From Deltaproteobacteria bacterium (lineage in GTDB: Bacteria; Desulfobacterota; Desulfobacteria; Desulfobacterales; Desulfatibacillaceae): a stretch of 64,000 nt of DNA. The stretch covers positions 1 to 64,000 of the forward strand of contig JACRLG010000020.1 in the NCBI GenBank assembly GCA_016235345.1. Reading direction: 5' to 3'. Below are positions 1-64,000 of this stretch, in pieces. The position numbers were made by a program, and so were the translations under genes. Under the pieces are notes generated by a model. The model saw nothing but the letters and a program-made list of their open reading frames with translations. It was not told the DNA's origin and searched no databases. The number at the start of each line of letters is the position of its first letter. The stretch's first letter is position 1.

Positions 1-198
1 TCAGAAATCGCCCAAACCGTAAAGTGGCTCATGGCCGACATGGAAAAAGCGGCCAAGCCCTTTGGCCGGGCCGTGACATCCGAGGTCATCGTCGGTTTCT
101 GCCGCATGTGCCGCCCCTGCGAGGATGACTACAACGATGACATGCAAAGCGCCCTTTCGGCTCTTTCCGACTTGATTCACGGCGCAAAGGAGGCCTGA
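1..198 (+). CDS. 3' end of a gene cut by the window edge, function unknown
   Basis: The frame is open from the first base and ends in TGA at 196-198, giving the last 65 residues of a protein. The tail carries a Cys-rich segment (GFCRMCRPCEDDY, about residues 35-47 of the visible part), which could bind a metal or simply be redox-active; I do not recognise the family. An AAGGAGG ribosome-binding site for the next gene lies inside its last codons (188-194) and the gap to the next ATG is only 3 nt. It is therefore probably the preceding member of the dehydratase/reductase operon. Confidence 0.6.
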   Translation, partial: SEIAQTVKWLMADMEKAAKPFGRAVTSEVIVGFCRMCRPCEDDYNDDMQSALSALSDLIHGAKEA

Positions 199-201
199 TC
201 C

Positions 202-1395
202 ATGAGCAAGACGACACCTGACGGAATCATGTCATTATTCATGGAAGCGGCCACCAGGGTCAACAACCCGGTGCTTTAGGAGTGGAAGGCCGAAGGCAAA
301 AAAGTGGTGGGCCACGTGTGCTCCCACGTGCCGGAGGAAGTGGTCACCGCTGCCGGGCTTTTACCATATCGCCTGCGCGGTATCGAAATCACCTCAACGG
401 CCATAGGCGACACCTATTTCGGCCCCTTCATCTGCTCCTGTCCCAAGGCCATTCTGCAAAACGCCGGTGACGGGCGCTTAAACTTCCTGGACGGGGCGGT
501 AATGGTGCAGGCCTGCGATTCCATGCGCAGGCTCGACGAATGCTGGCGCAAGGCCGCAGTTGAAAAAAGCGCCCACATGCCGGGCTTTTTCCACTACTTC
601 GGCGTACCCCACAAGGTTACGGATTACAGCATCAAGTGGTTTGCCGAGGAGATCGAAAAATTCGCCGGTGAGATGGAAAAGCACTTCAACGTCGCCATCA
701 CCCCGGAGGCCCTTGAGAAGGCTGTTGCCGTACACAACGAGACAAGGAGCCTCCTGCTCAGGCTGGAGGATATCCGGTTCAAGGATGACCCGCCCCTTAC
801 GGGCAGCCAGGCAATGGCCATTGTTCTGGCCTCCACGGCCATGCCCAAGGAAACCTACAACGGGCTGTTGAAAACCCTTCTGGATCACCTCGAAGCCGCG
901 CCCGGAATCAACCTTTCCGGCAAGCTGCGCATTCTTCTGGCAGGCTCGGTGGTGGACGATCTGGCCCTCATAGAAGCCATAGAGCACGAGGGCGCTTACG
1001 TTTCCGCCGACACCGTGTGCTTCGGAGCCCGCGCCAACCAGGGGGCGGTGGACGGGTCGGAAAGCGTCTGGCTGAGGCTCGCCCGGCATTATCTCAACGA
1101 GCAGTTCTGCCCCAGGATGTTCGGCTACACCAAGGACCGCTTCGACCTCATCCTCAAAAAATACGAGGATTCCAAGGCCGACGGCATCATTTTCCAGAAC
1201 ATACGGTTTTGCGACCTGCACGGCTCGGAAAACGGCCTTTTTGAAAAGCGCATGGAAAAGGGCGGGATACCGGCCATCCGAATAGAGCGGGAATACGGCT
1301 CCCTGGCCGACGAGGGGCGCGTCAGGATGCGGGTGGGGGCGTTTCTGGAAACCATAGCCAAGGGGGCTGGCAAGCAAGGAGGGCGTCATGCGTAA
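202..1395 (+). CDS. 2-hydroxyacyl-CoA dehydratase / BcrC-like subunit with in-frame TAG
   Basis: This is a catalytic-type subunit of the HgdB/BcrB/BcrC family, which binds a [4Fe-4S] cluster and takes a high-potential electron from an ATP-driven activase. The ATG at 202 has a strong AAGGAGG site 7 nt upstream. The N-terminus matches the family (NNPVL, then a TAG stop at 277-279, then EWKAEGKKVVGHVCSHVPEEV), so the stop falls inside a conserved segment. Downstream the reading is intact for 372 codons. Likely cluster and substrate cysteines occur in GHVCSHVPEE, FICSCPKA and MVQACDSMRR, and the family C-terminal IRIEREYG is present. Without readthrough, only an internal GTG at 304 with no good ribosome-binding site could restart translation. 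It may be a recent nonsense mutation (AAG or CAG to TAG), a sequencing error, or a pyrrolysine codon. It overlaps the next gene by 8 nt. The substrate cannot be told from sequence. Confidence 0.75.
277..279 (+). other. In-frame TAG (codon 26) in the dehydratase subunit gene
   Basis: Reading from the ATG at 202, codon 26 is TAG and is followed at once by GAG TGG AAG GCC, the conserved EWKA of the family. In homologs this position usually holds Lys, Arg or Gln, and both AAG and CAG are one base from TAG. Other genes here end normally in TAG (1388-2785, qmoA, qmoB, qmoC, ilvE), so TAG is not a globally reassigned codon in this genome. Confidence 0.85.
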
Positions 1396-2785
1396 GGAAC
1401 TCACCGAATACGGATACATAGAGGCCATCAACAGCATTCTGTCCCTGGCCCCCACGGTGGCCACCGGCACGAAAAAAGAGTACGAAAAACTCCTTGGCCG
1501 GATGCCTCACTTCAGGGACCTCATAGACGCCCTGATCAGCCTTGGCGAACCCGGAATCCTTTTCCTGGAAGCCTTTTCATCTTACACCACAATGGTTTTG
1601 AACGCCCACAAGGAGGGAAAAAAGCTATGCTTTTCCACCTTCTGCCAGTCACCCGTCATTTTTCACGCAATGGGCATAGTGCCCCAGGTGCTGGAAATAC
1701 TCACGGTCTGCGGTACGCTGGTTCGCAAAAGCGCCATGGGCGAATTGATGGACGTGTGCATAGAAACGGGGTTCACCGAAACATCGTGCTCGTCCCAGCG
1801 CGGCTCCCTGGGGGCCTTTCTGGCCGGGATCGCAGAAAAGCCGGATTTCGTGTGCATCAACACGCCCGGCATCTGCGACACCAACGCGAATTCATTCTCG
1901 TTCGCTGCGGCCCACTTCAACATCCCCTTTTACCAGTTGAATTATCCGCCCACCCTCACGGACGAACGTTCGAGAACCTACCACAGGGCTGATTTCAAGA
2001 ACATGATCGCTTTCCTCGAGGAGCAGACCGGAAACAAGCTGGATGTCAACCGCCTGCGCGAGCTCATGCTTGAAATGCGTAAACAAGACGAGCTCATCTG
2101 CGAGATACAGGACATGCAGCGCCTTATTCCGAGCCCGGTTCCCGGCATTTACAACCTTTTCATCTACGCCATACGCTTCACCCTGGCCGGCCTTCCCCAA
2201 TGCACCAGGCTTTTGGAGGCCATGGTGAAAAAGGCCAAGGAAAACGCCAAGGCAGGCAAGCCCGGAAACGCCAGCGGCGTGGAAAACAAGCGCTGCCTCT
2301 TCATCTATATAGATCACTACGCGGCCAACCTGCCCCTGTTCAACTTCCTGGACGGCCTTGGAATAACGCATCTCGGCGGAATTCTGGACCGCTTCTACCA
2401 GGACGACGCCTTCTATTCCCAGGGCCAGGGCTACAAGACCGAAACCGAGACCCTGGATGCCATGATCGACTCCCTTGCCATGCAGAACAGCCGCCTTCCC
2501 ATGGTGAAGCAGATTCGCGGCCCCTACGATTCCCCGGAAATGTGGCTGGAGGAAGTCACCAAGCTCGCCAAGGAACTCTCGGCTGATCTTACCATCTACT
2601 CAGGCACTCCGGGCTGCCGCAACACCTGGGGCATGGTGAAGCTCATCGTTTCAGACCTTGAAAAAATGGGCCTGCCGACCCATGTCATTGCAAGCGACGC
2701 CTTTGACGACCGGGTGGAGTCCTGGGAGGCCACGAGGCACCGCTTAGAGGAGTTCTTTGAGCTAAGGGGCTTGGCTTCCCCGTAG
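1388..2785 (+). CDS. 2-hydroxyacyl-CoA dehydratase / BcrB-like subunit
   Basis: This is the second catalytic-type subunit of the same radical enzyme, 465 aa. Family features include the Cys-bearing strand KLCFSTFCQSP (about residue 78), ETSCSSQRGS (about 137), CINTPGICDTNANSF (about 156-170), the YQLNYPP segment and a C-terminal Rossmann-like half with YSGTPGCRNTWG. It resembles BcrB/BadE and HgdA-type subunits in length. The start overlaps the preceding gene by 8 nt, implying translational coupling and a heterodimer with the 202-1395 product. It is an enzyme of anaerobic acyl-CoA or aromatic-CoA metabolism in the cytoplasm; whether it dehydrates a 2-hydroxyacyl-CoA or reduces an aromatic CoA ester cannot be decided here. 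Its TAG stop lies within the left arm of a palindromic repeat that begins at 2782. Confidence 0.85.
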   Translation: MRKELTEYGYIEAINSILSLAPTVATGTKKEYEKLLGRMPHFRDLIDALISLGEPGILFLEAFSSYTTMVLNAHKEGKKLCFSTFCQSPVIFHAMGIVPQVLEILTVCGTLVRKSAMGELMDVCIETGFTETSCSSQRGSLGAFLAGIAEKPDFVCINTPGICDTNANSFSFAAAHFNIPFYQLNYPPTLTDERSRTYHRADFKNMIAFLEEQTGNKLDVNRLRELMLEMRKQDELICEIQDMQRLIPSPVPGIYNLFIYAIRFTLAGLPQCTRLLEAMVKKAKENAKAGKPGNASGVENKRCLFIYIDHYAANLPLFNFLDGLGITHLGGILDRFYQDDAFYSQGQGYKTETETLDAMIDSLAMQNSRLPMVKQIRGPYDSPEMWLEEVTKLAKELSADLTIYSGTPGCRNTWGMVKLIVSDLEKMGLPTHVIASDAFDDRVESWEATRHRLEEFFELRGLASP

Positions 2786-2888
2786 GTTGGGTGGTTCATG
2801 GCCAAAGGCCGGGGTTCACCCAACAGGAGCGCCGCGAATTATAAATGTTGGGTGAACCAGCGCTTGCGCGCTGAACCACCCAACCTAC
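2782..2888. repeat. Palindromic repeat, family C copy 1
   Basis: A 17-bp arm GTAGGTTGGGTGGTTCA (2782-2798) is repeated exactly in inverted form at 2872-2888. Inside lies a second inverted pair, GGTTCACCCAAC (2813-2824) and GTTGGGTGAACC (2847-2858). The right half (2847-2888) resembles the short palindrome at 10434-10475. The left arm contains the TAG stop codon of the gene ending at 2785. The layout suggests a REP- or MITE-type element inserted between operon genes; no transposase is linked to it here. Confidence 0.8.
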
Positions 2889-2986
2889 CGAAAGCACAGC
2901 GCCAACCCGTGTTGATATATCGGGATGCGTTGGGCAAGGGTAAAAAACACAAACCACAACCCTTTTGCTTTGAGGGAGAAAATATC

Positions 2987-3766
2987 ATGATCACGGCAGG
3001 ATGCGACGTAGGGTCGCTCACCAGCAAGGCCGTTGTGATGAAGGGAACCAGGATTCTGGGGCAGGCGGTAATAAGAAGCCGCACAAGGCCCGCCGAAACC
3101 GCCGAAAAGGTTCTTAATGAGGCTCTGGAAGCGGCCAAACTTTCCAGAAGCGACGTGGCGAAACTGGTCGGCACGGGCTACGGGCGCGAAAACATCACCT
3201 TCGTGGACGAGATTCATTCCGAAATAGTCTGCCACGCAACCGGCGCGCGTTACCTTGTGCCCACGGCCAACACCGTCATCGACATCGGCGGCCAGGACTG
3301 CAAGGCCATGCGGCTCGACGCGGAAGGAAACGTGGTGAAGTTCCTGGCCAACGACAAGTGCGCTGCCGGAACCGGCCGCTTCCTGGAAGTCATGGCCAAG
3401 GTCCTGAACGTGGACGTGTCCATGCTTGGCAAGCTCTCCGAGCACGCCAAGGTTCCCCTGACGCTTGCCTCCACCTGCACGGTCTGGGCCCAGGCGGACG
3501 TCATCAGCTACATCAACTCCGGCGAGTCCATCGAAGACATTGGTGCGGGAATCAACAACGCCATGGCCGGGCGCGTGGCCACCCTGGCCAACGCCGTCAG
3601 GGTGGAGCGCGAAATCTGCATGACGGGCGGAGTGGCCAAGAACACCGGCGTGGTCCGCGCCCTGGAAAAGCTGTTAGGCACCCGCATAGTGATTCCAAGG
3701 AAGGCCGACCCGCAGCTGGCCGGGGCCATTGGAGCAGCTTTGATCGCCCAAAAGAGCGCCGCCTGA
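2987..3766 (+). CDS. Acyl-CoA dehydratase activase, copy 1 (HgdC/BcrD/BadG family)
   Basis: This is an ATP-hydrolysing [4Fe-4S] activase that injects a low-potential electron into the dehydratase/reductase, 259 aa. It has the ASKHA ATPase fold: phosphate-1 loop GCDVGSLTSKAVV at the N-terminus, the DIGGQDCKA segment, and the adenosine-side GGVAKNTGVVRALE near the C-terminus. The two cysteines that ligate the dimer-bridging cluster are visible in NDKCAAGTGRF and STCTVWAQADV. The ATG at 2987 follows GAGGGAGAAAATATC. A longer upstream frame runs into the palindromic repeat and is not used here. It is followed by a family A element and a paralogous activase rather than a single activase gene. Confidence 0.9.
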   Translation: MITAGCDVGSLTSKAVVMKGTRILGQAVIRSRTRPAETAEKVLNEALEAAKLSRSDVAKLVGTGYGRENITFVDEIHSEIVCHATGARYLVPTANTVIDIGGQDCKAMRLDAEGNVVKFLANDKCAAGTGRFLEVMAKVLNVDVSMLGKLSEHAKVPLTLASTCTVWAQADVISYINSGESIEDIGAGINNAMAGRVATLANAVRVEREICMTGGVAKNTGVVRALEKLLGTRIVIPRKADPQLAGAIGAALIAQKSAA

Positions 3767-3857
3767 TCGAACACCCCCGCCCCTTTCCGCCTGAGTCCCA
3801 CCAGGGGATGGAAGGGCCGCAAAAGATAACAGCCCATTGAAAAAGGGTGAAATGCAC

Positions 3858-3978
3858 AGCCTGGATAAAAACGATGAAATGCAAGGAACGCGAGCAGCGC
3901 GGGGAGGAGTAGTACTTTTCGTACATGACGACCCGCGCTGCGAAGCGTGACGCAGCAGTTCGCGTTTTTGGACAGGCT
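3858..3978 (+). repeat. Structured repeat, family A copy 1
   Basis: The outer arms AGCCTGGATAAAAACG and CGTTTTTGGACAGGCT pair with three non-Watson-Crick positions. The conserved blocks CGATGAAATGCAAGGA (from 3870) and ACGCAGCAGTTCGCG (ending 3964) are shared with the other copies. Between them a 4-bp helix ACGC/GCGT, a GA/GAA internal loop, a perfect 10-bp helix GCAGCGCGGG/CCCGCGCTGC and a GTAC/GTAC tip can form. This copy lies between the two activase genes, 92 nt after the first one, and is the only copy not tight against a stop codon. It ends 18 nt before the next start codon. Confidence 0.8.
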
Positions 3979-3996
3979 GATAAAAGGAGCTAAACC

Positions 3997-4779
3997 ATGC
4001 TGGTAGCAGGAATCGACGTAGGCTCCCTCACGGCCAAGGCCGTGGTGCTGGATAACGGAAAGATCGTGGCCAAGGCGGTTTCAAGGGTCACCCCCAAGCC
4101 CGCCGAAAGCGCGGAAAAAGCCCTGGAGCTGGCTATAAAGGAAAGCGGAATCAAAAAAAGCGAGATCGGCTTTTACGTGGCAACCGGCTACGGAAGAAAA
4201 CAGATTCCCTTCGTTCATCAGGTGGCCAGCGAAATAGCCTGCCACGCAAGGGGAATCCACTTTCTTCTGCCCGAAGCCCGCGCAATAATCGACATAGGCG
4301 GACAGGACGCCAAGGCGGCCCGCGTCGACGAAAAAGGCGATGTTGTCCGCTACGCCTACAACGACAAGTGCGCGTCGGGAACCGGGCGTTTTCTGGAAGT
4401 CATGGCCGAGACCCTGGAAGTGGCCCTTGACGACTTCGGCGATCTCGCTCTTTCATCCGAAAACGAGGTGCGGATTTCCAACCAGTGCGTGGTTTTCGCG
4501 GAAACCGAGGTGGTGAGCCTGGTTAACCGGGGCGTGGAAACCGGGGCCATCATCAAGGGCCTTCACAACGCCCTGGCGGGCCGGGTGGCGTCTCTCGCCA
4601 AGAGCATCGGCATTGACGGCAAGGTCGCCTTCACGGGAGGGGTCGCCAAAAACAAGGGCGTGAAAAAGGCCCTAGAAATAGCCCTTGGAATAACGCTTCT
4701 CACCCCTTCCGAAGACCCCCAGTTGATGGGTGCGCTAGGGGCGGCGCTCATCGCGGCTGATGCTGCCTCGGGAAAATGA
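3997..4779 (+). CDS. Acyl-CoA dehydratase activase, copy 2
   Basis: A second ASKHA-type activase of 260 aa, clearly paralogous to the 2987-3766 product but well diverged. Motifs: GIDVGSLTAKAVV near the start, IDIGGQDAKAARVD, cluster cysteines in NDKCASGTGRF and NQCVVFAETEV, and FTGGVAKNKGVKKALE near the end. An AAAAGGAG site precedes the ATG. Hydroxyacyl-CoA dehydratases normally use one homodimeric activase, whereas class I benzoyl-CoA reductases use two unlike subunits (BcrA and BcrD). Two activase genes therefore suggest a heterodimer, as in benzoyl-CoA reductase, although both proteins here have the short BcrD-like length. Confidence 0.9.
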   Translation: MLVAGIDVGSLTAKAVVLDNGKIVAKAVSRVTPKPAESAEKALELAIKESGIKKSEIGFYVATGYGRKQIPFVHQVASEIACHARGIHFLLPEARAIIDIGGQDAKAARVDEKGDVVRYAYNDKCASGTGRFLEVMAETLEVALDDFGDLALSSENEVRISNQCVVFAETEVVSLVNRGVETGAIIKGLHNALAGRVASLAKSIGIDGKVAFTGGVAKNKGVKKALEIALGITLLTPSEDPQLMGALGAALIAADAASGK

Positions 4780-4815
4780 CCACTTGAAAAAGGACAGAAA
4801 AGGCCGGAGGGCGAC

Positions 4816-6144
4816 ATGGGTCATCTGGTGGCACGGGACGTTTACAGGGACTTGGGCGAAAAGCTGGACAACCTCTGGGTGAGGGCCCCCCAAAAGGAGG
4901 TCTTCTTCGAGATTTTAAAGCACCTCTACAGCCCGGAGGAAGCCGAGGTCGTAATCGGGATGCCCTACACCTTCTCCACGGTGAAGCGCATCGCAAAGGC
5001 CGTTAAAATCCCCGAAGCGAAGCTCGCCGGCATCCTGGAAGGCCTTGCGTCCAAGGGGCTGGTGATGGACATTTTCTCGAACGGCGAGAAGGTTTACGTG
5101 CCCTCGCCCCTCGTTATCGGCCTTTTCGAGTTCACCATGATGCGCACGGACGGCAAGGTCGATTTCAAGCAGATGGCCTCCTTCTTCCATGATTACATGC
5201 AGGGCGACAGCGCGGTTTACGAGGCCAATTTCGGAAACGGGCAGATTACAAGCGTGATGCGGACGGTCCCCCACGGTCAAGCCATACACCCGGACACCTG
5301 CGTGGAGGTGCTGGATTACGAGAAGGCAGAGGCCCTGGTGGACGCCACCGACCGCTTCGCCATTGGCATCTGCTCCTGCCGCCACAAGAAGCATCACCTG
5401 AATGAAAAGCACTGCGACGTTCCCCTTGAAACCTGCACGTCATTCGGAATGGCGGCCGATTACATAATCCGCCACGGTTTCGGCAAGGAAGTCTCCAAGC
5501 AGCAGATGCTGGAAAACCTGAAAACCTCCCGCGAAATGGGGCTGGTGCTAAACGCCGACAACGTTCAGCGCAACATCCGCATGATCTGCCAGTGCTGCGG
5601 CTGCTGCTGCACGGTTTTGCAGGGAGTGAGCAAATTCGGCTATCCCAACACCATCGTAACCAGCCGCTTCATCGCAAAAATCGCCCAGGAGGAATGCATC
5701 GGCTGCGGAAAATGCGCAAAGGCCTGCCCCATCGGCGCGATCACCATGGAGGCGGCACCTTCCGGCGCGATGCTCAAAAGCGGCAAGAAAAAGAAGAAAG
5801 AGCCCAGGGTGAACGAGGAAATCTGCCTGGGTTGCGGGGTCTGCGCCCTGTCGTGCGACACGGCGGCACTGCGCCTGAAAAAGCGGGAACAGCGGGTGAT
5901 TCAGCCCGAAACCACCTTCCACAGGCTCATGCTCCAGACCCTTGACCGGGGAACCATACAGAACCAGCTTTTCGACGACCCGTCAAGCCTCACCCACCAG
6001 GTTCTGCGGCCCATGCTGGGGGCCTTTTTCAAGCTCACGCCTGTCAAAAAGGCCCTGATGAGCGACATGCTGCGCTCAACCTTCCTCTCGGCCATGACAG
6101 CAGGGGCTAAACTTACCGGCAAGGGCTGGATGACGGAGCTTTGA
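4816..6144 (+). CDS. 4Fe-4S protein with N-terminal winged-helix-like region and dicluster ferredoxin domain
   Basis: 442 aa. The first ~110 residues are predicted helical with a winged-helix flavour (YSPEEAEVVIGMPYTFSTVKRIAKAV). A Cys-rich middle follows: GICSCRHKKHH, CDVPLETC and CQCCGCCC around residue 260. The dicluster ferredoxin domain has CIGCGKCAKACP (about residue 294) and CLGCGVCALSCDTAA (about 337). The two ferredoxin motifs are separated by a Lys-rich stretch. It lies 36 nt after the second activase, so it probably feeds electrons to the activase or the dehydratase/reductase; the exact partner is inferred from context. A GGAGG-like site precedes the ATG. Its TGA is followed 15 nt later by a family A element. 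Confidence 0.8.
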   Translation: MGHLVARDVYRDLGEKLDNLWVRAPQKEVFFEILKHLYSPEEAEVVIGMPYTFSTVKRIAKAVKIPEAKLAGILEGLASKGLVMDIFSNGEKVYVPSPLVIGLFEFTMMRTDGKVDFKQMASFFHDYMQGDSAVYEANFGNGQITSVMRTVPHGQAIHPDTCVEVLDYEKAEALVDATDRFAIGICSCRHKKHHLNEKHCDVPLETCTSFGMAADYIIRHGFGKEVSKQQMLENLKTSREMGLVLNADNVQRNIRMICQCCGCCCTVLQGVSKFGYPNTIVTSRFIAKIAQEECIGCGKCAKACPIGAITMEAAPSGAMLKSGKKKKKEPRVNEEICLGCGVCALSCDTAALRLKKREQRVIQPETTFHRLMLQTLDRGTIQNQLFDDPSSLTHQVLRPMLGAFFKLTPVKKALMSDMLRSTFLSAMTAGAKLTGKGWMTEL

Positions 6145-6146
6145 AC

Positions 6147-6266
6147 GGCCGACCACAAGCGCGAACTGCTGTGTCAAACTTCACCGGGCGCGGTGCGCAC
6201 GTATCTCGATACGCTTACGCCCGCGCCCGGCTCGTTTTCCTTGCATTTCATCGCTTGTGATCGGCC
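6147..6266 (-). repeat. Structured repeat, family A copy 2
   Basis: In minus orientation the blocks CGATGAAATGCAAGGA and ACACAGCAGTTCGCG are present. The outer arms GGCCGACCACAAGCG and CGCTTGTGATCGGCC pair with one wobble. The inner helices are AAAC/GTTT, then CCGGGCGCGG/CCGCGCCCGG, then a CGTAT/ATACG tip, all different in sequence from copy 1 but in the same places. The element begins 2 nt after the stop codon of the 4Fe-4S protein gene, and the conserved CGCGAACTG block begins 15 nt after it. Confidence 0.85.
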
Positions 6267-6341
6267 TTACGCACCAGCCGGTTTCAAAGGCGATATCAAA
6301 GCGCTTGTTCAGCCTTGCTCTTTCCATTATCGAAGCCGCGT

Positions 6342-6465
6342 CCTGAAGGACTGAGAGCGATGAAATGCAAGGAAGGCAAGGCGGTAAGGAAGGACGCGTA
6401 CTCCTGTACGCGACGCCCTTACCGGTGAAGCCTTACACAGCAGTTCGCGCTCTCAGTTCTTCAGG
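6342..6465 (+). repeat. Structured repeat, family A copy 3, overlapping a stop codon
   Basis: The outer arms (CCTGAAGGACTGAGAGCG and CGCTCTCAGTTCTTCAGG) pair with one wobble. Inner helices are AAGGC/GCCTT, CGGTAAGG/CCTTACCG and a strong tip CGCGTAC/GTACGCG. The right arm contains the last codons and TGA stop of the phosphofructokinase gene (minus strand, stop at 6453-6455). Seen from that gene, the conserved CGCGAACTG block starts 3 nt after the stop. Confidence 0.85.
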
Positions 6466-7868
6466 GGTCCCTGGCCCGTGGCTTCCAGGACCGCCTGCCA
6501 TAGCCCGCCGTTGGGATTGATCTTCTTGTGTTTTCCGGCTGTTGCGTCAAGGGGAACGTGGACGAACTCGCCCTTCCAGAAGCCCGCCAGAAGCCGCGTC
6601 TTTCCGGCCATTCCCGCGTGAACGGCGTTTCTGGCCAGGGCAGAGCAGAACACCGTGTCGTTGGAGTTGGCGGGCAGGCTTCTTATCATGTAGCTGGGGT
6701 CGATGTATTTTAGGTTGATCTCGATTTTCTTTTTGGCGAAATGGGCGATGATCTCGTTTTTCAGATACCCGCCTATGTCCTGCAGCTTCTTGTTGCCGGA
6801 GGCGTCGCGGTTTTCCGGGGTGTCCGGGAAGAACCTCTGGCCAGCGCCCTCGGCCACAACGATCACCCCGTGGCCCCGGTGTGCGAGCCGCGCCTCCAGG
6901 GCCGCCAGAAGGCCGTGTTCGCCCGCCAGATCAAAGTCCGATTCCGGTATCAGGGCGAAATTTACGTCCTGCTGGGCCAGCACCGCCGTTGCGGCAATGA
7001 ATCCCGCGTTCCGGCCCATGAGCTTCACGAGCCCTATTCCGTTGGGGAAGCCCTCGGCCTCGGTATGGGCGCTTCTTATGGCCGCCGTGGCCATTTCAAC
7101 GGCGGTGTCGAAGCCGAAAGAGCGCTCCACCAGATAGATGTCGTTGTCTATGGTCTTGGGAATGGCCACCACGCCTATGTTGACCCCGCGCTTCTCTATC
7201 TCGTTGCAGATTTTTGTGGCGGCCATGATGGTGCCCTCGCCGCCGATTATGAAAAGAAGGCCGATGTTCTGGATTTCCAGGCAGTCCACGATCTTGCTGA
7301 AATCCTGGGCCCCCCGGCTGGAACCAAGGATGGTGCCGCCCATCTCGTGAATGGCGCGCACCCTGTCCGGCGTGAGGCTCACCAGCGGATAGCGGTATTC
7401 GGGGATGAACCCGGCAAGGCCGAATTTCACCCCGTAAACCGTGGGCACGTGGTACCTGTAGTGAAGCTCCAGGACTATTGACCGGATGATGTCGTTCAAG
7501 CCGGGGCAGAGCCCCCCGCAGGTGACGATAGCGCAGCGCAGCATGGCCGGGTTGAAGAAGATGTCTGCCCTGGGCCCGGCCTTTTCAAAGGACGCGGGAA
7601 TCTTCCCGGCCCTCATGGTTTCGAGAACCTCGCCCGCGTCGATGTTCATGAGGATGCGGTCGGTATCCTTTACGAACAGTAATTCCCCGTCCTCCTTGCC
7701 GTCCCTGAAAAGGGGGGAGGGAATCTTCGCGGCCCCCAGGGTGTCGATGCCCGTGGGTATGGAGGGCTCGACAGACGGCTGGCCCGCTGTTTCCGGGTTC
7801 GGGGTTTTCACCGTGGCTTTTTTTGGCGCAGATTTGGCCTTGGGATTTTTGGTCGACGGCTGTTTCAT
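6453..7868 (-). CDS. 6-phosphofructokinase family enzyme
   Basis: 471 aa, phosphorylating fructose 6-phosphate in glycolysis. The ATG at 7868 follows GGAGG (in ATGGAGGCCCG); a longer frame upstream has no such site. A Lys/Pro/Ala-rich tail of ~50 residues is followed by the PFK fold: GGLCPGLN, the GGEGT phosphate-donor loop, PKTIDNDI with the catalytic region, and the MGR substrate loop. Keeping Gly in the GGEG position while having Lys in PKTID is the mixed pattern seen in plant-like and Treponema-type PFKs, so the phosphate donor (ATP or PPi) should not be assumed. The basic N-terminal extension is unusual. It is probably co-transcribed with the upstream isomerase gene, 31 nt away. Confidence 0.88.
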   Translation of the reverse strand: MKQPSTKNPKAKSAPKKATVKTPNPETAGQPSVEPSIPTGIDTLGAAKIPSPLFRDGKEDGELLFVKDTDRILMNIDAGEVLETMRAGKIPASFEKAGPRADIFFNPAMLRCAIVTCGGLCPGLNDIIRSIVLELHYRYHVPTVYGVKFGLAGFIPEYRYPLVSLTPDRVRAIHEMGGTILGSSRGAQDFSKIVDCLEIQNIGLLFIIGGEGTIMAATKICNEIEKRGVNIGVVAIPKTIDNDIYLVERSFGFDTAVEMATAAIRSAHTEAEGFPNGIGLVKLMGRNAGFIAATAVLAQQDVNFALIPESDFDLAGEHGLLAALEARLAHRGHGVIVVAEGAGQRFFPDTPENRDASGNKKLQDIGGYLKNEIIAHFAKKKIEINLKYIDPSYMIRSLPANSNDTVFCSALARNAVHAGMAGKTRLLAGFWKGEFVHVPLDATAGKHKKINPNGGLWQAVLEATGQGPLKN

Positions 7869-7899
7869 CGGGCCTCCATAGATGTAAAAGGAACGGCCA

Positions 7900-8895
7900 T
7901 CAGGCGCTCGCGCCGTTAAAGCGCACCTCGCCCTTACCCAGAATGTCGTGGAGATGAAGTATTCCAAGCACCTTGCGATCCTGGTCGGTCACGGCCAGAA
8001 CCGTTATCAGGTGGTTTTCCATGAGGTTCAGGGCCTCCCCCGCCGGGTGGTCGGGAAGCACGGCCTTGGGGTCTATTGTCATGGCGTCGCTTGCAACGTG
8101 GCCGGCAAGGCTTTCGGATTTCAAGAGAAGCCGCCGCAAATCGCCGTCGGTAATTATACCGCAAAGGCGGAACCTGTCGTCCGTCACAAGAACCGCGCCA
8201 AGATCCATGCGATCCATTTCGGCAACCGCCTCGGTAAGTGGCGTGTCCATGGGCACCGCAGGCACCCGGTCGCCGGTGAGCATGAGCGAGGCCACCTTGG
8301 CCGAAAGGCGCTGCCCGAGCGCCCCGCCCGGGTGGAACTTCCGAAAATCCCTGGCCGTGAAGTGGTGTTTTTCGATCAGGACCACTGCGAGCGCGTCGCC
8401 CATGGCCATGAGGGCCGTGGTGCTGGACGTGGGGGCGAGGCCCAGGGGGCAGGCTTCGCGCTCGACTCCCACATCTATCACAAGGTCGCTCATGTTGGCC
8501 AGGGTGGAATCGGGCTTTCCGGTAAGGGCCGCCACCGGGCAGCCTATGCGACGAATGCTTGGGATCAGCACGTTCAGCTCGTCGGTTTCCCCGGAATTGG
8601 AGAGGGCCAGGAAAACGTCGTCCTTGCCCACCATGCCCAAATCCCCGTGAACCGCCTCCACCGGGTGAAGAAAGAGGCTGGGGGTTCCGGTGCTGTTCAA
8701 GGTGGCCACGATCTTGCGGCCCACGAGCCCCGATTTTCCGATGCCCGCCACCACCACCCTGCCCTTTGCGGCCAGAATCCACTCCACCAGGGTGACGAAC
8801 TGCCCGTCCAGGCGGGCCGCCAGTCCGGCCACTCCGCTGGCCTCGGTTTCTATGACCTCCCTGGCCTTTTCCAGGATCATGTCTTTTGATTCCAT
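7900..8895 (-). CDS. kdsD: Arabinose-5-phosphate isomerase (KpsF/GutQ family)
   Basis: Interconverts ribulose 5-phosphate and arabinose 5-phosphate, the first step toward Kdo for lipopolysaccharide. 331 aa: an N-terminal SIS domain (GRVVVAGIGKSGLVGRKI, then LALSNSGETDE, and HPVEAVHGDLG) and a C-terminal pair of CBS domains (about residues 200-325, ending in HLHDILGKG). The HHFTARDFRKFHPGGALGQRL segment is typical of the family. An AAGGAG site precedes the ATG; a second Met at residue 6 is possible. First gene of a two-gene unit with the phosphofructokinase. Confidence 0.93.
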   Translation of the reverse strand: MESKDMILEKAREVIETEASGVAGLAARLDGQFVTLVEWILAAKGRVVVAGIGKSGLVGRKIVATLNSTGTPSLFLHPVEAVHGDLGMVGKDDVFLALSNSGETDELNVLIPSIRRIGCPVAALTGKPDSTLANMSDLVIDVGVEREACPLGLAPTSSTTALMAMGDALAVVLIEKHHFTARDFRKFHPGGALGQRLSAKVASLMLTGDRVPAVPMDTPLTEAVAEMDRMDLGAVLVTDDRFRLCGIITDGDLRRLLLKSESLAGHVASDAMTIDPKAVLPDHPAGEALNLMENHLITVLAVTDQDRKVLGILHLHDILGKGEVRFNGASA

Positions 8896-9222
8896 AGATC
8901 AGGTAAACTCCTTCCCCTCTAACTTTGGCAGGTTCCGGTGATGAAATCAAGATTGATCAAACAGGGACCGGCCGGGCAGGGCTTGCTTCTTTTGATGACG
9001 GCGAAAAACCGGAACCTGCGACCGGGATGGCATGGGCGCGGGCATTTCGGGAAGGTTGCAGGTAGGCAATGATGAGGTTGCGTGTTTCAGATCTGCCCCG
9101 TGTGACGAGAAAACCTACCGGCTTGTAACCACCTCTTTACAACAAACGCAATATTTCGACATGGGGTTTGTCCATACGATGGGAACAAGCTCCCCGCCAC
9201 TCAAACACCCCTTCCAGGTTCT
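8896..9222. other. 327-bp intergenic region with a 12-bp inverted repeat
   Basis: GCAGGTTCCGGT at 8928-8939 is exactly inverted at 9008-9019. The first arm sits close to the kdsD start, so the pair could be a regulatory site or an insertion footprint. The rest drops in GC toward the TIR gene. A 64-codon plus-strand frame (9032-9226) has no recognisable homology or ribosome-binding site. I see no gene here. Confidence 0.5.
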
Positions 9223-10116
9223 TTAGGCTAACACTATTCCACTGCTGGTGCCTCGGGTTGCTCTGCGCTGTTTTTTGGCTACCTCATCAAATTCTAGTTC
9301 TACCTTTCCTGCTTTGGTGACACAAAGATTTTCACGCATACTTTCATCAAAATGCATTCGATAACGATCATACTTCTCTATAACGCCTGCTTTTTGGCAA
9401 ATATAACTTAATGGATTCTCCAAGCGCTTTAAAAACACTGATGATAGGTCGCGATTATCACGTTCCAAAAGATATAGTAAGTCAAAGATACCATCGACCA
9501 AATCAACTATTGCACCTGGTGAAATCTCAGGCAATTTATGTGCTCGTTCTGCATTCATTCTTGTCAGTTGAAGTATTTCCTCAAGGATATCTCTATCAGG
9601 TCGCTGTGGTCTCTTTGTTCCATTATCATGTGTTGCCAAAATTTCAGATATCTGTTTTTCCAACTTTGGCCACCACATTTCAAATACGCTATCTAGAACT
9701 GAAGACTCCAATTTTGATTCACCTCCAGTGTTATTAATTACACCGATAAGCCTCTTAAAGTCTTCACGCATAAACCTAGTTGCCTGGAAACTTGTCAAAG
9801 GCCCTTTTACATCTGCAGTATCCAAGTTAAAAAGCAATGTACACACTCGTGATTTATCCAAGCACTTTGATAATGCACCAGATTCAAATAGTATCCACGG
9901 CTTATCAGTATTGTCCTGCGTCAGGCAAACAATTCCAATATTAGAAGTTTCCAACTCTTTACCAATTTCAGAATTCCATTTTGCCCCTTTTTCAATGTCA
10001 TCAGGTGAAAAATAGGGTTTTACGTATTGCAAAGTTGCGGGGAGCCAATTGCGCAACGCCTCGCCGAGCTTCCTGCTCAAGTCACCACTCCAACTTATGA
10101 ATACCTTGGTGGACAT
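9223..10116 (-). CDS. TIR-domain protein, probable defence effector
   Basis: 297 aa. The N-terminal ~110 residues fit the bacterial TIR fold: VFISWSGD strand, a box-2-like YFSPDDIEKGAKWNSEI loop, GIVCLTQDN, and PWILFESGALSK, in which Glu78 matches the NAD-cleaving catalytic glutamate. The remaining part is helical with no recognised domain and may sense or oligomerise. Many such standalone TIR proteins deplete NAD+ during phage infection; that role is inferred. The gene is much richer in A and T than its neighbours and is preceded by an AAGGAAAA stretch, which fits recent horizontal acquisition. No ThsA-like or cyclic-nucleotide partner gene is adjacent, so it does not look like a classic Thoeris system. 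Confidence 0.8.
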   Translation of the reverse strand: MSTKVFISWSGDLSRKLGEALRNWLPATLQYVKPYFSPDDIEKGAKWNSEIGKELETSNIGIVCLTQDNTDKPWILFESGALSKCLDKSRVCTLLFNLDTADVKGPLTSFQATRFMREDFKRLIGVINNTGGESKLESSVLDSVFEMWWPKLEKQISEILATHDNGTKRPQRPDRDILEEILQLTRMNAERAHKLPEISPGAIVDLVDGIFDLLYLLERDNRDLSSVFLKRLENPLSYICQKAGVIEKYDRYRMHFDESMRENLCVTKAGKVELEFDEVAKKQRRATRGTSSGIVLA

Positions 10117-10509
10117 GTTTTTTTTCCTTGCGTAGGCTTGTGTTATTTAGGCAACGCCCTTGGTAAACCTCTTGTGCGTCGCACCCCGGCAACGAGTTGC
10201 CAGGGGCAACCACGGCATAGCCACGTTATAGTTAGTATATTTCTAATTGTGCTATTACCTACAATATCCCGACTATATATTGCAACCTTTTTAGAAAACT
10301 TACTGTGCATCTTATGGATTGCGGATGCGTTCCTGTAGGCAATGCTCGAAACGGGGCATTTCGACCTATATCGATTTTGCTTTGGGGGAGAGCAAGAAGG
10401 GAAATTCCGTGCCGACCGATCTTTTCCTGTGCTGTTGGGTGAAAACTCGCTTTGCGCGGAACCACCCAACCGAACTTCCGACTATGAATAGTATAAAGCA
10501 CCAGACAGG
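10117..10509. other. 393-bp intergenic region after the TIR gene
   Basis: This stretch is low in GC up to about 10330 and then returns to the average. No frame looks coding on either strand. It includes the short family C palindrome at 10434-10475. The composition change suggests the right border of the acquired TIR segment lies here, but no direct-repeat or integration site was found. Confidence 0.5.
10434..10475. repeat. Palindromic repeat, family C copy 2 (half element)
   Basis: GTTGGGTG (10434-10441) and CACCCAAC (10463-10470) form an inverted pair around a GC-rich centre (CTCGCTTTGCGCGGA). The sequence matches the right half of the larger palindrome at 2847-2888 at most positions, with the centre partly changed. 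Confidence 0.65.
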
Positions 10510-10602
10510 TCACCCCGCGACGTTTTTGAGCACCCAGTCCAGGCCGAATTTGAGAAGGGCCGCGTCGTCGGTTTTGAGCTTCTTTTTCAGTGCGTCGGCC
10601 AT
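10510..10602 (-). pseudogene. Duplicated C-terminal tail of the neighbouring YkgJ-type gene
   Basis: The minus strand reads MADALKKKLKTDDAALLKFG and continues LDWVLKNVAG before a stop. This matches the end of the 10998-11744 protein (QKKKLKTDDAALLKFGLEWI). The fragment starts inside the antitoxin gene in another frame, at the place where a toxin gene would normally begin. It is best read as the remnant of a duplication or recombination; translation as a 30-residue peptide is possible but unsupported. Confidence 0.65.
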
Positions 10603-10829
10603 GATCGAAGCGCCTCTGACATGCCTTCCTCGGCAAGGGCCTTTTCGTTTTCGGGGTCCAGCAGGGCGCACTGCTCTGCAAGGCTTTTGCTGCGGCCCAA
10701 AGCAAGACGCATTGCTATCGATTCCGCGACAACGCTGTCCAGGCTGGTATACCCGCCATTTTTCACAAGAGCCCCCAACTGCGCCACTGTTTCGTCATCC
10801 AGGCTTACCAGTATTTGTGTGGTTCCCAT
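10587..10829 (-). CDS. Ribbon-helix-helix antitoxin-like protein, orphan
   Basis: 80 aa. The first ~45 residues fit a ribbon-helix-helix DNA-binding fold (QILVSLDDETVAQLGALV, then GGYTSLDSVVAESIAMRL). The tail (LDPENEKALAEEGMSEALRSW) resembles the C-termini of antitoxins whose stop codon overlaps a toxin start codon. Here the following sequence is not a toxin gene but the copied tail of a YkgJ-type gene, so the partner seems lost. It may still autoregulate or act in trans. GGAGG precedes the ATG. Confidence 0.65.
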   Translation of the reverse strand: MGTTQILVSLDDETVAQLGALVKNGGYTSLDSVVAESIAMRLALGRSKSLAEQCALLDPENEKALAEEGMSEALRSWPTH

Positions 10830-10997
10830 TCGGAGCCTCCTATCATTTCCATCCTACAGGCTCAATGAAAAAACCCATGATTCAAATTATAATGCCTGTA
10901 AGAAAAACAAGCAAGGCGGTCGCCACCAAGCAGGACAGCGGTAACTGGCCAAATATAACGCTGATATTTCCAATCATATCAAAAACCGGGCAGCCTG

Positions 10998-11744
10998 TCA
11001 CCATTTCAGAATCCACTCCAGGCCGAACTTCAAAAGAGCCGCGTCGTCGGTCTTGAGCTTCTTTTTTTGGGCCTTATCGACGGAAAATCTTTTAAGAAAG
11101 GTGCTCTCGAACACGAAGGCCCGGAATTCGTCGATGTTGTAGGAGGCCATGAAGGCCATTTTCGCCCGCTTGTCAAAGGCTCCGGCGATTTTTGGGGGGG
11201 CCGATGAAAACCATCGCAGGAAATCCGCCCAGAGTCCGGTCATCTCGTAGTAAATCACCGCGTTCTGGTTATTGAGCCACTTTTCGACGGACCATTCCCT
11301 TTTTTCATGCCGTCCCTCGCAGAAATCCGGCGGGCGGAAAAGGTTTACCGGGGTGGATTTTCCGGTGGCCTCGTCAAAATCCATACCGTGCTCGGTGGGA
11401 AAGCTGCGGCAGGCCCAGGGCCGGTCCGGGTAGACCCCGCAGCCCTTTTCCGTCAGAAAGGGGCAGGTTTTTTCCGCGTTTTCGGCCATTGAGAGCAAAA
11501 CCGACGGAAAGGATTCGCCGGGGCGAAGAACGATGTCGGCGTGGCGGTCGAGAAACTCGCCGGAGCTTATGCCGAGGTTTTTCCGAAGCCGTATGACATC
11601 GTATGGATAAAGGAAAAGATTGAGGTTCCTGCAGCAGAGGTTGAAGCAGGTTAATTCCGGCCTGCATTCAAAGCAGAAGGTGTCGCCGGGTTTCAATATT
11701 TTGCCGCCCCGGTTTTCCAGGTCTTGTTCGGAAATCTCCTTCAT
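10998..11744 (-). CDS. YkgJ-family cysteine-cluster protein
   Basis: 248 aa. It belongs to the UPF0153/YkgJ group, thought to bind iron-sulfur or zinc through a CxxC...CC...C...C pattern: CFECRPELTCFNLCCR (about residues 24-39), then TCPFLTEKGCGVYPDRPWACRSFP (in two parts, about residues 95-118). Function is unknown; some relatives act with flagellar modification or redox proteins. The C-terminal tail KKKLKTDDAALLKFG is repeated as a fragment downstream of the antitoxin gene. It overlaps the preceding gene (11741-12349) by 4 nt (ATGA), so the two are translationally coupled. Confidence 0.82.
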   Translation of the reverse strand: MKEISEQDLENRGGKILKPGDTFCFECRPELTCFNLCCRNLNLFLYPYDVIRLRKNLGISSGEFLDRHADIVLRPGESFPSVLLSMAENAEKTCPFLTEKGCGVYPDRPWACRSFPTEHGMDFDEATGKSTPVNLFRPPDFCEGRHEKREWSVEKWLNNQNAVIYYEMTGLWADFLRWFSSAPPKIAGAFDKRAKMAFMASYNIDEFRAFVFESTFLKRFSVDKAQKKKLKTDDAALLKFGLEWILKW

Positions 11745-12349
11745 GGCTCCTCCAAGGGCGGGGCGAACATGGCTATGGTTTCGGCCACGCTCAGGCGAAT
11801 TCTTCCGCTAAACGAAAGGGATGAGCGCAAATCCTTCTCCAGGGCCGCCAGACGGCGGTAAAATGGCGTGCGGTCAAGGGCGGGCTCTTGGGCTGCGGAC
11901 GACCGCCGCCCGAAAATTTCGCAGCCCGGACCCTGTTGAACGATGCCGTGGGGAAGGGTCATTTTCCAGCTCAGCCCGTGCAGGCGGCAGATCATGGGCC
12001 GGTGCGCGTAGGCCGCGCAGCGCCCGTCAAAATTCAGTGGGCACCAGGCCCGAAAGGGGCCTTCTGTGTCGTTATGGATTTTCAGCGCCTCAAGCACATC
12101 CTGCGCCTTTTGAGCCGAAAGGCTTCTGGCATTTTCCGGCAGGCGGCAAAATCCGTCGTAAATGGCCAGAACCTCGGCCAGGGTGTGATGGTGAAACCAG
12201 GTCAAGCAACAGTTGTCTTCGCAGCCGGTGCAGGCAAAGCCCGTATCCGACGACGCCTTTTCGTAGGCCGCGTCCATTTCGGCAAAAAGGCCCCAAAGGG
12301 CGGCCCGGAATTCCGGCGGCTCCATTTTCGACAGGGCGGGGATATCCAT
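11741..12349 (-). CDS. YkgJ-family cysteine-cluster protein, second copy
   Basis: 202 aa. The Cys pattern is CTGCEDNCCLTWFHHHTLAE (about residue 44), WCPLNFDGRCAAYAHRPMIC (about 110) and CRLHG, typical of the YkgJ/UPF0153 metal-binding group. Sequence similarity to the coupled downstream protein is limited to the cysteine framework. The gene begins 9 nt after the dGTPase gene ends, so dgt and the two Cys-cluster genes are likely one operon. Role unknown. Confidence 0.82.
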   Translation of the reverse strand: MDIPALSKMEPPEFRAALWGLFAEMDAAYEKASSDTGFACTGCEDNCCLTWFHHHTLAEVLAIYDGFCRLPENARSLSAQKAQDVLEALKIHNDTEGPFRAWCPLNFDGRCAAYAHRPMICRLHGLSWKMTLPHGIVQQGPGCEIFGRRSSAAQEPALDRTPFYRRLAALEKDLRSSLSFSGRIRLSVAETIAMFAPPLEEP

Positions 12350-12358
12350 TCAGCCCTC

Positions 12359-13420
12359 TCAGAAGCGCGGAGTGGGGAAAAAGAGCGATTTGTAGAGGTC
12401 CAGGGCGTAGCGGTCGGTCATTGAGGCTACGAGATCGCACACGCTCCGGCGGTCCGGCACGGCCTTTTCCGGTTCGGAAGAAAGCTCCAGATCGGCCAGG
12501 CAGCGCCTGAACTGGGCCACGTTTTCCCTGTCCAGAAGGTACAGGAATAGCTCCACCAGAATTTTTTTGGCCTTCACGAATTCGCTGTGGACCTTTGGGG
12601 AGCGGTACACGTTGTCGTAAAGAAAGCTGCGAAGCATCAGCATGGCCTCATCCACCGGCTTGGAAAACCTGAGGCAAAACGCGCCGGATTCCTCGCGTGA
12701 CGTGAAAACAAGGTCGTGGATCATGGTGGTGACCCGCACGGAATGGCTGCTGCCAAGGGTTTCCACGCACCGGAGGGGAATCTGGTCAGGGCTTATAACC
12801 CTGCTTCGCACTGCGTCGTCCAGATCGTGGTTGAGATAGGCCATGACGTCGCTAAGCCTCACCACCGCGCCTTCCAGGGTGTGCGGCATTTCGCAGGCGT
12901 CCGTGGGCAGAATCGTACCGAAGCCCTTGGAGTGCTTCAGGATTCCGTCCCGCACCTCATATGACAGGTTGAGCCCCGCCCCCCGGTGCTCCAGAAGGTC
13001 CACCACCCGAAGGCTCTGCTCGTTGTGGGCGAAATCCTCCGAGAAGATTTCCTTCAAAGCCATTTCCCCGCCGTGGCCGAAGGGCGTGTGGCCAAGGTCG
13101 TGGCCCATGGCTATGGCCTCGGTTAAGTCCTCGTTCAGGCGCATGGCCCGCGCTATGGTGCGGGCTATCTCGGAAACCTCCAGGGTATGCGTGAGGCGCG
13201 TGCGGTAATGGTCGCCAAGGGGTGAAAGAAAGACCTGGGTCTTGTGCTTCAGCCTTCTAAATGCGTTGGAATAGACTATGCGATCGCGGTCGCGCTGAAA
13301 GGCTGTGCGCAGGAGGCAGGGCTCCTCGTGGCGTTTCCGGCCCTTTGAGTCGGCGCTGGCGCAGGCGAAGGGCGAGAGAAATGTCTTTTCCCTGGCCTCG
13401 AAATCCTCACGAATGGTCAT
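12359..13420 (-). CDS. dgt: Deoxyguanosinetriphosphate triphosphohydrolase-like protein
   Basis: 353 aa HD-domain hydrolase that cleaves dNTPs to the nucleoside and tripolyphosphate. The HD metal ligands are visible: RTRLTHTLEVSEIARTIARA (first His), GHDLGHTPFGHGGE (HD pair) and a later NHDLDDAVRS segment. The upstream SNAFRRLKHKTQVF is a family hallmark. The start at 13420 (MTIREDFEAREK) has GGGAG at a good distance; a Met 8 codons upstream does not. The length fits the short, non-E. coli class. It may limit dNTP pools, also as phage defence in some bacteria. Confidence 0.9.
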   Translation of the reverse strand: MTIREDFEAREKTFLSPFACASADSKGRKRHEEPCLLRTAFQRDRDRIVYSNAFRRLKHKTQVFLSPLGDHYRTRLTHTLEVSEIARTIARAMRLNEDLTEAIAMGHDLGHTPFGHGGEMALKEIFSEDFAHNEQSLRVVDLLEHRGAGLNLSYEVRDGILKHSKGFGTILPTDACEMPHTLEGAVVRLSDVMAYLNHDLDDAVRSRVISPDQIPLRCVETLGSSHSVRVTTMIHDLVFTSREESGAFCLRFSKPVDEAMLMLRSFLYDNVYRSPKVHSEFVKAKKILVELFLYLLDRENVAQFRRCLADLELSSEPEKAVPDRRSVCDLVASMTDRYALDLYKSLFFPTPRF

Positions 13421-13563
13421 CAAACACTGTCTCCCGATATACATTCATGTCCAATGCTACGGATTGCATACGGGGCGCTTTTTGTAAAGCGGGATTTCTT
13501 TACTTGGCGCGCGGAAAAGGTTATGGTGAACTGAACCTCACTTACGACAGATGATCAATATCA

Positions 13564-14115
13564 ATGGACTCGCACGTCTACATCTTCGGAACACTGACCG
13601 ACGTTCTTACGGGCGAAACCCTCACGGACACCCACGACGAACGTTATCGCCAGGAGCTCGCCCGCTTTCTTCTTGACGAAAAAGGATACCGGAAAGAAGG
13701 CCTTGAGCCCCGCGTCAGCATCCGTCTCGAAAACCTTGGGCGCTGCGCCGAGGTCCTGGTGGACATCGCGGCCAGGATGGACGGGCACATTCTCATGATC
13801 CTTCGCTACGGGCCGGGCTCCCTGGTCACCCGCGAACGCCCCGCCATTGCCGCCTCCCGCCTGGTTGCCCCGTATCAGGTCCCTGTGGTGGTGGTGACGA
13901 ACGGAGAGGATGCGGAGATCATTGACGGACGAACGGGAAAAATTACGGGAAGCGGGCTTCCGGCCATTCCGTCAAGGGATGAACTGGCGGCCCTGGCGCA
14001 GGTTTTCATCCCCGTCCCCGTCAGTGAAAAACAGAAAGACGCCGAACGCAGGATACTTTTCACCTACGAGGCGGTGGGGGCGTGCAATTGTGATGACGGC
14101 GGCTGTAAAATCTGA
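13564..14115 (+). CDS. Small protein with HsdR-N-like nuclease fold
   Basis: 183 aa. The sequence resembles the N-terminal domain of type I restriction R subunits as found in standalone proteins: RQELARFLLDEKGYRKEGLE, then AEVLVDIAARMDGHILMILR, YGPGSLVTRERPAIAASRL and VPVVVVTNGEDAEIIDG. The PD-(D/E)xK core looks degenerate: the usual second acidic residue and lysine of the motif are not clear. The C-terminus ends in CNCDDGGCK, a possible metal site. No HsdM or HsdS gene is nearby, so it is not part of a restriction system here. Divergent from dgt. Confidence 0.6.
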   Translation: MDSHVYIFGTLTDVLTGETLTDTHDERYRQELARFLLDEKGYRKEGLEPRVSIRLENLGRCAEVLVDIAARMDGHILMILRYGPGSLVTRERPAIAASRLVAPYQVPVVVVTNGEDAEIIDGRTGKITGSGLPAIPSRDELAALAQVFIPVPVSEKQKDAERRILFTYEAVGACNCDDGGCKI

Positions 14116-14131
14116 CCCGAAGGAGACGATC

Positions 14132-14725
14132 ATGCTTCTTTCCCTGGGTGAAAAACTCGCCATGAACAACCCCATCCGGGCAGCCATCCAGCGCCATTAC
14201 GAGGCTCGGCAGTTCCTCAAACTTGGCGGGCCGACAAAAGGCGCGAGAGCCCTTGAAATGGGCTGCGGCCAGGGAGTGGGTGCGGAAATCATTTTTGATG
14301 TTTTCGGTGCCGGAAAGGTTGACGCCTTTGATCTCGACCCGGACATGGTGGCCCGCGCACGGCGAAGACTTGCCCGCTTCGGGGACCGGGTGCGCCTTTT
14401 CACCGGCGACGCGGAGCGCATGGAGGCCGCAGACGCAAGCTACGACGCCGTGTTCGATTTCGGCATCATCCACCATGTTCCGGGCTGGAAAATGGCCGTG
14501 GCAGAGGCCTTCCGGGTGTTGAAGCCAGGCGGGCGGTTCTACACCGAGGAGGTTTACAGGCCCTTTACGGCCAATTTTCTGGTAAGGGCCGTTGCCGAGC
14601 ATCCCCAAGAGGCCGAATTCACACACGACGAATACGGAAAAGCCCTTTCAGCGGCGGGCTTCAAAATAATCGGGCAGGAGCGCCTACTGTCCCTTTTCGG
14701 CTGGTTCGTGGCGCAAAAACCATGA
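14132..14725 (+). CDS. Class I SAM-dependent methyltransferase
   Basis: 197 aa. The SAM-binding motif I is ALEMGCGQGVGAEIIF (about residue 40), motif II region DAFDLDPDM, then AERMEAADASYDAVFDFGII, and the post-motif VLKPGGRFYTEE. AGGAG precedes the ATG at 14132; a longer frame upstream overlaps the preceding gene and lacks support. The substrate is unknown. Likely co-transcribed with the upstream small nuclease-fold gene (16-nt gap) and the deaminase (15-nt gap). Confidence 0.85.
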   Translation: MLLSLGEKLAMNNPIRAAIQRHYEARQFLKLGGPTKGARALEMGCGQGVGAEIIFDVFGAGKVDAFDLDPDMVARARRRLARFGDRVRLFTGDAERMEAADASYDAVFDFGIIHHVPGWKMAVAEAFRVLKPGGRFYTEEVYRPFTANFLVRAVAEHPQEAEFTHDEYGKALSAAGFKIIGQERLLSLFGWFVAQKP

Positions 14726-14740
14726 ACGGGGATTCAAAGG

Positions 14741-15286
14741 ATGCCGGGTAAACTTTTCAGCGCGGAAGAAAGCGCCGGTCACGGCCATTTCATGGGCATG
14801 GCCATCAAACTCGCCGAAGAGGCGCTCGACCGGGGGGAGTTTCCGGTGGGCTGCGTACTGGTGCACGAAGGGCGCGTCGTGGCGGACGGACGCCGGGACG
14901 GCACCTCCTCCTGCCTTGCCAACGAGGTAGACCACGCCGAAATGGTGGCTCTTCGCAAGGTGGAGCCTCTTCTTGCACGAGGCCATGTTACAGCACCCGG
15001 TATTATCTGCTATTCCACCCTTGAACCCTGCCTTATGTGCTATGCATCGCTTCTGATTCACGGAATCACGAGAATGGTGTATGCTTACGAAGATGCAATG
15101 GGCGGCGGATGCGCCTGTGACCTCACGGTTCTGCCTCCTCTTTACAGCGGCATCAGCCCCGTGATCGCGCAGGGTGTCATGAGGCGCGAAAGCCTTGCCC
15201 TGTTTCAAAAATTCTGGTCGGACGAAAAAAATTCCTATCTTAAAGACTCCTTCCTGTGCCGCTACACCATGAATTTGCCACACTGA
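14741..15286 (+). CDS. Cytidine/deoxycytidylate deaminase-family protein
   Basis: 181 aa zinc-dependent deaminase. The catalytic HAE (in EVDHAEMVALRK, about residue 67) and the zinc-binding PCLMC (in TLEPCLMCYASLL) are present; GEFPVGCVLVHEG is the usual N-terminal strand. Closest in shape to tRNA adenosine deaminase or guanine deaminase types, but the C-terminal third differs from TadA, so the substrate is left open. Third gene of the small operon starting at 13564. Confidence 0.85.
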   Translation: MPGKLFSAEESAGHGHFMGMAIKLAEEALDRGEFPVGCVLVHEGRVVADGRRDGTSSCLANEVDHAEMVALRKVEPLLARGHVTAPGIICYSTLEPCLMCYASLLIHGITRMVYAYEDAMGGGCACDLTVLPPLYSGISPVIAQGVMRRESLALFQKFWSDEKNSYLKDSFLCRYTMNLPH

Positions 15287-15471
15287 CCCTGATGTCGATT
15301 TTCCCCTTTGGTGAAAATTTCAAAACTGCATCATTCCGTTCAAAAAGCTCTCACGGAAGTTTCGGATGACAAGCCGCCACAATCGGGCCTTTGTTTCATC
15401 CTGAAAATGCGCCGAATGGCGGGCGGGTTCCAATTCAATACACATCGTGCAATTCGAATTAGATTCCATTC

Positions 15472-15595
15472 ATTACGGGGAGAAGGGTTTAGTTCCATTT
15501 TTCAAACTCCAGAACCGTTGGAGGAAGATTGCAGTATTTCTCCCTTCGGCCAGATTCTTTTAAAAAATGGAAAAAAACCATGCCCCGCTTAATAT
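15472..15595 (+). repeat. Interspersed hairpin repeat, family B copy 1
   Basis: It begins ATTACGGGGAGAAGGGTTT and ends ACCATGCCCCGCTTAATAT, arms that pair imperfectly. Shared internal blocks are GCAGTATTTCTCCC, GGCCAGATTC and a TTC...GGAA mini-hairpin; a CTCC...GGAG hairpin lies in the first half. Two further copies are at 42003 and 44841. It lies 185 bp after the deaminase gene and about 84 bp before the promoter of the regulator gene. Confidence 0.8.
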
Positions 15596-15678
15596 CGACT
15601 CGGATTTTTCCATTTCAGTCAGGCTTACGAAATTACCGTTTTATTTCCAAACAATGATTGAAAATTGTTGATTTACTG

Positions 15679-15707
15679 TTGACAATTCATTGCCGCAACG
15701 ATTAATA
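15679..15707 (+). promoter_or_regulatory. Probable sigma-70 promoter of the MucR-like gene
   Basis: TTGACA (15679-15684) is followed after 17 nt by TTAATA (15702-15707). Transcription would start about 65 nt before the ATG at 15781. Confidence 0.6.
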
Positions 15708-15780
15708 ATATATGGATGAAATGTTTTTCCCGGTTAATCTTATGTTCGGCAAACACATCATACTAGAAAGGAACCTTCCG

Positions 15781-16293
15781 ATGGCGAAGACCCTCACTGA
15801 AATGGCTGCGGAAATCATTGCGGCAAAGGCGGCCCGCTCCGACATGAACCAGGACGCCCTTAACGACGCCCTTAACGCCACTTTCAACGCCCTTGCGCAA
15901 CTGCGGAACAAGGAAGAATCCCAGGATCAGACCGAAACCGTTTCAGACGCCTCCGACGAGGAGATGGACGCCCTGGTGGAACTGCGCAAGACCCCCAAGC
16001 GCTCCATCCGCAAGAACAAGGTGATCTGCCTGGAATGCGGCCAGGAGTTCAAGCAGCTCACCAACGGGCATCTCAAGGAACATGGCCTGACCACCAAGGA
16101 ATACCGCAAGAAGTGGGGCTTCACCGCCCGCCAGCCCCTAAGCTCCCAGAATCTTTCCGCCAAGCGCAGGAAGAGCGCCGAGGAGCGCGGCCTGGGCGAA
16201 AAGCTCAAGCTGGCCCGCCAGCAGAAGGCGGCAAACGCGGAATCCACCGGGAAAAAAGGCGGCAGGAAAAAGGCCTCCAAAAAATCCGAGTGA
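15781..16293 (+). CDS. MucR/Ros-family zinc-finger transcriptional regulator
   Basis: 170 aa. The C2H2-like finger of the Ros/MucR group is visible at about residues 84-111: ICLECGQEFKQLTNGHLKEH, followed by GLTTKEYRKKWGF, which contacts DNA. Here the finger ligands would be two Cys and two His. The N-terminal third is acidic and helical, as in MucR where it drives oligomerisation; the C-terminal tail is very Lys-rich (GGRKKASKKSE). AAAGGA precedes the ATG at 15781. Regulators of this group act globally on exopolysaccharide and virulence genes in alphaproteobacteria; targets here are unknown. A strong terminator follows. Confidence 0.85.
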   Translation: MAKTLTEMAAEIIAAKAARSDMNQDALNDALNATFNALAQLRNKEESQDQTETVSDASDEEMDALVELRKTPKRSIRKNKVICLECGQEFKQLTNGHLKEHGLTTKEYRKKWGFTARQPLSSQNLSAKRRKSAEERGLGEKLKLARQQKAANAESTGKKGGRKKASKKSE

Positions 16294-16320
16294 TCCGGGT
16301 TTCAGCAGATCAATAGATCA

Positions 16321-16357
16321 AAAAACCTGTCCGGGGCTTCCCGGACAGGTTTTTTAC
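16321..16357 (+). terminator. Rho-independent terminator of the MucR-like gene
   Basis: The perfect 9-bp stem CCTGTCCGG/CCGGACAGG has a 6-nt loop and is followed by seven T. An A run on the left side makes it usable in both directions. Confidence 0.9.
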
Positions 16358-16415
16358 TGCGCTCCAATTGTCCGCATCGTTGACAGAAAACGGGTATTTA
16401 AGGTATTAACGCGCC

Positions 16416-16679
16416 ATGCAGGAATTATCGCAATACACCTTCAAGAATGAGGAGCCCTCCTGGTACGACAGGCCGAGGATTCTTGTGGGCCTGGTCCTGG
16501 CGCTCTCGTTCCTGTTTCATTTTTCCATTCTGGGTCTTCTTGCAAGCCTCTACACCAAGCCCGATTACCGGTCCATCTGGTGGGTTCCGACCCTTTTGGG
16601 CATTTTGAGCCTGACGCTTGTGGTGCGCCTCTGCCTTCATCTCTACCGGAATCATCTCCCCAAATCCATCGACAGTTAA
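16416..16679 (+). CDS. Small two-helix inner-membrane protein
   Basis: 87 aa. Two hydrophobic segments can span the membrane: about residues 22-46 (ILVGLVLALSFLFHFSILGL) and about 55-76 (WVPTLLGILSLTLVVRLCLH). A short polar N-terminus contains WYDRP. No family recognised. No clear ribosome-binding site is visible, but hydrophobic pattern and codon use look coding. Convergent with the SDR gene. Confidence 0.55.
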   Translation: MQELSQYTFKNEEPSWYDRPRILVGLVLALSFLFHFSILGLLASLYTKPDYRSIWWVPTLLGILSLTLVVRLCLHLYRNHLPKSIDS

Positions 16680-16739
16680 CTCACTGACTTTGCTGTGCGG
16701 GCGTTCGTGAGAAACGACCCTTGCCAGCCCCTTGGGCGG

Positions 16740-17582
16740 CTATTTCCCCAAAACGCTTTCGCCCGGCTGTACCACGCCTTTCGGCACGGGCAGCGTTCTT
16801 TCGCCTCCCAGGATATAGCCTCCGGCCAGCACCAGCGTCCCGCCGGTCATGAACGGCGCGTCATTTACAAGGAAGCGCACCGCACCCGTTACGTCGTCAA
16901 GGCCTCCCGTGCGGTTCAAAAGGGTGTGATCGAGTATCGCCCGCCTTTCATCCTCGGTCAGAATATCCCATCCCCTGGTTTCGGGACCGTGGCGGGTATC
17001 AAAAAAACCCAGCATGATCTCGTTGACCCGAACTTCCGGCGCTCCCATCCTGGCCCATGTGCGGGTGAGAACCGAAATCCCCGCGTTGGCGGAGGAATAC
17101 CCCTCCGCGAATACCGGGGCCGCCGGGCCGCTGCGCCCCACTATTCCCGCGATGGACGAGACGTTCACGACACAGGCGTTTTCGCTTTTCCTCAAATGCG
17201 GAAGCGCAGCCTCGAAGGCCCACCGTTTGGCCCGAAGCGTTGTGGCGAACTCCAGGTCCCACTGCTCCTCGGTGTAGGGGCCGTGGACAGCGGGCCAGCC
17301 GCCTCGCTCGATGTTGTTGACGAGAACGTTGAGCCCCCCGAAACGCCTTGCAACGGAGTCCACTGTTTCCGCTATTTTTGCGGTCTCCCTCAGATCGGCC
17401 CGAAGGATGAGGAAGTCGTCCGTAACCGCCTTCAGGTCCCGTTCGAGGGCAGGAAGGAAACTTTCCCAGTCGTGCCAGATAACGGCCACCTTCGCGCCGC
17501 TCCGGGCCAGATCGAGCGCAATAGCCTTGCCCACGCCTTTTACGCCCCCAAGCACAAGGGCTCTTCCGCCTTGCATCTCCAT
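16740..17582 (-). CDS. SDR-family oxidoreductase with altered active site
   Basis: 280 aa short-chain dehydrogenase/reductase fold. The nucleotide-binding loop is GGVKGVGKAIA near residue 12, DLR follows the third strand, and the NNAG motif is changed to NNIE. The catalytic Ser (VNVSSIAG) and Tyr (GYSSANAG) are present, but the YxxxK lysine is replaced by Asn. Its C-terminal part (GAVRFLVNDAPFMTGGTLVLAGG) is FabG-like. With the lysine gone, catalysis may be weak or absent, or the cofactor ribose is bound another way. A GAGGG sits 9 nt before the ATG. No operon partner. Confidence 0.82.
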   Translation of the reverse strand: MEMQGGRALVLGGVKGVGKAIALDLARSGAKVAVIWHDWESFLPALERDLKAVTDDFLILRADLRETAKIAETVDSVARRFGGLNVLVNNIERGGWPAVHGPYTEEQWDLEFATTLRAKRWAFEAALPHLRKSENACVVNVSSIAGIVGRSGPAAPVFAEGYSSANAGISVLTRTWARMGAPEVRVNEIMLGFFDTRHGPETRGWDILTEDERRAILDHTLLNRTGGLDDVTGAVRFLVNDAPFMTGGTLVLAGGYILGGERTLPVPKGVVQPGESVLGK

Positions 17583-17729
17583 AAACCGAAGCCCTCTATT
17601 AGGTTGACTTTATTCGGCAATTCGTGAGAGTCGGAGGATATTTCAAAAGGCTATCCCATATGGCTCGTTCAGTCAATGCCGGAAGGCCCGGCAAGGTCTT
17701 AAAAGCGCGGCGCGAAACAAAAAATCACC

Positions 17730-17758
17730 TTGACAAACCCCCGGTCCGATGGTTAATA
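17730..17758 (+). promoter_or_regulatory. Probable sigma-70 promoter for aprBA
   Basis: TTGACA (17730-17735), a 17-nt spacer and TTAATA (17753-17758). If used, it gives a leader of about 360 nt before aprB. Confidence 0.55.
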
Positions 17759-18127
17759 GGGCTTTCTAGTTTTTCTGAATAGGTATTCAGTAAGCGTTAT
17801 TAATTGAATGAACGTTGTTACGCGGCGGTAATGCCCGCGTTTTGATAGGACAGACCCATAAAAATTCTGGTCGGCGCCCATCCTGGCGGCCCAAAGCGGC
17901 TGGCGGGTTTCGTGAGTCAGCCAATAGGCTCATGGCGGATTTGACAGGGATTTCAAAAGGGTTTGTCCAAGGTTTTCGACCCCGGCGGGTATGCAGGCCC
18001 GCATGGGAAGGATGCGTATTTCAGGAATTTTCGTGTTGAAGGCGGGTGGGGCAACCTCCGCCGGAAGCATAACCAACAGCCGTAGCGAGCTATTGCGCGC
18101 GGCGAAAACCTCAAGGAGGAAGACCGT
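17759..18127 (+). other. Long hairpin-rich leader of aprBA
   Basis: No gene is visible in this stretch. Short stems can form: CTGAAT/ATTCAG near 17774, ACGCGG/CCGCGT near 17819, GCGGG/CCCGC near 17978 and GGCGG/CCGCC near 18041. The aprB ribosome-binding site is AAGGAGG just before the ATG. The leader could carry RNA-level control or mRNA stability elements for this highly expressed gene; no known riboswitch class is recognised. Confidence 0.4.
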
Positions 18128-18565
18128 ATGCCGAGTTTTGTCATTTATGAAAAATGCGACGGGTGCAAGGGCGGCGACAAGACCGCGTGCATGTACATCT
18201 GCCCCAACGACCTCATGGTGCTTGATCCCACCGCCATGAAGGCCTACAATCAGGAGCCCGATCAGTGCTGGGAATGCTTCTCCTGCGTAAAGATCTGCCC
18301 CCAGCAGGCCATCGAAGTTCGCGGCTATGTCGATTTCGTGCCCATGGGCTCCAACATCATGCCCCTTATGAGCTCCGAAGACGTGCTGTGGACCTGCAAG
18401 TTCAGAAACGGTCTCGTCAAGAGGTTCAAGTTCCCCATCCGCACCACCCCTGAAGGCCAGGCCAACGCCTATGCATCCCTCGTGGGCAAGGACATCGAAT
18501 CCCAGCTTCTTTCCAACGAAGAGGCCGAGGGTTACGCCATTCCCCGCCCCAAGGCACTGGTGTAA
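18128..18565 (+). CDS. aprB: Adenylylsulfate reductase beta subunit
   Basis: 145 aa iron-sulfur subunit of APS reductase, which reduces adenosine 5'-phosphosulfate to sulfite and AMP in the cytoplasm. It carries two [4Fe-4S] clusters: CDGCKGGDKTACMYICP (Cys10, 13, 21, 25) and CWECFSCVKICPQQAIEV (about residues 47-57). The C-terminal ~60 residues wrap around AprA. AAGGAGG precedes the ATG. Electrons are expected from the Qmo complex encoded downstream. Gene order aprB-aprA is the usual one. Confidence 0.98.
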   Translation: MPSFVIYEKCDGCKGGDKTACMYICPNDLMVLDPTAMKAYNQEPDQCWECFSCVKICPQQAIEVRGYVDFVPMGSNIMPLMSSEDVLWTCKFRNGLVKRFKFPIRTTPEGQANAYASLVGKDIESQLLSNEEAEGYAIPRPKALV

Positions 18566-18655
18566 CGAGAGCGTGGCCGCCTTGGCGGCTTTCGGTTAAA
18601 AAGGTAAAAGACACCATTTTATATAGATTTCCCTGCGAACGAGGAGGATTACGCT

Positions 18656-20626
18656 ATGGCTATTCCGAACAAACCCCTTGGCGAGCTCAAGGCTGACATC
18701 AATCCGGCTGTTGAAGAGCGCGAAGTGGACGTTCTCATCGTCGGCGGCGGCATGGCCGCCTGCGGCTCCGCTTTTGAAGTAAAAAAATGGAGCAAGGATC
18801 TCAAGGTTCTTCTTATCGACAAGGCCGCTCTCGAGCGCTCCGGCGCAGTGGCCCAGGGCCTTTCCGCCATCAACACCTACATCGGCGAAAACGCTCCCGA
18901 CGACTACGTCCGCATGGTCCGCAACGACCTTATGGGCCTTGTTCGCGAAGACCTCATTTTCGACCTGGGCTGCCACGTTGACGACTCCGTCCATCTTTTC
19001 GAAGAATGGGGCCTCCCGGTCTGGAAAAAAGACGAAGCCGGCAAGAACCTGGACGGCAACAAGGGCCGCAAGATGGGCACCTTGAAGTCCGGCGCCAAGC
19101 CCGTCCGCACGGGCAAGTGGCAGATCATGATCAACGGCGAGTCCTACAAGCGCATCGTGTCCGAAGCCGCCAAGCTGGCCCTCGGCATGGACAACATCCT
19201 TGAGCGCGTTTTCATCGTCGAGCTTCTGCTTGACAAGAACGTCGAAAACCAAGTTGCAGGCGCTGTGGGCTTCTCCGTCCGCGAAAACAAAGTGTACATC
19301 ATCAAGGCCAAGACCATGATGGTTGCATGCGGCGGCGCGGTCAACATCTACATGCCGCGTTCACAGTACGAAGGCAAGGGCCGCGCATGGTACCCCGTGT
19401 GGAACTCCGGCTCCACCTACTATCTGTGCGCCAAGGTGGGTGCGGAACTTTCCATGATGGAAAACCGTTTCACCCCGGCTCGCTTCAAGGACGGTTACGG
19501 CCCCGTGGGCGCGTGGTTCCTCCTGTTCAAGGCCAAGACCTTGAACGGCTTGGGCGAAAACTTCGCGGCCTCCGATGCAGCCAAGGCGGAGCTTGCCAAG
19601 TTTGCTCCCTACGGCACCGCAGCGGTCACCCCCACCTGTCTGCGTAACCACCTCATGCTGTTCGAAATGAAGGCTGGCCGTGGCCCCATCATGATGGACA
19701 CCGTCACCGCCCTGGCCGATCTCGGCAAGACCATGGACAAGAAAGAGCTCAAGCATCTGGAAGCAGAAGCCTGGGAAGACTTCCTGGACATGACCTGCGG
19801 ACAGGCCAACCTGTGGTGCGCCCAGGACTGCGAGCCCGAGAAGAAGAACTCCGAAGTCATGCCCACCGAACCTTACCTTCTGGGTTCCCACTCCGGTTGC
19901 TGCGGCCTGTGGGTCTCCGGTCCGGACTTCGACTGGGTCCCCGCTTCCTACAAGTGGGGCGACAAGGGCAAAGTGTACAACCGCATGACCACCGTCAAGG
20001 GTCTTTTCACCTCCGGTGACGGCGTCGGCTGCTCCGGCCACAAGTTCTCCTCCGGCTCCCATGCCGAAGGCCGCATGGCCATCAAGCAGTGCGTGCGTTA
20101 CGCCTTTGATCATGCCGATTTCAAGCCCGAACTGGCCCTGACCAAGGAAGAGATCGTCGACCTGGTTTACAAGCCGGTCAAGCTGTACAACCAGTTCTGC
20201 GGCTACACCACCGCCCAGGACATCAACCCCAACTACATCAAGCCCGCCGGCATGGCCATGCGGCTGATGAAGGCCACCAACGAATACGGCGGCGGCTGGG
20301 CCACCTATTACCAGACCTCCTCCAAGGCCCTTGAGATCGTCATGGGTCTTCTGGAAGGAATGCGGGAAGACGCCGAGAAGATGGGCGCCGGCGACCTGCA
20401 CGAACTCATGAGGGCCTGGGAAATGATCCACCGCATCTGGACCGTCGAGGCTCATCTTCGTCACATCCAGTTCCGTAAGGAAACCCGCTACCCCGGCTTC
20501 TACTATCAGGCCGACTATCCGGGCCAGGATGACGCCAACTGGTTCTGCTTCGTCAATTCCAAGTTCGATCCCAAGGCCAAAGCATGGGATACCTTCAAGA
20601 AGGAATACATCAAGCTCATCCCGTAA
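18656..20626 (+). CDS. aprA: Adenylylsulfate reductase alpha subunit
   Basis: 656 aa FAD subunit of APS reductase of the succinate dehydrogenase/fumarate reductase flavoprotein family. The FAD-binding motif is DVLIVGGGMAACGSAFEV near residue 25; GDGVGCSGHKFSSGSHAEGR near residue 457 is a signature of AprA. Length matches the dissimilatory enzyme. GAGGAGG lies before the ATG. Codon choice is strongly biased (AAC, AAG, CTG, TTC, GGC), as expected for one of the most abundant proteins in a sulfate reducer. A short GCCGCC/GGCGGC hairpin lies in the 90-nt gap after aprB. Confidence 0.99.
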   Translation: MAIPNKPLGELKADINPAVEEREVDVLIVGGGMAACGSAFEVKKWSKDLKVLLIDKAALERSGAVAQGLSAINTYIGENAPDDYVRMVRNDLMGLVREDLIFDLGCHVDDSVHLFEEWGLPVWKKDEAGKNLDGNKGRKMGTLKSGAKPVRTGKWQIMINGESYKRIVSEAAKLALGMDNILERVFIVELLLDKNVENQVAGAVGFSVRENKVYIIKAKTMMVACGGAVNIYMPRSQYEGKGRAWYPVWNSGSTYYLCAKVGAELSMMENRFTPARFKDGYGPVGAWFLLFKAKTLNGLGENFAASDAAKAELAKFAPYGTAAVTPTCLRNHLMLFEMKAGRGPIMMDTVTALADLGKTMDKKELKHLEAEAWEDFLDMTCGQANLWCAQDCEPEKKNSEVMPTEPYLLGSHSGCCGLWVSGPDFDWVPASYKWGDKGKVYNRMTTVKGLFTSGDGVGCSGHKFSSGSHAEGRMAIKQCVRYAFDHADFKPELALTKEEIVDLVYKPVKLYNQFCGYTTAQDINPNYIKPAGMAMRLMKATNEYGGGWATYYQTSSKALEIVMGLLEGMREDAEKMGAGDLHELMRAWEMIHRIWTVEAHLRHIQFRKETRYPGFYYQADYPGQDDANWFCFVNSKFDPKAKAWDTFKKEYIKLIP

Positions 20627-20664
20627 CATCGGGGTGCGTTACGGCGTAAGGCCTTCATAGCAAG

Positions 20665-20702
20665 CCTCCAGGCGCCGTCAAAAGCGCCTGGAGGTTTTTA
20701 TT
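20665..20702 (+). terminator. Rho-independent terminator of aprBA
   Basis: The 11-bp perfect stem CCTCCAGGCGC/GCGCCTGGAGG is followed by TTTTTATT. It separates aprBA from qmoABC as transcription units. Confidence 0.92.
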
Positions 20703-21035
20703 GATGGAGCTTGAAAAATATCGGTCAAACATGCGCAACATGATGTGGCGTCTATTTTCTATACCCACACCATGCAGGCATTTTGGAAACATCACCGAAT
20801 TTTTTTAAGGCGACATCCCCATTGAAGTTTGCGTGAATGGTCCGCTTTGCGCTTGGCACATGCCTTCCGGGCATGGGCGGGAACAAAAATCGATAGAGCG
20901 CACGAAAGACGTGTGCAAGGCGCAAAGCGGACCTTTTGCGGGACCGGGCAAAAGGTTTTACATTTTTCCAGCAAGGCATACGGCGCGGTTCCAGCGGGAT
21001 CGCGCCGTAATGCTATAGGCGGATGGAGGAATTCC
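20703..21035 (+). other. qmoABC leader with consecutive hairpins
   Basis: No gene seen. A long stem pairs 20839-20860 (GGTCCGCTTTGCGC...) with 20912-20933 (...GCGCAAAGCGGACC), about 20 of 22 positions. It is followed by CCTTTTGC/GGCAAAAGG (20932-20955) and CGGCGCG/CGCGCCG (20981-21007). GGAGGA lies 7 nt before the qmoA ATG. The AT-rich part 20700-20770 probably holds the promoter, but no confident -35/-10 pair was found. Confidence 0.5.
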
Positions 21036-22310
21036 ATGTCACACCACAACGAAGCGGCGAGCGCAGGCATCCTGGTTGTGGGAGGCGGCATCAGCGGACT
21101 CACTGCGGCCCTGGAAGCCGCCGAAGTCGGCCACGATGTCATCCTGGTGGAGAGCCAGCCTTCCCTTGGTGGGCGCGTGTCCCAGCTCAACCAGTATTTT
21201 CCCAAGCTCTGCCCGCCCACCTGCGGGCTTGAGATCAATTTCCGGCGGATAAAGGACAATCCCAGGATCAAGGTTTTAACCATGTCCAGCGTGTCCGGCG
21301 TTTCCGGCGAACCTGGCGCTTACACCGTAACGGTGAAAACGGCTCCCAGGTATGTGAACGAAAACTGCACCTGCTGCGGCGATTGCGCCAAGGCGTGCCT
21401 GACCGAAGTTTCCAACGATTTCAATTTCGGCATGGATTGCACAAAGGCCGCCTATCTGCCGCACCCCATGGCCTTTCCCCAGCGCTACGTGATCAGCCCC
21501 AAGCTCATCGGCACCGAAGACGCCAAGCGCGTCGCGGACGCCTGCCAGTACAACGCGGTTGATCTGGCCATGCAGGAAACCACCCGGGAAATCAAGGTGG
21601 GCTCCATTATCTGGGCCACCGGCTGGAAGCCTTACGACGCCAAAAAAATCGACAACTTGGGTTTTGGCCAGTACGACAACATCGTCACCAACATGATGAT
21701 GGAGCGCATGGCCTCGGAATCCGGACCCACGGCGGGCAAAATTGTCCGCCCCTCGGACGGCACGGGTCCCGAAAGCGTCATTTTCGTGCAGTGCGCGGGC
21801 TCCCGCGACCGCAACCACCTTCCCTACTGCTCCTACATCTGCTGCATGGCCTCCCTAAAGCAGGCCACGTACATCCGCGAGCAGTATCCGGACGCCAAAA
21901 TCACCATTTTCTATATCGACATGCGCGCGCCCGGCAACCGTTACGAGAAATTCTACAAGAAGATAAAGGCTGACAAGAACGTCTTCTTCGTAAAGGGCAA
22001 GGTTGCCGAGGTCTGCGAGGATCCGGCCACCAAAGACATTGTTGTGACGGCTGAAAACGCTGTTACGGGCGAGAAGATCAGGGAATCCGCCCAGCTCGTG
22101 GTCCTGGCCACCGGCATGCAGCCAACCGCCTCGGAATGCGCTCCCCCAGCTTCCGTGTGCGTTTCCGAGGAAGGGTTCATCGTCAACGATTTCGCCCGGG
22201 GTGGAATGTTTGCTGCGGGATGCGCGGCCAAACCCGCCGACGTGGTGTCGTCCAACCAGAACGCCACCGGCATGGCTTTGAAGGCCATTCAGACCCTGGC
22301 GAAGGCGTAG
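21036..22310 (+). CDS. qmoA: Quinone-interacting membrane-bound oxidoreductase subunit A
   Basis: 424 aa soluble flavoprotein of the HdrA type, part of the Qmo complex that links the menaquinone pool to APS reductase. The FAD-binding motif is ILVVGGGISGLTAALEAAE (residues 12-30). The cluster-binding segment NCTCCGDCAKAC lies at about residues 110-121, and CPPTCGLE near residue 59 is another conserved Cys pair. The chosen ATG at 21036 has GGAGGAATTCC upstream; a longer frame reading into the leader hairpins is not real. Ends in TAG, 14 nt before qmoB. Confidence 0.97.
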   Translation: MSHHNEAASAGILVVGGGISGLTAALEAAEVGHDVILVESQPSLGGRVSQLNQYFPKLCPPTCGLEINFRRIKDNPRIKVLTMSSVSGVSGEPGAYTVTVKTAPRYVNENCTCCGDCAKACLTEVSNDFNFGMDCTKAAYLPHPMAFPQRYVISPKLIGTEDAKRVADACQYNAVDLAMQETTREIKVGSIIWATGWKPYDAKKIDNLGFGQYDNIVTNMMMERMASESGPTAGKIVRPSDGTGPESVIFVQCAGSRDRNHLPYCSYICCMASLKQATYIREQYPDAKITIFYIDMRAPGNRYEKFYKKIKADKNVFFVKGKVAEVCEDPATKDIVVTAENAVTGEKIRESAQLVVLATGMQPTASECAPPASVCVSEEGFIVNDFARGGMFAAGCAAKPADVVSSNQNATGMALKAIQTLAKA

Positions 22311-22324
22311 AGGAGGGAAACCCC

Positions 22325-24631
22325 ATGACTAAGAAATTCGGTTTTTACATATGTTCGGGCTGCGGCATCGGCGACGCCGTCAATTGCAAGGAATTGATCG
22401 AAAACGTCCCGGAGGAGGAAGGCTACTCCAACTGCCACGTCCACCCTGCCTTTTGCGGCAAGGAAGGCGTTGACATAATCAAAAAGGACATCGCCGAAAA
22501 GGGCGTCAACGTGGTTGTAATCGGCGCCTGCTCCCGCCGGGTCAACTCCGATGTCTTCAAGTTCGACGGCTGCATCGTGGAAAGGGTCAACCTTCGGGAG
22601 CAGGTGGCCTGGGTCCACGGCAAGAGCGAAGGCGAAATCAACCACACCCAGATGATGGCGGAGGATTATCTCCGCATGGGCATGGTGAAGGGCGAAAAGA
22701 TCGCCCTTCCCGAACCCTACAAGCTGGAGACCTTCTCCCGTAAGCTTTTGGTCATCGGCGGCGGCGTCACCGGCATGAGCGCGGCCCTGGACGCCGCGAA
22801 AACCGGTTACGAAGTTTGCATCGTGGAAAAGGAAGACGATCTGGGCGGCTGGGCAAGGAACGTAAGGAAGAGCCTGCCCACGGCCTACCCCTATCGTGAG
22901 ACCACTTCAGGCCTCTCCGACGCCCTGGTGGCCAAGGTCAGGGCCGAAAAGCGGATCACCGTCAAGACGGCCTCCGTGGTTGCGCGCATCGCGGGCCAGC
23001 CCGGCGACTTCACCGTCACCATCAAAAAGCCCGGCGAGAAGATAGAGTTCGACGTTCCGTTCCCTCTGCCGACCGAGATGAAATGTGACGCAGCCGGCAA
23101 GGAACTGGATGCAGACGCCCTTCGGGTCAAGTACAACGAGTACAACGAAGGCAGGGTTGACATTTTAAAGTTCGACCCCAACGGCGAGAAGTTCGGCGCG
23201 GTGATCCTGGCTGCAGGATGGCGTCCGTACGAGCCCGCCGACGGCGAGTTCGCCAACCTGGGTTTCGGCAAAATCGCGGATGTTGTCACCAACGCGGCTT
23301 TCGAGAAAATGGCCAAGGCCGGAAAAATCGTGCGCCCCTCCGATGGCGCTCCGGCCAAGAACGTCGTTTTCATTCAAAATCCAGACGGAGCCGACGATTC
23401 CGACTTTCCCTACGCTTCGGCGGTAACGAGCCTGGTTTCACTGAAACAGGCCGGATACGTCACCGACGACTACGCGGACGGAAAGGCTTACATCTTCTAT
23501 CAGCACATGCGCACACCGGGCCTTTGGGAGAATTACTACGAGGCGGCCCAGCAGAACCCGGCTCTTTTCATGTCAAAGGGTACCATAACCGGCGTGGAGA
23601 AAAGCGGAAACAGCCTGGTGGTTTCGGCCTCCGACACCCTTTTGGGCCCGAACGTCTCCGTGAAGGCCGATCTGGTGGTCCTGGCCTGCGGCATGGTTCC
23701 CGAAACCAAGTTCGACCCGGTGGTGAACCTCGCCTACCGCCAGGGACCCGGTTTCCGTGACATCGGGCTTTTCGACGGCTACTGCGATTCCAACTTCATC
23801 TGCTTTCCCTACGAAACCCAGCGCACCGGCATTTACGCGGCGGGCGGCATCCGCCGGGCCATGACCATGGAAGAGAGCATGGAAGACGCGACCGGAGCGG
23901 CCCTCAAAGCCATCCAGTGCGTGGAGTCGGTCAATCGAGGCGTGGCGGTTCATCCCCGCTCCGGCGACATGACCTTCCCCGACTTCTTCTTCCAGCGCTG
24001 CACCCAGTGCAAACGCTGCACCGAGGAATGCCCCTTCGGAGCCCTGGACGACGACGAAAAGGGCACCCCGAAGCCGAACCCGACGCGGTGCCGCCGCTGC
24101 GGAACCTGCATGGGCGCGTGCCCGGAACGCATCATCGGATTCGCCGATTACAGCATCGATTCCATCGGATCAATGGTCAAGTCCATTGGCGTTCCCAACG
24201 CCGACGAGTACGACGATCCGCCACTTCGCATCCTGGTCCTGATCTGCGAGAACGACGCCTACCCTGCCCTGGACATGGCCGGCCAGCTTCGCCTCAATTA
24301 CAACCATCAGGTGCGCTTCGTGCCCGTAAGGTGCCTTGGCTCCGTGAACCTGGTATGGATCAAGGATGCGCTTTCCAAGGGCATGGACGGCGTCATGCTT
24401 CTGGGCTGCAAGCACGGCGACGACTACCAGTGTCATTTTGTCAAGGGCTCCGAGCTTGCCTCGGTGCGCATGATGAAAATCGGCGACGCGCTCCAGAGCC
24501 TGGCCCTGGAACCCGAACGTGTGGCACAGTACGAAGTGGCCATCGACGACTACAACAAGGTCCCCAAGATCATCAACGACTTTGTTGAGCAGGTGGAGGC
24601 TCTTGGGCCGAACCCGTTCAAGGGATTCTAG
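22325..24631 (+). CDS. qmoB: Quinone-interacting membrane-bound oxidoreductase subunit B
   Basis: 768 aa HdrA-like flavoprotein with added domains. The N-terminal region has FYICSGCGIGDAVNC and GACSRR (cluster-like Cys). The FAD motif LLVIGGGVTGMSAALDAAK is near residue 142. Two [4Fe-4S] motifs, CTQCKRCTEECPFGAL (about residue 559) and CRRCGTCMGACPERI (about 591), come next. The C-terminal ~135 residues are an MvhD-like domain (LVLICEND, then VRCLGSVN and GCKHGDDYQCHF), known in QmoB. It may take part in electron confurcation between quinol, APS reductase and another donor. The ATG at 22325 follows GAGGGAAACCCC. Confidence 0.97.
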   Translation: MTKKFGFYICSGCGIGDAVNCKELIENVPEEEGYSNCHVHPAFCGKEGVDIIKKDIAEKGVNVVVIGACSRRVNSDVFKFDGCIVERVNLREQVAWVHGKSEGEINHTQMMAEDYLRMGMVKGEKIALPEPYKLETFSRKLLVIGGGVTGMSAALDAAKTGYEVCIVEKEDDLGGWARNVRKSLPTAYPYRETTSGLSDALVAKVRAEKRITVKTASVVARIAGQPGDFTVTIKKPGEKIEFDVPFPLPTEMKCDAAGKELDADALRVKYNEYNEGRVDILKFDPNGEKFGAVILAAGWRPYEPADGEFANLGFGKIADVVTNAAFEKMAKAGKIVRPSDGAPAKNVVFIQNPDGADDSDFPYASAVTSLVSLKQAGYVTDDYADGKAYIFYQHMRTPGLWENYYEAAQQNPALFMSKGTITGVEKSGNSLVVSASDTLLGPNVSVKADLVVLACGMVPETKFDPVVNLAYRQGPGFRDIGLFDGYCDSNFICFPYETQRTGIYAAGGIRRAMTMEESMEDATGAALKAIQCVESVNRGVAVHPRSGDMTFPDFFFQRCTQCKRCTEECPFGALDDDEKGTPKPNPTRCRRCGTCMGACPERIIGFADYSIDSIGSMVKSIGVPNADEYDDPPLRILVLICENDAYPALDMAGQLRLNYNHQVRFVPVRCLGSVNLVWIKDALSKGMDGVMLLGCKHGDDYQCHFVKGSELASVRMMKIGDALQSLALEPERVAQYEVAIDDYNKVPKIINDFVEQVEALGPNPFKGF

Positions 24632-24651
24632 TTTAAGCCTGTCCAAAAACG

Positions 24652-24694
24652 CCTGCCACGGGGCGATGAACCCCGTGGCAGGATCAGCGTTTTT
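24652..24694 (+). terminator. Strong hairpin between qmoB and qmoC
   Basis: A perfect 12-bp stem CCTGCCACGGGG/CCCCGTGGCAGG with a 7-nt loop, then ATCAG and a CGTTTTTTG tract. It could attenuate or partly terminate transcription before qmoC, or stop RNA decay. The flanks AAGCCTGTCCAAAAACG and CGTTTTTTGAAGGC pair outside the stem and match the outer arms of the family A repeats. Confidence 0.7.
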
Positions 24695-24775
24695 TGAAGG
24701 CGGTTTTCGACGGGTTACAAGAGTAAGGGTTTTGAACGGGCAAATCATCAGTCATAGCCCCAAGGAGAAAACAAC

Positions 24776-26035
24776 ATGAGCAACCAAGTGCTCGAACCGG
24801 ATGTCGATTTTATCAGGGAAATCTCCCGCCGGGGCGGGGATACCCTGAAAAAATGCTACCAGTGCGCAACATGCTCAGTGGCCTGCCCCATTTCGCCGGA
24901 CAACAAGCCCTTTCCCCGCAAGGAAATGATTGCGGCAAGCTGGGGACTTTCCGACAGGCTCACCGCAGACGTCGACGTGTGGCTCTGCCACCAGTGCGGC
25001 GACTGCTCGGCCAGGTGCCCCCGTGGGGCGAAACCCGGTGACGTTCTGGGCGCAATCCGTTCCTACGCCATTGAGAAGTATTCCAAGCCCTCATGGCTGG
25101 CAAAGGCCGTGAACGACCCCAAGAAACTTCCCACCCTCATCGGCATTCCGGTGGCGCTGTTTATAGTCATGGGCCTCATCGTCGGGCCGATACTCATGAA
25201 GATACTGGGCCCCATCCTGGACATCTTCTTCAAAAAGGCGGGCGATGCTTCAGCCAGCACCGTGAAACTTCTGGACTTCACCCCGGAACTTTTCCACGGC
25301 CACATCGCCCATGCGCAGTTTTTCTCGTCATGGCTCGTGGACATGATATTCGTCCCCACCATGACTTTCGCTGTGGTGGTTTTCGTCCTGGCCATGCGCA
25401 GTTTCGTGAAGGACATGCACGAAACCGCAGTGCGCGAGGGCAAGGTTGCCAACGCTGAATTTTCCTGGATCGGGCTCGCCAAGGCACTGCCCCGCGTGGT
25501 TCTTCCGATACTGAAGCACGAGAAGTTCACCGAGTGCTCGGAAAACCGCGTCCGCTCCACAAGCCACATGATGGTGCTTTACGGATTCATCGGCCTGTTC
25601 ATAGTGACCGGCATCTTTTTCGTGGTGCTTTACGGCTCCATGCTTTTAACCGGTTATGAAGAAGCACTCCACGGCCCTTACAACGTGTATTGGAACCCCG
25701 TGAAGTGGCTGGCCAACGCGGCGGGAGTATGCCTTGTGATAGGCTCCCTTGCCATGATCAAGGAACGGCTTGGCAAGGACAAGGAAACCATGGGCAGCGC
25801 CTACCAGGACTGGTTTTTGCTGGGCCTGGTCCTGGCCTTGGGCGTCACCGGCCTTGGCGCTGAGATGACCCGTCTTGCAGGCGCGGCCTTCTTTACCTAT
25901 GTGCTGTATTTTCTGCACCTTGTTTCGGTGTGGATGCTTTTCGCCTATGTTCCCTTTTCCAAGCTGGCGCATCTGGTCTACCGCACCCTGGCCATGACTT
26001 ACGCCGAGTACGCCGGGCGCGAGAAGGCCTGTTAG
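24776..26035 (+). CDS. qmoC: Quinone-interacting membrane-bound oxidoreductase subunit C
   Basis: 419 aa, a fusion of HdrC- and HdrE-like parts. The N-terminal soluble region holds two cluster motifs, CYQCATCSVACPIS (about residue 27) and CHQCGDCSARCPRGAKPGD (about 76). After residue ~115 come about six transmembrane helices (for example IGIPVALFIVMGLIVGPILM, residues ~122-141) that bind heme b and oxidise menaquinol. It anchors Qmo in the inner membrane. An AAGGAGAAAAC precedes the ATG. Separated from qmoB by a 144-nt gap containing a strong hairpin, so its expression level may differ. Confidence 0.97.
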   Translation: MSNQVLEPDVDFIREISRRGGDTLKKCYQCATCSVACPISPDNKPFPRKEMIAASWGLSDRLTADVDVWLCHQCGDCSARCPRGAKPGDVLGAIRSYAIEKYSKPSWLAKAVNDPKKLPTLIGIPVALFIVMGLIVGPILMKILGPILDIFFKKAGDASASTVKLLDFTPELFHGHIAHAQFFSSWLVDMIFVPTMTFAVVVFVLAMRSFVKDMHETAVREGKVANAEFSWIGLAKALPRVVLPILKHEKFTECSENRVRSTSHMMVLYGFIGLFIVTGIFFVVLYGSMLLTGYEEALHGPYNVYWNPVKWLANAAGVCLVIGSLAMIKERLGKDKETMGSAYQDWFLLGLVLALGVTGLGAEMTRLAGAAFFTYVLYFLHLVSVWMLFAYVPFSKLAHLVYRTLAMTYAEYAGREKAC

Positions 26036-26065
26036 TTTTCATTTCAGATTTTTTGCCGTTACGCG

Positions 26066-26100
26066 GGGCGGGCCTCTTAAAGGCCCGCCCTTCGGTGTTT
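26066..26100 (+). terminator. Probable terminator of qmoABC
   Basis: Perfect 10-bp stem GGGCGGGCCT/AGGCCCGCCC with a 5-nt loop, followed only by TTCGGTGTTTG, so the T tract is weak. Confidence 0.55.
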
Positions 26101-26156
26101 GATCCGCCCCCATTCCCCCTTTGAATCCTTTTCACCCACGGAAATTAGGAGCACCC

Positions 26157-27785
26157 ATGAAACCGTCCATAAAACGCCTGATTTTTTCGGTGGTGCTTGC
26201 CTGCGCCGGACTTTTGGCTGCGCTCCTCATTGTGGAAGCGGGCATGCGGCTTTTCAGCGGAACGCTTGAAAAGGATTCCACCCTGCCCACCAGGGTTTCC
26301 CTGTTCGATTTCGGAAACGTGCTGGCCAAAAAGCTCACCCTCATGCGGGACAGCTATCCCAAGCAGCACGACGCCGTTTTAGGCTGGGTTCCCAAGGCGG
26401 GCTATTCGGGCTCCGACAACATTTTGAGCAAGGAAATTAACATCGCCGCCAACACCGTCCGAACCAACGGAGCGGCCCGGCCTACATCAGGCTCCGCCAT
26501 CCTCGTTACGGGCGATTCCTTCACCTTCGGCGATTCCGTAAACAACAACGAAACGTGGCCGTCGTATTTGGAGGAAATCCTCGCAAGGCGGGTGATCAAC
26601 GGCGGGGTCTTCGGCTACGGCCTGGACCAGAGCTTTCTGCGGGCCAAAAGCCTTGCGGACGAGGTCTCGCCCGGCGTCATCGTTTTGGGCCTCATACCCG
26701 ACGACATTCCCCGCATGGGTTTTTCCAAGTGGTACGGGGCCGAAAAACCGTATTTCGAAATAAGCGAGGGCCTTCTGGTTCTGAAAAACCAGCCGGTGCC
26801 CGACGTTCCCACCCAACTGGATGGCCTGGGTTTTGTCAAGAGCGTACTCGGGCATTTTTACACGGCGGATTACCTGATGCGGCGTATGGGAAAGGCCGAA
26901 TGGTGGTACGCGGACAAGTTCAAAAGCATCCCCGTCAAAAACGACCTGCACGCCGTGTCCCGCCGCATTGTCGAAGGCTTTTACGAACTCGCCGTGCGCA
27001 AGGGATGCCGGGCGGCCATCGTCGTCCAGTACACCGAAGCGGATATCACCGATCCCAGAAGAGCCAACCGGAAAAGGATTTATCCCACCATTATTCACGC
27101 ACGGGAAAAGGGAATTCCCGTCATCGATTTCTATCCGCTCTTGAAATCCATGCCGCCCGACCAGTTGAAAACCCTTTACCAGGGGCACATGACGGCTTCG
27201 GGCAACAAGTTCACCGCCAAGATGATCGCGGCGGCCCTGGCCTCGGAAGGCGTCATCCCAAACGCGTCGTTCCTGTCATCCGACGTGGACTTCTACCGAC
27301 AGGTGGTGAGCCAGAACACGGATGACCTGGATAAGCTCGCCATGGCCAAGGACAACTTTCTGCGGGAGCTGGCCAACGACCCGACCAACCCCAGCAGGTA
27401 CAACACGGTGGGGGTGCTTTACCTCAATCTCGGAGCCCTGGAATCTGCGGCTTTCTATTTCACCAAGGCGGTCACCCTTAATCCGACTTACGCGGAGGCG
27501 GTGAACAACCTGGGCATGGTGGCCATGTCCACCATGCATTTTGCCGATGCCGAGCAATTCTACCGCAAGGCCATGGAACTCGATACCAAGATATTCGAGC
27601 CCTATTACAACATGGCCTGCGCGAGAAGCCTTCAGAACGACCCGGACGGCGCGGCCATGTGGATTGAAAAGGCCATCCAGAAGGGTTTTGCCAGCAGGGA
27701 GCAGCTCGAAAACGACGGCGACCTGGAAAACGCCAGGAAAAGCGGCAAGTTCATGAAATTGATCGAATCGCTTCCCGCAAAATAG
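26157..27785 (+). CDS. Exported SGNH-hydrolase-like protein with C-terminal TPR repeats
   Basis: 542 aa. An N-terminal hydrophobic helix (LIFSVVLACAGLLAALLIVE, residues ~8-27) acts as signal anchor. The SGNH block I motif GDSFTFGDSV (about residue 118) is clear, and block II-like NGGVFGYGLDQ and a later VIDFYPLL support the fold, as in AlgX- or DltD-like enzymes acting on cell-surface polymers. From about residue 400 two to three TPR units follow (PSRYNTVGVLYLNLGALESA, then YAEAVNNLGMVAM, YYNMACARSL). AGGAGCACCC precedes the ATG at 26157. A deacylase or acyltransferase helper role is inferred only. It lies between qmoC and sat with its own terminator, with no clear link to sulfate reduction. 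Confidence 0.75.
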   Translation: MKPSIKRLIFSVVLACAGLLAALLIVEAGMRLFSGTLEKDSTLPTRVSLFDFGNVLAKKLTLMRDSYPKQHDAVLGWVPKAGYSGSDNILSKEINIAANTVRTNGAARPTSGSAILVTGDSFTFGDSVNNNETWPSYLEEILARRVINGGVFGYGLDQSFLRAKSLADEVSPGVIVLGLIPDDIPRMGFSKWYGAEKPYFEISEGLLVLKNQPVPDVPTQLDGLGFVKSVLGHFYTADYLMRRMGKAEWWYADKFKSIPVKNDLHAVSRRIVEGFYELAVRKGCRAAIVVQYTEADITDPRRANRKRIYPTIIHAREKGIPVIDFYPLLKSMPPDQLKTLYQGHMTASGNKFTAKMIAAALASEGVIPNASFLSSDVDFYRQVVSQNTDDLDKLAMAKDNFLRELANDPTNPSRYNTVGVLYLNLGALESAAFYFTKAVTLNPTYAEAVNNLGMVAMSTMHFADAEQFYRKAMELDTKIFEPYYNMACARSLQNDPDGAAMWIEKAIQKGFASREQLENDGDLENARKSGKFMKLIESLPAK

Positions 27786-27798
27786 AATCCGGGGGCGC

Positions 27799-27837
27799 AA
27801 AAAAGGGGACGCCGAAAAATCGGCGTCCCCTTTTTTA
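27799..27837. terminator. Bidirectional terminator between the SGNH gene and sat
   Basis: Perfect 10-bp stem GGGGACGCCG/CGGCGTCCCC, with an A run on the left and TTTTTT on the right, serving both convergent genes. Confidence 0.93.
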
Positions 27838-27899
27838 TTGCTTAAAACTTCAACCTGCCGGAATCCCTGTAAAGGAAATCCGGCAGGATCAAGCTGGTG

Positions 27900-29183
27900 C
27901 TACTGGCCCTTGCCGGTGGCCGCGCCGTGCAGCTTCACTTCCACCTTCTCGGTAAGGCCGGCATAGTATTCGCGGAGGATGTCGAGGACTTCTTCGCGGC
28001 CAAAATGGTCAACCACCTTGAGGCCTTCTGAGAGGCTCTTACGGAGCACCGTGCCGGAAAGCATGACGCGGTCTTCCTTGCTGTGCGGGCAGGTGCGGAG
28101 CGAGGCCATGCCGTCGCATTTGTGGCAATAGAAGGTCCAGTCGATCTTCAAGGGGGTGCAAAGAAGGTTCTTGCCGGGGTCGGTGCTCTTGGGCACCTTG
28201 TCGAAAATGGTCTGGGCTTCGAACATTCCGTAGAAGTCGCCAACGCCAGCGTGGTCGCGGCCAATGATCATGCGGGTGCAGCCATAGTTCTGGCGGAACG
28301 TGGCATGAAGAAGGGCTTCGCGGGGACCGGCGTAGCGCATGTCAAGCGGGTAGCCGCCCTGCACGACGTTTTTGGGCACGAAGTATTTTTCCACCAGGGT
28401 GTCGATGCACCTGACGCGGACTTCGGCCGGGATGTCGCCGGGCTTAAGATTGCCGACCAGTGAGTGAATGAACACGCCGTCGCAGACTTCCACCGCGATC
28501 TTGCAAAGATATTCGTGGGAGCGGTGCATGGGGTTGCGGAGCTGGAGGGCTGCAATTTCACGCCATCCGCGATCCTCGAAAATCTTGCGGCTTTCGGCGG
28601 GCTTCATGTAGACGCCGGCGTACTTCACCGGGTAGTCGCCTTCGGAAAGAACCCACACGGAACCGGCCAGATTGACGGGGCCCTGGCTCATGACCATCTG
28701 GACTCCCGGATGATCCTTTTCGGCGATCTTCCAGAAAGCCTCGGTGGTGGGGGTGCCTTCGCCCATGAAGGTCTTCTCGCACTCGTACTTCTTGTCGGCG
28801 TCGCTTACGGCGTACTTCTCGGAGACCTTCATGATGGCCATGATCTCGTCGCCTTCGGGATCGTACAGGGCGATTTCGTCGCCAACTGCTGCGGCGTCGG
28901 CTTCGGCCTGGGTCACGTCGAGGCACACCGGCACGGGCCAGAAGGTTCCGTCGGCCAGGGTGTAGTTGTCGAGAACGGATTTCCAGTCAGCCTTGCCCAT
29001 GAAGCCGGACAGGGGTGAGAAGCCGCCGATGCCGATCATGATGAGATCGCCCTTAACGCGGCTGGAGATGGTGACCTTCTTCAGGCCGGCTGCCTTGACC
29101 TTGGCTTCTTCAAGGGCTTTTCCTTCCAAAAGGCGAATTGTGAGGCCGCGTCCGCCATGGGGCGGAATGAGGTTGGACGTCAT
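27900..29183 (-). CDS. sat: Sulfate adenylyltransferase (ATP sulfurylase)
   Basis: 427 aa enzyme that activates sulfate with ATP to form APS and PPi, the first step of sulfate reduction. The nucleotide-binding motif [13 protein letters not shown] (about residues 207-219), [14 protein letters not shown] (about 308) and the zinc-type [15 protein letters not shown] (about 353) are present. Length and layout fit the dissimilatory homo-oligomeric form. AAGGAGA lies 10 nt before the ATG. It stands alone, convergent with the SGNH gene and about 3 kb from qmoC, a common arrangement in Desulfobacterota. Confidence 0.98.
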
Positions 29184-29290
29184 GTGATGACTTCTCCTTA
29201 TAATTGAGGTTCAATATGAGCGACCGGGATTATCGCCCGGACGCCAGACGATCGCTTGTATGTGGGTCTTCTATAATCAAGCGCCGAACC

Positions 29291-29317
29291 ATATTATGTA
29301 AAAGCGCCCATTGTCAA
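29291..29317 (-). promoter_or_regulatory. Tentative sat promoter
   Basis: On the minus strand TTGACA (29317-29312) is followed after 15 nt by TAATAT (29296-29291), about 108 nt before the sat ATG. The spacer is short for sigma-70, so confidence is limited. Confidence 0.35.
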
Positions 29318-29374
29318 GCATTTCATCAGTTCATCGGCTACCGCCGCCAAGGGACAAATGAGAGGGCATTCACC

Positions 29375-31381
29375 TTAAAAAAACTCGCCGCCAAGAAATT
29401 CCCTGAAGGTGCTCTTGATGCTTCTTATCTCGTCCCTCAGTTTCGCGGCCCGCTCAAAGGCCATTTCCCGTGCGGCCTGGCGCATTTCCTTTTCGAGCCC
29501 AGCCACCAGCCTTTTAATGTCTTCGGGGCTCGACGCAGAATCGGGAAGCGGAACCTCCTTGGGCACGGTTACGTAGTCGGCCTCGTAGACCGAGGCGAAG
29601 ATCGATCCGATCTCCTTCTTGACGCTTTCCGGCGTTATGCCGTGCTCCTCGTTGTAGGCCTTCTGGAGCTTTCTGCGGCGCTCGGTCTCACCCATGGCCC
29701 TTTTCATGGAATCGGTGATCTTGTCAGCGTAGAGTATCACCTTGCCGGAAAGGTTCCGTGCGGCCCGGCCCGTGGTCTGGATGAGGCTTCGCTCCGAGCG
29801 CAGGAAACCCTCCTTGTCGGCGTCCAGGATGGCCACCAGCGAAACTTCCGGGATGTCCAGGCCCTCCCGGAGAAGGTTTATGCCCACCAGAACGTCGAAG
29901 CCCCCCAGGCGCAACTCGCGTATAATCTCCATGCGGGTTAAGGTGTCGATGTCCGAGTGAAGATAGCGCACCTTGACCCCAAGGCCCTTGTAGTATTCGC
30001 ACAGGTCCTCGGCGCTTCTTTTGGTGAGGGTGGTCACGAGCACACGCTCCCCGGCTGTGGCCCTCAGGCGGATTTCCTCCAGAAGATCGTCCACCTGGTT
30101 TCCGGCGGGCCTGACCTCTATTTCCGGGTCGATGAGGCCCGTTGGCCGCACTATCTGCTCAACAACGGCCTCGGCCCTCTCCATCTCCCAGGCCGCCGGG
30201 GTGGCGGAAACAAGCACGGCCTGGCCCGCCTTTTGCCAGAATTCGTCGGCCATCAGGGGCCGGTTATCCAGGGCCGAGGGAAGCCGGAAGCCGTAGGCCG
30301 CAAGGGTTTCCTTCCGGGAGCGGTCGCCCCGGAACATGCCCTGAATCTGGGAAACCGTGATGTGGCTTTCATCCACGAACAGCAGGAAATCCTTGGGGAA
30401 ATAGTCCACCAAAGTCGGAGGCGGCTCGCCAGGCTGGCGAGCCGTGAGGTGCCTTGAATAGTTTTCTATGCCAGTGCAGTAGCCAAGCTCCATCATCATC
30501 TCAACGTCGTAGTTGGTGCGCTCCTCTATGCGCTGGGCCTCGATGAGCTTCTGGTTGTCCCGGAAATGGCCGACGCGGATTTTGAGCTCGTCCAAAATGT
30601 CGTCAACCGCCCGCCTTAGGGTCTGGCGGGTTGTGGCGTAGTGGCTTGCGGGAAAGATCGCGGCCCGCTTCATGCTGCGCCTCACCACCCCGCGAAGGGG
30701 ATCGATGGCTGAAATCGACTCGATCTCGTCGCCGAAAAACTCGATCCTTATGGCCTCGTCCTCCTCGTAGGCCGGGAAAACCTCCACCCGGTCCCCGCGC
30801 ACCCGGAAGGTGCCCCGGTGAAAGTCCACGTCGTTGCGCTCGTACTGCATTCCCACCAGGCTTTTAAGCACCGCGTCCCGGCCCGGCTCGTCGCCCACGG
30901 CCATTTCGAGACGCATGGCCAGATAATCCTCCGGGGCCCCAAGTCCGTAGATGCACGAGACCGAGGCCACAACCAGCACGTCCCGGCGGGTGAGCACGCT
31001 TCTGGTGGCCGAGTGCCTTAGCTTGTCGATCATCTCGTTTATGGATGAATCTTTTTCGATGTAGGTGTCGGATGAGGGCATGTAGGCTTCGGGCTGGTAG
31101 TAATCGTAGTAGGAGACGAAGTACTCGACGGCGTTTTCCGGAAACAGGGACTTGAACTCGTTATAGAGCTGGGCCGCAAGGGTCTTGTTGGGGGCGATGA
31201 CCAGCGCCGGGCGGCCCAGGCGGGCGATGACCTGGGCCATGGTGAAGGTCTTGCCACTTCCTGTGACGCCCAAAAGCACCTGAAAGCGCTTTCCGGCCCC
31301 GATGCCTTCACACAGGGCGTCGATTGCCTCCGGCTGGTCGCCCTTGGGGGAATACTCGCTTGTGAGTTTAAATTCGGACAT
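29375..31381 (-). CDS. uvrB: Excinuclease ABC subunit B
   Basis: 668 aa helicase-like damage-verification subunit of nucleotide excision repair. Walker A GVTGSGKT is near residue 40, the beta-hairpin region [10 protein letters not shown] near residue 93, helicase motifs V-VI are [15 protein letters not shown] and QTTGRAARN, and the C-terminal UVR motif ([20 protein letters not shown]) binds UvrC. Full length. It follows the ChbG-like gene with a 35-nt gap and may be the last gene of the operon that starts at 37615. Confidence 0.98.
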
Positions 31382-31416
31382 TAAAATTCCCGAAACGCCT
31401 CGCTTGCGCCCCGCCT

Positions 31417-32268
31417 TCAGCGCCCCGCCGGAATGCCGCCGAACGAGGCGGCCTGCGCCTTAAGCCTCAACAGCATCGCGGCCAGAAGCGGCGAGCAGGC
31501 AAGGTCGCGGTCGTTTTTCCAGTCATAGGCCCAGTGGCCGTATTTTTCCCGGCATTGCCCGTGGTCCGAGCCCGGATGAAGCACCAGCTCCACCACGTCC
31601 TTTTCCGAAAACCGGGAAAGGATTTTCTCCAGCCGCTCCACGGTAAGGCCCCCTCCCGAATAGGTGAAGCCTATGGAGGGGATATCAACCCTCACGCCCC
31701 GGCTTGAATGAACCGAGCGCGAAAATCCTGAAACCGCCTTTACCATTCCGTACTGCAAAAGCCTTCCTGCTCCGGCGTCGAAACTTGCCGGGTCAGCCGG
31801 GCGCGAACGCAGAAAGGGGACTTTGAACCTCTCGCACAGAGACAGGCTCATGGAAAAAATTCCCGGCAGAAGATGCACGTACTGGTGGCTGTCCGCGTGG
31901 GTGATGGAAAGACCGGCGTCCCTTACGCGCTCCAACTGCGCCAAAAGCTCGAGGGCCAGGGCCTTTCTGCTCACAAGCCCCGAATAGAGCCCGGCGGCCA
32001 GGGCCGCGCGGGAGGGCAGCACCGGCCCCGAAAAAGCCCCACGGTAGATGGCGGAAACGCTCGTCAGCGCCGGTTCGTCGCAGAGGCAGAAATGGACGCC
32101 GATATCGAGACCGGGGCGAGTGCGCGCGTATTCCGCCGCCTCGTCAAAGGCCTCGCCGTTCGGGATAAGACTTGCGGAGCGAAGCAGCCCATCCTCGAAG
32201 GCCCGGATAACCCCCTGGTTCACGCCACAGGTTATGCCGAAATCATCGCCGTTGATTATGATTTTCAT
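31417..32268 (-). CDS. ChbG/HpnK (YdjC)-family polysaccharide deacetylase-like protein
   Basis: 283 aa. The YdjC fold metal ligands are visible: INGDDFGIT (Asp-Asp, residues 6-9), [12 protein letters not shown] (His) and [10 protein letters not shown] (His x x x His). Family members deacetylate N-acetylated sugars or hopanoid glycosides. The start [11 protein letters not shown] at 32268 overlaps the previous stop by ATGA, so translation is coupled; a longer frame lacks support. Substrate unknown; the neighbours are an exported Ig-like protein and fabD. Confidence 0.85.
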
Positions 32269-33086
32269 CTGGCCCGGCCCCGGCCCCTTCTCAGGGTGGC
32301 CACAAGAACACCCAGCACGCAAAAGCCTAAGAATATCCACCACAGGGCCTTTGTCCGCGTAAACCAGGATGCCTTGGCAACAACCGTCATCCTTGCGTCG
32401 GCCACCACCGTGTGATGCACGTAATCTTCATCGTATTCCACCACAAAGCAGGCGGGATAGGACGCGCCAACAAGGGCCGAGAGGTTAACCACCTCAAATT
32501 CCAGCTTTTTCTGCTCCTTGGAATCCAGCAGAAACACCAGGTCCCGGTCCCTTCCCGAAAACTCCCGGGGCAGGATGAGTCTCACCCGAAAATCCCTTGC
32601 CCGGTCCCCCGGATTTTCCATGTTCAAGCCCAAAACTGCCTTTTGGCTGATTTCCGCCGATTTGGCCTCCACCACCATGTCCGTTTTTATGTCCGGCTTG
32701 GTGTCGAAGGCCGCGCTGTGAAGGGCCGAAAAGGCGTAGCCGCTCTCGTCGTGGTAATCCACCATCAAAATGGCCGGAAAGCTGCCCTTGGGCATTTCCC
32801 CCATCTTTTGGAAGTAGGTGATGTTGATGGGTTTTTTGGGCAAGAGCCTTTGAATGGGATTCGAGGCCAGCCTCTTGTCCAGAATGGAAAGAAGGGCCGA
32901 AACGTCGTGGGCCGGGGCGTCCCCCTGGTTTTCCAGGTGAACCGTCACGGTGAAGGAATCCGGGTTGGCGTTGATGGTCATGGACATGGCAAGGCTGATG
33001 GTGGCGGCGAAAGAACCTTGAGCGGAAAAAGCCATCAGGATTATGGCCGCCGAAAGAATGGCGGCGGCGCGCCTCAGGGTTCCCAT
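32265..33086 (-). CDS. Exported protein with signal peptide and C-terminal membrane anchor
   Basis: 273 aa. A signal peptide ends near residue 27 (ILMAFSAQGSFAA), followed by about 215 residues of beta-rich sequence with two CARDB/Ig-like units (SFTVTVHLENQGDAPAHDV and LGLNMENPGDRARDFRV). A membrane helix (WWIFLGFCVLGVLVATL) and a basic Arg-rich tail follow. Such proteins are often seen as NEW3/CARDB-like periplasmic factors; the role is unknown. The ATG at 33086 follows GGGG and starts 4 nt after the fabD stop. A TTG seven codons upstream is a less likely start. Confidence 0.7.
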   Translation of the reverse strand: MGTLRRAAAILSAAIILMAFSAQGSFAATISLAMSMTINANPDSFTVTVHLENQGDAPAHDVSALLSILDKRLASNPIQRLLPKKPINITYFQKMGEMPKGSFPAILMVDYHDESGYAFSALHSAAFDTKPDIKTDMVVEAKSAEISQKAVLGLNMENPGDRARDFRVRLILPREFSGRDRDLVFLLDSKEQKKLEFEVVNLSALVGASYPACFVVEYDEDYVHHTVVADARMTVVAKASWFTRTKALWWIFLGFCVLGVLVATLRRGRGRAR

Positions 33087-33090
33087 AAGC

Positions 33091-34047
33091 TCATCCCCTT
33101 TCCGCAAGGAAGGTTTCCAGGCTTTTCAAGTCCCCCACCGAATAAACCTTATGCGGCCCGTCCGCTGGCAGGACCTGTTTCGCAAGGCCCGCCAGCACGG
33201 TCTTGGGGCCGGACTCCACGAAAACGGACGCGCCGGCCTTGAAAAGGGCCGCCATGCCGTCCGCCCATTTTACCGGGCTCACCATCTGCACGGCCATTGC
33301 GCCCTCGATTTCCGCAGCGTCTTCGCTCAAGGCCCCTGTGACGTTCAGAGCCACCGGCATTTCCGGTTTTTTGAAGGAAAAGGCTGCGAGGTATTTTAGA
33401 AACTCCTTTTTGGCTTCGTCCATGAAGGGCGAATGCCAGGCCCCGGCCACCTTTAGGGCCACGGCCCGGCCCTTGTAAGACTTGCACCCGGTGCGGCAAA
33501 GCTCGGAAGCGCTTTCAACGCCTGCTTCGCTGCCGGTTATCACTATCTGCTTATCCGTATTGATGTTAGCCACCCACACAGGGCCTGATTTATAGGCCTG
33601 CTTCAGGACTTCCTCCACCTGGGAAAGGGAAAGCCCGACCAGGGCGGCCATAATCCCTTTTTTCCGAAGGGCTTGGCGATCCATGAAAAATGCCCGGCGC
33701 TCGACAAGCCGGAGGGTTTCCTCCTCCGTAAGGCAGCCCGCGCAGCAAAGGGCGCTGTATTCCCCAAGGCTGTGGCCAGCGGCGAAAGAGGGCGAAACCC
33801 CGTGTTTGCGAAGAACGGCGAGGCAGGCGAGATTGACCGCCGTTACGGCCATCTGGCAGTTGACGGTGCGGGTGAGCTCCTCCAGGGGGCCTTCAAAAGA
33901 GAGCTTGCGGATATTGGCCCTGGCAATGTCGTCGGCCATGTCGAAGATGTCGCGCACGTACATGAATTCGGAGAAAAACTCCTGTCCCATTCCCACGTAC
34001 TGGGAGCCCTGGCCCGGAAACAGAAAGGCAATCTTGTCACTGGCCAT
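33091..34047 (-). CDS. fabD: Malonyl-CoA:ACP transacylase
   Basis: 318 aa. Transfers malonyl from CoA to acyl carrier protein for fatty acid synthesis. FPGQGSQYVGMG opens the protein, the nucleophile elbow GHSLGEYSAL (Ser about residue 92) is intact, and AGAWHSPFMD contains the catalytic His. The start MASDKIAFLFPG at 34047 has AAGGAC in front; an alternative Met lies 7 codons upstream. It overlaps the hemA end by 11 nt. Unusually it sits in a tetrapyrrole operon rather than with other fab genes. Confidence 0.93.
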   Translation of the reverse strand: MASDKIAFLFPGQGSQYVGMGQEFFSEFMYVRDIFDMADDIARANIRKLSFEGPLEELTRTVNCQMAVTAVNLACLAVLRKHGVSPSFAAGHSLGEYSALCCAGCLTEEETLRLVERRAFFMDRQALRKKGIMAALVGLSLSQVEEVLKQAYKSGPVWVANINTDKQIVITGSEAGVESASELCRTGCKSYKGRAVALKVAGAWHSPFMDEAKKEFLKYLAAFSFKKPEMPVALNVTGALSEDAAEIEGAMAVQMVSPVKWADGMAALFKAGASVFVESGPKTVLAGLAKQVLPADGPHKVYSVGDLKSLETFLAERG

Positions 34048-35329
34048 TTTCGTCCTTTTCGTCTTCATCTAGTTGGAACATATCCCGGGCCGCGCCGATG
34101 TAGTCCCGCTTCTTGGCCTGCCTGTGGCCCTCGGATTTCAAAAACACGATGGGGCCGTGCACCACCTTGGCCATTATGGCGCGGGTGAGCCGGTCAATGG
34201 CTTCCCGTTCCTCATCCCCAAGGTTTTTGAGGCCCGGAAGGCTCTTTTGAAGTTCGGCAAGGCGCACGGCCTCCATGCGGTCGCACAGGGCCTTTATGGT
34301 GGGCACCACCTCCAGGGAATCGAACCACCTGCGATAGGAGATCACCGCCTCCTCCACGATGACCTCGGCCCGGGCGGCCTCCTTCATGCGCTCGGCCATG
34401 TTTTTTTCCACGACCCCCGCAAGGTCGTCCACATCGTAAACGTAGGCGTTGTCCAGCTTGTTTATGGAAGGATCGATGTCTCGCGGAACCGCTATGTCGA
34501 TGAAAAAGAGGGGCCGGTTTTTTCGCGGCCTCATCACCGCCTTCACGTCGTCCTTTTTCAATACGTAACCGGGCGCGCCCGTGGAGCTGATGACGATGTC
34601 CGCAGTTTTAAGGGCCTCCCCTATTTCGGAAAAGCCGATGGCCGTGCCTCCGAAGCGCTCGGCCAGGGCCGCCGCCCGATCCAGGGTCCGGTTGGCCACC
34701 ATGAGCTTTTCGGCCCGGTTGTGCATGAGATGCTCAACCGCAAGCTCGGCCATCTCGACCGCGCCTATCAGGAGCACCTTTTTTCCCGAAAGCTCGCCGA
34801 AAATCCTCTTGGCAAGCTCCACGGCGGCGAAGCTCACCGAAACCGCGTGGCCGCCTATTCCGGTTTCCTTCCTCACGCGCTTGGCGGTTGAAAAAGCCCT
34901 GTGCAAAAGGCGGTTCAGGACCACCCCTGATGACTGGGCCGCAACCGCCGCCCGGAAGCTCTTCTTCACCTGCCCCAGAATCTGCGGTTCGCCCACCACC
35001 ATCGAATCGAGGCTTCCCGCCACCCGGAAAACGTGGCGGAAGGCGTCGTCCCCCTGGTACCTGTAGAGATAGGGGGCAAAATCGGAAAGAGGGATGTTCT
35101 TCACCCGGCAAAGGACATCAAGGGCGGCCTCTTCCAGGGCTTTCGCGTCCTCGCCCGCAAGCAGAACCTCCACCCGGTTGCAGGTGGAAAAGAGCACGGC
35201 CTCCGAGACCGCCGGATCGAGATTCAGTTCGGCAAGGGCCGCAGCCGTCTCCTGGTCGGAAAAGGCCAGGCGCTCGCGCACGTCAACCGGAGCTGTTTTG
35301 TGGCTTAAGCCTCTTAGGATGAGTTCCAT
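34037..35329 (-). CDS. hemA: Glutamyl-tRNA reductase
   Basis: 430 aa. Reduces glutamyl-tRNA to glutamate-1-semialdehyde, the first step of tetrapyrrole synthesis. The N-terminal SHKTAPVDVRERLAF and the catalytic Cys in FSTCNRVEVL (about residue 50) are present; the NADPH domain has VLLIGAVEMAELAVEHL. In this domain the usual GAGEM is changed to GAVEM. Placed with a siroheme synthase and a CcsA-like gene, as in many sulfate reducers that make heme through siroheme. Confidence 0.96.
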   Translation of the reverse strand: MELILRGLSHKTAPVDVRERLAFSDQETAAALAELNLDPAVSEAVLFSTCNRVEVLLAGEDAKALEEAALDVLCRVKNIPLSDFAPYLYRYQGDDAFRHVFRVAGSLDSMVVGEPQILGQVKKSFRAAVAAQSSGVVLNRLLHRAFSTAKRVRKETGIGGHAVSVSFAAVELAKRIFGELSGKKVLLIGAVEMAELAVEHLMHNRAEKLMVANRTLDRAAALAERFGGTAIGFSEIGEALKTADIVISSTGAPGYVLKKDDVKAVMRPRKNRPLFFIDIAVPRDIDPSINKLDNAYVYDVDDLAGVVEKNMAERMKEAARAEVIVEEAVISYRRWFDSLEVVPTIKALCDRMEAVRLAELQKSLPGLKNLGDEEREAIDRLTRAIMAKVVHGPIVFLKSEGHRQAKKRDYIGAARDMFQLDEDEKDENGQ

Positions 35330-35333
35330 GCCG

Positions 35334-36152
35334 CTACCCGAAAAACTGCCGGTGATGCCCGGACAGAAGCAGATTGACGCCGAAGAAGGTGAACAGCATC
35401 ACCGCGACCCCGAAAATGGCCATCCAGGCGGCCCGCCTTCCCCGCCAGCCCACGGCAAGGCGCTCGTGAATGAGGGCTGCGTAGAGAAACCATGTGACCA
35501 GGCTCCACACCTCCTTGGGGTCGGCGCTCCACCACCTGCCCCACACGCTTTTTGCGTAAACGAAACCGGCGGCGAGCCCGGTGGTAAGCAAAATGAAGCC
35601 CACGGCCACGCAGGCGTAACCCATGCGGTCCAGGGTGTCCAGGGGCGGCATTCTGCGGAAAAAAAATCCCCGTTTCTTGTTCTTGATGGCCCGCTCGGTG
35701 AGAATGTAGGCCCCTCCCACAAGAGCCGCCAGCACAAAGGAGGCGTTGCCCAGAAAAACGGGGAAAACGTGGAGCATGGTCCAGGCGCTTTTCAAAAGCC
35801 TTGGGCTGGCGGCTGCGGTGTCCGGCAGAAAGAGCGAAACCAGCAAGGTTAACGCCGTTATGGGCGCGGCGGCGGCCCCAAGCACCGCGAGCTTATACCG
35901 CCACTCGAAAAAGACGAAAACAAGGGCTAAAGCCCAGGCCGAAAAACCCAGGCTCTGCCGAAGATTGGCCACGGGCAGCGCGCCCGATCCGGCAAGAACG
36001 GACAGCACCACAAGGGTCTGAATGATAAGGCCCGCAGTGAAAAACGTCGAGCCCATGCGCCTGAAAAAGGCGTCGTTTTTAACCAGAAAGCCGATGTAGC
36101 CAAAGGCTCCGGTCACGTAAGCCGCAAGGGCTATTATGATGTAAAAGTCCAT
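35334..36152 (-). CDS. CcsA/HemX-like cytochrome c assembly protein
   Basis: 272 aa with about eight transmembrane helices. The tryptophan-rich heme-handling motif is seen as KSVWGRWWSADPKEVWSLVT (about residue 200), with a conserved His in GNASF-side and later HERLAVGWRG. It probably delivers heme for cytochrome c maturation (system II) or supports HemA as HemX does. Starts 9 nt after the siroheme synthase stop and ends 4 nt before hemA. Confidence 0.9.
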   Translation of the reverse strand: MDFYIIIALAAYVTGAFGYIGFLVKNDAFFRRMGSTFFTAGLIIQTLVVLSVLAGSGALPVANLRQSLGFSAWALALVFVFFEWRYKLAVLGAAAAPITALTLLVSLFLPDTAAASPRLLKSAWTMLHVFPVFLGNASFVLAALVGGAYILTERAIKNKKRGFFFRRMPPLDTLDRMGYACVAVGFILLTTGLAAGFVYAKSVWGRWWSADPKEVWSLVTWFLYAALIHERLAVGWRGRRAAWMAIFGVAVMLFTFFGVNLLLSGHHRQFFG

Positions 36153-36161
36153 AAGCCGGTC

Positions 36162-36845
36162 TCACACATCATCTTGTTTGATAAAGATTTCGGGGCAGAG
36201 GGAACACGAGTCAAACCCCGGCCCAAGCACCTTTTCGAGAACCGCGTTCGCGCATTCCCGGTCCTTCCGGCGCACTGCGTCCATGAGGTTTTCGTCGATC
36301 AGCCTCTCGAAAAGCCCCTTGTGCTCCTCAGGCGCGTGGGCCTCGGCAAGAAGAACCTTGCGGACCGCGCCCATGAGATCGAGAAAATCCCCGTATTCCG
36401 CTCCGAACTTCTCCTCCAGCTCTTTTCTCATGCGTTTGGCGAAGGCCGGGCTTTTTCCGGCGGTTGAAACTGCGATGACGAGGTCCTTGCGCCTCACCAG
36501 GGCCGGAAGCACGAAGGAGCACAGCTCCGGCCTGTCGGCGATGTTGTGGAGGACGCCCGCTTCCTCCGCATCGGCGGCAACCCGCCTGTTGGTGTCCTCG
36601 TTGTCGGTTGCGCAGACCACCAGGAAGGCCCCCGAAAGGTCATCATGTTCGTAGGCCCTGCGAAAAAGAACTATCTCGCTCTTCCCCGCCATTTCGTCAA
36701 CCGCCGGACACGAGCCAAGGCTCACCACGGTGACCTTCGCCCCGCATTCCAGGAGGGTGGCGATTTTGCGCGAAGCCACCGCCCCGGCCCCAACCACGAG
36801 GCACTTGCGGCCAAAAACATCCAGATTTACCGGGTAATAGCGCAT
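36162..36845 (-). CDS. Precorrin-2 dehydrogenase/sirohydrochlorin ferrochelatase (Met8/CysG-N type)
   Basis: 227 aa, without the methyltransferase half of full CysG. The NAD loop is CLVVGAGAVASRKIATLL (about residue 15), the catalytic Asp lies in HNIADRPELCSFVLPA, and STAGKSPAFAKRM is the conserved dimer segment. Oxidises precorrin-2 to sirohydrochlorin and may insert iron; siroheme is needed for dissimilatory sulfite reductase and as heme precursor. The C-terminus carries a CSLCPE segment. Overall part of the hemA operon. Confidence 0.92.
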   Translation of the reverse strand: MRYYPVNLDVFGRKCLVVGAGAVASRKIATLLECGAKVTVVSLGSCPAVDEMAGKSEIVLFRRAYEHDDLSGAFLVVCATDNEDTNRRVAADAEEAGVLHNIADRPELCSFVLPALVRRKDLVIAVSTAGKSPAFAKRMRKELEEKFGAEYGDFLDLMGAVRKVLLAEAHAPEEHKGLFERLIDENLMDAVRRKDRECANAVLEKVLGPGFDSCSLCPEIFIKQDDV

Positions 36846-36856
36846 GGTGGTTCCGG

Positions 36857-37615
36857 TTACAGGGAAAGTTCCATAAGATCAGTCGCCACCGTCAGCGGCC
36901 CGGCCCAGGTCCTGCGGCACTGGGCGATAATATCCACGGCGTCGCATTCCGGGTAGATGTGGGTGAGAACAAGATGTCCCACGCCCGCTTCCGAAGCGAT
37001 GCGACCGGTCAAAGACGGCGTTAAATGCCCCTCAACCTTCAACTCATCGGGAAGCGCCGCCTCGCAGATGAACATGTCGCATCCCCTGGTCAGTTCGACC
37101 AGGTTTTCGCAATAGTCCGTATCGCCGGAAATCACAAGGCTTTTGCCGCCCGCCTCCTCCACGCGGTAAGCGAGGCTTGCGGGCGTGTGGAGGACCGGCA
37201 GGGATTTCACGGTGACGCCGGAAAAATCGAGGGAGTCCGGCCCGTCCACTGAAAGCTCCCTTACGGCCAGGACGCCGGGCTCAAGCTCTATCCAGTGTCC
37301 GTAGGCGATTTTGAGGGCCTCGTAAAACCCGGAAAAGCCCTGGCCTGCGGCGACGCTGAAGGGCCTTCGGATTTCCCGCCCGTACTTGGCGGAAAATATC
37401 ATGGGGACGAAATCCGCCGAGTGGTCCGGGTGAAGATGCGTGTAAAAATAGGCCGAAACGCGCCCCGGCTCGGTTCCGGCCTCCAGAAGCCGCCTTATGG
37501 TTCCGGGCCCGGTGTCGAAAACAAGGGTTTCCTCCCCTGCCCTCACCAGGACGGACGAGGCCGATCTTTCAAGGCGCGGCACGCATGTGCCGGAGCCAAG
37601 GATGGTGATTTTCAC
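36857..37615 (-). CDS. MBL-fold hydrolase of the ribonuclease Z-like group
   Basis: 252 aa. The metal-binding motif THLHPDHSADF (about residue 60), LGSGTCVPRLERSASS at the start, ISGDTDYCENL and LTHIYPECD near the end match the RNase Z / ElaC-like metallo-beta-lactamase group, but the exosite arm of true tRNase Z is not evident. Function unknown, possibly phosphodiesterase. First gene of the minus-strand tetrapyrrole operon, 11 nt before the siroheme synthase gene, and divergent from clpB. Confidence 0.85.
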   Translation of the reverse strand: MKITILGSGTCVPRLERSASSVLVRAGEETLVFDTGPGTIRRLLEAGTEPGRVSAYFYTHLHPDHSADFVPMIFSAKYGREIRRPFSVAAGQGFSGFYEALKIAYGHWIELEPGVLAVRELSVDGPDSLDFSGVTVKSLPVLHTPASLAYRVEEAGGKSLVISGDTDYCENLVELTRGCDMFICEAALPDELKVEGHLTPSLTGRIASEAGVGHLVLTHIYPECDAVDIIAQCRRTWAGPLTVATDLMELSL

Positions 37616-37791
37616 GGGTTACACCCCATTTCCAAAAATTTCCCGGTTACCTGCCAATCCGTCCGGAAAAGAGCTTTCTTTCACATATCCCCAATTGACA
37701 AGAAAAGGCAAGTGATTACCTTTGGTGCACGTATGATAACCCTTTAAAAACAATTTGAATACTTCCGCGAAAGCGGGGAAGGAAACGAGCC

Positions 37792-40386
37792 GTGCGCTTC
37801 GACAAGTTCACCATAAAGAGCCAGGAACTCATCCAGGCGGCGGTGTCCCTGGCCCAGGGCCGGGGTCACCAGGAAATCGAACCCGAACACATACTTTCCG
37901 CCATGCTGGCCGAGGGCGAGAGCGTGGCCCGGTCCATGTTCCGCAAGTTGGGCGTTTCGCCAAACGGCGTGGCCAACGAGGTGGAACGCGCCCTGGCCCG
38001 GCTTGTGAAGGTCTCAGGCGCGGGCTTCGACGGGTCGAGGCTATCCCGAAGGACCGGAAACGTGCTGGAAGCGGCCAGCGCCGAGGCGGCCAAGATGAAG
38101 GACGAGTACGTCTCCATCGAGCACGTTCTCGTGGCCATCGCCGAGGAAAAGGGCGGAGAGGCGTCCCGGATTCTCGCCGCCAACGGAATCAACCGTGAAA
38201 GTATCTTGAAGGTCCTTCTGGACATTCGGGGAACCCAGCGCATAACCGACCAGAATCCCGAGGAAAAATACCAGGCCCTTGAAAAATTCTCCCGCGACCT
38301 CACCCAGCTTGCGCGCCAGGGAAAGCTCGACCCGGTGATAGGCCGTGATGAGGAAATAAGGCGCGTGGTGCAGGTGCTCTCCCGCCGAACCAAGAACAAC
38401 CCGGTTCTCATCGGCGAGCCCGGTGTTGGCAAAACCGCCATAGTGGAGGGCCTGGCCCAGCGCATAGCCCGCGGCGACGTGCCGGAAACCCTCAAGAACC
38501 GGCGGCTTGTCAGCCTTGACATGGGGGCCATGATCGCTGGAGCCAAGTTCCGGGGCGAATTCGAGGACCGGCTGAAGGCGGTGCTTAAGGAAGTCGAGGC
38601 CGCAGAAGGCGAGATCATCCTTTTCATCGACGAGCTTCACACCCTTGTGGGCGCGGGAGCCGCCGAGGGGGCCATGGACGCGGGAAACATGCTGAAACCC
38701 GCCCTCGCCCGGGGCACCCTCCGCTGCGTGGGCGCGACCACCCTCAACGAGTACCGCAAGTACATCGAAAAGGACGCGGCCCTTGAGCGCCGGTTTCAGC
38801 CCGTTATGGTGGTTGAGCCCACGGTGCCGGACACCATTTCCATCCTGAGGGGCTTGAAGGAAAAATACGAGGTCCACCACGGCGTTCGCATCACCGACGG
38901 GGCCATAGTGGCGGCGGCCACCCTTTCCAACCGCTACATCACCGACCGTTTTCTGCCCGACAAGGCCATTGATCTCATCGACGAGTGCGCGTCGAAACTC
39001 CGTATCGAAATCGACTCCATGCCCACGGAGATCGATCAGGTCCAGCGCCAGTTGACCCAGCTTGAGATAGAGCGCCAGGCACTCAAGAAGGAGAAGGACC
39101 AGTTAAGCCTCGACCGCATGGAGAAGCTGGTGGCGGAAATGGCCGAGCTTCGTGAGAAGATGGACGCCATGAAGGCCCACTGGCAGACCGAAAAGGACGT
39201 CATCGCCCAGATAAGGAAGATCAAGGAGGAGCAGGAGCAACTTGGCCAAGCCGAGGAGCAGGCCGAGCGCCGGGGCGACTACAACAAGGTGGCGGAACTG
39301 CGCTACGGCAAGTCCCTTGAGTTGTCTCGCGCCCTGGTGGAGGCCAACGAACGCCTGGCGTCCATCCAGAAGGACACCAAGATGCTGAAGGAAGAGGTGG
39401 ACGACGAGGACGTGGCCGAGGTTGTCTCCCGCTGGACCGGCATCCCGGTTTCACGGATGCTGGAAAGCGAGAAGGAGAAGCTCCTTAAAATGGAGGAGCG
39501 CCTGGGCCTTCGGGTGGTTGGCCAGGCCGAGGCCATAGAGGCGGTGTCGGACGCCGTGCGCCGCGCCCGAAGCGGGCTCCAGGACGAAAACCGGCCCATA
39601 GGCAGCTTCATCTTCATGGGCCCCACGGGCGTTGGAAAAACCGAGCTGGCGAAAGCCCTGGCGGAGTTCATCTTCGACGACGAGCAGGCCATTGTGCGCA
39701 TAGACATGAGCGAATACATGGAAAAGCACACCGTAAGCCGCCTGATCGGCGCGCCCCCCGGCTACGTGGGCTACGACGAGGGCGGGCAGCTCACCGAGGC
39801 CGTGCGCAGAAGGCCCTACGCCGTGATCCTCTTCGACGAGATCGAAAAGGCCCACCCGGACGTGTTTAACGTGATGCTCCAGGTGCTGGACGACGGACGC
39901 TTAACCGACGGCCACGGACGCACGGTGGATTTCACCAACAGCATAATCATCATGACCAGTAACGTGGGAAGCCGCTACATCACCGACCTGGGCCAGAGCG
40001 ACCGGGCGGAGATGGAAAAGCGGGTGATGGAGGCCCTGCGGGCCACATTCAGGCCGGAGTTTTTAAACCGCGTGGACGAGACCGTCATCTTCCAGAGCCT
40101 TACCGGGGCCGAGCTTTCCAGGATAGTGGAAATTCAGACCCGGAGGCTCGTGGCAAGGCTCGCGGATCGGCAGATAGAACTAAAGCTGACGGACGCCGCA
40201 AAGGAGCTTCTGGGCAGGGAAGGCTTCGACCCCCAGTACGGGGCGCGCCCCCTGAAACGGGTGATCCAGAAACGCCTGGAAAACCCGCTTGCGGTATCCA
40301 TACTGGAAGGAAACGCGCCGCCCCATTCCACGGTTACTGCGGATGAAAAAGACGGGGGCATCGTGTTCAGCGTTGCGGCCAACTGA
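37792..40386 (+). CDS. clpB: ATP-dependent disaggregase ClpB
   Basis: 864 aa Hsp100 chaperone that rescues aggregated proteins with DnaK. The N-domain is followed by NBD1 (Walker A GEPGVGKT near residue 207, [11 protein letters not shown]), a coiled-coil M domain (about residues 410-530) that marks ClpB rather than ClpA/C, NBD2 ([16 protein letters not shown] near 607, [14 protein letters not shown]) and the D2-small domain ([18 protein letters not shown]). The start is GTG, with GGGAAGGAAAC upstream. No CIRCE or sigma-32 site is clear in the 176-bp divergent gap. Confidence 0.97.
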
Positions 40387-40425
40387 ATCTGAAACAACAC
40401 GGCGCCACTTGATGATAGTCAGATG

Positions 40426-40468
40426 AAAGGCCCGCGCCCAGCTTGAAATTTCGGGGCGCGGGCCTTTT
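40426..40468. terminator. Bidirectional terminator between clpB and the DctP-like gene
   Basis: A perfect 14-bp stem AAAGGCCCGCGCCC/GGGCGCGGGCCTTT followed by T; works for both converging genes. Confidence 0.88.
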
Positions 40469-40473
40469 GAACT

Positions 40474-41916
40474 TTACTTGATGCCCATGGATTTCAAAAG
40501 CGCCGGATCGACCGCGCCTGTCTGGGAGAGCCCCTTCGATTTCTGGTATTCGGTTATGCCCTTCATGGTTATCGGGCCGAAAATGCCATCCACCTTGCTG
40601 CTGTAGAGGCCCATCGCCTTCAACTTGGTCTGGACCTCGCGGACCCAGCGGCGGCGCTCCTCCCAGGCTGATTCCCGCTTCTTTTTCATCTCCTTGTCGT
40701 CATCCGCCTCAACCGCCGGGGCGGCTTTTCTTTCAGCCTCGTAGCGGCGCAGATTTTCCTGCTGCTCCTTGTATGCCTTCTCAAGCTCCGCCGGTGTGGC
40801 CGCCGCCACCACCGGCTCTGCGGGCTTTGCCTGGGCTGTCGGCGCCTTCTTGCGGGGCGCCTTCACCATGGACGGCTTGACGGGCTTGCCTGCGCGGTAG
40901 GCGGCAAGGTAGCGCTGGACCTCTTCCAGAAGATCGGGAGGATAGAGCTTGCCAGAAAGGTCCTTGTAAACCCGCGAGGCGGCCTTTACTATGGCGGCCC
41001 TGTTTTCCGCCGAGACCTGCACCATTTCAAGCCCGTACTTCATCATTCCTTCAATGCTCTTTTCATTATCCTTGCGGACCCCTTGGCAAAATTGCCGGGT
41101 AACCTCGGCGCGGTCTTCGGCCAGGTTCTCCTTGTATTCATCCGTAAGGGCCTGGTAGGAGGATTCCTTGATAACCACAATGGCAGGCGCGTACCTGACC
41201 TTCAAGGCATTGATGTATTTGCAGCTTGTGTACATCTGGCTCGCTACCTGAAAGATGGCCGGGCCGATGTTGGCGTCGATGATGCCTGAACGGTATGAAC
41301 TGTTGGCCTCGGTGGGCTGGATGACAAGCGGATTCGCTCCCAGGGACTTTAAGAAGCCCACTTCCAGGGGGCCGTACCAGGATTGAAATTTGGACTTCTT
41401 GAAGTCGTCTATCCTGTCGAACTTCCATTTCGAGGAGTAAATGTGCTCCATATCGGCGTCGCTCCACATGAGGAGATGGAAGCCGTTTTTTGCAAAGTAA
41501 TAGGCGAAAGTGGGGTACATGACCTCGCGGATGTAGTCCACCTCGGCCCAGTTGTTGAAAAGAAAGGGCAGGCCCAGAACCGACATTTCCGGGCAGGCCT
41601 GGTTGGCCCCGTGGCCGGTGAGACCGGCTCCCTGAAGCTGGCCGATACGCATCTTGGCGAGGTATTCCTGGTCGTTTCCCATGACGCCGCCCCAATAAAT
41701 TTTGAAGCGCACGGTGTCTTCCGTTGATTCCTTTACCCAGGGGGCCAGGATCGAATCCCACATGGCCGACCAGCCTATGCCTTTGGGGGCAAGCGTCGCC
41801 GCTTTCCATGTCGTGATTTGGGGATTCGCGGCCAGGGCGTCCCCCGCCGTGCAGACGCCAAGACCGAGCGAGCAGACGATTACGGCAACCATCCAAAATT
41901 TCTTCGATGACGACAT
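40474..41916 (-). CDS. DctP-type solute-binding protein fused to a peptidoglycan-binding domain (copy 1)
   Basis: 480 aa. A signal peptide (to about residue 29, AGDALAA) leads into a TRAP-transporter DctP-like domain (about residues 32-340; WKAATLAPKGIGWSAMW, YWGGVMGNDQEYL, PTEANSSYRSGIIDANIGP). A Lys/Ala/Glu-rich linker with coiled-coil character (about 345-415) joins a C-terminal PG_binding_1 domain (VREVQTKLKAMGLYSSKVDG, IFGPITMKGI). No TRAP membrane genes (DctQ, DctM) are nearby. The fusion suggests a binding protein tethered to the cell wall. GAGGG precedes the ATG. A close paralog is at 43032-44471. Confidence 0.88.
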   Translation of the reverse strand: MSSSKKFWMVAVIVCSLGLGVCTAGDALAANPQITTWKAATLAPKGIGWSAMWDSILAPWVKESTEDTVRFKIYWGGVMGNDQEYLAKMRIGQLQGAGLTGHGANQACPEMSVLGLPFLFNNWAEVDYIREVMYPTFAYYFAKNGFHLLMWSDADMEHIYSSKWKFDRIDDFKKSKFQSWYGPLEVGFLKSLGANPLVIQPTEANSSYRSGIIDANIGPAIFQVASQMYTSCKYINALKVRYAPAIVVIKESSYQALTDEYKENLAEDRAEVTRQFCQGVRKDNEKSIEGMMKYGLEMVQVSAENRAAIVKAASRVYKDLSGKLYPPDLLEEVQRYLAAYRAGKPVKPSMVKAPRKKAPTAQAKPAEPVVAAATPAELEKAYKEQQENLRRYEAERKAAPAVEADDDKEMKKKRESAWEERRRWVREVQTKLKAMGLYSSKVDGIFGPITMKGITEYQKSKGLSQTGAVDPALLKSMGIK

Positions 41917-42266
41917 GATCAGGCCCTCACTTATGTTTGGGTTGAATCAGCCACAGCAAAATGATCCTGATGCCCCGGCGAACAGGCCGGGAGCATCCGT
42001 CTATTATGGGGAGCAGGGTTTGATTCCTTCTATTGAACTGCCAATAACAATGGAGGTGCAGGCTTATAGTATTTCTCCCCCACTGCCAGATTCCCTTAAC
42101 ACGGAAAAGAACCATGCTTCGCTTTATAAAAACACGATTCACCAAGGCTTGCTGCAAAAACAGCGAGCGAAGCAACCAGATAGACAATCGGCAGGAAAGG
42201 AAGCGTTTTTGAATTGGACAGGCAAGCCATGCGGCTTGGCCCGATAATGCGAAATGGGCCGGAAGC
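41917..42266. other. 350-bp intergenic region with a family B repeat
   Basis: Between the first DctP-like gene start and the methyltransferase end. It holds family B copy 2 (42003-42129). Some frames run through it, but none has coding character. Confidence 0.6.
42003..42129 (+). repeat. Interspersed hairpin repeat, family B copy 2
   Basis: Starts ATTATGGGGAGCAGGGTTTG and ends ACCATGCTTCGCTTTATAA. Shares TAGTATTTCTCCCC, GCCAGATTCCCTTAA and ACGGAAAAGAACCATGC with copy 3. The outer arms pair imperfectly; a G-C pair of copy 3 appears as G-T here. It is the most diverged copy. Confidence 0.78.
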
Positions 42267-42983
42267 TCACATGGCGGATTTTTTAAGGGAAAGACAACAG
42301 AGAGCTCCCACCCAACGGATTTCGCCATCCCGAAACAGGGTGTCGTGCGCCACGTCCAGAAAGGCCCGGTGAGCGTAAAAGGGCTCCTCGAAGGCGTGAA
42401 GCCAGAAGAGAAAAACCCGAAGCCTTCCGAATTCGGCGGCCATTTTTCGGATCACGTCTTTTGGTGTGTCGCTCACAAGGTCGTAGATGAGTGCCCTGCC
42501 GCCGGGTTTCAGAACCCTGTGAATTTCATTGAGCCCTTCAACCGGGGCCTTCCAGTGATGGAAGGAGCCGGTGCTGACCACGGCGTCGAAGGAATTGTCG
42601 GGAAAGGGCAGCCCGGAAGCATCACCCAGTACGATTTCAGGCGGCGGAAAAAGATGGGCCAGGTTTTTCGCGGCCCTTTCGACCATTGCCGGTGAGATGT
42701 CCAGCCCGGTTAGGCTCAGGGCCGGGGACAGAAGGCGGATCTGCTCCAACAGGAAACCCGGCCCGGTTCCCACGTCAAGGAGCCTGCCGGTCGGAACCTG
42801 CGTGATTATATCATGGGCGAGCTTTTTGTAATGCTCGGTAAAAAGGCCGGTTTTGCTCAGGCGGTTGTAAAGGACCGTTCCGATGAGCGGGATGCCTTCC
42901 GGATGGACTTTTTTCAGGAGCCTTCTGGAAAACGGAAGATAGCTCAAGTTACGCGCCTCCGCCATTCGGCAGTTTCGATCCAT
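42267..42983 (-). CDS. Class I SAM-dependent methyltransferase (UbiE-like fold)
   Basis: 238 aa from the chosen ATG. SAM motif I is RLLDVGTGPGFLLEQI, motif II GLDISPAMVERA, then GDASGLPFPDNSFDAVVS and VLKPGGRALIYDLV. The start is uncertain: Met at 42983 (MDRNCRMAEARN) or 42965, neither with a clear ribosome-binding site; a longer frame would run through the palindrome at 42988-43022. Substrate unknown. It lies between two DctP-like paralogs on the same strand. Confidence 0.75.
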   Translation of the reverse strand: MDRNCRMAEARNLSYLPFSRRLLKKVHPEGIPLIGTVLYNRLSKTGLFTEHYKKLAHDIITQVPTGRLLDVGTGPGFLLEQIRLLSPALSLTGLDISPAMVERAAKNLAHLFPPPEIVLGDASGLPFPDNSFDAVVSTGSFHHWKAPVEGLNEIHRVLKPGGRALIYDLVSDTPKDVIRKMAAEFGRLRVFLFWLHAFEEPFYAHRAFLDVAHDTLFRDGEIRWVGALCCLSLKKSAM

Positions 42984-42987
42984 AATG

Positions 42988-43022
42988 TCAACCGCCCCGG
43001 ACCGGTTCTCCGGGGCGGTTGA
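42988..43022 (-). terminator. 14-bp palindrome after the second DctP-like gene
   Basis: TCAACCGCCCCGGA/TCCGGGGCGGTTGA forms a perfect 14-bp stem with a 7-nt loop, 9 nt after the stop of the 43032-44471 gene. No T tract follows on the minus strand, so it may stabilise the mRNA end rather than terminate. Confidence 0.6.
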
Positions 43023-43031
43023 CATGGAAGC

Positions 43032-44471
43032 CTATTTGACGCCCATGGATTTCAGCAGGGGCGGATCAACGGTCCCGGTCTGGCGAAGACCCTTGGACTT
43101 CTGGTATTCGTTTATGCCCTTCATGGTAAGGGGGCCGAAAATTCCATCAACCTTGCTGTTGTAAAAGCCCAGGGCCTTGAGTTTGGTCTGGACCTCACGA
43201 ATCCTGCGGCGGCGCTCCTCCCACGCGGATTCGCGCTTCTTCCCCGCGTCCTTGTCCTCCTCGTCCGCCACGACAGGAGCCTTCTTCTTCTCCTCCGCCT
43301 GACGGCGCAGGTTTTCCTGCTGCTCCTTGTACGCCTTCTCGATTTCCTCCGCGCTGGCTGCGGCCACCACCGGCGCGGCGGGCTTGGCCTGTGCGGTCAC
43401 GGCCTTTTTCCTGGGAGCCCTTACCATGGAAGGCTTGATGGGCTTGCCGGAGCGGTAGGAGGCAAGGTAGCGCTGGACTTCTTCAAGAAGGTCGGGCGGA
43501 TAGAGCTTGCCGGACATGTCCTTGTAAATCCGCGAGGCGGCCTTCTGTATGGCCGCCTTGTTTTCAGCCGAAACGGTGACCATCTCCAGGCCGTATTTCA
43601 ACATGCCTTCGATGGATTTTTCATTGTCCTTGCGCACCCCTATGCAAAAACGCTCGGTGACGTCTTCCCGGTCATCTTCGAGCCTGTCCTGGTATTCGTC
43701 GGAAAGGGCCTGCCAGGCGTTCAGTTTGACCGCAATGATCGCCGGGGCGTAGCGGGTTTTGAGCGGGTTGATGTACTTGCATGAGGTGTACATCTGGCTT
43801 CCGACCTGGTAGATGGCAGGTCCTATGTTGGCGTCTATGATGCCGGAGCGATACGCGCTGTTGGCCTCGGTTGGCTGAATGGCCACGGGGTTCGCGCCAA
43901 GAGCTTTCAGCATATTGCTTTCAAGAGGGCCGTACCAAGTCTGGAACTTGCTCTTCTTGAAATCGTCCAGCCGGTCGAACTTCCACTTGGAGGAATAAAT
44001 CTGGTCAAAGTCGGCGTCTATCCACAAAAGAAGGCGGAATCCGTTCTGCTCGAAATAATACTGGAAGGAATTGAACATGACCTGCCGGATGTAGTCCACC
44101 TCGGCAAAATTGTTGAAAAGGAAGGGAAGTCCCAGAACGGCGAATTCCGGGCAGGCCAGGTTGGCCCCGTGGCCGGTGAGCCCGGCTCCCTGCAACTGGC
44201 CGATCTTCATTTTCTGTATATATTCGTGGTCGTTGCCCATTACGCCGCCCCAGAAAATCTTGAACCGCACGGTGTCGTCGGTGGACTCCTTCACCCAGGG
44301 CGACACGAGGTTCTCCCATTGCTGGGCCCAGCCGAGCCCCTTGGGAGCCAGGGTGGCGGTTTTCCATACCGTTACTTTTTCCGCCGCCAGGGCCTGGCCC
44401 GAAAGACCGAGGCCCAAAGCGACCGCAAATATTATGACCATGCAGATCCCGGCCTTTTTCGATGCCAACAT
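43032..44471 (-). CDS. DctP-type solute-binding protein fused to a peptidoglycan-binding domain (copy 2)
   Basis: 479 aa, closely similar to the 40474-41916 product over its whole length. A signal peptide (VALGLGLSGQALAA), DctP domain (WKTATLAPKGLGWAQQW, FWGGVMGNDHEYIQ, PTEANSAYRSGIIDANIGP), basic and Glu-rich linker, and PG_binding_1 domain (IREVQTKLKALGFYNSKVDG) are in the same order. The ATG at 44471 has CAGGAGGGCC at 7 nt; the longer frame is rejected. The ligand pocket shows differences from copy 1 (for example IDADFDQIYS versus SDADMEHIYS), so ligands may differ. No TRAP permease nearby. Confidence 0.88.
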   Translation of the reverse strand: MLASKKAGICMVIIFAVALGLGLSGQALAAEKVTVWKTATLAPKGLGWAQQWENLVSPWVKESTDDTVRFKIFWGGVMGNDHEYIQKMKIGQLQGAGLTGHGANLACPEFAVLGLPFLFNNFAEVDYIRQVMFNSFQYYFEQNGFRLLLWIDADFDQIYSSKWKFDRLDDFKKSKFQTWYGPLESNMLKALGANPVAIQPTEANSAYRSGIIDANIGPAIYQVGSQMYTSCKYINPLKTRYAPAIIAVKLNAWQALSDEYQDRLEDDREDVTERFCIGVRKDNEKSIEGMLKYGLEMVTVSAENKAAIQKAASRIYKDMSGKLYPPDLLEEVQRYLASYRSGKPIKPSMVRAPRKKAVTAQAKPAAPVVAAASAEEIEKAYKEQQENLRRQAEEKKKAPVVADEEDKDAGKKRESAWEERRRRIREVQTKLKALGFYNSKVDGIFGPLTMKGINEYQKSKGLRQTGTVDPPLLKSMGVK

Positions 44472-44997
44472 AATTTGGCCCTCCTGAGTGTTAGGTAAGC
44501 TCGACGGAAAAAAACCGCCCATACCCGCAATTTCCGCCGATCATTACGGACGCCGCGCATCGGGCAAGAGCCACGAAAGCGGCTTCCACTTTTTAAATCA
44601 TTTTCTCACAGCCGTTAATTTCAATACAACTAAATATTGTGAAAAATCTCACTCGCCTGCATTTTTGCACATATCCTTCCCCAAAAAAAAGGCTGTAACT
44701 TTCGGAGACAGTGCATTCTTCCCTGATTTCGGAAATATTTTCATATGCGCCCCCATGAAGCGCCTAAAAGCGTCACGCATCCACGCTCTCTGCTTGACAC
44801 TGGCCGCTTATCCTTATACATTTGCATGATTATCGATACTATTACGGGGAGCAGGGTTTAATTCTATTTTCAAACTCCCAAAAGCGTCGGGGGAGTTGAC
44901 TTGCAGTATTTCTCCCCTCGGCCAGATTCCCTTAAAAACGGAAAAGAACCATGCTCCGCTTAATATTTCATTGCCAGAACTTACCCGGATATTCTTA
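44472..44997. other. 526-bp intergenic region upstream of the caspase-like gene
   Basis: Divergent promoter region, AT-rich between 44580 and 44830, containing family B copy 3 at 44841-44966. TTGACA (44794-44799) and TATACA (44815-44820) with a 15-nt spacer could be a weak promoter; if so, the family B copy would lie in the 5' untranslated RNA of the caspase-like gene. No coding frame is convincing. Confidence 0.5.
44841..44966 (+). repeat. Interspersed hairpin repeat, family B copy 3
   Basis: Starts ATTACGGGGAGCAGGGTTTA and ends ACCATGCTCCGCTTAATAT. It has the strongest internal hairpin of the family (AACTCCC/GGGGGAGTT) and long outer pairing of GGAGCA with TGCTCC and GGTTT with GAACC. The right end lies 31 bp before the ATG of the caspase-like gene. 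Confidence 0.82.
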
Positions 44998-47316
44998 ATG
45001 CGCCCAAGGCAAACCATTCGAGCGATCCTGATCGCCATCCTCCTTCTTCCCCTCCTGTCTGCCGCAGGATATTCGGCAGGAGCCCGGCACGCCCTTGTAA
45101 TCGGGGTGAGTTCCCACGATTTCTGGCCCGCCCTTCCGGGCCCGGCCAGGGAGGCCGAAACCCTGGGCGGCCTTTTGATCGACTCATACGGATATGACCC
45201 CGACAAGGTCGTCATACTTACCGACTCATCTGGAACGCCTCCCACCGGGGAGGCCATAACGGGCCGCCTGGATGATTATTCCAAATCATTGGGCCCGGAG
45301 GACAGCCTCCTTGTCTTCTATTCGGGCCGGAGCGCCACCGACAACACGGGAGAAACCTACTGGATTCCCAAGGACGGAAGGAGCGAGTCACGAGTCGGCT
45401 GGCTGGGCTTTTCCGACCTCGTGAAAAAATACATCAACAAAGCCTCGACAACCGCGAAAAGCGTAATGGTCGTCTGCGACACCCCGGTTAAATCCTCCCT
45501 GACCGTTCAGAAGCCCAACCCTCTTTCATCCGAGGACCTGAGATACCCCGAAAAGGCCCTGGAGCTGGGCCGCAGAAAGGGCTGCCAGATAATCCATTCG
45601 GGCGCGCCCTACCGCCCCGGCGACGAATCCACCGACGGCATGGGCCTTTTGGCCTTCCGCCTCATCCGCGCCCTTACGGAAAACGACATGTCAACGGCTG
45701 ACATGGAAACCCTGCTTTTTTCCCCGCATCTTCCGGCTTCGGGCATCGCCGGGCCGCCGCTTCTGAGAGGCAGGATAGCGTCATCGGCCGATGACGGAGG
45801 GCTCTTCGTCATGATCCGTTCCGGAAAGGCCGCGCCGGGAATTGCCCGTGCGCAAGCGCCGGAGGCCGTGCGGATTCCGGAGGTTGAGGCCGCCCCCAAA
45901 GGTGTGAAGATCGTTTCCGCCAGTGTAAGCCCGACCAAGGGGCCCAAGGACGGGCTCTACACCTTCACGGTCCAGACCGCCCAGCCAGCCTCCAGGGTCG
46001 TTTTGCACATAGGCTCGGAAAAGGCCCCCTTCAGGGGCTCCGGCCTCAGATGGACCCTGGAAAAGCGCCTTTCAAGGGCGGGAACCCTGAATTATTCCGT
46101 GACGGCGGCGGACAAGTCGGGAGCCTTCGGCCCGCCAAGGGACGGCTACGTCACCGTGGGCGCATGCCTTGTGAAGGTTACGCGCACGGCGGCGTCGCCC
46201 GGAATAGGCTATTCGGGAAGCGAGTTCACCATTTCCGCTCAGACCGACAGCCCCGCCTCCGCCGCCTTCCTGTGGCTCGACGGCGAAAAGGTCCCAATGA
46301 CCGGCTCCGGCTCCTCGTGGCGGGTGTCGCGGGCGGTTTCGGGCGTGAGTTTCAAATCATACAGGATAACCGCGCTCGACCGTTACGGGGCCGAGTGCCC
46401 GCCTCTTTCGGGCAAGATCATGTTCATCAAGCCTCCGGGCGTCCCGGACGTGGCCTCCCTCTCGCTCAAGCCAAGGTCCGTGGCTCCGGGCGAGGCCTTC
46501 ACCGTGGAGGTCCGCACCTCCGAGCCCGCCGCAAGGGTCACATTAAGGCTTGGCGACAAAGCCCTTTCCATGGAAGGCGGGCCCGTAAGCTGGAAGACCC
46601 GGTCAAGCTGGCCCGAACCGGGAAGCCTCGCCGTGTCGGCTGTGGCCGAAAACCAATCCGGGGTCAGGGGCGCTGCGCGGAACGACTCACTGACGGTTGC
46701 CAGGGCCGCCCCTTCGGCTCCCGTCACTGCCCCGTCCCGGCCATCCTATACGCCAGACCTCTCGGACCGCCCGGCCTCCCTTGAAAAGGCGTCGGCCAGA
46801 CCCGAAACCGTGGGAGTGGATCAGCCTGTCCTCTTCACCGCCAGGGTTAGCGGCGCGGTCAGCAGGGTTGTGGTGTCCATCGAAGGCGTGGACCACGTCA
46901 TGAGGGCGGAAAGCTCCTCCCTGTGGACCTTGAACAAGACCTTCCAGGCCTTTGGCCCGAAAAACTACACCGTAAAGGCCATCGGCAAGGATGGCCACGC
47001 CACCAACGAGGTGGCCGGTTCCATCATGGTCCAGGCCCCACTGGTGAGGGTGGTGCATTCCTTTTTGCAGCCCAACTCCATAAGGCCCGGCGGGGAACTC
47101 ACCGTCATCGCCACCACCGACCGCGAGGCGGCCAGCGTGGAAATAACCCTTGGCGGCGTGGCCCAGACAATGGACGCCATGGACAGCTCCAGAAAAAAGT
47201 GGCGTTACTCCACCACCGCCCCGGACCCCATCGAAAAGGGTTACAAGATAGTGCTGAAGGCCAGGAACGAGGAAGGCAAGGTTGGCAAGGCCCTTACATG
47301 GACCTTGAACGAGTGA
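44998..47316 (+). CDS. Exported degenerate caspase-fold protein with Ig-like repeats
   Basis: 772 aa. A signal peptide or anchor (AILIAILLLPLLSAAGYSAG) precedes a peptidase C14-like domain (about residues 25-270): ARHALVIGVSSHDFWPALPG, YGYDPDKVVILTD and SLLVFYSGRS. Where active caspases have a catalytic His (SGHG) this has SGRS, and the catalytic Cys region reads VMVVCDTPVKSS instead of D-x-C, so the dyad seems lost. The rest holds about five Ig-like units of ~85 residues (each with SxxPTxxxPG..FTVxVxTxxPAxxVxLxxG..xM pattern). Likely a surface or periplasmic binding protein. It is 76 nt upstream of the kinase-SUMF1 gene on the same strand. The start at 44998 is chosen because the longer frame runs through a repeat. 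Confidence 0.75.
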   Translation: MRPRQTIRAILIAILLLPLLSAAGYSAGARHALVIGVSSHDFWPALPGPAREAETLGGLLIDSYGYDPDKVVILTDSSGTPPTGEAITGRLDDYSKSLGPEDSLLVFYSGRSATDNTGETYWIPKDGRSESRVGWLGFSDLVKKYINKASTTAKSVMVVCDTPVKSSLTVQKPNPLSSEDLRYPEKALELGRRKGCQIIHSGAPYRPGDESTDGMGLLAFRLIRALTENDMSTADMETLLFSPHLPASGIAGPPLLRGRIASSADDGGLFVMIRSGKAAPGIARAQAPEAVRIPEVEAAPKGVKIVSASVSPTKGPKDGLYTFTVQTAQPASRVVLHIGSEKAPFRGSGLRWTLEKRLSRAGTLNYSVTAADKSGAFGPPRDGYVTVGACLVKVTRTAASPGIGYSGSEFTISAQTDSPASAAFLWLDGEKVPMTGSGSSWRVSRAVSGVSFKSYRITALDRYGAECPPLSGKIMFIKPPGVPDVASLSLKPRSVAPGEAFTVEVRTSEPAARVTLRLGDKALSMEGGPVSWKTRSSWPEPGSLAVSAVAENQSGVRGAARNDSLTVARAAPSAPVTAPSRPSYTPDLSDRPASLEKASARPETVGVDQPVLFTARVSGAVSRVVVSIEGVDHVMRAESSSLWTLNKTFQAFGPKNYTVKAIGKDGHATNEVAGSIMVQAPLVRVVHSFLQPNSIRPGGELTVIATTDREAASVEITLGGVAQTMDAMDSSRKKWRYSTTAPDPIEKGYKIVLKARNEEGKVGKALTWTLNE

Positions 47317-47392
47317 CGGCCCTTCGGTTTTTCGGCTTCCGGCGCAAGTGTCAGCCTTTTGATAACGTTACAACTTTACGAGCGACAAAGTC

Positions 47393-49282
47393 ATGAGCGA
47401 CAAGACCATAGGAGAATACAAGGTCATCAAGCCTTTGGGGGAAGGCGGGTTCGGTATCGTTTACCAGGCCCGGTCCTCGGCCCCCAAAAGCCCGCTCGTG
47501 GCCATAAAGGTCTTGAACCGCGAAGCTTTGGGCAATGAAAAGGTGGTGAAGAAGTTCTTTCACGAGGCCATGATCCTGGCCCGCCTGGACCACCCCAACA
47601 TAACCCGCCTTTTCGAGTTCTTCCCCGACCGCGAAGCCTACGCCATAGTCATGGAGTACGTGGAAGGGGTATCGCTCCGGGAGCTTCTTTCGAGCCAGCG
47701 CGGGGTTCTGCCCTTTGACCGGGCCATGGACATCTGCCGCCAGATTCTCGCAGCCTTCCAGTACGCCCACGAAAACGGAATCATCCACCGGGACATCAAG
47801 CCCGGAAACATAATGATCAACCCCAAGGGGCAGGTCAAGATCATGGATTTCGGGATCGCCAAGTACTCTTCGGTGGCGTCTTCCGAAACCAAGACCACCT
47901 GGAGATGGGGAGCGCCCCATTACATGGCCCCTGAGCGCTTCCACCAGGACGGCGCCATCGACATGCGCTCGGACATCTACTCCCTTGGAGTGGTGTTCTA
48001 CGAGATATTCACCGGCCACAAGCCCTTCGAGTCGTCCGACACCATAAGGGTCATCTACTGCCACATTAACGAGCTGCCCAAGCCTTTCGACAACTACATC
48101 CAGGGCCTTCCCGAACACGTATCCAATGCCATATTCAAGGCCCTGGAAAAGGACCCCGAAAAGCGATTCACAAGCTGCCGCCAGTTCCTTCTGGCCATGG
48201 AGGGCAAGGACCCCGGCGATGTTCCGGACCCCCTGCCCAAAAGAGCCAACCACGAGGACGCAACCCTCATCGTGGGAGACGAGCTTGCGGCGGCCCTTGC
48301 GGCTTCGAGGGACGGGTCCCAATCCTGGACCAGCCGGGTCAAGGCCGGGCTTTCAAAGAATTACCGCTACCTTGTGGGGCTTTCGATCCTTCTCGTGGTT
48401 CTTGCCGTGGGGCTCGCCGTGGAGAAAAATTTCCTGGTGTTCAAGCGGGACGCGGGCGGCCAGGCCGATGTTGCTGCCATCTCCGGCCACAGGACCAATT
48501 CCAGCGGGCACCAGGAGGCAAGGCATCCTTTGGACAAAAAGATCATGGTGCTCATTCCGGGCTCCGAATTCACCATGGGCTCTGATCGATACGACGATGA
48601 AAAACCCGTTCAGAGGGTCAATCTCTCCGCTTTTTACATCGACAGGACGCCCGTGACCCGCAAGGAGTTCGCGCGGTTCGTATCGGAAACCAATTACGTT
48701 ACGGACGCCGAAAAGGACGGGGCTGCCTTTGTGAGGATGAACCGGAAGTGGGAGAAGACGCCCGGCGCATCATGGAAAATGCCCGACGGCAAAACCGATC
48801 CCGGCGGTGACGGCGACAACCTGCCGGTAACCCAGGTTTCCCATAACGACGCCGCCGCCTACTGTGCCTGGGCCGGAAAAGAGCTTCCCACCGAGGCCCG
48901 ATGGGAGAAGGCCGCCAGGGGAATCGACGGCGGAGTTTACCCCTGGGGCGACCAGGTTCCCGAAAACAGCTTCGCCCATTTCGACGATCCCAAGGGCCAG
49001 CCGGTCGCGGTGGGAAAGTTCGGCCAGAAGTCCCACAGCCCCTACGGGGTCTCGGACATGGCCGGAAACGTCTCCCAGTGGTGCTCCGACTGGTACGCCC
49101 CCGCAGTGCGCGAATACCGCGATCCCAGGGGCCCGGCATCGGGAACCGAGCGGGTGGTGAAGGGCGGAGCCTTCGTGGAAGGCCCGGACAGCCTGCGCTC
49201 CTCCAGCCGGGACCATTACGCCCCGAATTTCGCATCAAATCTCATCGGGTTCCGCTGCGCCTGCGAGAAGCTGGGCCAGTAA
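47393..49282 (+). CDS. Membrane Ser/Thr protein kinase fused to a SUMF1/FGE-sulfatase domain
   Basis: 629 aa. Residues ~8-265 form a Hanks-type kinase: GEGGFGIVYQ, AIKVL lysine, HRDIKPGNIM, MDFGIAK and APHYMAPER, all needed for activity. A linker and a single transmembrane helix (YLVGLSILLVVLAVGLAVE, about 324-342) lead to an extracytoplasmic SUMF1-type domain (about 382-626; MVLIPGSEFTMGS, YCAWAGKELPTEARWEKAAR, GNVSQWCSDWYA, GFRCACEKL). In many conflict and signalling systems this fold binds or modifies a ligand. Topology suggests outside sensing and inside phosphorylation. Likely co-transcribed with the caspase-fold gene. Confidence 0.9.
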   Translation: MSDKTIGEYKVIKPLGEGGFGIVYQARSSAPKSPLVAIKVLNREALGNEKVVKKFFHEAMILARLDHPNITRLFEFFPDREAYAIVMEYVEGVSLRELLSSQRGVLPFDRAMDICRQILAAFQYAHENGIIHRDIKPGNIMINPKGQVKIMDFGIAKYSSVASSETKTTWRWGAPHYMAPERFHQDGAIDMRSDIYSLGVVFYEIFTGHKPFESSDTIRVIYCHINELPKPFDNYIQGLPEHVSNAIFKALEKDPEKRFTSCRQFLLAMEGKDPGDVPDPLPKRANHEDATLIVGDELAAALAASRDGSQSWTSRVKAGLSKNYRYLVGLSILLVVLAVGLAVEKNFLVFKRDAGGQADVAAISGHRTNSSGHQEARHPLDKKIMVLIPGSEFTMGSDRYDDEKPVQRVNLSAFYIDRTPVTRKEFARFVSETNYVTDAEKDGAAFVRMNRKWEKTPGASWKMPDGKTDPGGDGDNLPVTQVSHNDAAAYCAWAGKELPTEARWEKAARGIDGGVYPWGDQVPENSFAHFDDPKGQPVAVGKFGQKSHSPYGVSDMAGNVSQWCSDWYAPAVREYRDPRGPASGTERVVKGGAFVEGPDSLRSSSRDHYAPNFASNLIGFRCACEKLGQ

Positions 49283-49529
49283 AACAGAAATAGCCGAACG
49301 CTTTTGAAACAGGGGGAGGAGCTTTTCTTCAAGTGCGCATCTGCTACGGAAATTGTTGAGAAAATAAGTAATTGCGGCCACATAAACTAGTAATAGTAAA
49401 ATCGAAAATTTTTTAACGAACGCTTGCTCTTTTTTTTCCCGTCTGCTATGGGGTTGAATCAAAGCCTGTCCCTGTCGGCATGTTCCTTCGCCGACGCAAA
49501 CACCCCTAAAAGTCTTAAGGAAATGACTC

Positions 49530-50357
49530 ATGAAAAAGTTTGACGGAAAGCGCGTTTTCGTGACCGGCGCAGGAAGCGGCTTCGGTCGGGCCATCGGCCT
49601 GGAGTTCGCCCGCATGGGCTGGAAGGTGGGAATCGGCGACATCGCCATGGACCGGGCCGAGGAAACCAGGCAACTGGTGGACGCGGCGGGCGGAACCGGC
49701 CTTGTGATCAACTGCGACGTCACGAAGGCGGAAAATCTCCAAAAGGCGGCGGACCTTCTGCTTGCAAGCTGGGGCGGGGTCGACGTGGTGGTGAACAACG
49801 CGGGAGTCGCAGGCGCAGGCCGCATAGAGTGCATACCCGAAGACCAGTGGGACTGGATCATCGCCTTGAATTTAAAGAGCGTCATCTACGGCTGCAAGAT
49901 TTTCACCCCCATAATGGAAAAGCAGGGAGGCGGCCACTTCATCAACATGGCATCCTCCGCAGGCATCGCCTGCCTGCCCGAAATGAGCTGCTACAACGTC
50001 ACCAAGGCGGCTGTCATAAGCCTTTCCGAGACCCTTCGCACGGAGCTTGGGCCCAAGAACATCGGCGTCACCGTGGTGGCCCCCACCTTTTTCGCCTCCA
50101 ACCTCATGGACAGCTTCCGCTCCACCGACGAGCGCCAGAGGAAGATGGCCAATAAGTTCTTCGAGCGGAGCAAGGCGACCGCCGAGCAGGTGGCTCATCA
50201 CGCGGTGAAGACCATGATGAAGGACAGGCTCTACTCCATTTATCAGATGGACGGCAAGTTCGTGTGGCTCATGAAGCGCCTCTTTCCCGAAACCTATTAC
50301 AACGTTATCCGCAAGGGCTACAGCAAAAAGTCCATAAAAAAGGCGATGGGGATGTGA
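49530..50357 (+). CDS. SDR-family oxidoreductase
   Basis: 275 aa NAD(P)-dependent short-chain dehydrogenase. Motifs: VTGAGSGFGRAIGLEF (cofactor), NNAGVAGAG, MASSAGIACLPEMSCYNVTK (Ser, Tyr, Lys all present). The basic C-terminal ~60 residues (SIYQMDGKFVWLMKRLFPE) are typical of SDRs that act at membranes on lipids. First gene of a six-gene run with overlapping stop/start codons; the next gene starts inside its stop (GTGA). AAGGAAATGACTC precedes the ATG. Confidence 0.9.
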   Translation: MKKFDGKRVFVTGAGSGFGRAIGLEFARMGWKVGIGDIAMDRAEETRQLVDAAGGTGLVINCDVTKAENLQKAADLLLASWGGVDVVVNNAGVAGAGRIECIPEDQWDWIIALNLKSVIYGCKIFTPIMEKQGGGHFINMASSAGIACLPEMSCYNVTKAAVISLSETLRTELGPKNIGVTVVAPTFFASNLMDSFRSTDERQRKMANKFFERSKATAEQVAHHAVKTMMKDRLYSIYQMDGKFVWLMKRLFPETYYNVIRKGYSKKSIKKAMGM

Positions 50358-51379
50358 CGCCGCAACCATCGAAGAACCTCCGCCGATTCAGTACGGTTGT
50401 GGGCAGGGATATCCACAGGATCACCCTGCCCCTTCCGGGGCCGAGGCCGGGGCCGTCAAATGTTTATCTTTTCCTGGGCGACAACGTAACCCTCCTGGAC
50501 ACCGGCACGGCCCAGGCCGCAGGCAGGCTTTCCCGCGCCCTTTCCGAGCTTGGCCTCTCGTTTTCGGACATCGACCGCGTCGTTCTCACCCACGGCCACA
50601 TAGACCATTACGGAAGTGCGGCGAAAATCGTGAGGGCCACGGGCGGCAAGGCCCAGGTTTTCGCCCACCGCGAGGACACTGACAGCATCCAGACCGGCCA
50701 GGAGGCCAAAAAGCGCACCACCGAACGGTTCCTGTCCCTCATGGGCGTACCGCTCCCGTTGCGGCTTTCCCTCATCTCGGTTTTCCTGGTTTTTCTCAAG
50801 ATGGCGGAAACCGTGAAGGTCGACCGCTTTCTTGACGACGGCGACATGATCTATCTCGGAAACCACAAGGCCAGCGTTATGGCCACCCCCGGCCACACTC
50901 GCGGGTCTGTCTGCCTCTTCCTGGAACAGGACGGCCTCCTGTTCGCGGGAGACACCGTCCTTGCCCACATAACCCCCAACGCCCTGGCAATGGTGGAGGA
51001 CGGCTGCGACATCCCCCGCCGGAGGGCCCAGGACGAGTTTTACAGGAGCCTCGCCCTTATCGAGGAAGTTTGCCCCAGGGTGGTGCACCCCGGCCATGGA
51101 AGGGCCATGGACGACCTTCCCGAAATCGCCTCCATGTACCGCACTCTTTTTTCAGAGCGCCAGGAAAAGATTCTGGACCTTTTGAATAACGGCGGCCAAA
51201 CCGTGTGGGACGTGGCCCGGAAGCTATTTCCAGACATACGCCAGTTCAGTTACAGGTACGCCCTTGAGGCCTACCTTGCTGTGTCCGAGGTCTTCACCCA
51301 CGCCCAGGAACTTGAAGCCCTGGAGAAAACGGCCCTGGTGCGGGCCGGAAACCGTATTCTCGTTCGGAAGGAACCATGA
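50354..51379 (+). CDS. MBL-fold metallohydrolase
   Basis: 341 aa. The metal-binding motif is LTHGHIDHYG (about residue 79), then ATPGHTRGSVCLF and VHPGHGRAMDDLPE; the C-terminal helical domain includes a winged-helix-like VWDVARKLFPDI. It resembles the lactamase-B-2/thioesterase-type hydrolases. The GTG start at 50354 overlaps the previous TGA by 4 nt; a longer frame is an out-of-frame reading of the SDR gene. Next gene overlaps by ATGA. Confidence 0.85.
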   Translation: MTPQPSKNLRRFSTVVGRDIHRITLPLPGPRPGPSNVYLFLGDNVTLLDTGTAQAAGRLSRALSELGLSFSDIDRVVLTHGHIDHYGSAAKIVRATGGKAQVFAHREDTDSIQTGQEAKKRTTERFLSLMGVPLPLRLSLISVFLVFLKMAETVKVDRFLDDGDMIYLGNHKASVMATPGHTRGSVCLFLEQDGLLFAGDTVLAHITPNALAMVEDGCDIPRRRAQDEFYRSLALIEEVCPRVVHPGHGRAMDDLPEIASMYRTLFSERQEKILDLLNNGGQTVWDVARKLFPDIRQFSYRYALEAYLAVSEVFTHAQELEALEKTALVRAGNRILVRKEP

Positions 51380-52452
51380 AACTCATAGAGATGGGAATGA
51401 ACCTCGCGGGCGGAGCGGCGGATTCCGTTTTTCTCCTGCCTCCCTGGATATCCGGGCGCTTTGTTTTGAAAAGAAAAGTCTCCCGCGCCGATTACGAGGC
51501 GGAGCTCGATTTTTACATTTCAAAGGGCTTCACCAAGGACCCTGAGTCCTTTTTCGACAGGCCCGAAAACGCCCCCGAAACGGCCCTGGTGGAGGAAATC
51601 CCCTATTCCACCGGCTTTCGCAGAATTTTGGGCTTTCCTTCCGGCTACAAGACGAAAAACCCGCTGGTGGGGGAGCGCTACGCCAATTACATGCGCAACC
51701 GCACCGCCTACCTCGTTCACTGGACCCACGGCGACAGGCCGCGCAAAACAGTGCTCTGCCTTCACGGGCTCATGATGGCCGAGCCTCAGCGGGCCGAGAA
51801 CATGTTCAAGGTGAAGGCCCTTTTCGACGCGGGCCTGGACGTGGCCCTCTGCGTGGCGCCCTTTCACTGGCTTCGGGCCTCCAAAAAGCCCGAAGGCAGG
51901 CAGCCGCCCATCCGGCCCCAGCACCCCGCCCTCACCTGCGAGTTCATAGGCCAGGCCATGAGGGACGTGCAGTCCTGCCTGCTTCTTCTTGAAAGCCTTG
52001 GAGCCTCGGAAATCGGCGTCATAGGCGCAAGCCTTGGGGGCTACCTTGGAGGGCTTTTGGCCTGCCTTTCCGACAAGCCCAAGTTCGTGGCCCTCATGGT
52101 TCCCGGAATCAATTTTCTGAAACCCCTTGGGCCGGATTCCTTTCCCATGTCCTTTCCCGTTGACCGGGCGCTTCGGAAAAAGGTCCACGAGGTCTTCACC
52201 TTTCATTCCCCTGCAAGGCTTTTGCCGCTTGTGCCGAGAGACGGCATCCTCATAGTGGCGTCCCAGGGCGACCGGCTGTGCCCGTTCGAGGCGGTGAAGG
52301 ACCTGTGCGAAAAATGGGGAAACCCGCCGCATCGATTTTTGCCCGGCGGCCACTGGCTGGTTTTCGACGGAAAGGCTCGTGGGCGGGCCTGGTACGACCT
52401 TCTGATCCGCAAGGGTTTTCTTGAAAAAAGGGAAAGGGACGCATCATGCTGA
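51376..52452 (+). CDS. Alpha/beta hydrolase, ABHD18-like
   Basis: 358 aa. Nucleophile elbow GASLGGYLGG (Ser about residue 219), the oxyanion strand VLCLHGLMMAEP and a late His in PGGHWLVFDGK fit an alpha/beta hydrolase of the DUF2048/ABHD18 group, which are lipases or esterases of poorly known substrates. It starts within the previous stop (ATGA) and overlaps the next gene by 7 nt. Role with the upstream dehydrogenase and MBL enzyme: lipid or acyl-ester processing is inferred from context. Confidence 0.82.
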   Translation: MKLIEMGMNLAGGAADSVFLLPPWISGRFVLKRKVSRADYEAELDFYISKGFTKDPESFFDRPENAPETALVEEIPYSTGFRRILGFPSGYKTKNPLVGERYANYMRNRTAYLVHWTHGDRPRKTVLCLHGLMMAEPQRAENMFKVKALFDAGLDVALCVAPFHWLRASKKPEGRQPPIRPQHPALTCEFIGQAMRDVQSCLLLLESLGASEIGVIGASLGGYLGGLLACLSDKPKFVALMVPGINFLKPLGPDSFPMSFPVDRALRKKVHEVFTFHSPARLLPLVPRDGILIVASQGDRLCPFEAVKDLCEKWGNPPHRFLPGGHWLVFDGKARGRAWYDLLIRKGFLEKRERDASC

Positions 52453-52727
52453 AAAACAAAACCGTGTGGCAGGGCCTGATGGCGGGCTCCCTTGTGGTAT
52501 GGGCCTTCATAATTTTCGGCCTTGTCTTTCCTTTTTCCGCCCCGGCCCTTAAAAACGCCTGGGTCATCCTGTTCCTGATCTGGGGCATAGCGCACCCTCT
52601 GGAACTCAAGTTTTCTTTGCCCATCGGCAAGGCCCACGGCCTTGGCTTCGGGCGCACGGTGGTGAAGACTCTGCTTTTCGGCTTCACCTGGTGGGTGGCC
52701 CTGAAATGGGGCGTGGTGGAGGATTGA
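52446..52727 (+). CDS. Small three-helix membrane protein
   Basis: 93 aa with about three hydrophobic segments (AGSLVVWAFIIFGLVFPFSA, AWVILFLIWGIAHPLEL, TVVKTLLFGFTWWVALKW). No family recognised. The start codon lies 7 nt inside the preceding gene, and GGGAAAGGGACGC precedes it. Probably a membrane partner of the surrounding operon enzymes. Confidence 0.7.
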   Translation: MLKNKTVWQGLMAGSLVVWAFIIFGLVFPFSAPALKNAWVILFLIWGIAHPLELKFSLPIGKAHGLGFGRTVVKTLLFGFTWWVALKWGVVED

Positions 52728-52729
52728 GC

Positions 52730-53992
52730 GTGAAAAGGTTCCTGGCCCTGGTGGGAGCGTGGCTTCTTCTTTTTTCCGGCTGCGCCGGTTTCCGGCAGGC
52801 CCGGTCCTTTCCGTCCGAATTCCAGGTGACAGCCCTGTTTTCCGCTCCGGTGGAAAGCCAGGTAAAAGAGGTCCGCTTCGCGCCGGATCACAGGCGCTTT
52901 CTTGTTTTCATGCAAAATATGGACGGGCGCTTCGAAATGGCGGGCGAGGCTTCGGGCAGGTTCGACTGGGCGGGTTATTCCTCGGAAAGCCCTGACGGCG
53001 ATTCCGACCCCTTCTTTAAGGCAGGCGGGGTTTCCTTCGTCATCAAGAACGCCGACGGCTACAGGCTCTTTCATCGCGGGCTTTCAGGCGCTCCCTTTGA
53101 CGAGATTTCCTCCATCCGCCACACTGCTTCGGGCGCTGCCTACGCGGCCCGGAACAGGGAGGGCTGGTTTTTGGTCCAGGCCATTCCGGGCGAGGGCCGA
53201 CTTTTTGAGGAAGCCCTGGGCCCCTTTGCAGGAAAGCCCGTGTTTGCCGCCGACGAGGGCTTCTTCGTCACGGTGGAGCCTGGGCCGGTGGTCAGGTTGG
53301 AAGGCCCCACGTTCAGCATTCCCTTTCCGCTTTCTGTGATGCAGGAAAACCTGGGGCTTTCCATAGGCGTTCCCGACCTGATCGCGGCTGCAAGCGGAGA
53401 CGGAATCTTCGCTGTGGCCCTGGGTTCCTCGTCGGCGCTTCCGGGTGCGGTAAACGCCTTTGTCATAACGGTGCGCGAGGACCAGGAAAACCAGGCCGGT
53501 TTTTCGCCCTTTCCCGGTTTTGACCGCATGACGGGCCCACCGGTCATTTCCGCCGACGCCTCGCGCGCGGCCTTTGTTGCGGAAAAAGAGGGTAAGGCCC
53601 GCCTTGTGGTGGCTGACCTAAAAAAGCCTTCCTTCGGAATCGGGCCGGGTTTTGAGGGCATTGCCCACCCCGTGTTTTCGCCGAAAAACGCCGAAGGAGC
53701 CTGCGTTGTTTCGCTAAACGGAAAATTTCAGCTTTTGCGCGGGGAAAAGGCTGAAAGCGGGCTTTTCGATTTCATGGCCCACCCGGTCTTCAGCGCCGAC
53801 GGAGATCATCTTGCCGTCATCGCAAAGAGGGGCGGAAAATGGTTCGTGGTCCTGGACGGCGTCGAACACGGCCCGGTCGACTGCGATAGCCTGGAAAACC
53901 CGGCCTTTACCGAAGGCGGAAAAAGCCTTCTTCTGAACGCGGTCATCGGAAGGCATCTTTACATGGTCACTTTGCAGGGGGGCGGCAAATGA
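52730..53992 (+). CDS. Lipoprotein with beta-propeller-like repeats
   Basis: 420 aa. A GTG start after GGTGGAGGATTGAGC gives a lipoprotein signal with lipobox LFSGC (Cys ~17). The rest is beta-rich with TolB/WD40-like repeats (HPVFSPKNAEGACVVSLNGK, HPVFSADGDHLAVIAKRGGK, NPAFTEGGKSLLLNAV). Likely anchored to the inner or outer membrane facing the periplasm. Overlaps the next gene by ATGA. Function unknown. Confidence 0.75.
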   Translation: MKRFLALVGAWLLLFSGCAGFRQARSFPSEFQVTALFSAPVESQVKEVRFAPDHRRFLVFMQNMDGRFEMAGEASGRFDWAGYSSESPDGDSDPFFKAGGVSFVIKNADGYRLFHRGLSGAPFDEISSIRHTASGAAYAARNREGWFLVQAIPGEGRLFEEALGPFAGKPVFAADEGFFVTVEPGPVVRLEGPTFSIPFPLSVMQENLGLSIGVPDLIAAASGDGIFAVALGSSSALPGAVNAFVITVREDQENQAGFSPFPGFDRMTGPPVISADASRAAFVAEKEGKARLVVADLKKPSFGIGPGFEGIAHPVFSPKNAEGACVVSLNGKFQLLRGEKAESGLFDFMAHPVFSADGDHLAVIAKRGGKWFVVLDGVEHGPVDCDSLENPAFTEGGKSLLLNAVIGRHLYMVTLQGGGK

Positions 53993-55068
53993 CAAAAGAG
54001 GTGATTATCGCAGGCGCCGGGCTGGCGGGGCTCACCGCCGCCATAACGCTTAAACGGCAGGGCCTTGACGTCACGGTTATCGAGGCGAAGAAAAAAATCG
54101 GCGGCGAGCATGCCTACGCGGATTCCTCCTACATCGATCCTTCCGACATAAAGCGCCGACTTGGAATCGACATTTCCGAAGCCCTGGAGCCCTGGCCCTT
54201 CACCCGCATATGGGCCTACGGCATGAAGCGCGAAATTCCGCATCCCAGGGGGGTTTCGGCCTTCACCATAGAGCGCGGCGGCGGGCAAAGCTCCCTGGAA
54301 AACGTAATGTACCGGCAGGCGGTGAAGGAAGGCGTCAAGGTAAACCTCGGCGAACGCCTTTCGGGAAAGGCTCTGCGCGGCCTTCCCCCAGGCTCCATAA
54401 TCGCCACCGGCCTTGACATCGAAGCCTTCAGGGAGCTTGAAATCCCCCACAAGCCCTTTCTGGGCCACATGGCCACCGGCAAGGGAGCGCCACAGAGGCC
54501 CGGCGTGATAGTCTATTTCGATGATTTCTGCCGTGAGTTCGGATATTATTTCCAGGCCAGAAGCGCCGCCGGGGCCCTTGTCTTCAACGTGAACACGCCT
54601 CTTTCCGAACGGCAGAAGGCCGTGTTCAAAGAAAAACTTGAACGGCAGGACGGCATAGTTTTCGACAACTGGCACGACCGCTTAGGCGATTACGCGGCCT
54701 GGCCTCTTGGGGCCTGGGACAACCGGAGGCTTTTTCACGGCGACAAAATCCTGGCCGGGACCCTGGCTGGAGCCGTAAGCCCGGTCCTGGTTTTCGGGGT
54801 TCACGGGGCGCTTGTTTCGGGAAAAATCGCGGCCCTTGCTGTAACCGACAAAAAAGCCGCCCTGGACGCCTTTTCGTCCTTCATGCCCTGGCATTATTAC
54901 TACCCCCAGTTTTTGTTCAGGAAAATGCGCGAAACCTTCCCCCACCGGGTGCTTTCGCCCATGATAAGGGGGGTCGTGGCCGCCTACCACCCGAAGCTTT
55001 TCCCATATCTCATGAAATTCGTCATGGAGCCGCCGGGACGAAGTGCTATGCGCCGGGGTTTGATGTAA
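53989..55068 (+). CDS. FAD-dependent oxidoreductase
   Basis: 359 aa. The dinucleotide-binding motif IIAGAGLAGLTAAITLKRQG opens the protein, then VTVIEAKKKIGGEHAYAD, and a late FGVHGALVSGKIAALAV that contacts FAD. It resembles geranylgeranyl-reductase or carotenoid-desaturase-like flavoproteins that act on isoprenoid or lipid chains. Last member of the six-gene overlapping operon; it is followed after 53 nt by the TMTC-like gene. Confidence 0.82.
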   Translation: MTKEVIIAGAGLAGLTAAITLKRQGLDVTVIEAKKKIGGEHAYADSSYIDPSDIKRRLGIDISEALEPWPFTRIWAYGMKREIPHPRGVSAFTIERGGGQSSLENVMYRQAVKEGVKVNLGERLSGKALRGLPPGSIIATGLDIEAFRELEIPHKPFLGHMATGKGAPQRPGVIVYFDDFCREFGYYFQARSAAGALVFNVNTPLSERQKAVFKEKLERQDGIVFDNWHDRLGDYAAWPLGAWDNRRLFHGDKILAGTLAGAVSPVLVFGVHGALVSGKIAALAVTDKKAALDAFSSFMPWHYYYPQFLFRKMRETFPHRVLSPMIRGVVAAYHPKLFPYLMKFVMEPPGRSAMRRGLM

Positions 55069-55121
55069 CAGGCTGGTAAAGCGAAGATTGTCCCCCCCCT
55101 TCGGAACAGGCGACTCAAACC

Positions 55122-56939
55122 ATGACTCAACCGATAAGCCGTAACCTTGCCGCCTGCTCAGTTGCGGGCATACTGCTTTTCATCGCGGTGATGGCGGTTT
55201 ACGCCCCGGTTGCTGGGCATTCCTTCATAAGCTACGATGACCCGCTTTACGTGGCCTCGTACCAGCCAATTCGGGAAGGCCTCACGGCAAGAAACATCGT
55301 CTGGGCCTTCGGCCCGGCCACTAAGCTTTCCAACTACTGGTCCCCAATGGTGTGGCTTAGCTTCATGGCCGATGCCGACGTTCATGGCCTTTCACCCGGA
55401 GGCGCGCACCTTTTTAACGCGCTTTTGCACGCGGCCAACGCGGTGCTTCTGTTTCTGGCCCTTCTCGCGCTCACGAAGAATTTCTGGCCGTCCCTTGTGG
55501 TGGCCGCCCTTTTCGCCCTTCATCCCCTTCGGGTGGAGTCCGTGGCGTGGGTGACCGAACGCAAGGACGTTTTAATGACGTTTTTCTGGATGCTCACCAT
55601 GCTGGCCTACGCAGCTTACGCCAGAAAGCCCGGAATCAGGCCCTACCTCGCCGTGATCGTGTGTTTCCTGCTGGGCCTCGCGTCAAAGCCCATGATGGTC
55701 ACCCTGCCCTTTGTCCTTCTTCTTCTCGATTACTGGCCCCTTCAAAGAATGCCCGATTTTTCGTCCTTTCTTCGCCTTGTGCGGGAAAAGCTGCCCCTTT
55801 TCGCACTTGCCGCAATTGTGGGAATCGCAGCCTTCGCCACACAGTCCAGTGAAGGCGGGCTCACCTCCCTTCACTCCATTTCCCTTGGCGTCCGCATCAA
55901 GAACGTGCTTCTGGCCTACGCGTTCTACATCGAAAAGAGCCTGTGGCCGACGGGCCTGGGAATTCTGTACCCCTACCCCGAAAATCCCGGACTGGCCGGG
56001 GCGGGCACAGCCCTTGCCCTGCTCCTAGGCCTTTCCACGCTTGCCCTGTTCTTCGTAAAAAAACGCCCCTTTCTGGCGGTCGGCTGGTTCTGGTACCTGG
56101 GAACGCTGGTTCCGGTGATCGGCCTTGCGGTGATAGGACCCCACAGCGTCGCGGACCGGTATTCCTACGTACCGTGCATCGGCCTTGTTGTCATGATGGT
56201 GTTTCTGGCATTCGATCTTTCTTCGCGCCCTTTGGCCCGGCTGGCGCTGATATCTGCGTGCATTCTGGCCTCGGCGGTCCTGGCGGTTTCGTCATCAAGG
56301 CAGGTGACCTACTGGAAGGACAGCGAAACCATCTACCGGCACACACTCTCCGCAACCACGGGCAACTGGGCCGTGCATCTGAATCTGGGCTCCCATCTGC
56401 TGGCCCGGAAAATGTATGAAAAGGCGATTTCGGAGTTCAACAGGGTGGAGGCCATAAGGCCCGGACTGGCCGAAACCCGGATGAACAGGGCAAGGGCCCT
56501 TTTGGGGCTGAACCGGCCCGACGAGGCCATGAAGGAATACGGCAAGGCCCTGCGCGAACACCCGAAAAATGCCGATATCTACGTCAATATAGGGCTCTTT
56601 TACTACGGAACGGGCCAAGCGGAAAAAGCTTTCGGGTATTTCCGGCAGGCAGTGGCCGCCGACCCCGATTCCGCTACGGCGAACAGGGAATACGCAGTGG
56701 CCCTTGCCATGAAGGGACTCCACGAGGCCGCCTTACGATATTTCAGCAAGGCCGTAAGGCTGAACCCGAACGACGGCGCGACGCATCTCAATTTCGGAAT
56801 ATCCCTTTTTCACGCAGGTCTTCTCAATGAAGCGCGGGAGGCGTTTAAGGAGGCGCTTTACCTCAACCCCGAAAGCCGTGACGCCAAAACCGGCCTGGAT
56901 CAGCTAAACGCCATGCTGGAAGGCAAGGCCGGAAAATGA
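55122..56939 (+). CDS. TMTC-like membrane protein with C-terminal TPR repeats
   Basis: 605 aa. About ten transmembrane helices (to residue ~395) of the GT-C glycosyltransferase fold, with the conserved YDDP (residue ~41) and the HPLRVESVAWVTERKDVL motif, as in bacterial and eukaryotic TMTC/O-mannosyltransferase relatives. The C-terminal ~200 residues hold five or more TPR units (for example NWAVHLNLGSHLLARKMYE, ADIYVNIGLFYYGTGQ, DGATHLNFGISLFHAGLL). Substrate and donor unknown. Separate transcription from the preceding operon is possible. Confidence 0.85.
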   Translation: MTQPISRNLAACSVAGILLFIAVMAVYAPVAGHSFISYDDPLYVASYQPIREGLTARNIVWAFGPATKLSNYWSPMVWLSFMADADVHGLSPGGAHLFNALLHAANAVLLFLALLALTKNFWPSLVVAALFALHPLRVESVAWVTERKDVLMTFFWMLTMLAYAAYARKPGIRPYLAVIVCFLLGLASKPMMVTLPFVLLLLDYWPLQRMPDFSSFLRLVREKLPLFALAAIVGIAAFATQSSEGGLTSLHSISLGVRIKNVLLAYAFYIEKSLWPTGLGILYPYPENPGLAGAGTALALLLGLSTLALFFVKKRPFLAVGWFWYLGTLVPVIGLAVIGPHSVADRYSYVPCIGLVVMMVFLAFDLSSRPLARLALISACILASAVLAVSSSRQVTYWKDSETIYRHTLSATTGNWAVHLNLGSHLLARKMYEKAISEFNRVEAIRPGLAETRMNRARALLGLNRPDEAMKEYGKALREHPKNADIYVNIGLFYYGTGQAEKAFGYFRQAVAADPDSATANREYAVALAMKGLHEAALRYFSKAVRLNPNDGATHLNFGISLFHAGLLNEAREAFKEALYLNPESRDAKTGLDQLNAMLEGKAGK

Positions 56940-56987
56940 GGCGGATGGGGTTCAGGCAGGCTGGCGGCTTTTCGCATGGCCGGAAAT

Positions 56988-57016
56988 TTGACACCCTCTC
57001 CGGCGGGTGCTATAGT
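56988..57016 (+). promoter_or_regulatory. Strong sigma-70-like promoter of tatA
   Basis: TTGACA (56988-56993), exactly 17 nt, then TATAGT (57011-57016); start would be about 40 nt before the ATG. Confidence 0.75.
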
Positions 57017-57062
57017 TTATGAGATGCATCAGTTGCAGCACCCAATATGCGGGAGGAAAACC

Positions 57063-57242
57063 ATGTTTGGAATCGGCGGAACCGAGTGGCTCGTCATCCT
57101 TGTGATCGTGATGATCGTTTTCGGCGCGGGCAAGCTCCCTGAGCTTGGAGCCGGAATCGGAAAGGGAATCAAGAATTTCAAGGAATCGGTGCGGGAAGAG
57201 GACAAGAAGGAGCCCGAAAAGCTCGACAAGGGCGATTCATAG
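57063..57242 (+). CDS. tatA: Twin-arginine translocase subunit TatA
   Basis: 59 aa. One N-terminal membrane helix ([21 protein letters not shown]), the [10 protein letters not shown] hinge, an amphipathic helix ([13 protein letters not shown]) and a polar, charged tail, the normal TatA/TatE layout. GGGAGG precedes the ATG. No tatB or tatC is adjacent. It would serve export of folded redox proteins. Confidence 0.93.
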
Positions 57243-57280
57243 GATTCACAGAAAGCCGTTCATCCTTCTTTCAAAAGAAA

Positions 57281-57330
57281 AGCCGAAACCCCGCACGGAT
57301 GCAAGTCCCGGCGGGGTTTCGGCTTTTATG
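57281..57330. terminator. Bidirectional terminator between tatA and ssb
   Basis: Perfect 14-bp stem AGCCGAAACCCCGC/GCGGGGTTTCGGCT with A-rich left and TTTTAT right flanks. Confidence 0.9.
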
Positions 57331-57344
57331 AAGGAGATGCGGAA

Positions 57345-57797
57345 TCAGAACGGGATGTCGTCATCGTCCATGGGAGGCGGGCCGTAGTTGTCCTGGGCCG
57401 GGGGACCGGCGGGAGGATAGCCGCCCGAAGGCTTGGCCGCAGGCTTCTGCCAGCCGCCGCCCTGGGACGGGGAATCGCCCTTGGAACCAAGCATCCGCAT
57501 TTCGTTGGCCACGATTTCGGTGGTGGTCTTCTTGTTGCCTTCCTTGTCTTCCCACTCGCGGGTCTGGATGCGGCCTTCGATGAACACCTGCTTGCCCTTG
57601 GTGAGGTACTGGGCGCAGATTTCGGCCAGTTTGCCCCAGACCACTATCCTGTGCCACTCGGTGCGGTCCTCGCCCTTGAATCTTTCCGTGGTTGCCAGGG
57701 TGAAATTGGCCACGGTCTGCCCGCTCTGGGTTGTGCGGGTTTCCGGGTCGCGCCCCAGGTGCCCGATAAGGATGACCTTGTTTACGCCGTTTGCCAT
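57345..57797 (-). CDS. ssb: Single-stranded DNA-binding protein
   Basis: 150 aa OB-fold protein: [42 protein letters not shown], and [19 protein letters not shown] Gly/Pro-rich linker ends in the acidic tip DDDDIPF that recruits repair and replication proteins. The ATG at 57797 is preceded by GGAGG; a Met 15 codons upstream is rejected. Full length for a bacterial SSB. Confidence 0.97.
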
Positions 57798-57897
57798 GCC
57801 TTCCTCCATGTTTGGTGTGTATGGCTTTTGTACCGATTTCAAATCCCTGTGTCAAGAACGCTTGAAGACGAAAGTCCGCAGTCGGCAGCAGGCAGTG

Positions 57898-57962
57898 AAA
57901 GACGATGAAATCCGGGCAGGTCAGGCATCGAGGCTGTTTGCACGCTTCGCGTTTTCAGGCTT
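57898..57962 (+). repeat. Possible decayed family A copy after queH
   Basis: CGATGAAAT (57903-57911) and TTCGCGTTTTCAGG (57947-57960) match the conserved left and right ends of family A, but the centre is short and lacks the helices. As in copy 3, the right arm runs through the stop codon of the minus-strand gene (queH), 3 nt from the CGCG block. Confidence 0.35.
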
Positions 57963-58488
57963 GCTTCAAAAAACGCTCCTTTTCGCTGTAAATACACCCG
58001 CAATACTGCTGGCGATAAAGGCCCAGGCGCTTGGATTCTGCTATGCCCTCCTTCCATCCAGTCCTGAAATCGGCGTAATGAAAGGGGACCCCGTATTCTT
58101 TGGCAACGGCTTCTCCGGTTTCTGCGATCAGCTCGTGTTTCTGGAACCTGCTGTACAAAAGCGTGGTGGAAAAGGCGTCGAATTTGCCGTGCCGGGCAAT
58201 CGCCGCCGCCGCCGAAAGCCTTAAGTGGTAGCAGAACCTGCACCGGTCAGCCTCCCGGAAAGCAATGGCGCGCAAAAAACCTTCGAGATCGTACTCCTTC
58301 TGATAAATCACCTTGAAATCCGCCAGTTGCGAGAATGTATCGAGCGCCTCGCGGCGTTTTTGCATCTCGGTGAACGGATGGATGTTGGAGCCGTGGAAAT
58401 AGCCCGTCACCTCGTGACCTTCGGCCCTCAACACCCCAAGCGGGTAAATTGTGCACGGGCCGCAGCAGTTGTGGAGAAGGATTTTCAT
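57955..58488 (-). CDS. queH: Epoxyqueuosine reductase QueH
   Basis: 177 aa. Reduces epoxyqueuosine to queuosine in tRNA anticodon loops. Cys ligands for the [4Fe-4S] cluster and metal are in NCCGPCTIYPL (residues 8-12), DRCRFCYHLRL and QQYCGC. YFHGSNIHPFTE is the conserved second block. Its ATG at 58488 lies 28 nt after the Dus gene stop. This is the non-cobalamin type (DUF208), unrelated to QueG. Confidence 0.95.
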   Translation of the reverse strand: MKILLHNCCGPCTIYPLGVLRAEGHEVTGYFHGSNIHPFTEMQKRREALDTFSQLADFKVIYQKEYDLEGFLRAIAFREADRCRFCYHLRLSAAAAIARHGKFDAFSTTLLYSRFQKHELIAETGEAVAKEYGVPFHYADFRTGWKEGIAESKRLGLYRQQYCGCIYSEKERFLKQA

Positions 58489-58516
58489 GAACTTGAAGTC
58501 CGTTTTCAGACAGGAT

Positions 58517-59533
58517 TCAACCCAAAAGAGCGGGATTCAGCGCAGAGGCTGGCTCCGGGTTGTCCGAAAAAAAGGATTCGGCAGCCCAAAGGGCGTCTTC
58601 GAGGCTCCAGGCGGTTTTCACCATAATGTTCAACGTGTGGCCGAAGGCGAAGTCCGCCGCCATGTAGCCCGCCACGGTCTTGAAGCGATTCATGGCGGGC
58701 CTGGGATCGAAATTTTCCGCGCACAGGGTCGCGAACCGCTTAAGGGCCGCAAGGTGCTCGCCTCCGTTTGGCGTATAGGCCCCGGTCATCTGGGAAAAAA
58801 TCCAGGGCCGCACCGCAGCCAGCCTTCCTATGGATACTCCGTCGCAGCCTGTCTGATCAAGCATCCTTTGGCAGTCATCAACGCAAAACACGTTGCCGTT
58901 TCCGAAGACCGGTATGGAGACGGCCTTTTTCACGATCCTTATATAGTCCCACTTGGGGGGCCTTGTGCGGAGGTCCGGGGCGGTTCGAGGATGAAAGGTG
59001 AGCGCGTCGGCCCCCTTGTCCTCAAAAATCCGCGCAAGGTCAGCGGCCTTTTCCGGGTTGTCCTCCCATCCTGTGCGGAATTTCACGAAAAGGGGGATGG
59101 AGATGGCCTTTCTCACCGCCGCCACCATGGCCCCGGCCCTTTCCGGGTCTTTGAGAAGGGCCGCGCCGCCGCCTTTTTTGGTGATGGCCGGAGCCGAGCA
59201 GCCGAAATTGAGGTCAACCCCGAAAAAGCCCTCCTTTTCCATTCGCGCTGCGGCCCGCGCCATCAAGTCAGGGTCGGCCCCAAGAATCTGCCACACGAGA
59301 CGCGGCTTTTCATCCTCCCGCCAGCGGAAGACCCTGCTGGTTTTCGGGTTTTCGTTGGGCAGCGACCGGCAGGATGACATCTCCGAAAAGGCTATTCCGA
59401 CACCGCCGTATTCGGCGGTAAGCCGCCGGAACGCAACGTGGGTTATGCCCGCCATGGGAGCCAGAACCAGGCGGCTTTTGACCACCCTCCCCCCTATCTC
59501 AAGGGGCCTGTTCAGAAAATCCGCCAAATCCAT
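58517..59533 (-). CDS. tRNA-dihydrouridine synthase (DusB-like)
   Basis: 338 aa FMN enzyme. LAPMAGITHVAFRRL opens the TIM barrel, the catalytic Cys lies in NFGCSAPAITKKGGGAALL, and SIPLFVKFRTGWED and GNGNVFCVDD bind FMN. The start MDLADFLNRPLE at 59533 fits the family better than the longer upstream frame. Makes dihydrouridine in tRNA. Forms a tRNA-modification pair with queH. Confidence 0.92.
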   Translation of the reverse strand: MDLADFLNRPLEIGGRVVKSRLVLAPMAGITHVAFRRLTAEYGGVGIAFSEMSSCRSLPNENPKTSRVFRWREDEKPRLVWQILGADPDLMARAAARMEKEGFFGVDLNFGCSAPAITKKGGGAALLKDPERAGAMVAAVRKAISIPLFVKFRTGWEDNPEKAADLARIFEDKGADALTFHPRTAPDLRTRPPKWDYIRIVKKAVSIPVFGNGNVFCVDDCQRMLDQTGCDGVSIGRLAAVRPWIFSQMTGAYTPNGGEHLAALKRFATLCAENFDPRPAMNRFKTVAGYMAADFAFGHTLNIMVKTAWSLEDALWAAESFFSDNPEPASALNPALLG

Positions 59534-59627
59534 CAATTTTTTTCCATAAAAAAGGTGGCCGGGCTTGTCTCCACCCGGCCACCGGAACGCTCGGTCCAAA
59601 AACATTTTATAGCTGGCTATCAATCAA

Positions 59628-59745
59628 GCCTTTCCCAAAACGATGAAATGCAAGGAGAGCGAGGAGCCAACGAGCAAGCGTACTGAAAGTACGTGGCGGA
59701 GTTGGCTTTGAAGCTCGACACAGCAGTTCGCGTTTTGGGGAAGGC
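59628..59745 (+). repeat. Structured repeat, family A copy 4
   Basis: The outer arms GCCTTTCCCAAAACG and CGTTTTGGGGAAGGC pair with one wobble. The conserved CGATGAAATGCAAGGA (from 59640) and ACACAGCAGTTCGCG are intact. Inner helices are GAGC/GCTC, AGCCAAC/GTTGGCT and GCGTACT/AGTACGT. It ends 2 bp from the ilvE stop codon (minus strand); the CGCG block begins 15 nt after that stop, as for copy 2. Confidence 0.85.
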
Positions 59746-59747
59746 GA

Positions 59748-60809
59748 CTACACAGGCACAATCCAGTTGAACGGGTCGCTGGCCCGCCCATACTGGATGT
59801 CGGTAATGGCCTTGTAGAACCTGTTGGCCACCGGCCCCACGGAGCCGTCGCCGATCTTTATCACCTGGTCCTTGTACCGAAGTTCGCCCACCGGGCTGAT
59901 GACTGCTGCTGTGCCGGTTCCGAAGCACTCGTCCAGTTTTCCCTTGGCGTGGGCTTCCATGACCTCGTCTATGGAGATGCGGCGCTCGGACACCTTCATG
60001 TTCCAGTGGCGGGCGAGTTTTAAGACCGAGTCGCGGGTGACGCCCGGAAGGATGCTGCCCGAAAGGGACGGGGTGATCACTTCGCCGTCCAGCACGAAGA
60101 AGATGTTCATGGCACCGACTTCTTCAACATAGCGGCGCTCCACTCCGTCCAGCCACAGGACCTGGGTGTAGCCGTTCTCGTGGGCCTTTTCGCCGGCGTA
60201 GAGGCTTGCCGCGTAGTTGCCTGCGGTCTTGGTCTCGCCCACTCCGCCCGGCACGGCCCGCACGTAGCTCGTGGTGACCCAGATTTTGACGGGCGCGAAG
60301 CCCTCCGGGTAGTAAGCGCCAACGGGCGACAGGATGATGAAGTAGGTGTAGGTGAAGCTCGCCCGCACTCCCAGGAAGGGGTCTGTGGCTATGATGGTGG
60401 GGCGGATGTAAAGCGATGTGCCTTCCGGGCGGGGCACCCACTCGCCCTCAAGCTCCACCAGTTTTTTGAGGCATTCGAGTCCGAAGGCCTCGTCTATGGG
60501 CGGAATGCAGAGCCTGCGGGCCGAGTTGTTCAGGCGCTCCAGGTTAGCCTGGGGCCTGAAAAGCTGAATCCTGTTTTCCGCCGTGCGATAGGCCTTGAGC
60601 CCCTCGAAAATGGCCTGGCCGTAATGAAAAACCATGGTGGAAGGGTCCATGGAAAGGGGGCCGTAGGGGGCGATCCTGGCGTTATGCCAGCCCTTTTCCT
60701 TTGAATAATCCATCAGGAACATGTGATCGGTGAAATAGGTGCCGAACCCGAGCTTGTTCTCATCGGGGCGATTTTTGAGGCTTTGTGATTTTGATATTGA
60801 AAGGTCCAT
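59748..60809 (-). CDS. ilvE: Branched-chain amino acid aminotransferase
   Basis: 353 aa PLP enzyme of fold type IV. The PLP lysine is in VGETKTAGNYAASL (about residue 200), EVGAMNIFFV and SGSILPGVTRDSVL are conserved phosphate- and substrate-binding segments. The length and the N-terminal FGTYFTDHMFLMDY fit the class II BCAT group. Transfers the last amino group in Ile, Leu and Val synthesis. GGAGC precedes the ATG. Stop TAG. Confidence 0.96.
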   Translation of the reverse strand: MDLSISKSQSLKNRPDENKLGFGTYFTDHMFLMDYSKEKGWHNARIAPYGPLSMDPSTMVFHYGQAIFEGLKAYRTAENRIQLFRPQANLERLNNSARRLCIPPIDEAFGLECLKKLVELEGEWVPRPEGTSLYIRPTIIATDPFLGVRASFTYTYFIILSPVGAYYPEGFAPVKIWVTTSYVRAVPGGVGETKTAGNYAASLYAGEKAHENGYTQVLWLDGVERRYVEEVGAMNIFFVLDGEVITPSLSGSILPGVTRDSVLKLARHWNMKVSERRISIDEVMEAHAKGKLDECFGTGTAAVISPVGELRYKDQVIKIGDGSVGPVANRFYKAITDIQYGRASDPFNWIVPV

Positions 60810-60843
60810 TAAAAAGCTCCTTGGTTGTTGACCGTTAGCGGAT

Positions 60844-61242
60844 TTACGCTATTTCCATCATATCGAACCGGACCGTTAAAGAGCGGGTGGGGGAAAAAAT
60901 TTTACCCGCCACAATTTTCAAGTCGCAGCCCGCAAGCGTTGCGGCAAGATGAACCGGAGAGGAGTCACCCTGTACGATCCGTCCCGAGGCCGACACGAAC
61001 TCGAAAAAGCCCTCGTATCGCTCGGTGACGGAAACCTCCTGAACCGGGTCCCAAACCCCTACAGTTGCGGGTGAAACAGTGCCGAAGACCCACACCAGGG
61101 CTTTTTCAACGCCTTTTTCCAGGGCGAATCGCGAAAGGCTTTCCACCACGTCGCTTCCCCTGGGGATGGCTTCGGAAAAAATCCGGCCTGCCCTTGCGGA
61201 ATTTTCAAGGGCCTGCGGCTGTATTTTTATTGCAGTGTCCAT
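60844..61242 (-). CDS. PPC/DUF296-domain protein
   Basis: 132 aa. The sequence fits the plant-and-prokaryote-conserved (PPC, DUF296) fold: IPRGSDVVESLSRFALEKG, WVFGTVSPATVGVWDP, YEGFFEFVSASGRIVQGDSS and VHLAATLAGCDLKIVAGKI. Such standalone bacterial proteins form trimers and are of unknown role; plant versions bind AT-rich DNA through an added hook. 34 nt upstream of ilvE on the same strand in minus order, so possibly co-transcribed. Confidence 0.75.
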   Translation of the reverse strand: MDTAIKIQPQALENSARAGRIFSEAIPRGSDVVESLSRFALEKGVEKALVWVFGTVSPATVGVWDPVQEVSVTERYEGFFEFVSASGRIVQGDSSPVHLAATLAGCDLKIVAGKIFSPTRSLTVRFDMMEIA

Positions 61243-61332
61243 AATCTTAACTAAATAAACCTGTCCGACGTTTGAATCAACAGGAATTTTTATGGATAAT
61301 GAGCGGATTTTCAGAACGCGGCCCGGCCAAGA

Positions 61333-62028
61333 TCAGGATTTCACCGCCGTAATGACCGACTGGGTGCCGAACATGAAGCGCCTCACGTTGACGACCCTAA
61401 GCCCCGCCTGCCCCATCACCTTTGAGAGGGCTTCCGTGGAGAGAAAATTCTGCGTGGTTTCCGGGAGATAGGTGTAGGCCGACCTGTTTCCAGAAACAAG
61501 GCTTCCAAGAAAGGGAATGACGTACTTCAGATGAACCCTGATGAAGGGCAGAAGCGGGGAATCGGGCGGGGGGGAGGTTTCCAGGCAGACCACCCGGCCC
61601 CCGCGCTTCAGGACCCTGGCCTGCTCGGAAAAAGCCGCGAGCGGGTCCGGCACGTTCCGCACAAGGTAGCCCGACGTGACCGCGTCAAAGGATTCGTCGG
61701 CAAAGGGAAGGGCCGTGGCGTCGGCGAGCACCCAGCTTATGCGCCCGGCCCCCGGCCTCTTGCGGGCGATGGCCAGCATCTCCGGGGAAAAATCGGCGCC
61801 GGTGATGGCGGCTTCGGGCCAGCGCCTCAAAAGCTCAATGGAGATTCCCCCGGTTCCGGCCCCGGCGTCAAGGACGCTTCCCCCCTTGGGAGGGGCCGCC
61901 ATTTCCGCCACGCACCTTCTCCAGGATCGGTCTTGTCCAAGGGTCATGAGAAGGTTCATCAGGTCGTAATTTTTGGATATGCCGTCAAACATGGCCCGGA
62001 CGTCTTCGGGCCTTTTTTCGATCTTCAT
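61333..62028 (-). CDS. ubiE: Demethylmenaquinone/ubiquinone methyltransferase
   Basis: 231 aa SAM-dependent C-methyltransferase. VRAMFDGISKNYDLMNLLMT is the family N-terminus, SAM motif I is VLDAGAGTGGISIELL, and DATALPFADESFDAVTSGY and VRNVPDPLAAF follow. In a sulfate reducer it makes menaquinone, the electron carrier used by Qmo. Preceded by the CPBP protease gene with a 22-nt gap. Confidence 0.95.
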   Translation of the reverse strand: MKIEKRPEDVRAMFDGISKNYDLMNLLMTLGQDRSWRRCVAEMAAPPKGGSVLDAGAGTGGISIELLRRWPEAAITGADFSPEMLAIARKRPGAGRISWVLADATALPFADESFDAVTSGYLVRNVPDPLAAFSEQARVLKRGGRVVCLETSPPPDSPLLPFIRVHLKYVIPFLGSLVSGNRSAYTYLPETTQNFLSTEALSKVMGQAGLRVVNVRRFMFGTQSVITAVKS

Positions 62029-62050
62029 TGCGCCCCTTTCGGGTGATTCG

Positions 62051-62704
62051 TCAGGCGATGGGAAAAACCGCGAAAATCACCACGCCCCACACGCTGTGGG
62101 AAATAATGAGGGCCGGAACGCGCCCCAGTTTAAGGAACATGAAGCCCCAGAAAAGCCCGGCCACCACCGCCGCTCCCATCAGCATGAAATTTTTGGCGGG
62201 CAGGTTCACCAGGGCGTAAAGGGCCGTGGCGAGTGCTATGCCCTTGTACGGGCCAAGCCGCTCCATCAGGTTTTTCTGGAGGAATCCGCGCCAGTAAATT
62301 TCCTCGCAAGGACCGGTCACGAAAAGCAGAATCGGCAGAATGAGGCCCGCCCCGGTTCCCTCGCCCTTCTGATATAGCCCGCCCACCTGGATGTCCGCGA
62401 ATGAAAAAAGAAGCCTGGACACGGCGTTTCCAGCGAAAAAGATGAAATAAAGGGCCGCCGCTGAGGCGAGTCCCCACAGGAGGTCCTTTTTGGTGAAGGC
62501 GAACCACTGCGACGGCCTTTCGCCGAAATACGCAGCAAGGCAGGCCAGGCACGCGGCGGAACATGCTATCTTGATCCAGAAATTTCCCAAGGCCACGTAA
62601 AATGAGAAAAACCAAAGAACAGCCGCCACGGCCACGCTGGCGGCAAGAACGAGGCTTGACGGGGCCTTTGAAGCGGAAGACTTTTGAAGAGCAAGCGAAA
62701 CCAT
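62051..62704 (-). CDS. CPBP-family intramembrane protease
   Basis: 217 aa with about six to seven membrane helices. The catalytic motif 1 is CEEIYWRGFL (Glu-Glu-x-x-x-Arg), and a His in SHSVWGVVIF matches motif 3; the FxxxN-like block around LYALVNLPAKN fits motif 2. The start is uncertain: ATG at 62704 is chosen over one 22 codons upstream. Substrate unknown; the family includes CAAX prenyl proteases and bacteriocin immunity proteins. Confidence 0.85.
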   Translation of the reverse strand: MVSLALQKSSASKAPSSLVLAASVAVAAVLWFFSFYVALGNFWIKIACSAACLACLAAYFGERPSQWFAFTKKDLLWGLASAAALYFIFFAGNAVSRLLFSFADIQVGGLYQKGEGTGAGLILPILLFVTGPCEEIYWRGFLQKNLMERLGPYKGIALATALYALVNLPAKNFMLMGAAVVAGLFWGFMFLKLGRVPALIISHSVWGVVIFAVFPIA

Positions 62705-62825
62705 CGGAAAAACCCCGAAGAACGTTCCAGGAAAGTTACCAGGGGGAAAGGTTTCCAACTTTTGTCGCATCGCGTCAACGAAATTTTACCCTGGACGGAT
62801 TTATGGGGAATTTTCCGGAGAGGCT

Positions 62826-64000
62826 TTACGATGTGACGTCAATGATCACGTCGGAAGTGTCCAGAGGCCCGTGCATCAATAGATCAATGGCAACATGGGC
62901 CGCCTTGGCCTCCTGTGGAAAGACGAAATCCAGCGAGGTCATCTGCCTCAAGTTTTCCGCAACGCGGGTGATGAGCATGGCAAGGTCGCCCTCGGCGATC
63001 CGGGCGTTTTTGGCGGTTTCCTCCCAGCTTTTTCCGCTGGCCCAGTCGTAGACGGCGGCGGCGGGCCAGGGCGAGAGCGAGCGCACGGAAAAGCCCCGGC
63101 TCATCATGAGGTCGGTCAAAGGCGTCAGGCCCTCCACCAGCCTGTTGTAGGCCACAACGAGCTTTTTGGGGGCGTCGCCCGCGCCCGGACCTTCCTCCAT
63201 CTCCTTTTCCTGCACGAAAACAGCCACCATGGCGGCCAGGATGCGCGGATCATTCTTCGGAAGAAGGTTTTTCCTGAAGCACTCGCCGATGAAGAGCGGA
63301 AGGTCCACCCGGAGCCTGCTGGCCCAGATTCCGTCCTCGGTGAGCCTGTCGTCCGGCCCCACGTAGGAAAGCTCCTTCAGAAACTCCAGGTGCCGCAGAA
63401 ACTCCCTCCACAGGAAATTCGGGTTGGCGGCGTCCCTGTACCAGCCGAGACGCTTGTCCTTGGCCTTTTTTTCCCTGTCCATCAAAAATCGCGCGAAAGA
63501 CTGGTCCAGAACGATGTGTACGTCCTCAGGAGTGTGGGACAGAAGAAGGTTCAAGACCATTGAAAAATCGATCTTGAGCCTGGATATCACGGGCCCCGCC
63601 CCTGCCGCCACCAGGGCCCCCACGCGCTCCAGGTCCATGTGTGCGCCCGGAACCATGAGGGCAAAACCAATGCTGTCCAGGCCCCTTCGGCCCGCGCGGC
63701 CCGTCATCTGGTGGAACTCGGTGGGGGTTAGGGGCATGAACTCCATGCCGTTGAACCTGTCCGAGTTGAAGATCACCACGGTCCTTGCGGGAAAGTTGAC
63801 GCCCGCCGCCACCGTTGAGGTTGCGAAAACGGCGTCCAGGAGCCCTTCCTCCATCAGTCCCTCAACCACCAGTTTCCAGGCAGGAAGGTGCCCGGAATGG
63901 TGGGCCGCCGCAGCGCAGGAGGTGAGAAAGGACACCTGCTTGTGGCCCGCAAGATGAGGGTTGCGCTCGAACACACCAGCGAGGCATTCTTTTATGCGGC
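62826..64000 (-). CDS. Ski2-like DEAD/DEAH helicase, 5' part outside the window
   Basis: 391 visible residues, open to the window edge. C-terminal half of RecA domain 2 with AFATSTVAAGVNFPARTVVI (motif V) and MTGRAGRRGLDS (motif VI), then a helical domain typical of Ski2/Mtr4 or Hel308 relatives. CAAAAHHSGHLPAWK is motif IV-like region. Bacterial members are of unknown role, some in RNA processing or defence. Internal GTG near 63974 is not a start since the frame is open to the edge. Confidence 0.85.
   Translation of the reverse strand, partial: RIKECLAGVFERNPHLAGHKQVSFLTSCAAAAHHSGHLPAWKLVVEGLMEEGLLDAVFATSTVAAGVNFPARTVVIFNSDRFNGMEFMPLTPTEFHQMTGRAGRRGLDSIGFALMVPGAHMDLERVGALVAAGAGPVISRLKIDFSMVLNLLLSHTPEDVHIVLDQSFARFLMDREKKAKDKRLGWYRDAANPNFLWREFLRHLEFLKELSYVGPDDRLTEDGIWASRLRVDLPLFIGECFRKNLLPKNDPRILAAMVAVFVQEKEMEEGPGAGDAPKKLVVAYNRLVEGLTPLTDLMMSRGFSVRSLSPWPAAAVYDWASGKSWEETAKNARIAEGDLAMLITRVAENLRQMTSLDFVFPQEAKAAHVAIDLLMHGPLDTSDVIIDVTS

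Follow-up and report, generated by a model that had tools for sequence, protein, structure and literature searches.

Architecture of the gene pair

In the window, by which we mean the whole 64,000-nucleotide stretch of DNA analysed here (from contig C20 of a 4.0-Mb draft genome, G000, that is 97% complete), two genes on the same strand, separated by a gap of 76 nt, encode a degenerate caspase homolog (hereafter the pseudo-caspase) and a membrane kinase with a SUMF1 domain. The pseudo-caspase gene (44998-47316, +) runs from an ATG at 44998 to a stop codon ending at 47316 and encodes 772 aa; the kinase-SUMF1 gene (47393-49282, +) encodes 629 aa. Residues 1-26 of the pseudo-caspase (44998-45075, +) resemble a signal peptide without a lipobox, with a hydrophobic segment (residues 4-29) followed by small residues, and it is from hydropathy alone that export is suggested. 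From 45076 follows the caspase-fold domain (residues 27-275; 45076-45822, +), delimited by model matches and alignments, in which R111 (SGRS) occupies the position of the catalytic His and P163 (DTPVKS) that of the Cys. The remainder (45898-47313, +) comprises five tandem Ig-like domains, with borders in the AlphaFold model at about residues 301-392, 393-480, 481-570, 590-682 and 683-772, as indicated by the strands and pLDDT of the model, weak Big_13/Big_7 matches and matches to Ig receptors.

A profile search of the window protein placed its caspase domain under the Pfam detection level, while PF00656 matches its orthologue in genome G045 at 1e-10, above the cutoff. In the AlphaFold model of the pseudo-caspase (pLDDT 82.9), residues 25-276 superpose on Arabidopsis metacaspase-4 (Z 21.0, 2.5 A, 209 residues), on the caspase-Ig protein MALT1 (Z 19.3) and on yeast metacaspase (Z 18). 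The best Foldseek matches of the model are Ig and complement proteins, its matches over long repeats lacking a global fit. A preliminary description of this DNA, which had proposed an exported caspase-fold protein with about five Ig-like units, is thus borne out in both the fold and the number of Ig domains, and the hydrophobic N-terminus agrees with export. The paracaspase MALT1 of animals shares the caspase-Ig arrangement but is an active cytoplasmic protease, so that the resemblance is one of layout only.

The second protein begins with a predicted cytoplasmic Hanks-type Ser/Thr kinase domain (47393-48190, +; PF00069, 3.4e-58) in which the VAIK, HRDIKP and DFG motifs are intact, as are VAIK, HRD and DFG in its orthologues. 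A single transmembrane helix (residues 323-351; 48359-48445, +), located by a hydropathy scan and kept in all 15 complete orthologues, leads to a putatively extracytoplasmic SUMF1/FGE-like domain (48518-49279, +; PF03781, 1.2e-61). The layout first proposed, with an intact kinase inside, one membrane helix and a SUMF1-type domain outside, agrees with these motifs, the helix and the FGE-sulfatase match (1e-61). What that description missed is that the SUMF1 domain itself appears non-catalytic. It matches solved FGE structures at 8e-41 and so has the FGE fold, and its GGAFVEGPDSL aligns to GGSFLCHESYC of FGE with both active-site cysteines gone; the motif GGxFxEGxxS[LI]RS is present, and the cysteine pair absent, in 15/15 complete orthologues. 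Because both cysteines are missing, the domain is, as far as its residues predict, a second non-catalytic enzyme fold. For the kinase protein the AlphaFold model was set aside, its SUMF1 part being poor (pLDDT 40-70 over much of residues 511-610).

Elsewhere in the window, two paralogous TRAP-type (DctP-like) binding proteins (40474-41916 and 43032-44522) were identified by eye, both of which, on the same reading, carry a C-terminal peptidoglycan-binding-like domain.

Loss of the catalytic residues

The alignment comprised 65 caspase domains, taken from relatives within the class and the phylum. The window protein has SGRS in place of SGHG, and CDTPVKS in place of the ADSCYSG of active relatives. 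The catalytic Cys is absent in all 20 pseudo-caspase relatives, namely 18 included in a tree, the window protein among them, and those of loci L131 and L133 from named genomes, a scan of which gave 10 loci. Its position holds Pro in 10 of the 20 and Val, Leu, Phe, His, Ala or Tyr in the remainder, and the Asp that precedes it is invariant. The His position retains His in 12/20 and otherwise has Arg (4/20) or Gln (4/20), the glycine of HG is replaced by Ser in 17/20, and the substrate-loop stretch SGGVEPV of active caspases has become FGDQHWP in most members. The earlier claim that both catalytic residues are gone therefore holds for the window protein (R, P) but not generally, since 12 relatives keep the His; likewise, of the claimed absence of D-x-C, the loss of the Cys stands but the D is retained. 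A shifted alignment concealing the dyad, the check proposed for the homologs, is ruled out across the 65 domains, none of the 20 pseudo-caspase relatives keeping the dyad.

In the caspase tree, obtained by a quick search, a branch with SH-aLRT 100 separates the 18 full relatives, the window protein included, from the rest. This clade is nested within a wider group whose caspases are His-Cys-intact; the nearest unpaired caspases retain His-Cys. Since the Cys is absent in every relative and the His kept in 12, the simplest order of events would be that the Cys was lost first and once, in the ancestor of the clade, and the His later and more than once. Separate His losses are indeed seen, to Arg in the family of the window genome and to Gln in genus g129 and in G016. 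Comparison of four close species gives a dN/dS of 0.18-0.40 for the pseudo-caspase domain, on which basis we regard the protein as a maintained pseudoenzyme evolving under apparent purifying selection and not a decaying gene. Recent gene decay is ruled out by these values together with frames that are open throughout; in G016 the pseudo-caspase gene is a split frame. The absent Cys suggests that the protein is devoid of proteolytic activity.

Among characterized families, the bacterial pseudo-orthocaspases (Klemencic 2019, PMC6426788) are similar in having a caspase fold, a dyad that is not intact and a conserved clade; the window protein has both the fold (Z 21.0) and the altered dyad (R and P at the two positions). 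Known pseudo-orthocaspases are mostly alphaproteobacterial and cyanobacterial with a typical Tyr-Ser substitution (PMC6426788), and, unlike these, the window clade has replaced its Cys by Pro, Val or Leu and possesses an Ig stalk, an export signal and a fixed kinase partner.

Distribution and operon context

Within the class, 389 genomes were covered, of which 18 have the pseudo-caspase, 17 the kinase orthologue and 16 both, leaving two genomes with the caspase alone and one with the kinase alone (hypergeometric 3e-25, computed ignoring the relatedness of the genomes). Carriers of the pair are bacteria of the sulfate-reducer type, belonging to the Desulfobacterales and allies and including named Desulfobacterales and Deltaproteobacteria MAGs, and a phylum-wide sample of 395 genomes yielded no full-length relative besides the window's own. 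The same-strand order caspase-(PP2C)-kinase is kept on one contig in 17 loci, so that the co-occurrence expected in related genomes was found both in presence and in gene order. Most of these genomes are MAGs with short contigs: the loci of G033, G090 and G215 end at contig ends, and the caspase gene of G001 is spread over two contigs. In the literature covered, outside of which most subscription papers lie, we found no description of a caspase paired with SUMF1 and a kinase.

In the family of the window genome (G000, G001, G004, G006 and G007) the two genes directly adjoin in an operon without PP2C. Outside this family, a PP2C phosphatase of ~266 aa lies between them and the pseudo-caspase ends in a C-terminal Lcl_C domain. 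Upstream lies a divergent set whose genes code for another PP2C, a class III cyclase carrying FHA, and a protein with Lcl_C and SPOR. Neither the phosphatases nor the cyclase-FHA gene, by which the system is completed elsewhere, figured in the preliminary description. On another contig of the window genome (G000:C17, about 5356-6291 and 18942-22794; L122 and L123) there is an orthologue of cyclase-FHA as well as a separate FHA-PP2C-kinase locus, which may supply parts absent beside the pair. Because the SDR, MBL-fold and hydrolase genes that lie downstream in G006 and G001 match those of the window, inheritance of the locus within this family is, to judge from synteny, vertical. Pairwise distances of caspase and kinase correlate (r 0.90) and their trees have 7/12 splits in common, an agreement that may just reflect shared vertical descent.

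Exchange of the kinase domain

A natural domain swap is seen in HGW-Deltaproteobacteria-15 (L133, 5983-12756), where the pseudo-caspase, PP2C and SUMF1 domain are kept and the kinase domain comes from another subfamily. With the other kinase domains this one shares 35% identity, against 67% among those others, while for the SUMF1 domain the corresponding values are 58% and 63%. Retention of SUMF1 and pseudo-caspase despite the kinase swap argues for a conserved link outside the membrane and makes the outer SUMF1 domain the probable partner of the pseudo-caspase. In G047 (L042, 1681-10300), the place of the Ser/Thr kinase behind the pseudo-caspase (here of 1171 aa) is taken by a hybrid histidine kinase together with a response regulator. 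Together these two loci favour an extramembrane role that would be able to feed different kinases. The kinase in turn can do without the pseudo-caspase, since G078 has PP2Cs, the cyclase-FHA gene and the kinase without a caspase.

A putative extracytoplasmic signalling system

To our knowledge, few bacterial Ser/Thr kinases have a known extracellular input, and for most bacterial pseudo-caspases a function has not been established. For the pair described here we lean, by a small degree, towards a reading in which it is the core of a Ser/Thr phosphorylation system running from the extracytoplasmic side to the cytoplasm, with the pseudo-caspase engaging the SUMF1 domain of the kinase. Carried on its Ig-repeat stalk, the caspase fold would have been kept as a binding surface after cutting was lost and, either in the periplasm or on the surface, would sense a ligand or present one; engagement of the pseudo-FGE domain would then change kinase activity inside, the PP2C phosphatase of the same operon (in most relatives) would reverse the phosphorylation, and the divergent cyclase-FHA protein would be the likely phospho-threonine reader and output. 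The comparative basis of this proposal lies in the predicted export signal, the apparent loss of both catalytic centres, purifying selection, gene pairing and the retention of SUMF1 in the kinase exchange, from which we infer that pseudo-caspase and SUMF1 bind directly, which way the signal runs, that there is a ligand, and that the cyclase is the output. The two proteins could also both answer one signal without touching. Of the original idea that a pseudo-protease serves as ligand or co-receptor in an outside-in pair, the pseudo-protease and the paired signalling are supported, L133 suggests SUMF1 as the partner, and the binding stays conjectural. A more specific version, which we hold tentatively and place somewhat short of an even chance, is that the two exported dead folds are a dedicated ligand/co-receptor pair switching the kinase, with the pseudo-caspase as an extracellular subunit serving interchangeable kinase domains, possibly also a histidine kinase. 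If true, bacterial caspase folds would act here as receptors, not proteases. At this locus a pseudo-caspase has a defined partner, the loss of its Cys can be dated to an ancestor, and nature has supplied a domain swap, so that a role as signalling subunit becomes directly testable.

It is rather unlikely that the pseudo-caspase is instead an output, that is, a structural or binding protein of the envelope or surface controlled by the kinase and PP2C without SUMF1 contact. The five Ig domains do resemble surface adhesin stalks, a conserved operon would be equally expected, and the histidine kinase and response regulator of G047 would fit any controlling sensor; SUMF1 is, however, kept through the kinase exchange, and purely cytoplasmic control would not need it. 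Improbable, in our judgement, is a decoy or regulator of active envelope caspases or proteases, comparable to inactive animal caspase homologues, to which the kinase link would be secondary. Active caspases are present in some of the same genomes (e.g. the G016 array and the G001 fusion described below), but PF00656 finds no active caspase in the window genome, and no gene for one lies at the loci of the pair. We give very little credence to a protein that is still enzymatic through a shifted or different catalytic residue, a changed enzyme as opposed to a binding protein: the invariant Asp and the His kept in 12/20 could be taken that way, but the seven residue types at the Cys position include no new conserved nucleophile, HG has become HS in 17/20, and the window branch lacks the His too.

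The preliminary description had also pointed out that caspase, SUMF1 and kinase domains recur together in bacterial conflict and signalling systems. Membership of an anti-phage or conflict system now appears highly improbable. The kinase matches PADLOC kinases such as PD-T4-6, and FGE-type domains are putative sensors in DGR conflict systems (PMC10907252); the PADLOC matches are, however, generic to Hanks kinases, synteny in the window's family is vertical, and there is no active effector, no reverse transcriptase match in the window genome and no rapid variation in SUMF1, which together reject the conflict assignment. A DGR-variable SUMF1 is likewise ruled out, the DGR reverse transcriptase (PF00078) having no match in the 97% complete window genome and the C-terminus being conserved. 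EACC1-caspase systems are two-gene conflict units in which EACC1 is a short single-TM domain (Kaur 2020, PMC7159879), similar to the window pair in joining a caspase to a membrane partner; unlike that of the window, EACC1 is without kinase or SUMF1, and a score of 23.6 bits against a cutoff of 140 excludes the window caspase from this type.

TagR is an FGE-like protein. The T6SS threonine phosphorylation pathway TagQRST-PpkA-PppA-Fha1 comprises a periplasm-governed membrane Ser/Thr kinase, a PP2C and an FHA reader (PMC10482370), and this TagR/PpkA/PppA/Fha1 set is the nearest functional parallel; kinase, PP2C and FHA are encoded together in most loci outside the window's family. Unlike in that pathway, SUMF1 is here part of the kinase, the proposed periplasmic partner is a caspase fold, and FHA is fused to a cyclase. 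The T6SS sheath gene (TssC/VipB) occurs in only 2 of 19 module-carrying genomes and was not found in the window genome; since it is absent in the other 17, T6SS membership is ruled out, and by analogy the pair may work like this pathway without belonging to it.

Related caspases with an intact dyad

Caspase-FGE-sulfatase fusions make up 4.9% of prokaryotic homologues (Asplund-Samuelsson 2012, PMC3501461), and one with His-Cys intact is found in G001, the sister species of the window's (L049, 3434-5389), which counts in favour of the proposed reading. Such fusions resemble the window pair in linking caspase and SUMF1/FGE domains; unlike them, the pair consists of two separate, putatively exported proteins in which both folds are predicted to be non-catalytic and SUMF1 is joined to a kinase.

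The closest His-Cys-intact caspases are about 700-1060 aa where complete, and the one scanned carries Ig-type domains. In eight loci (L107, 6222-10629; L043-L047; L108; L114) the His-Cys-intact relatives adjoin a gene for an OMPP1/FadL-type outer membrane protein, in what looks like a separate, undescribed caspase-porin pair. As the window's kinase, SUMF1 and PP2C have no match in the stretches of these eight loci, the pseudo-caspase and His-Cys-intact lineages seem to have different fixed partners. A further arrangement is seen in G016, where five caspase genes lie in tandem (L040, 3757-12677), four with His-Cys and one with Arg in place of the Cys.
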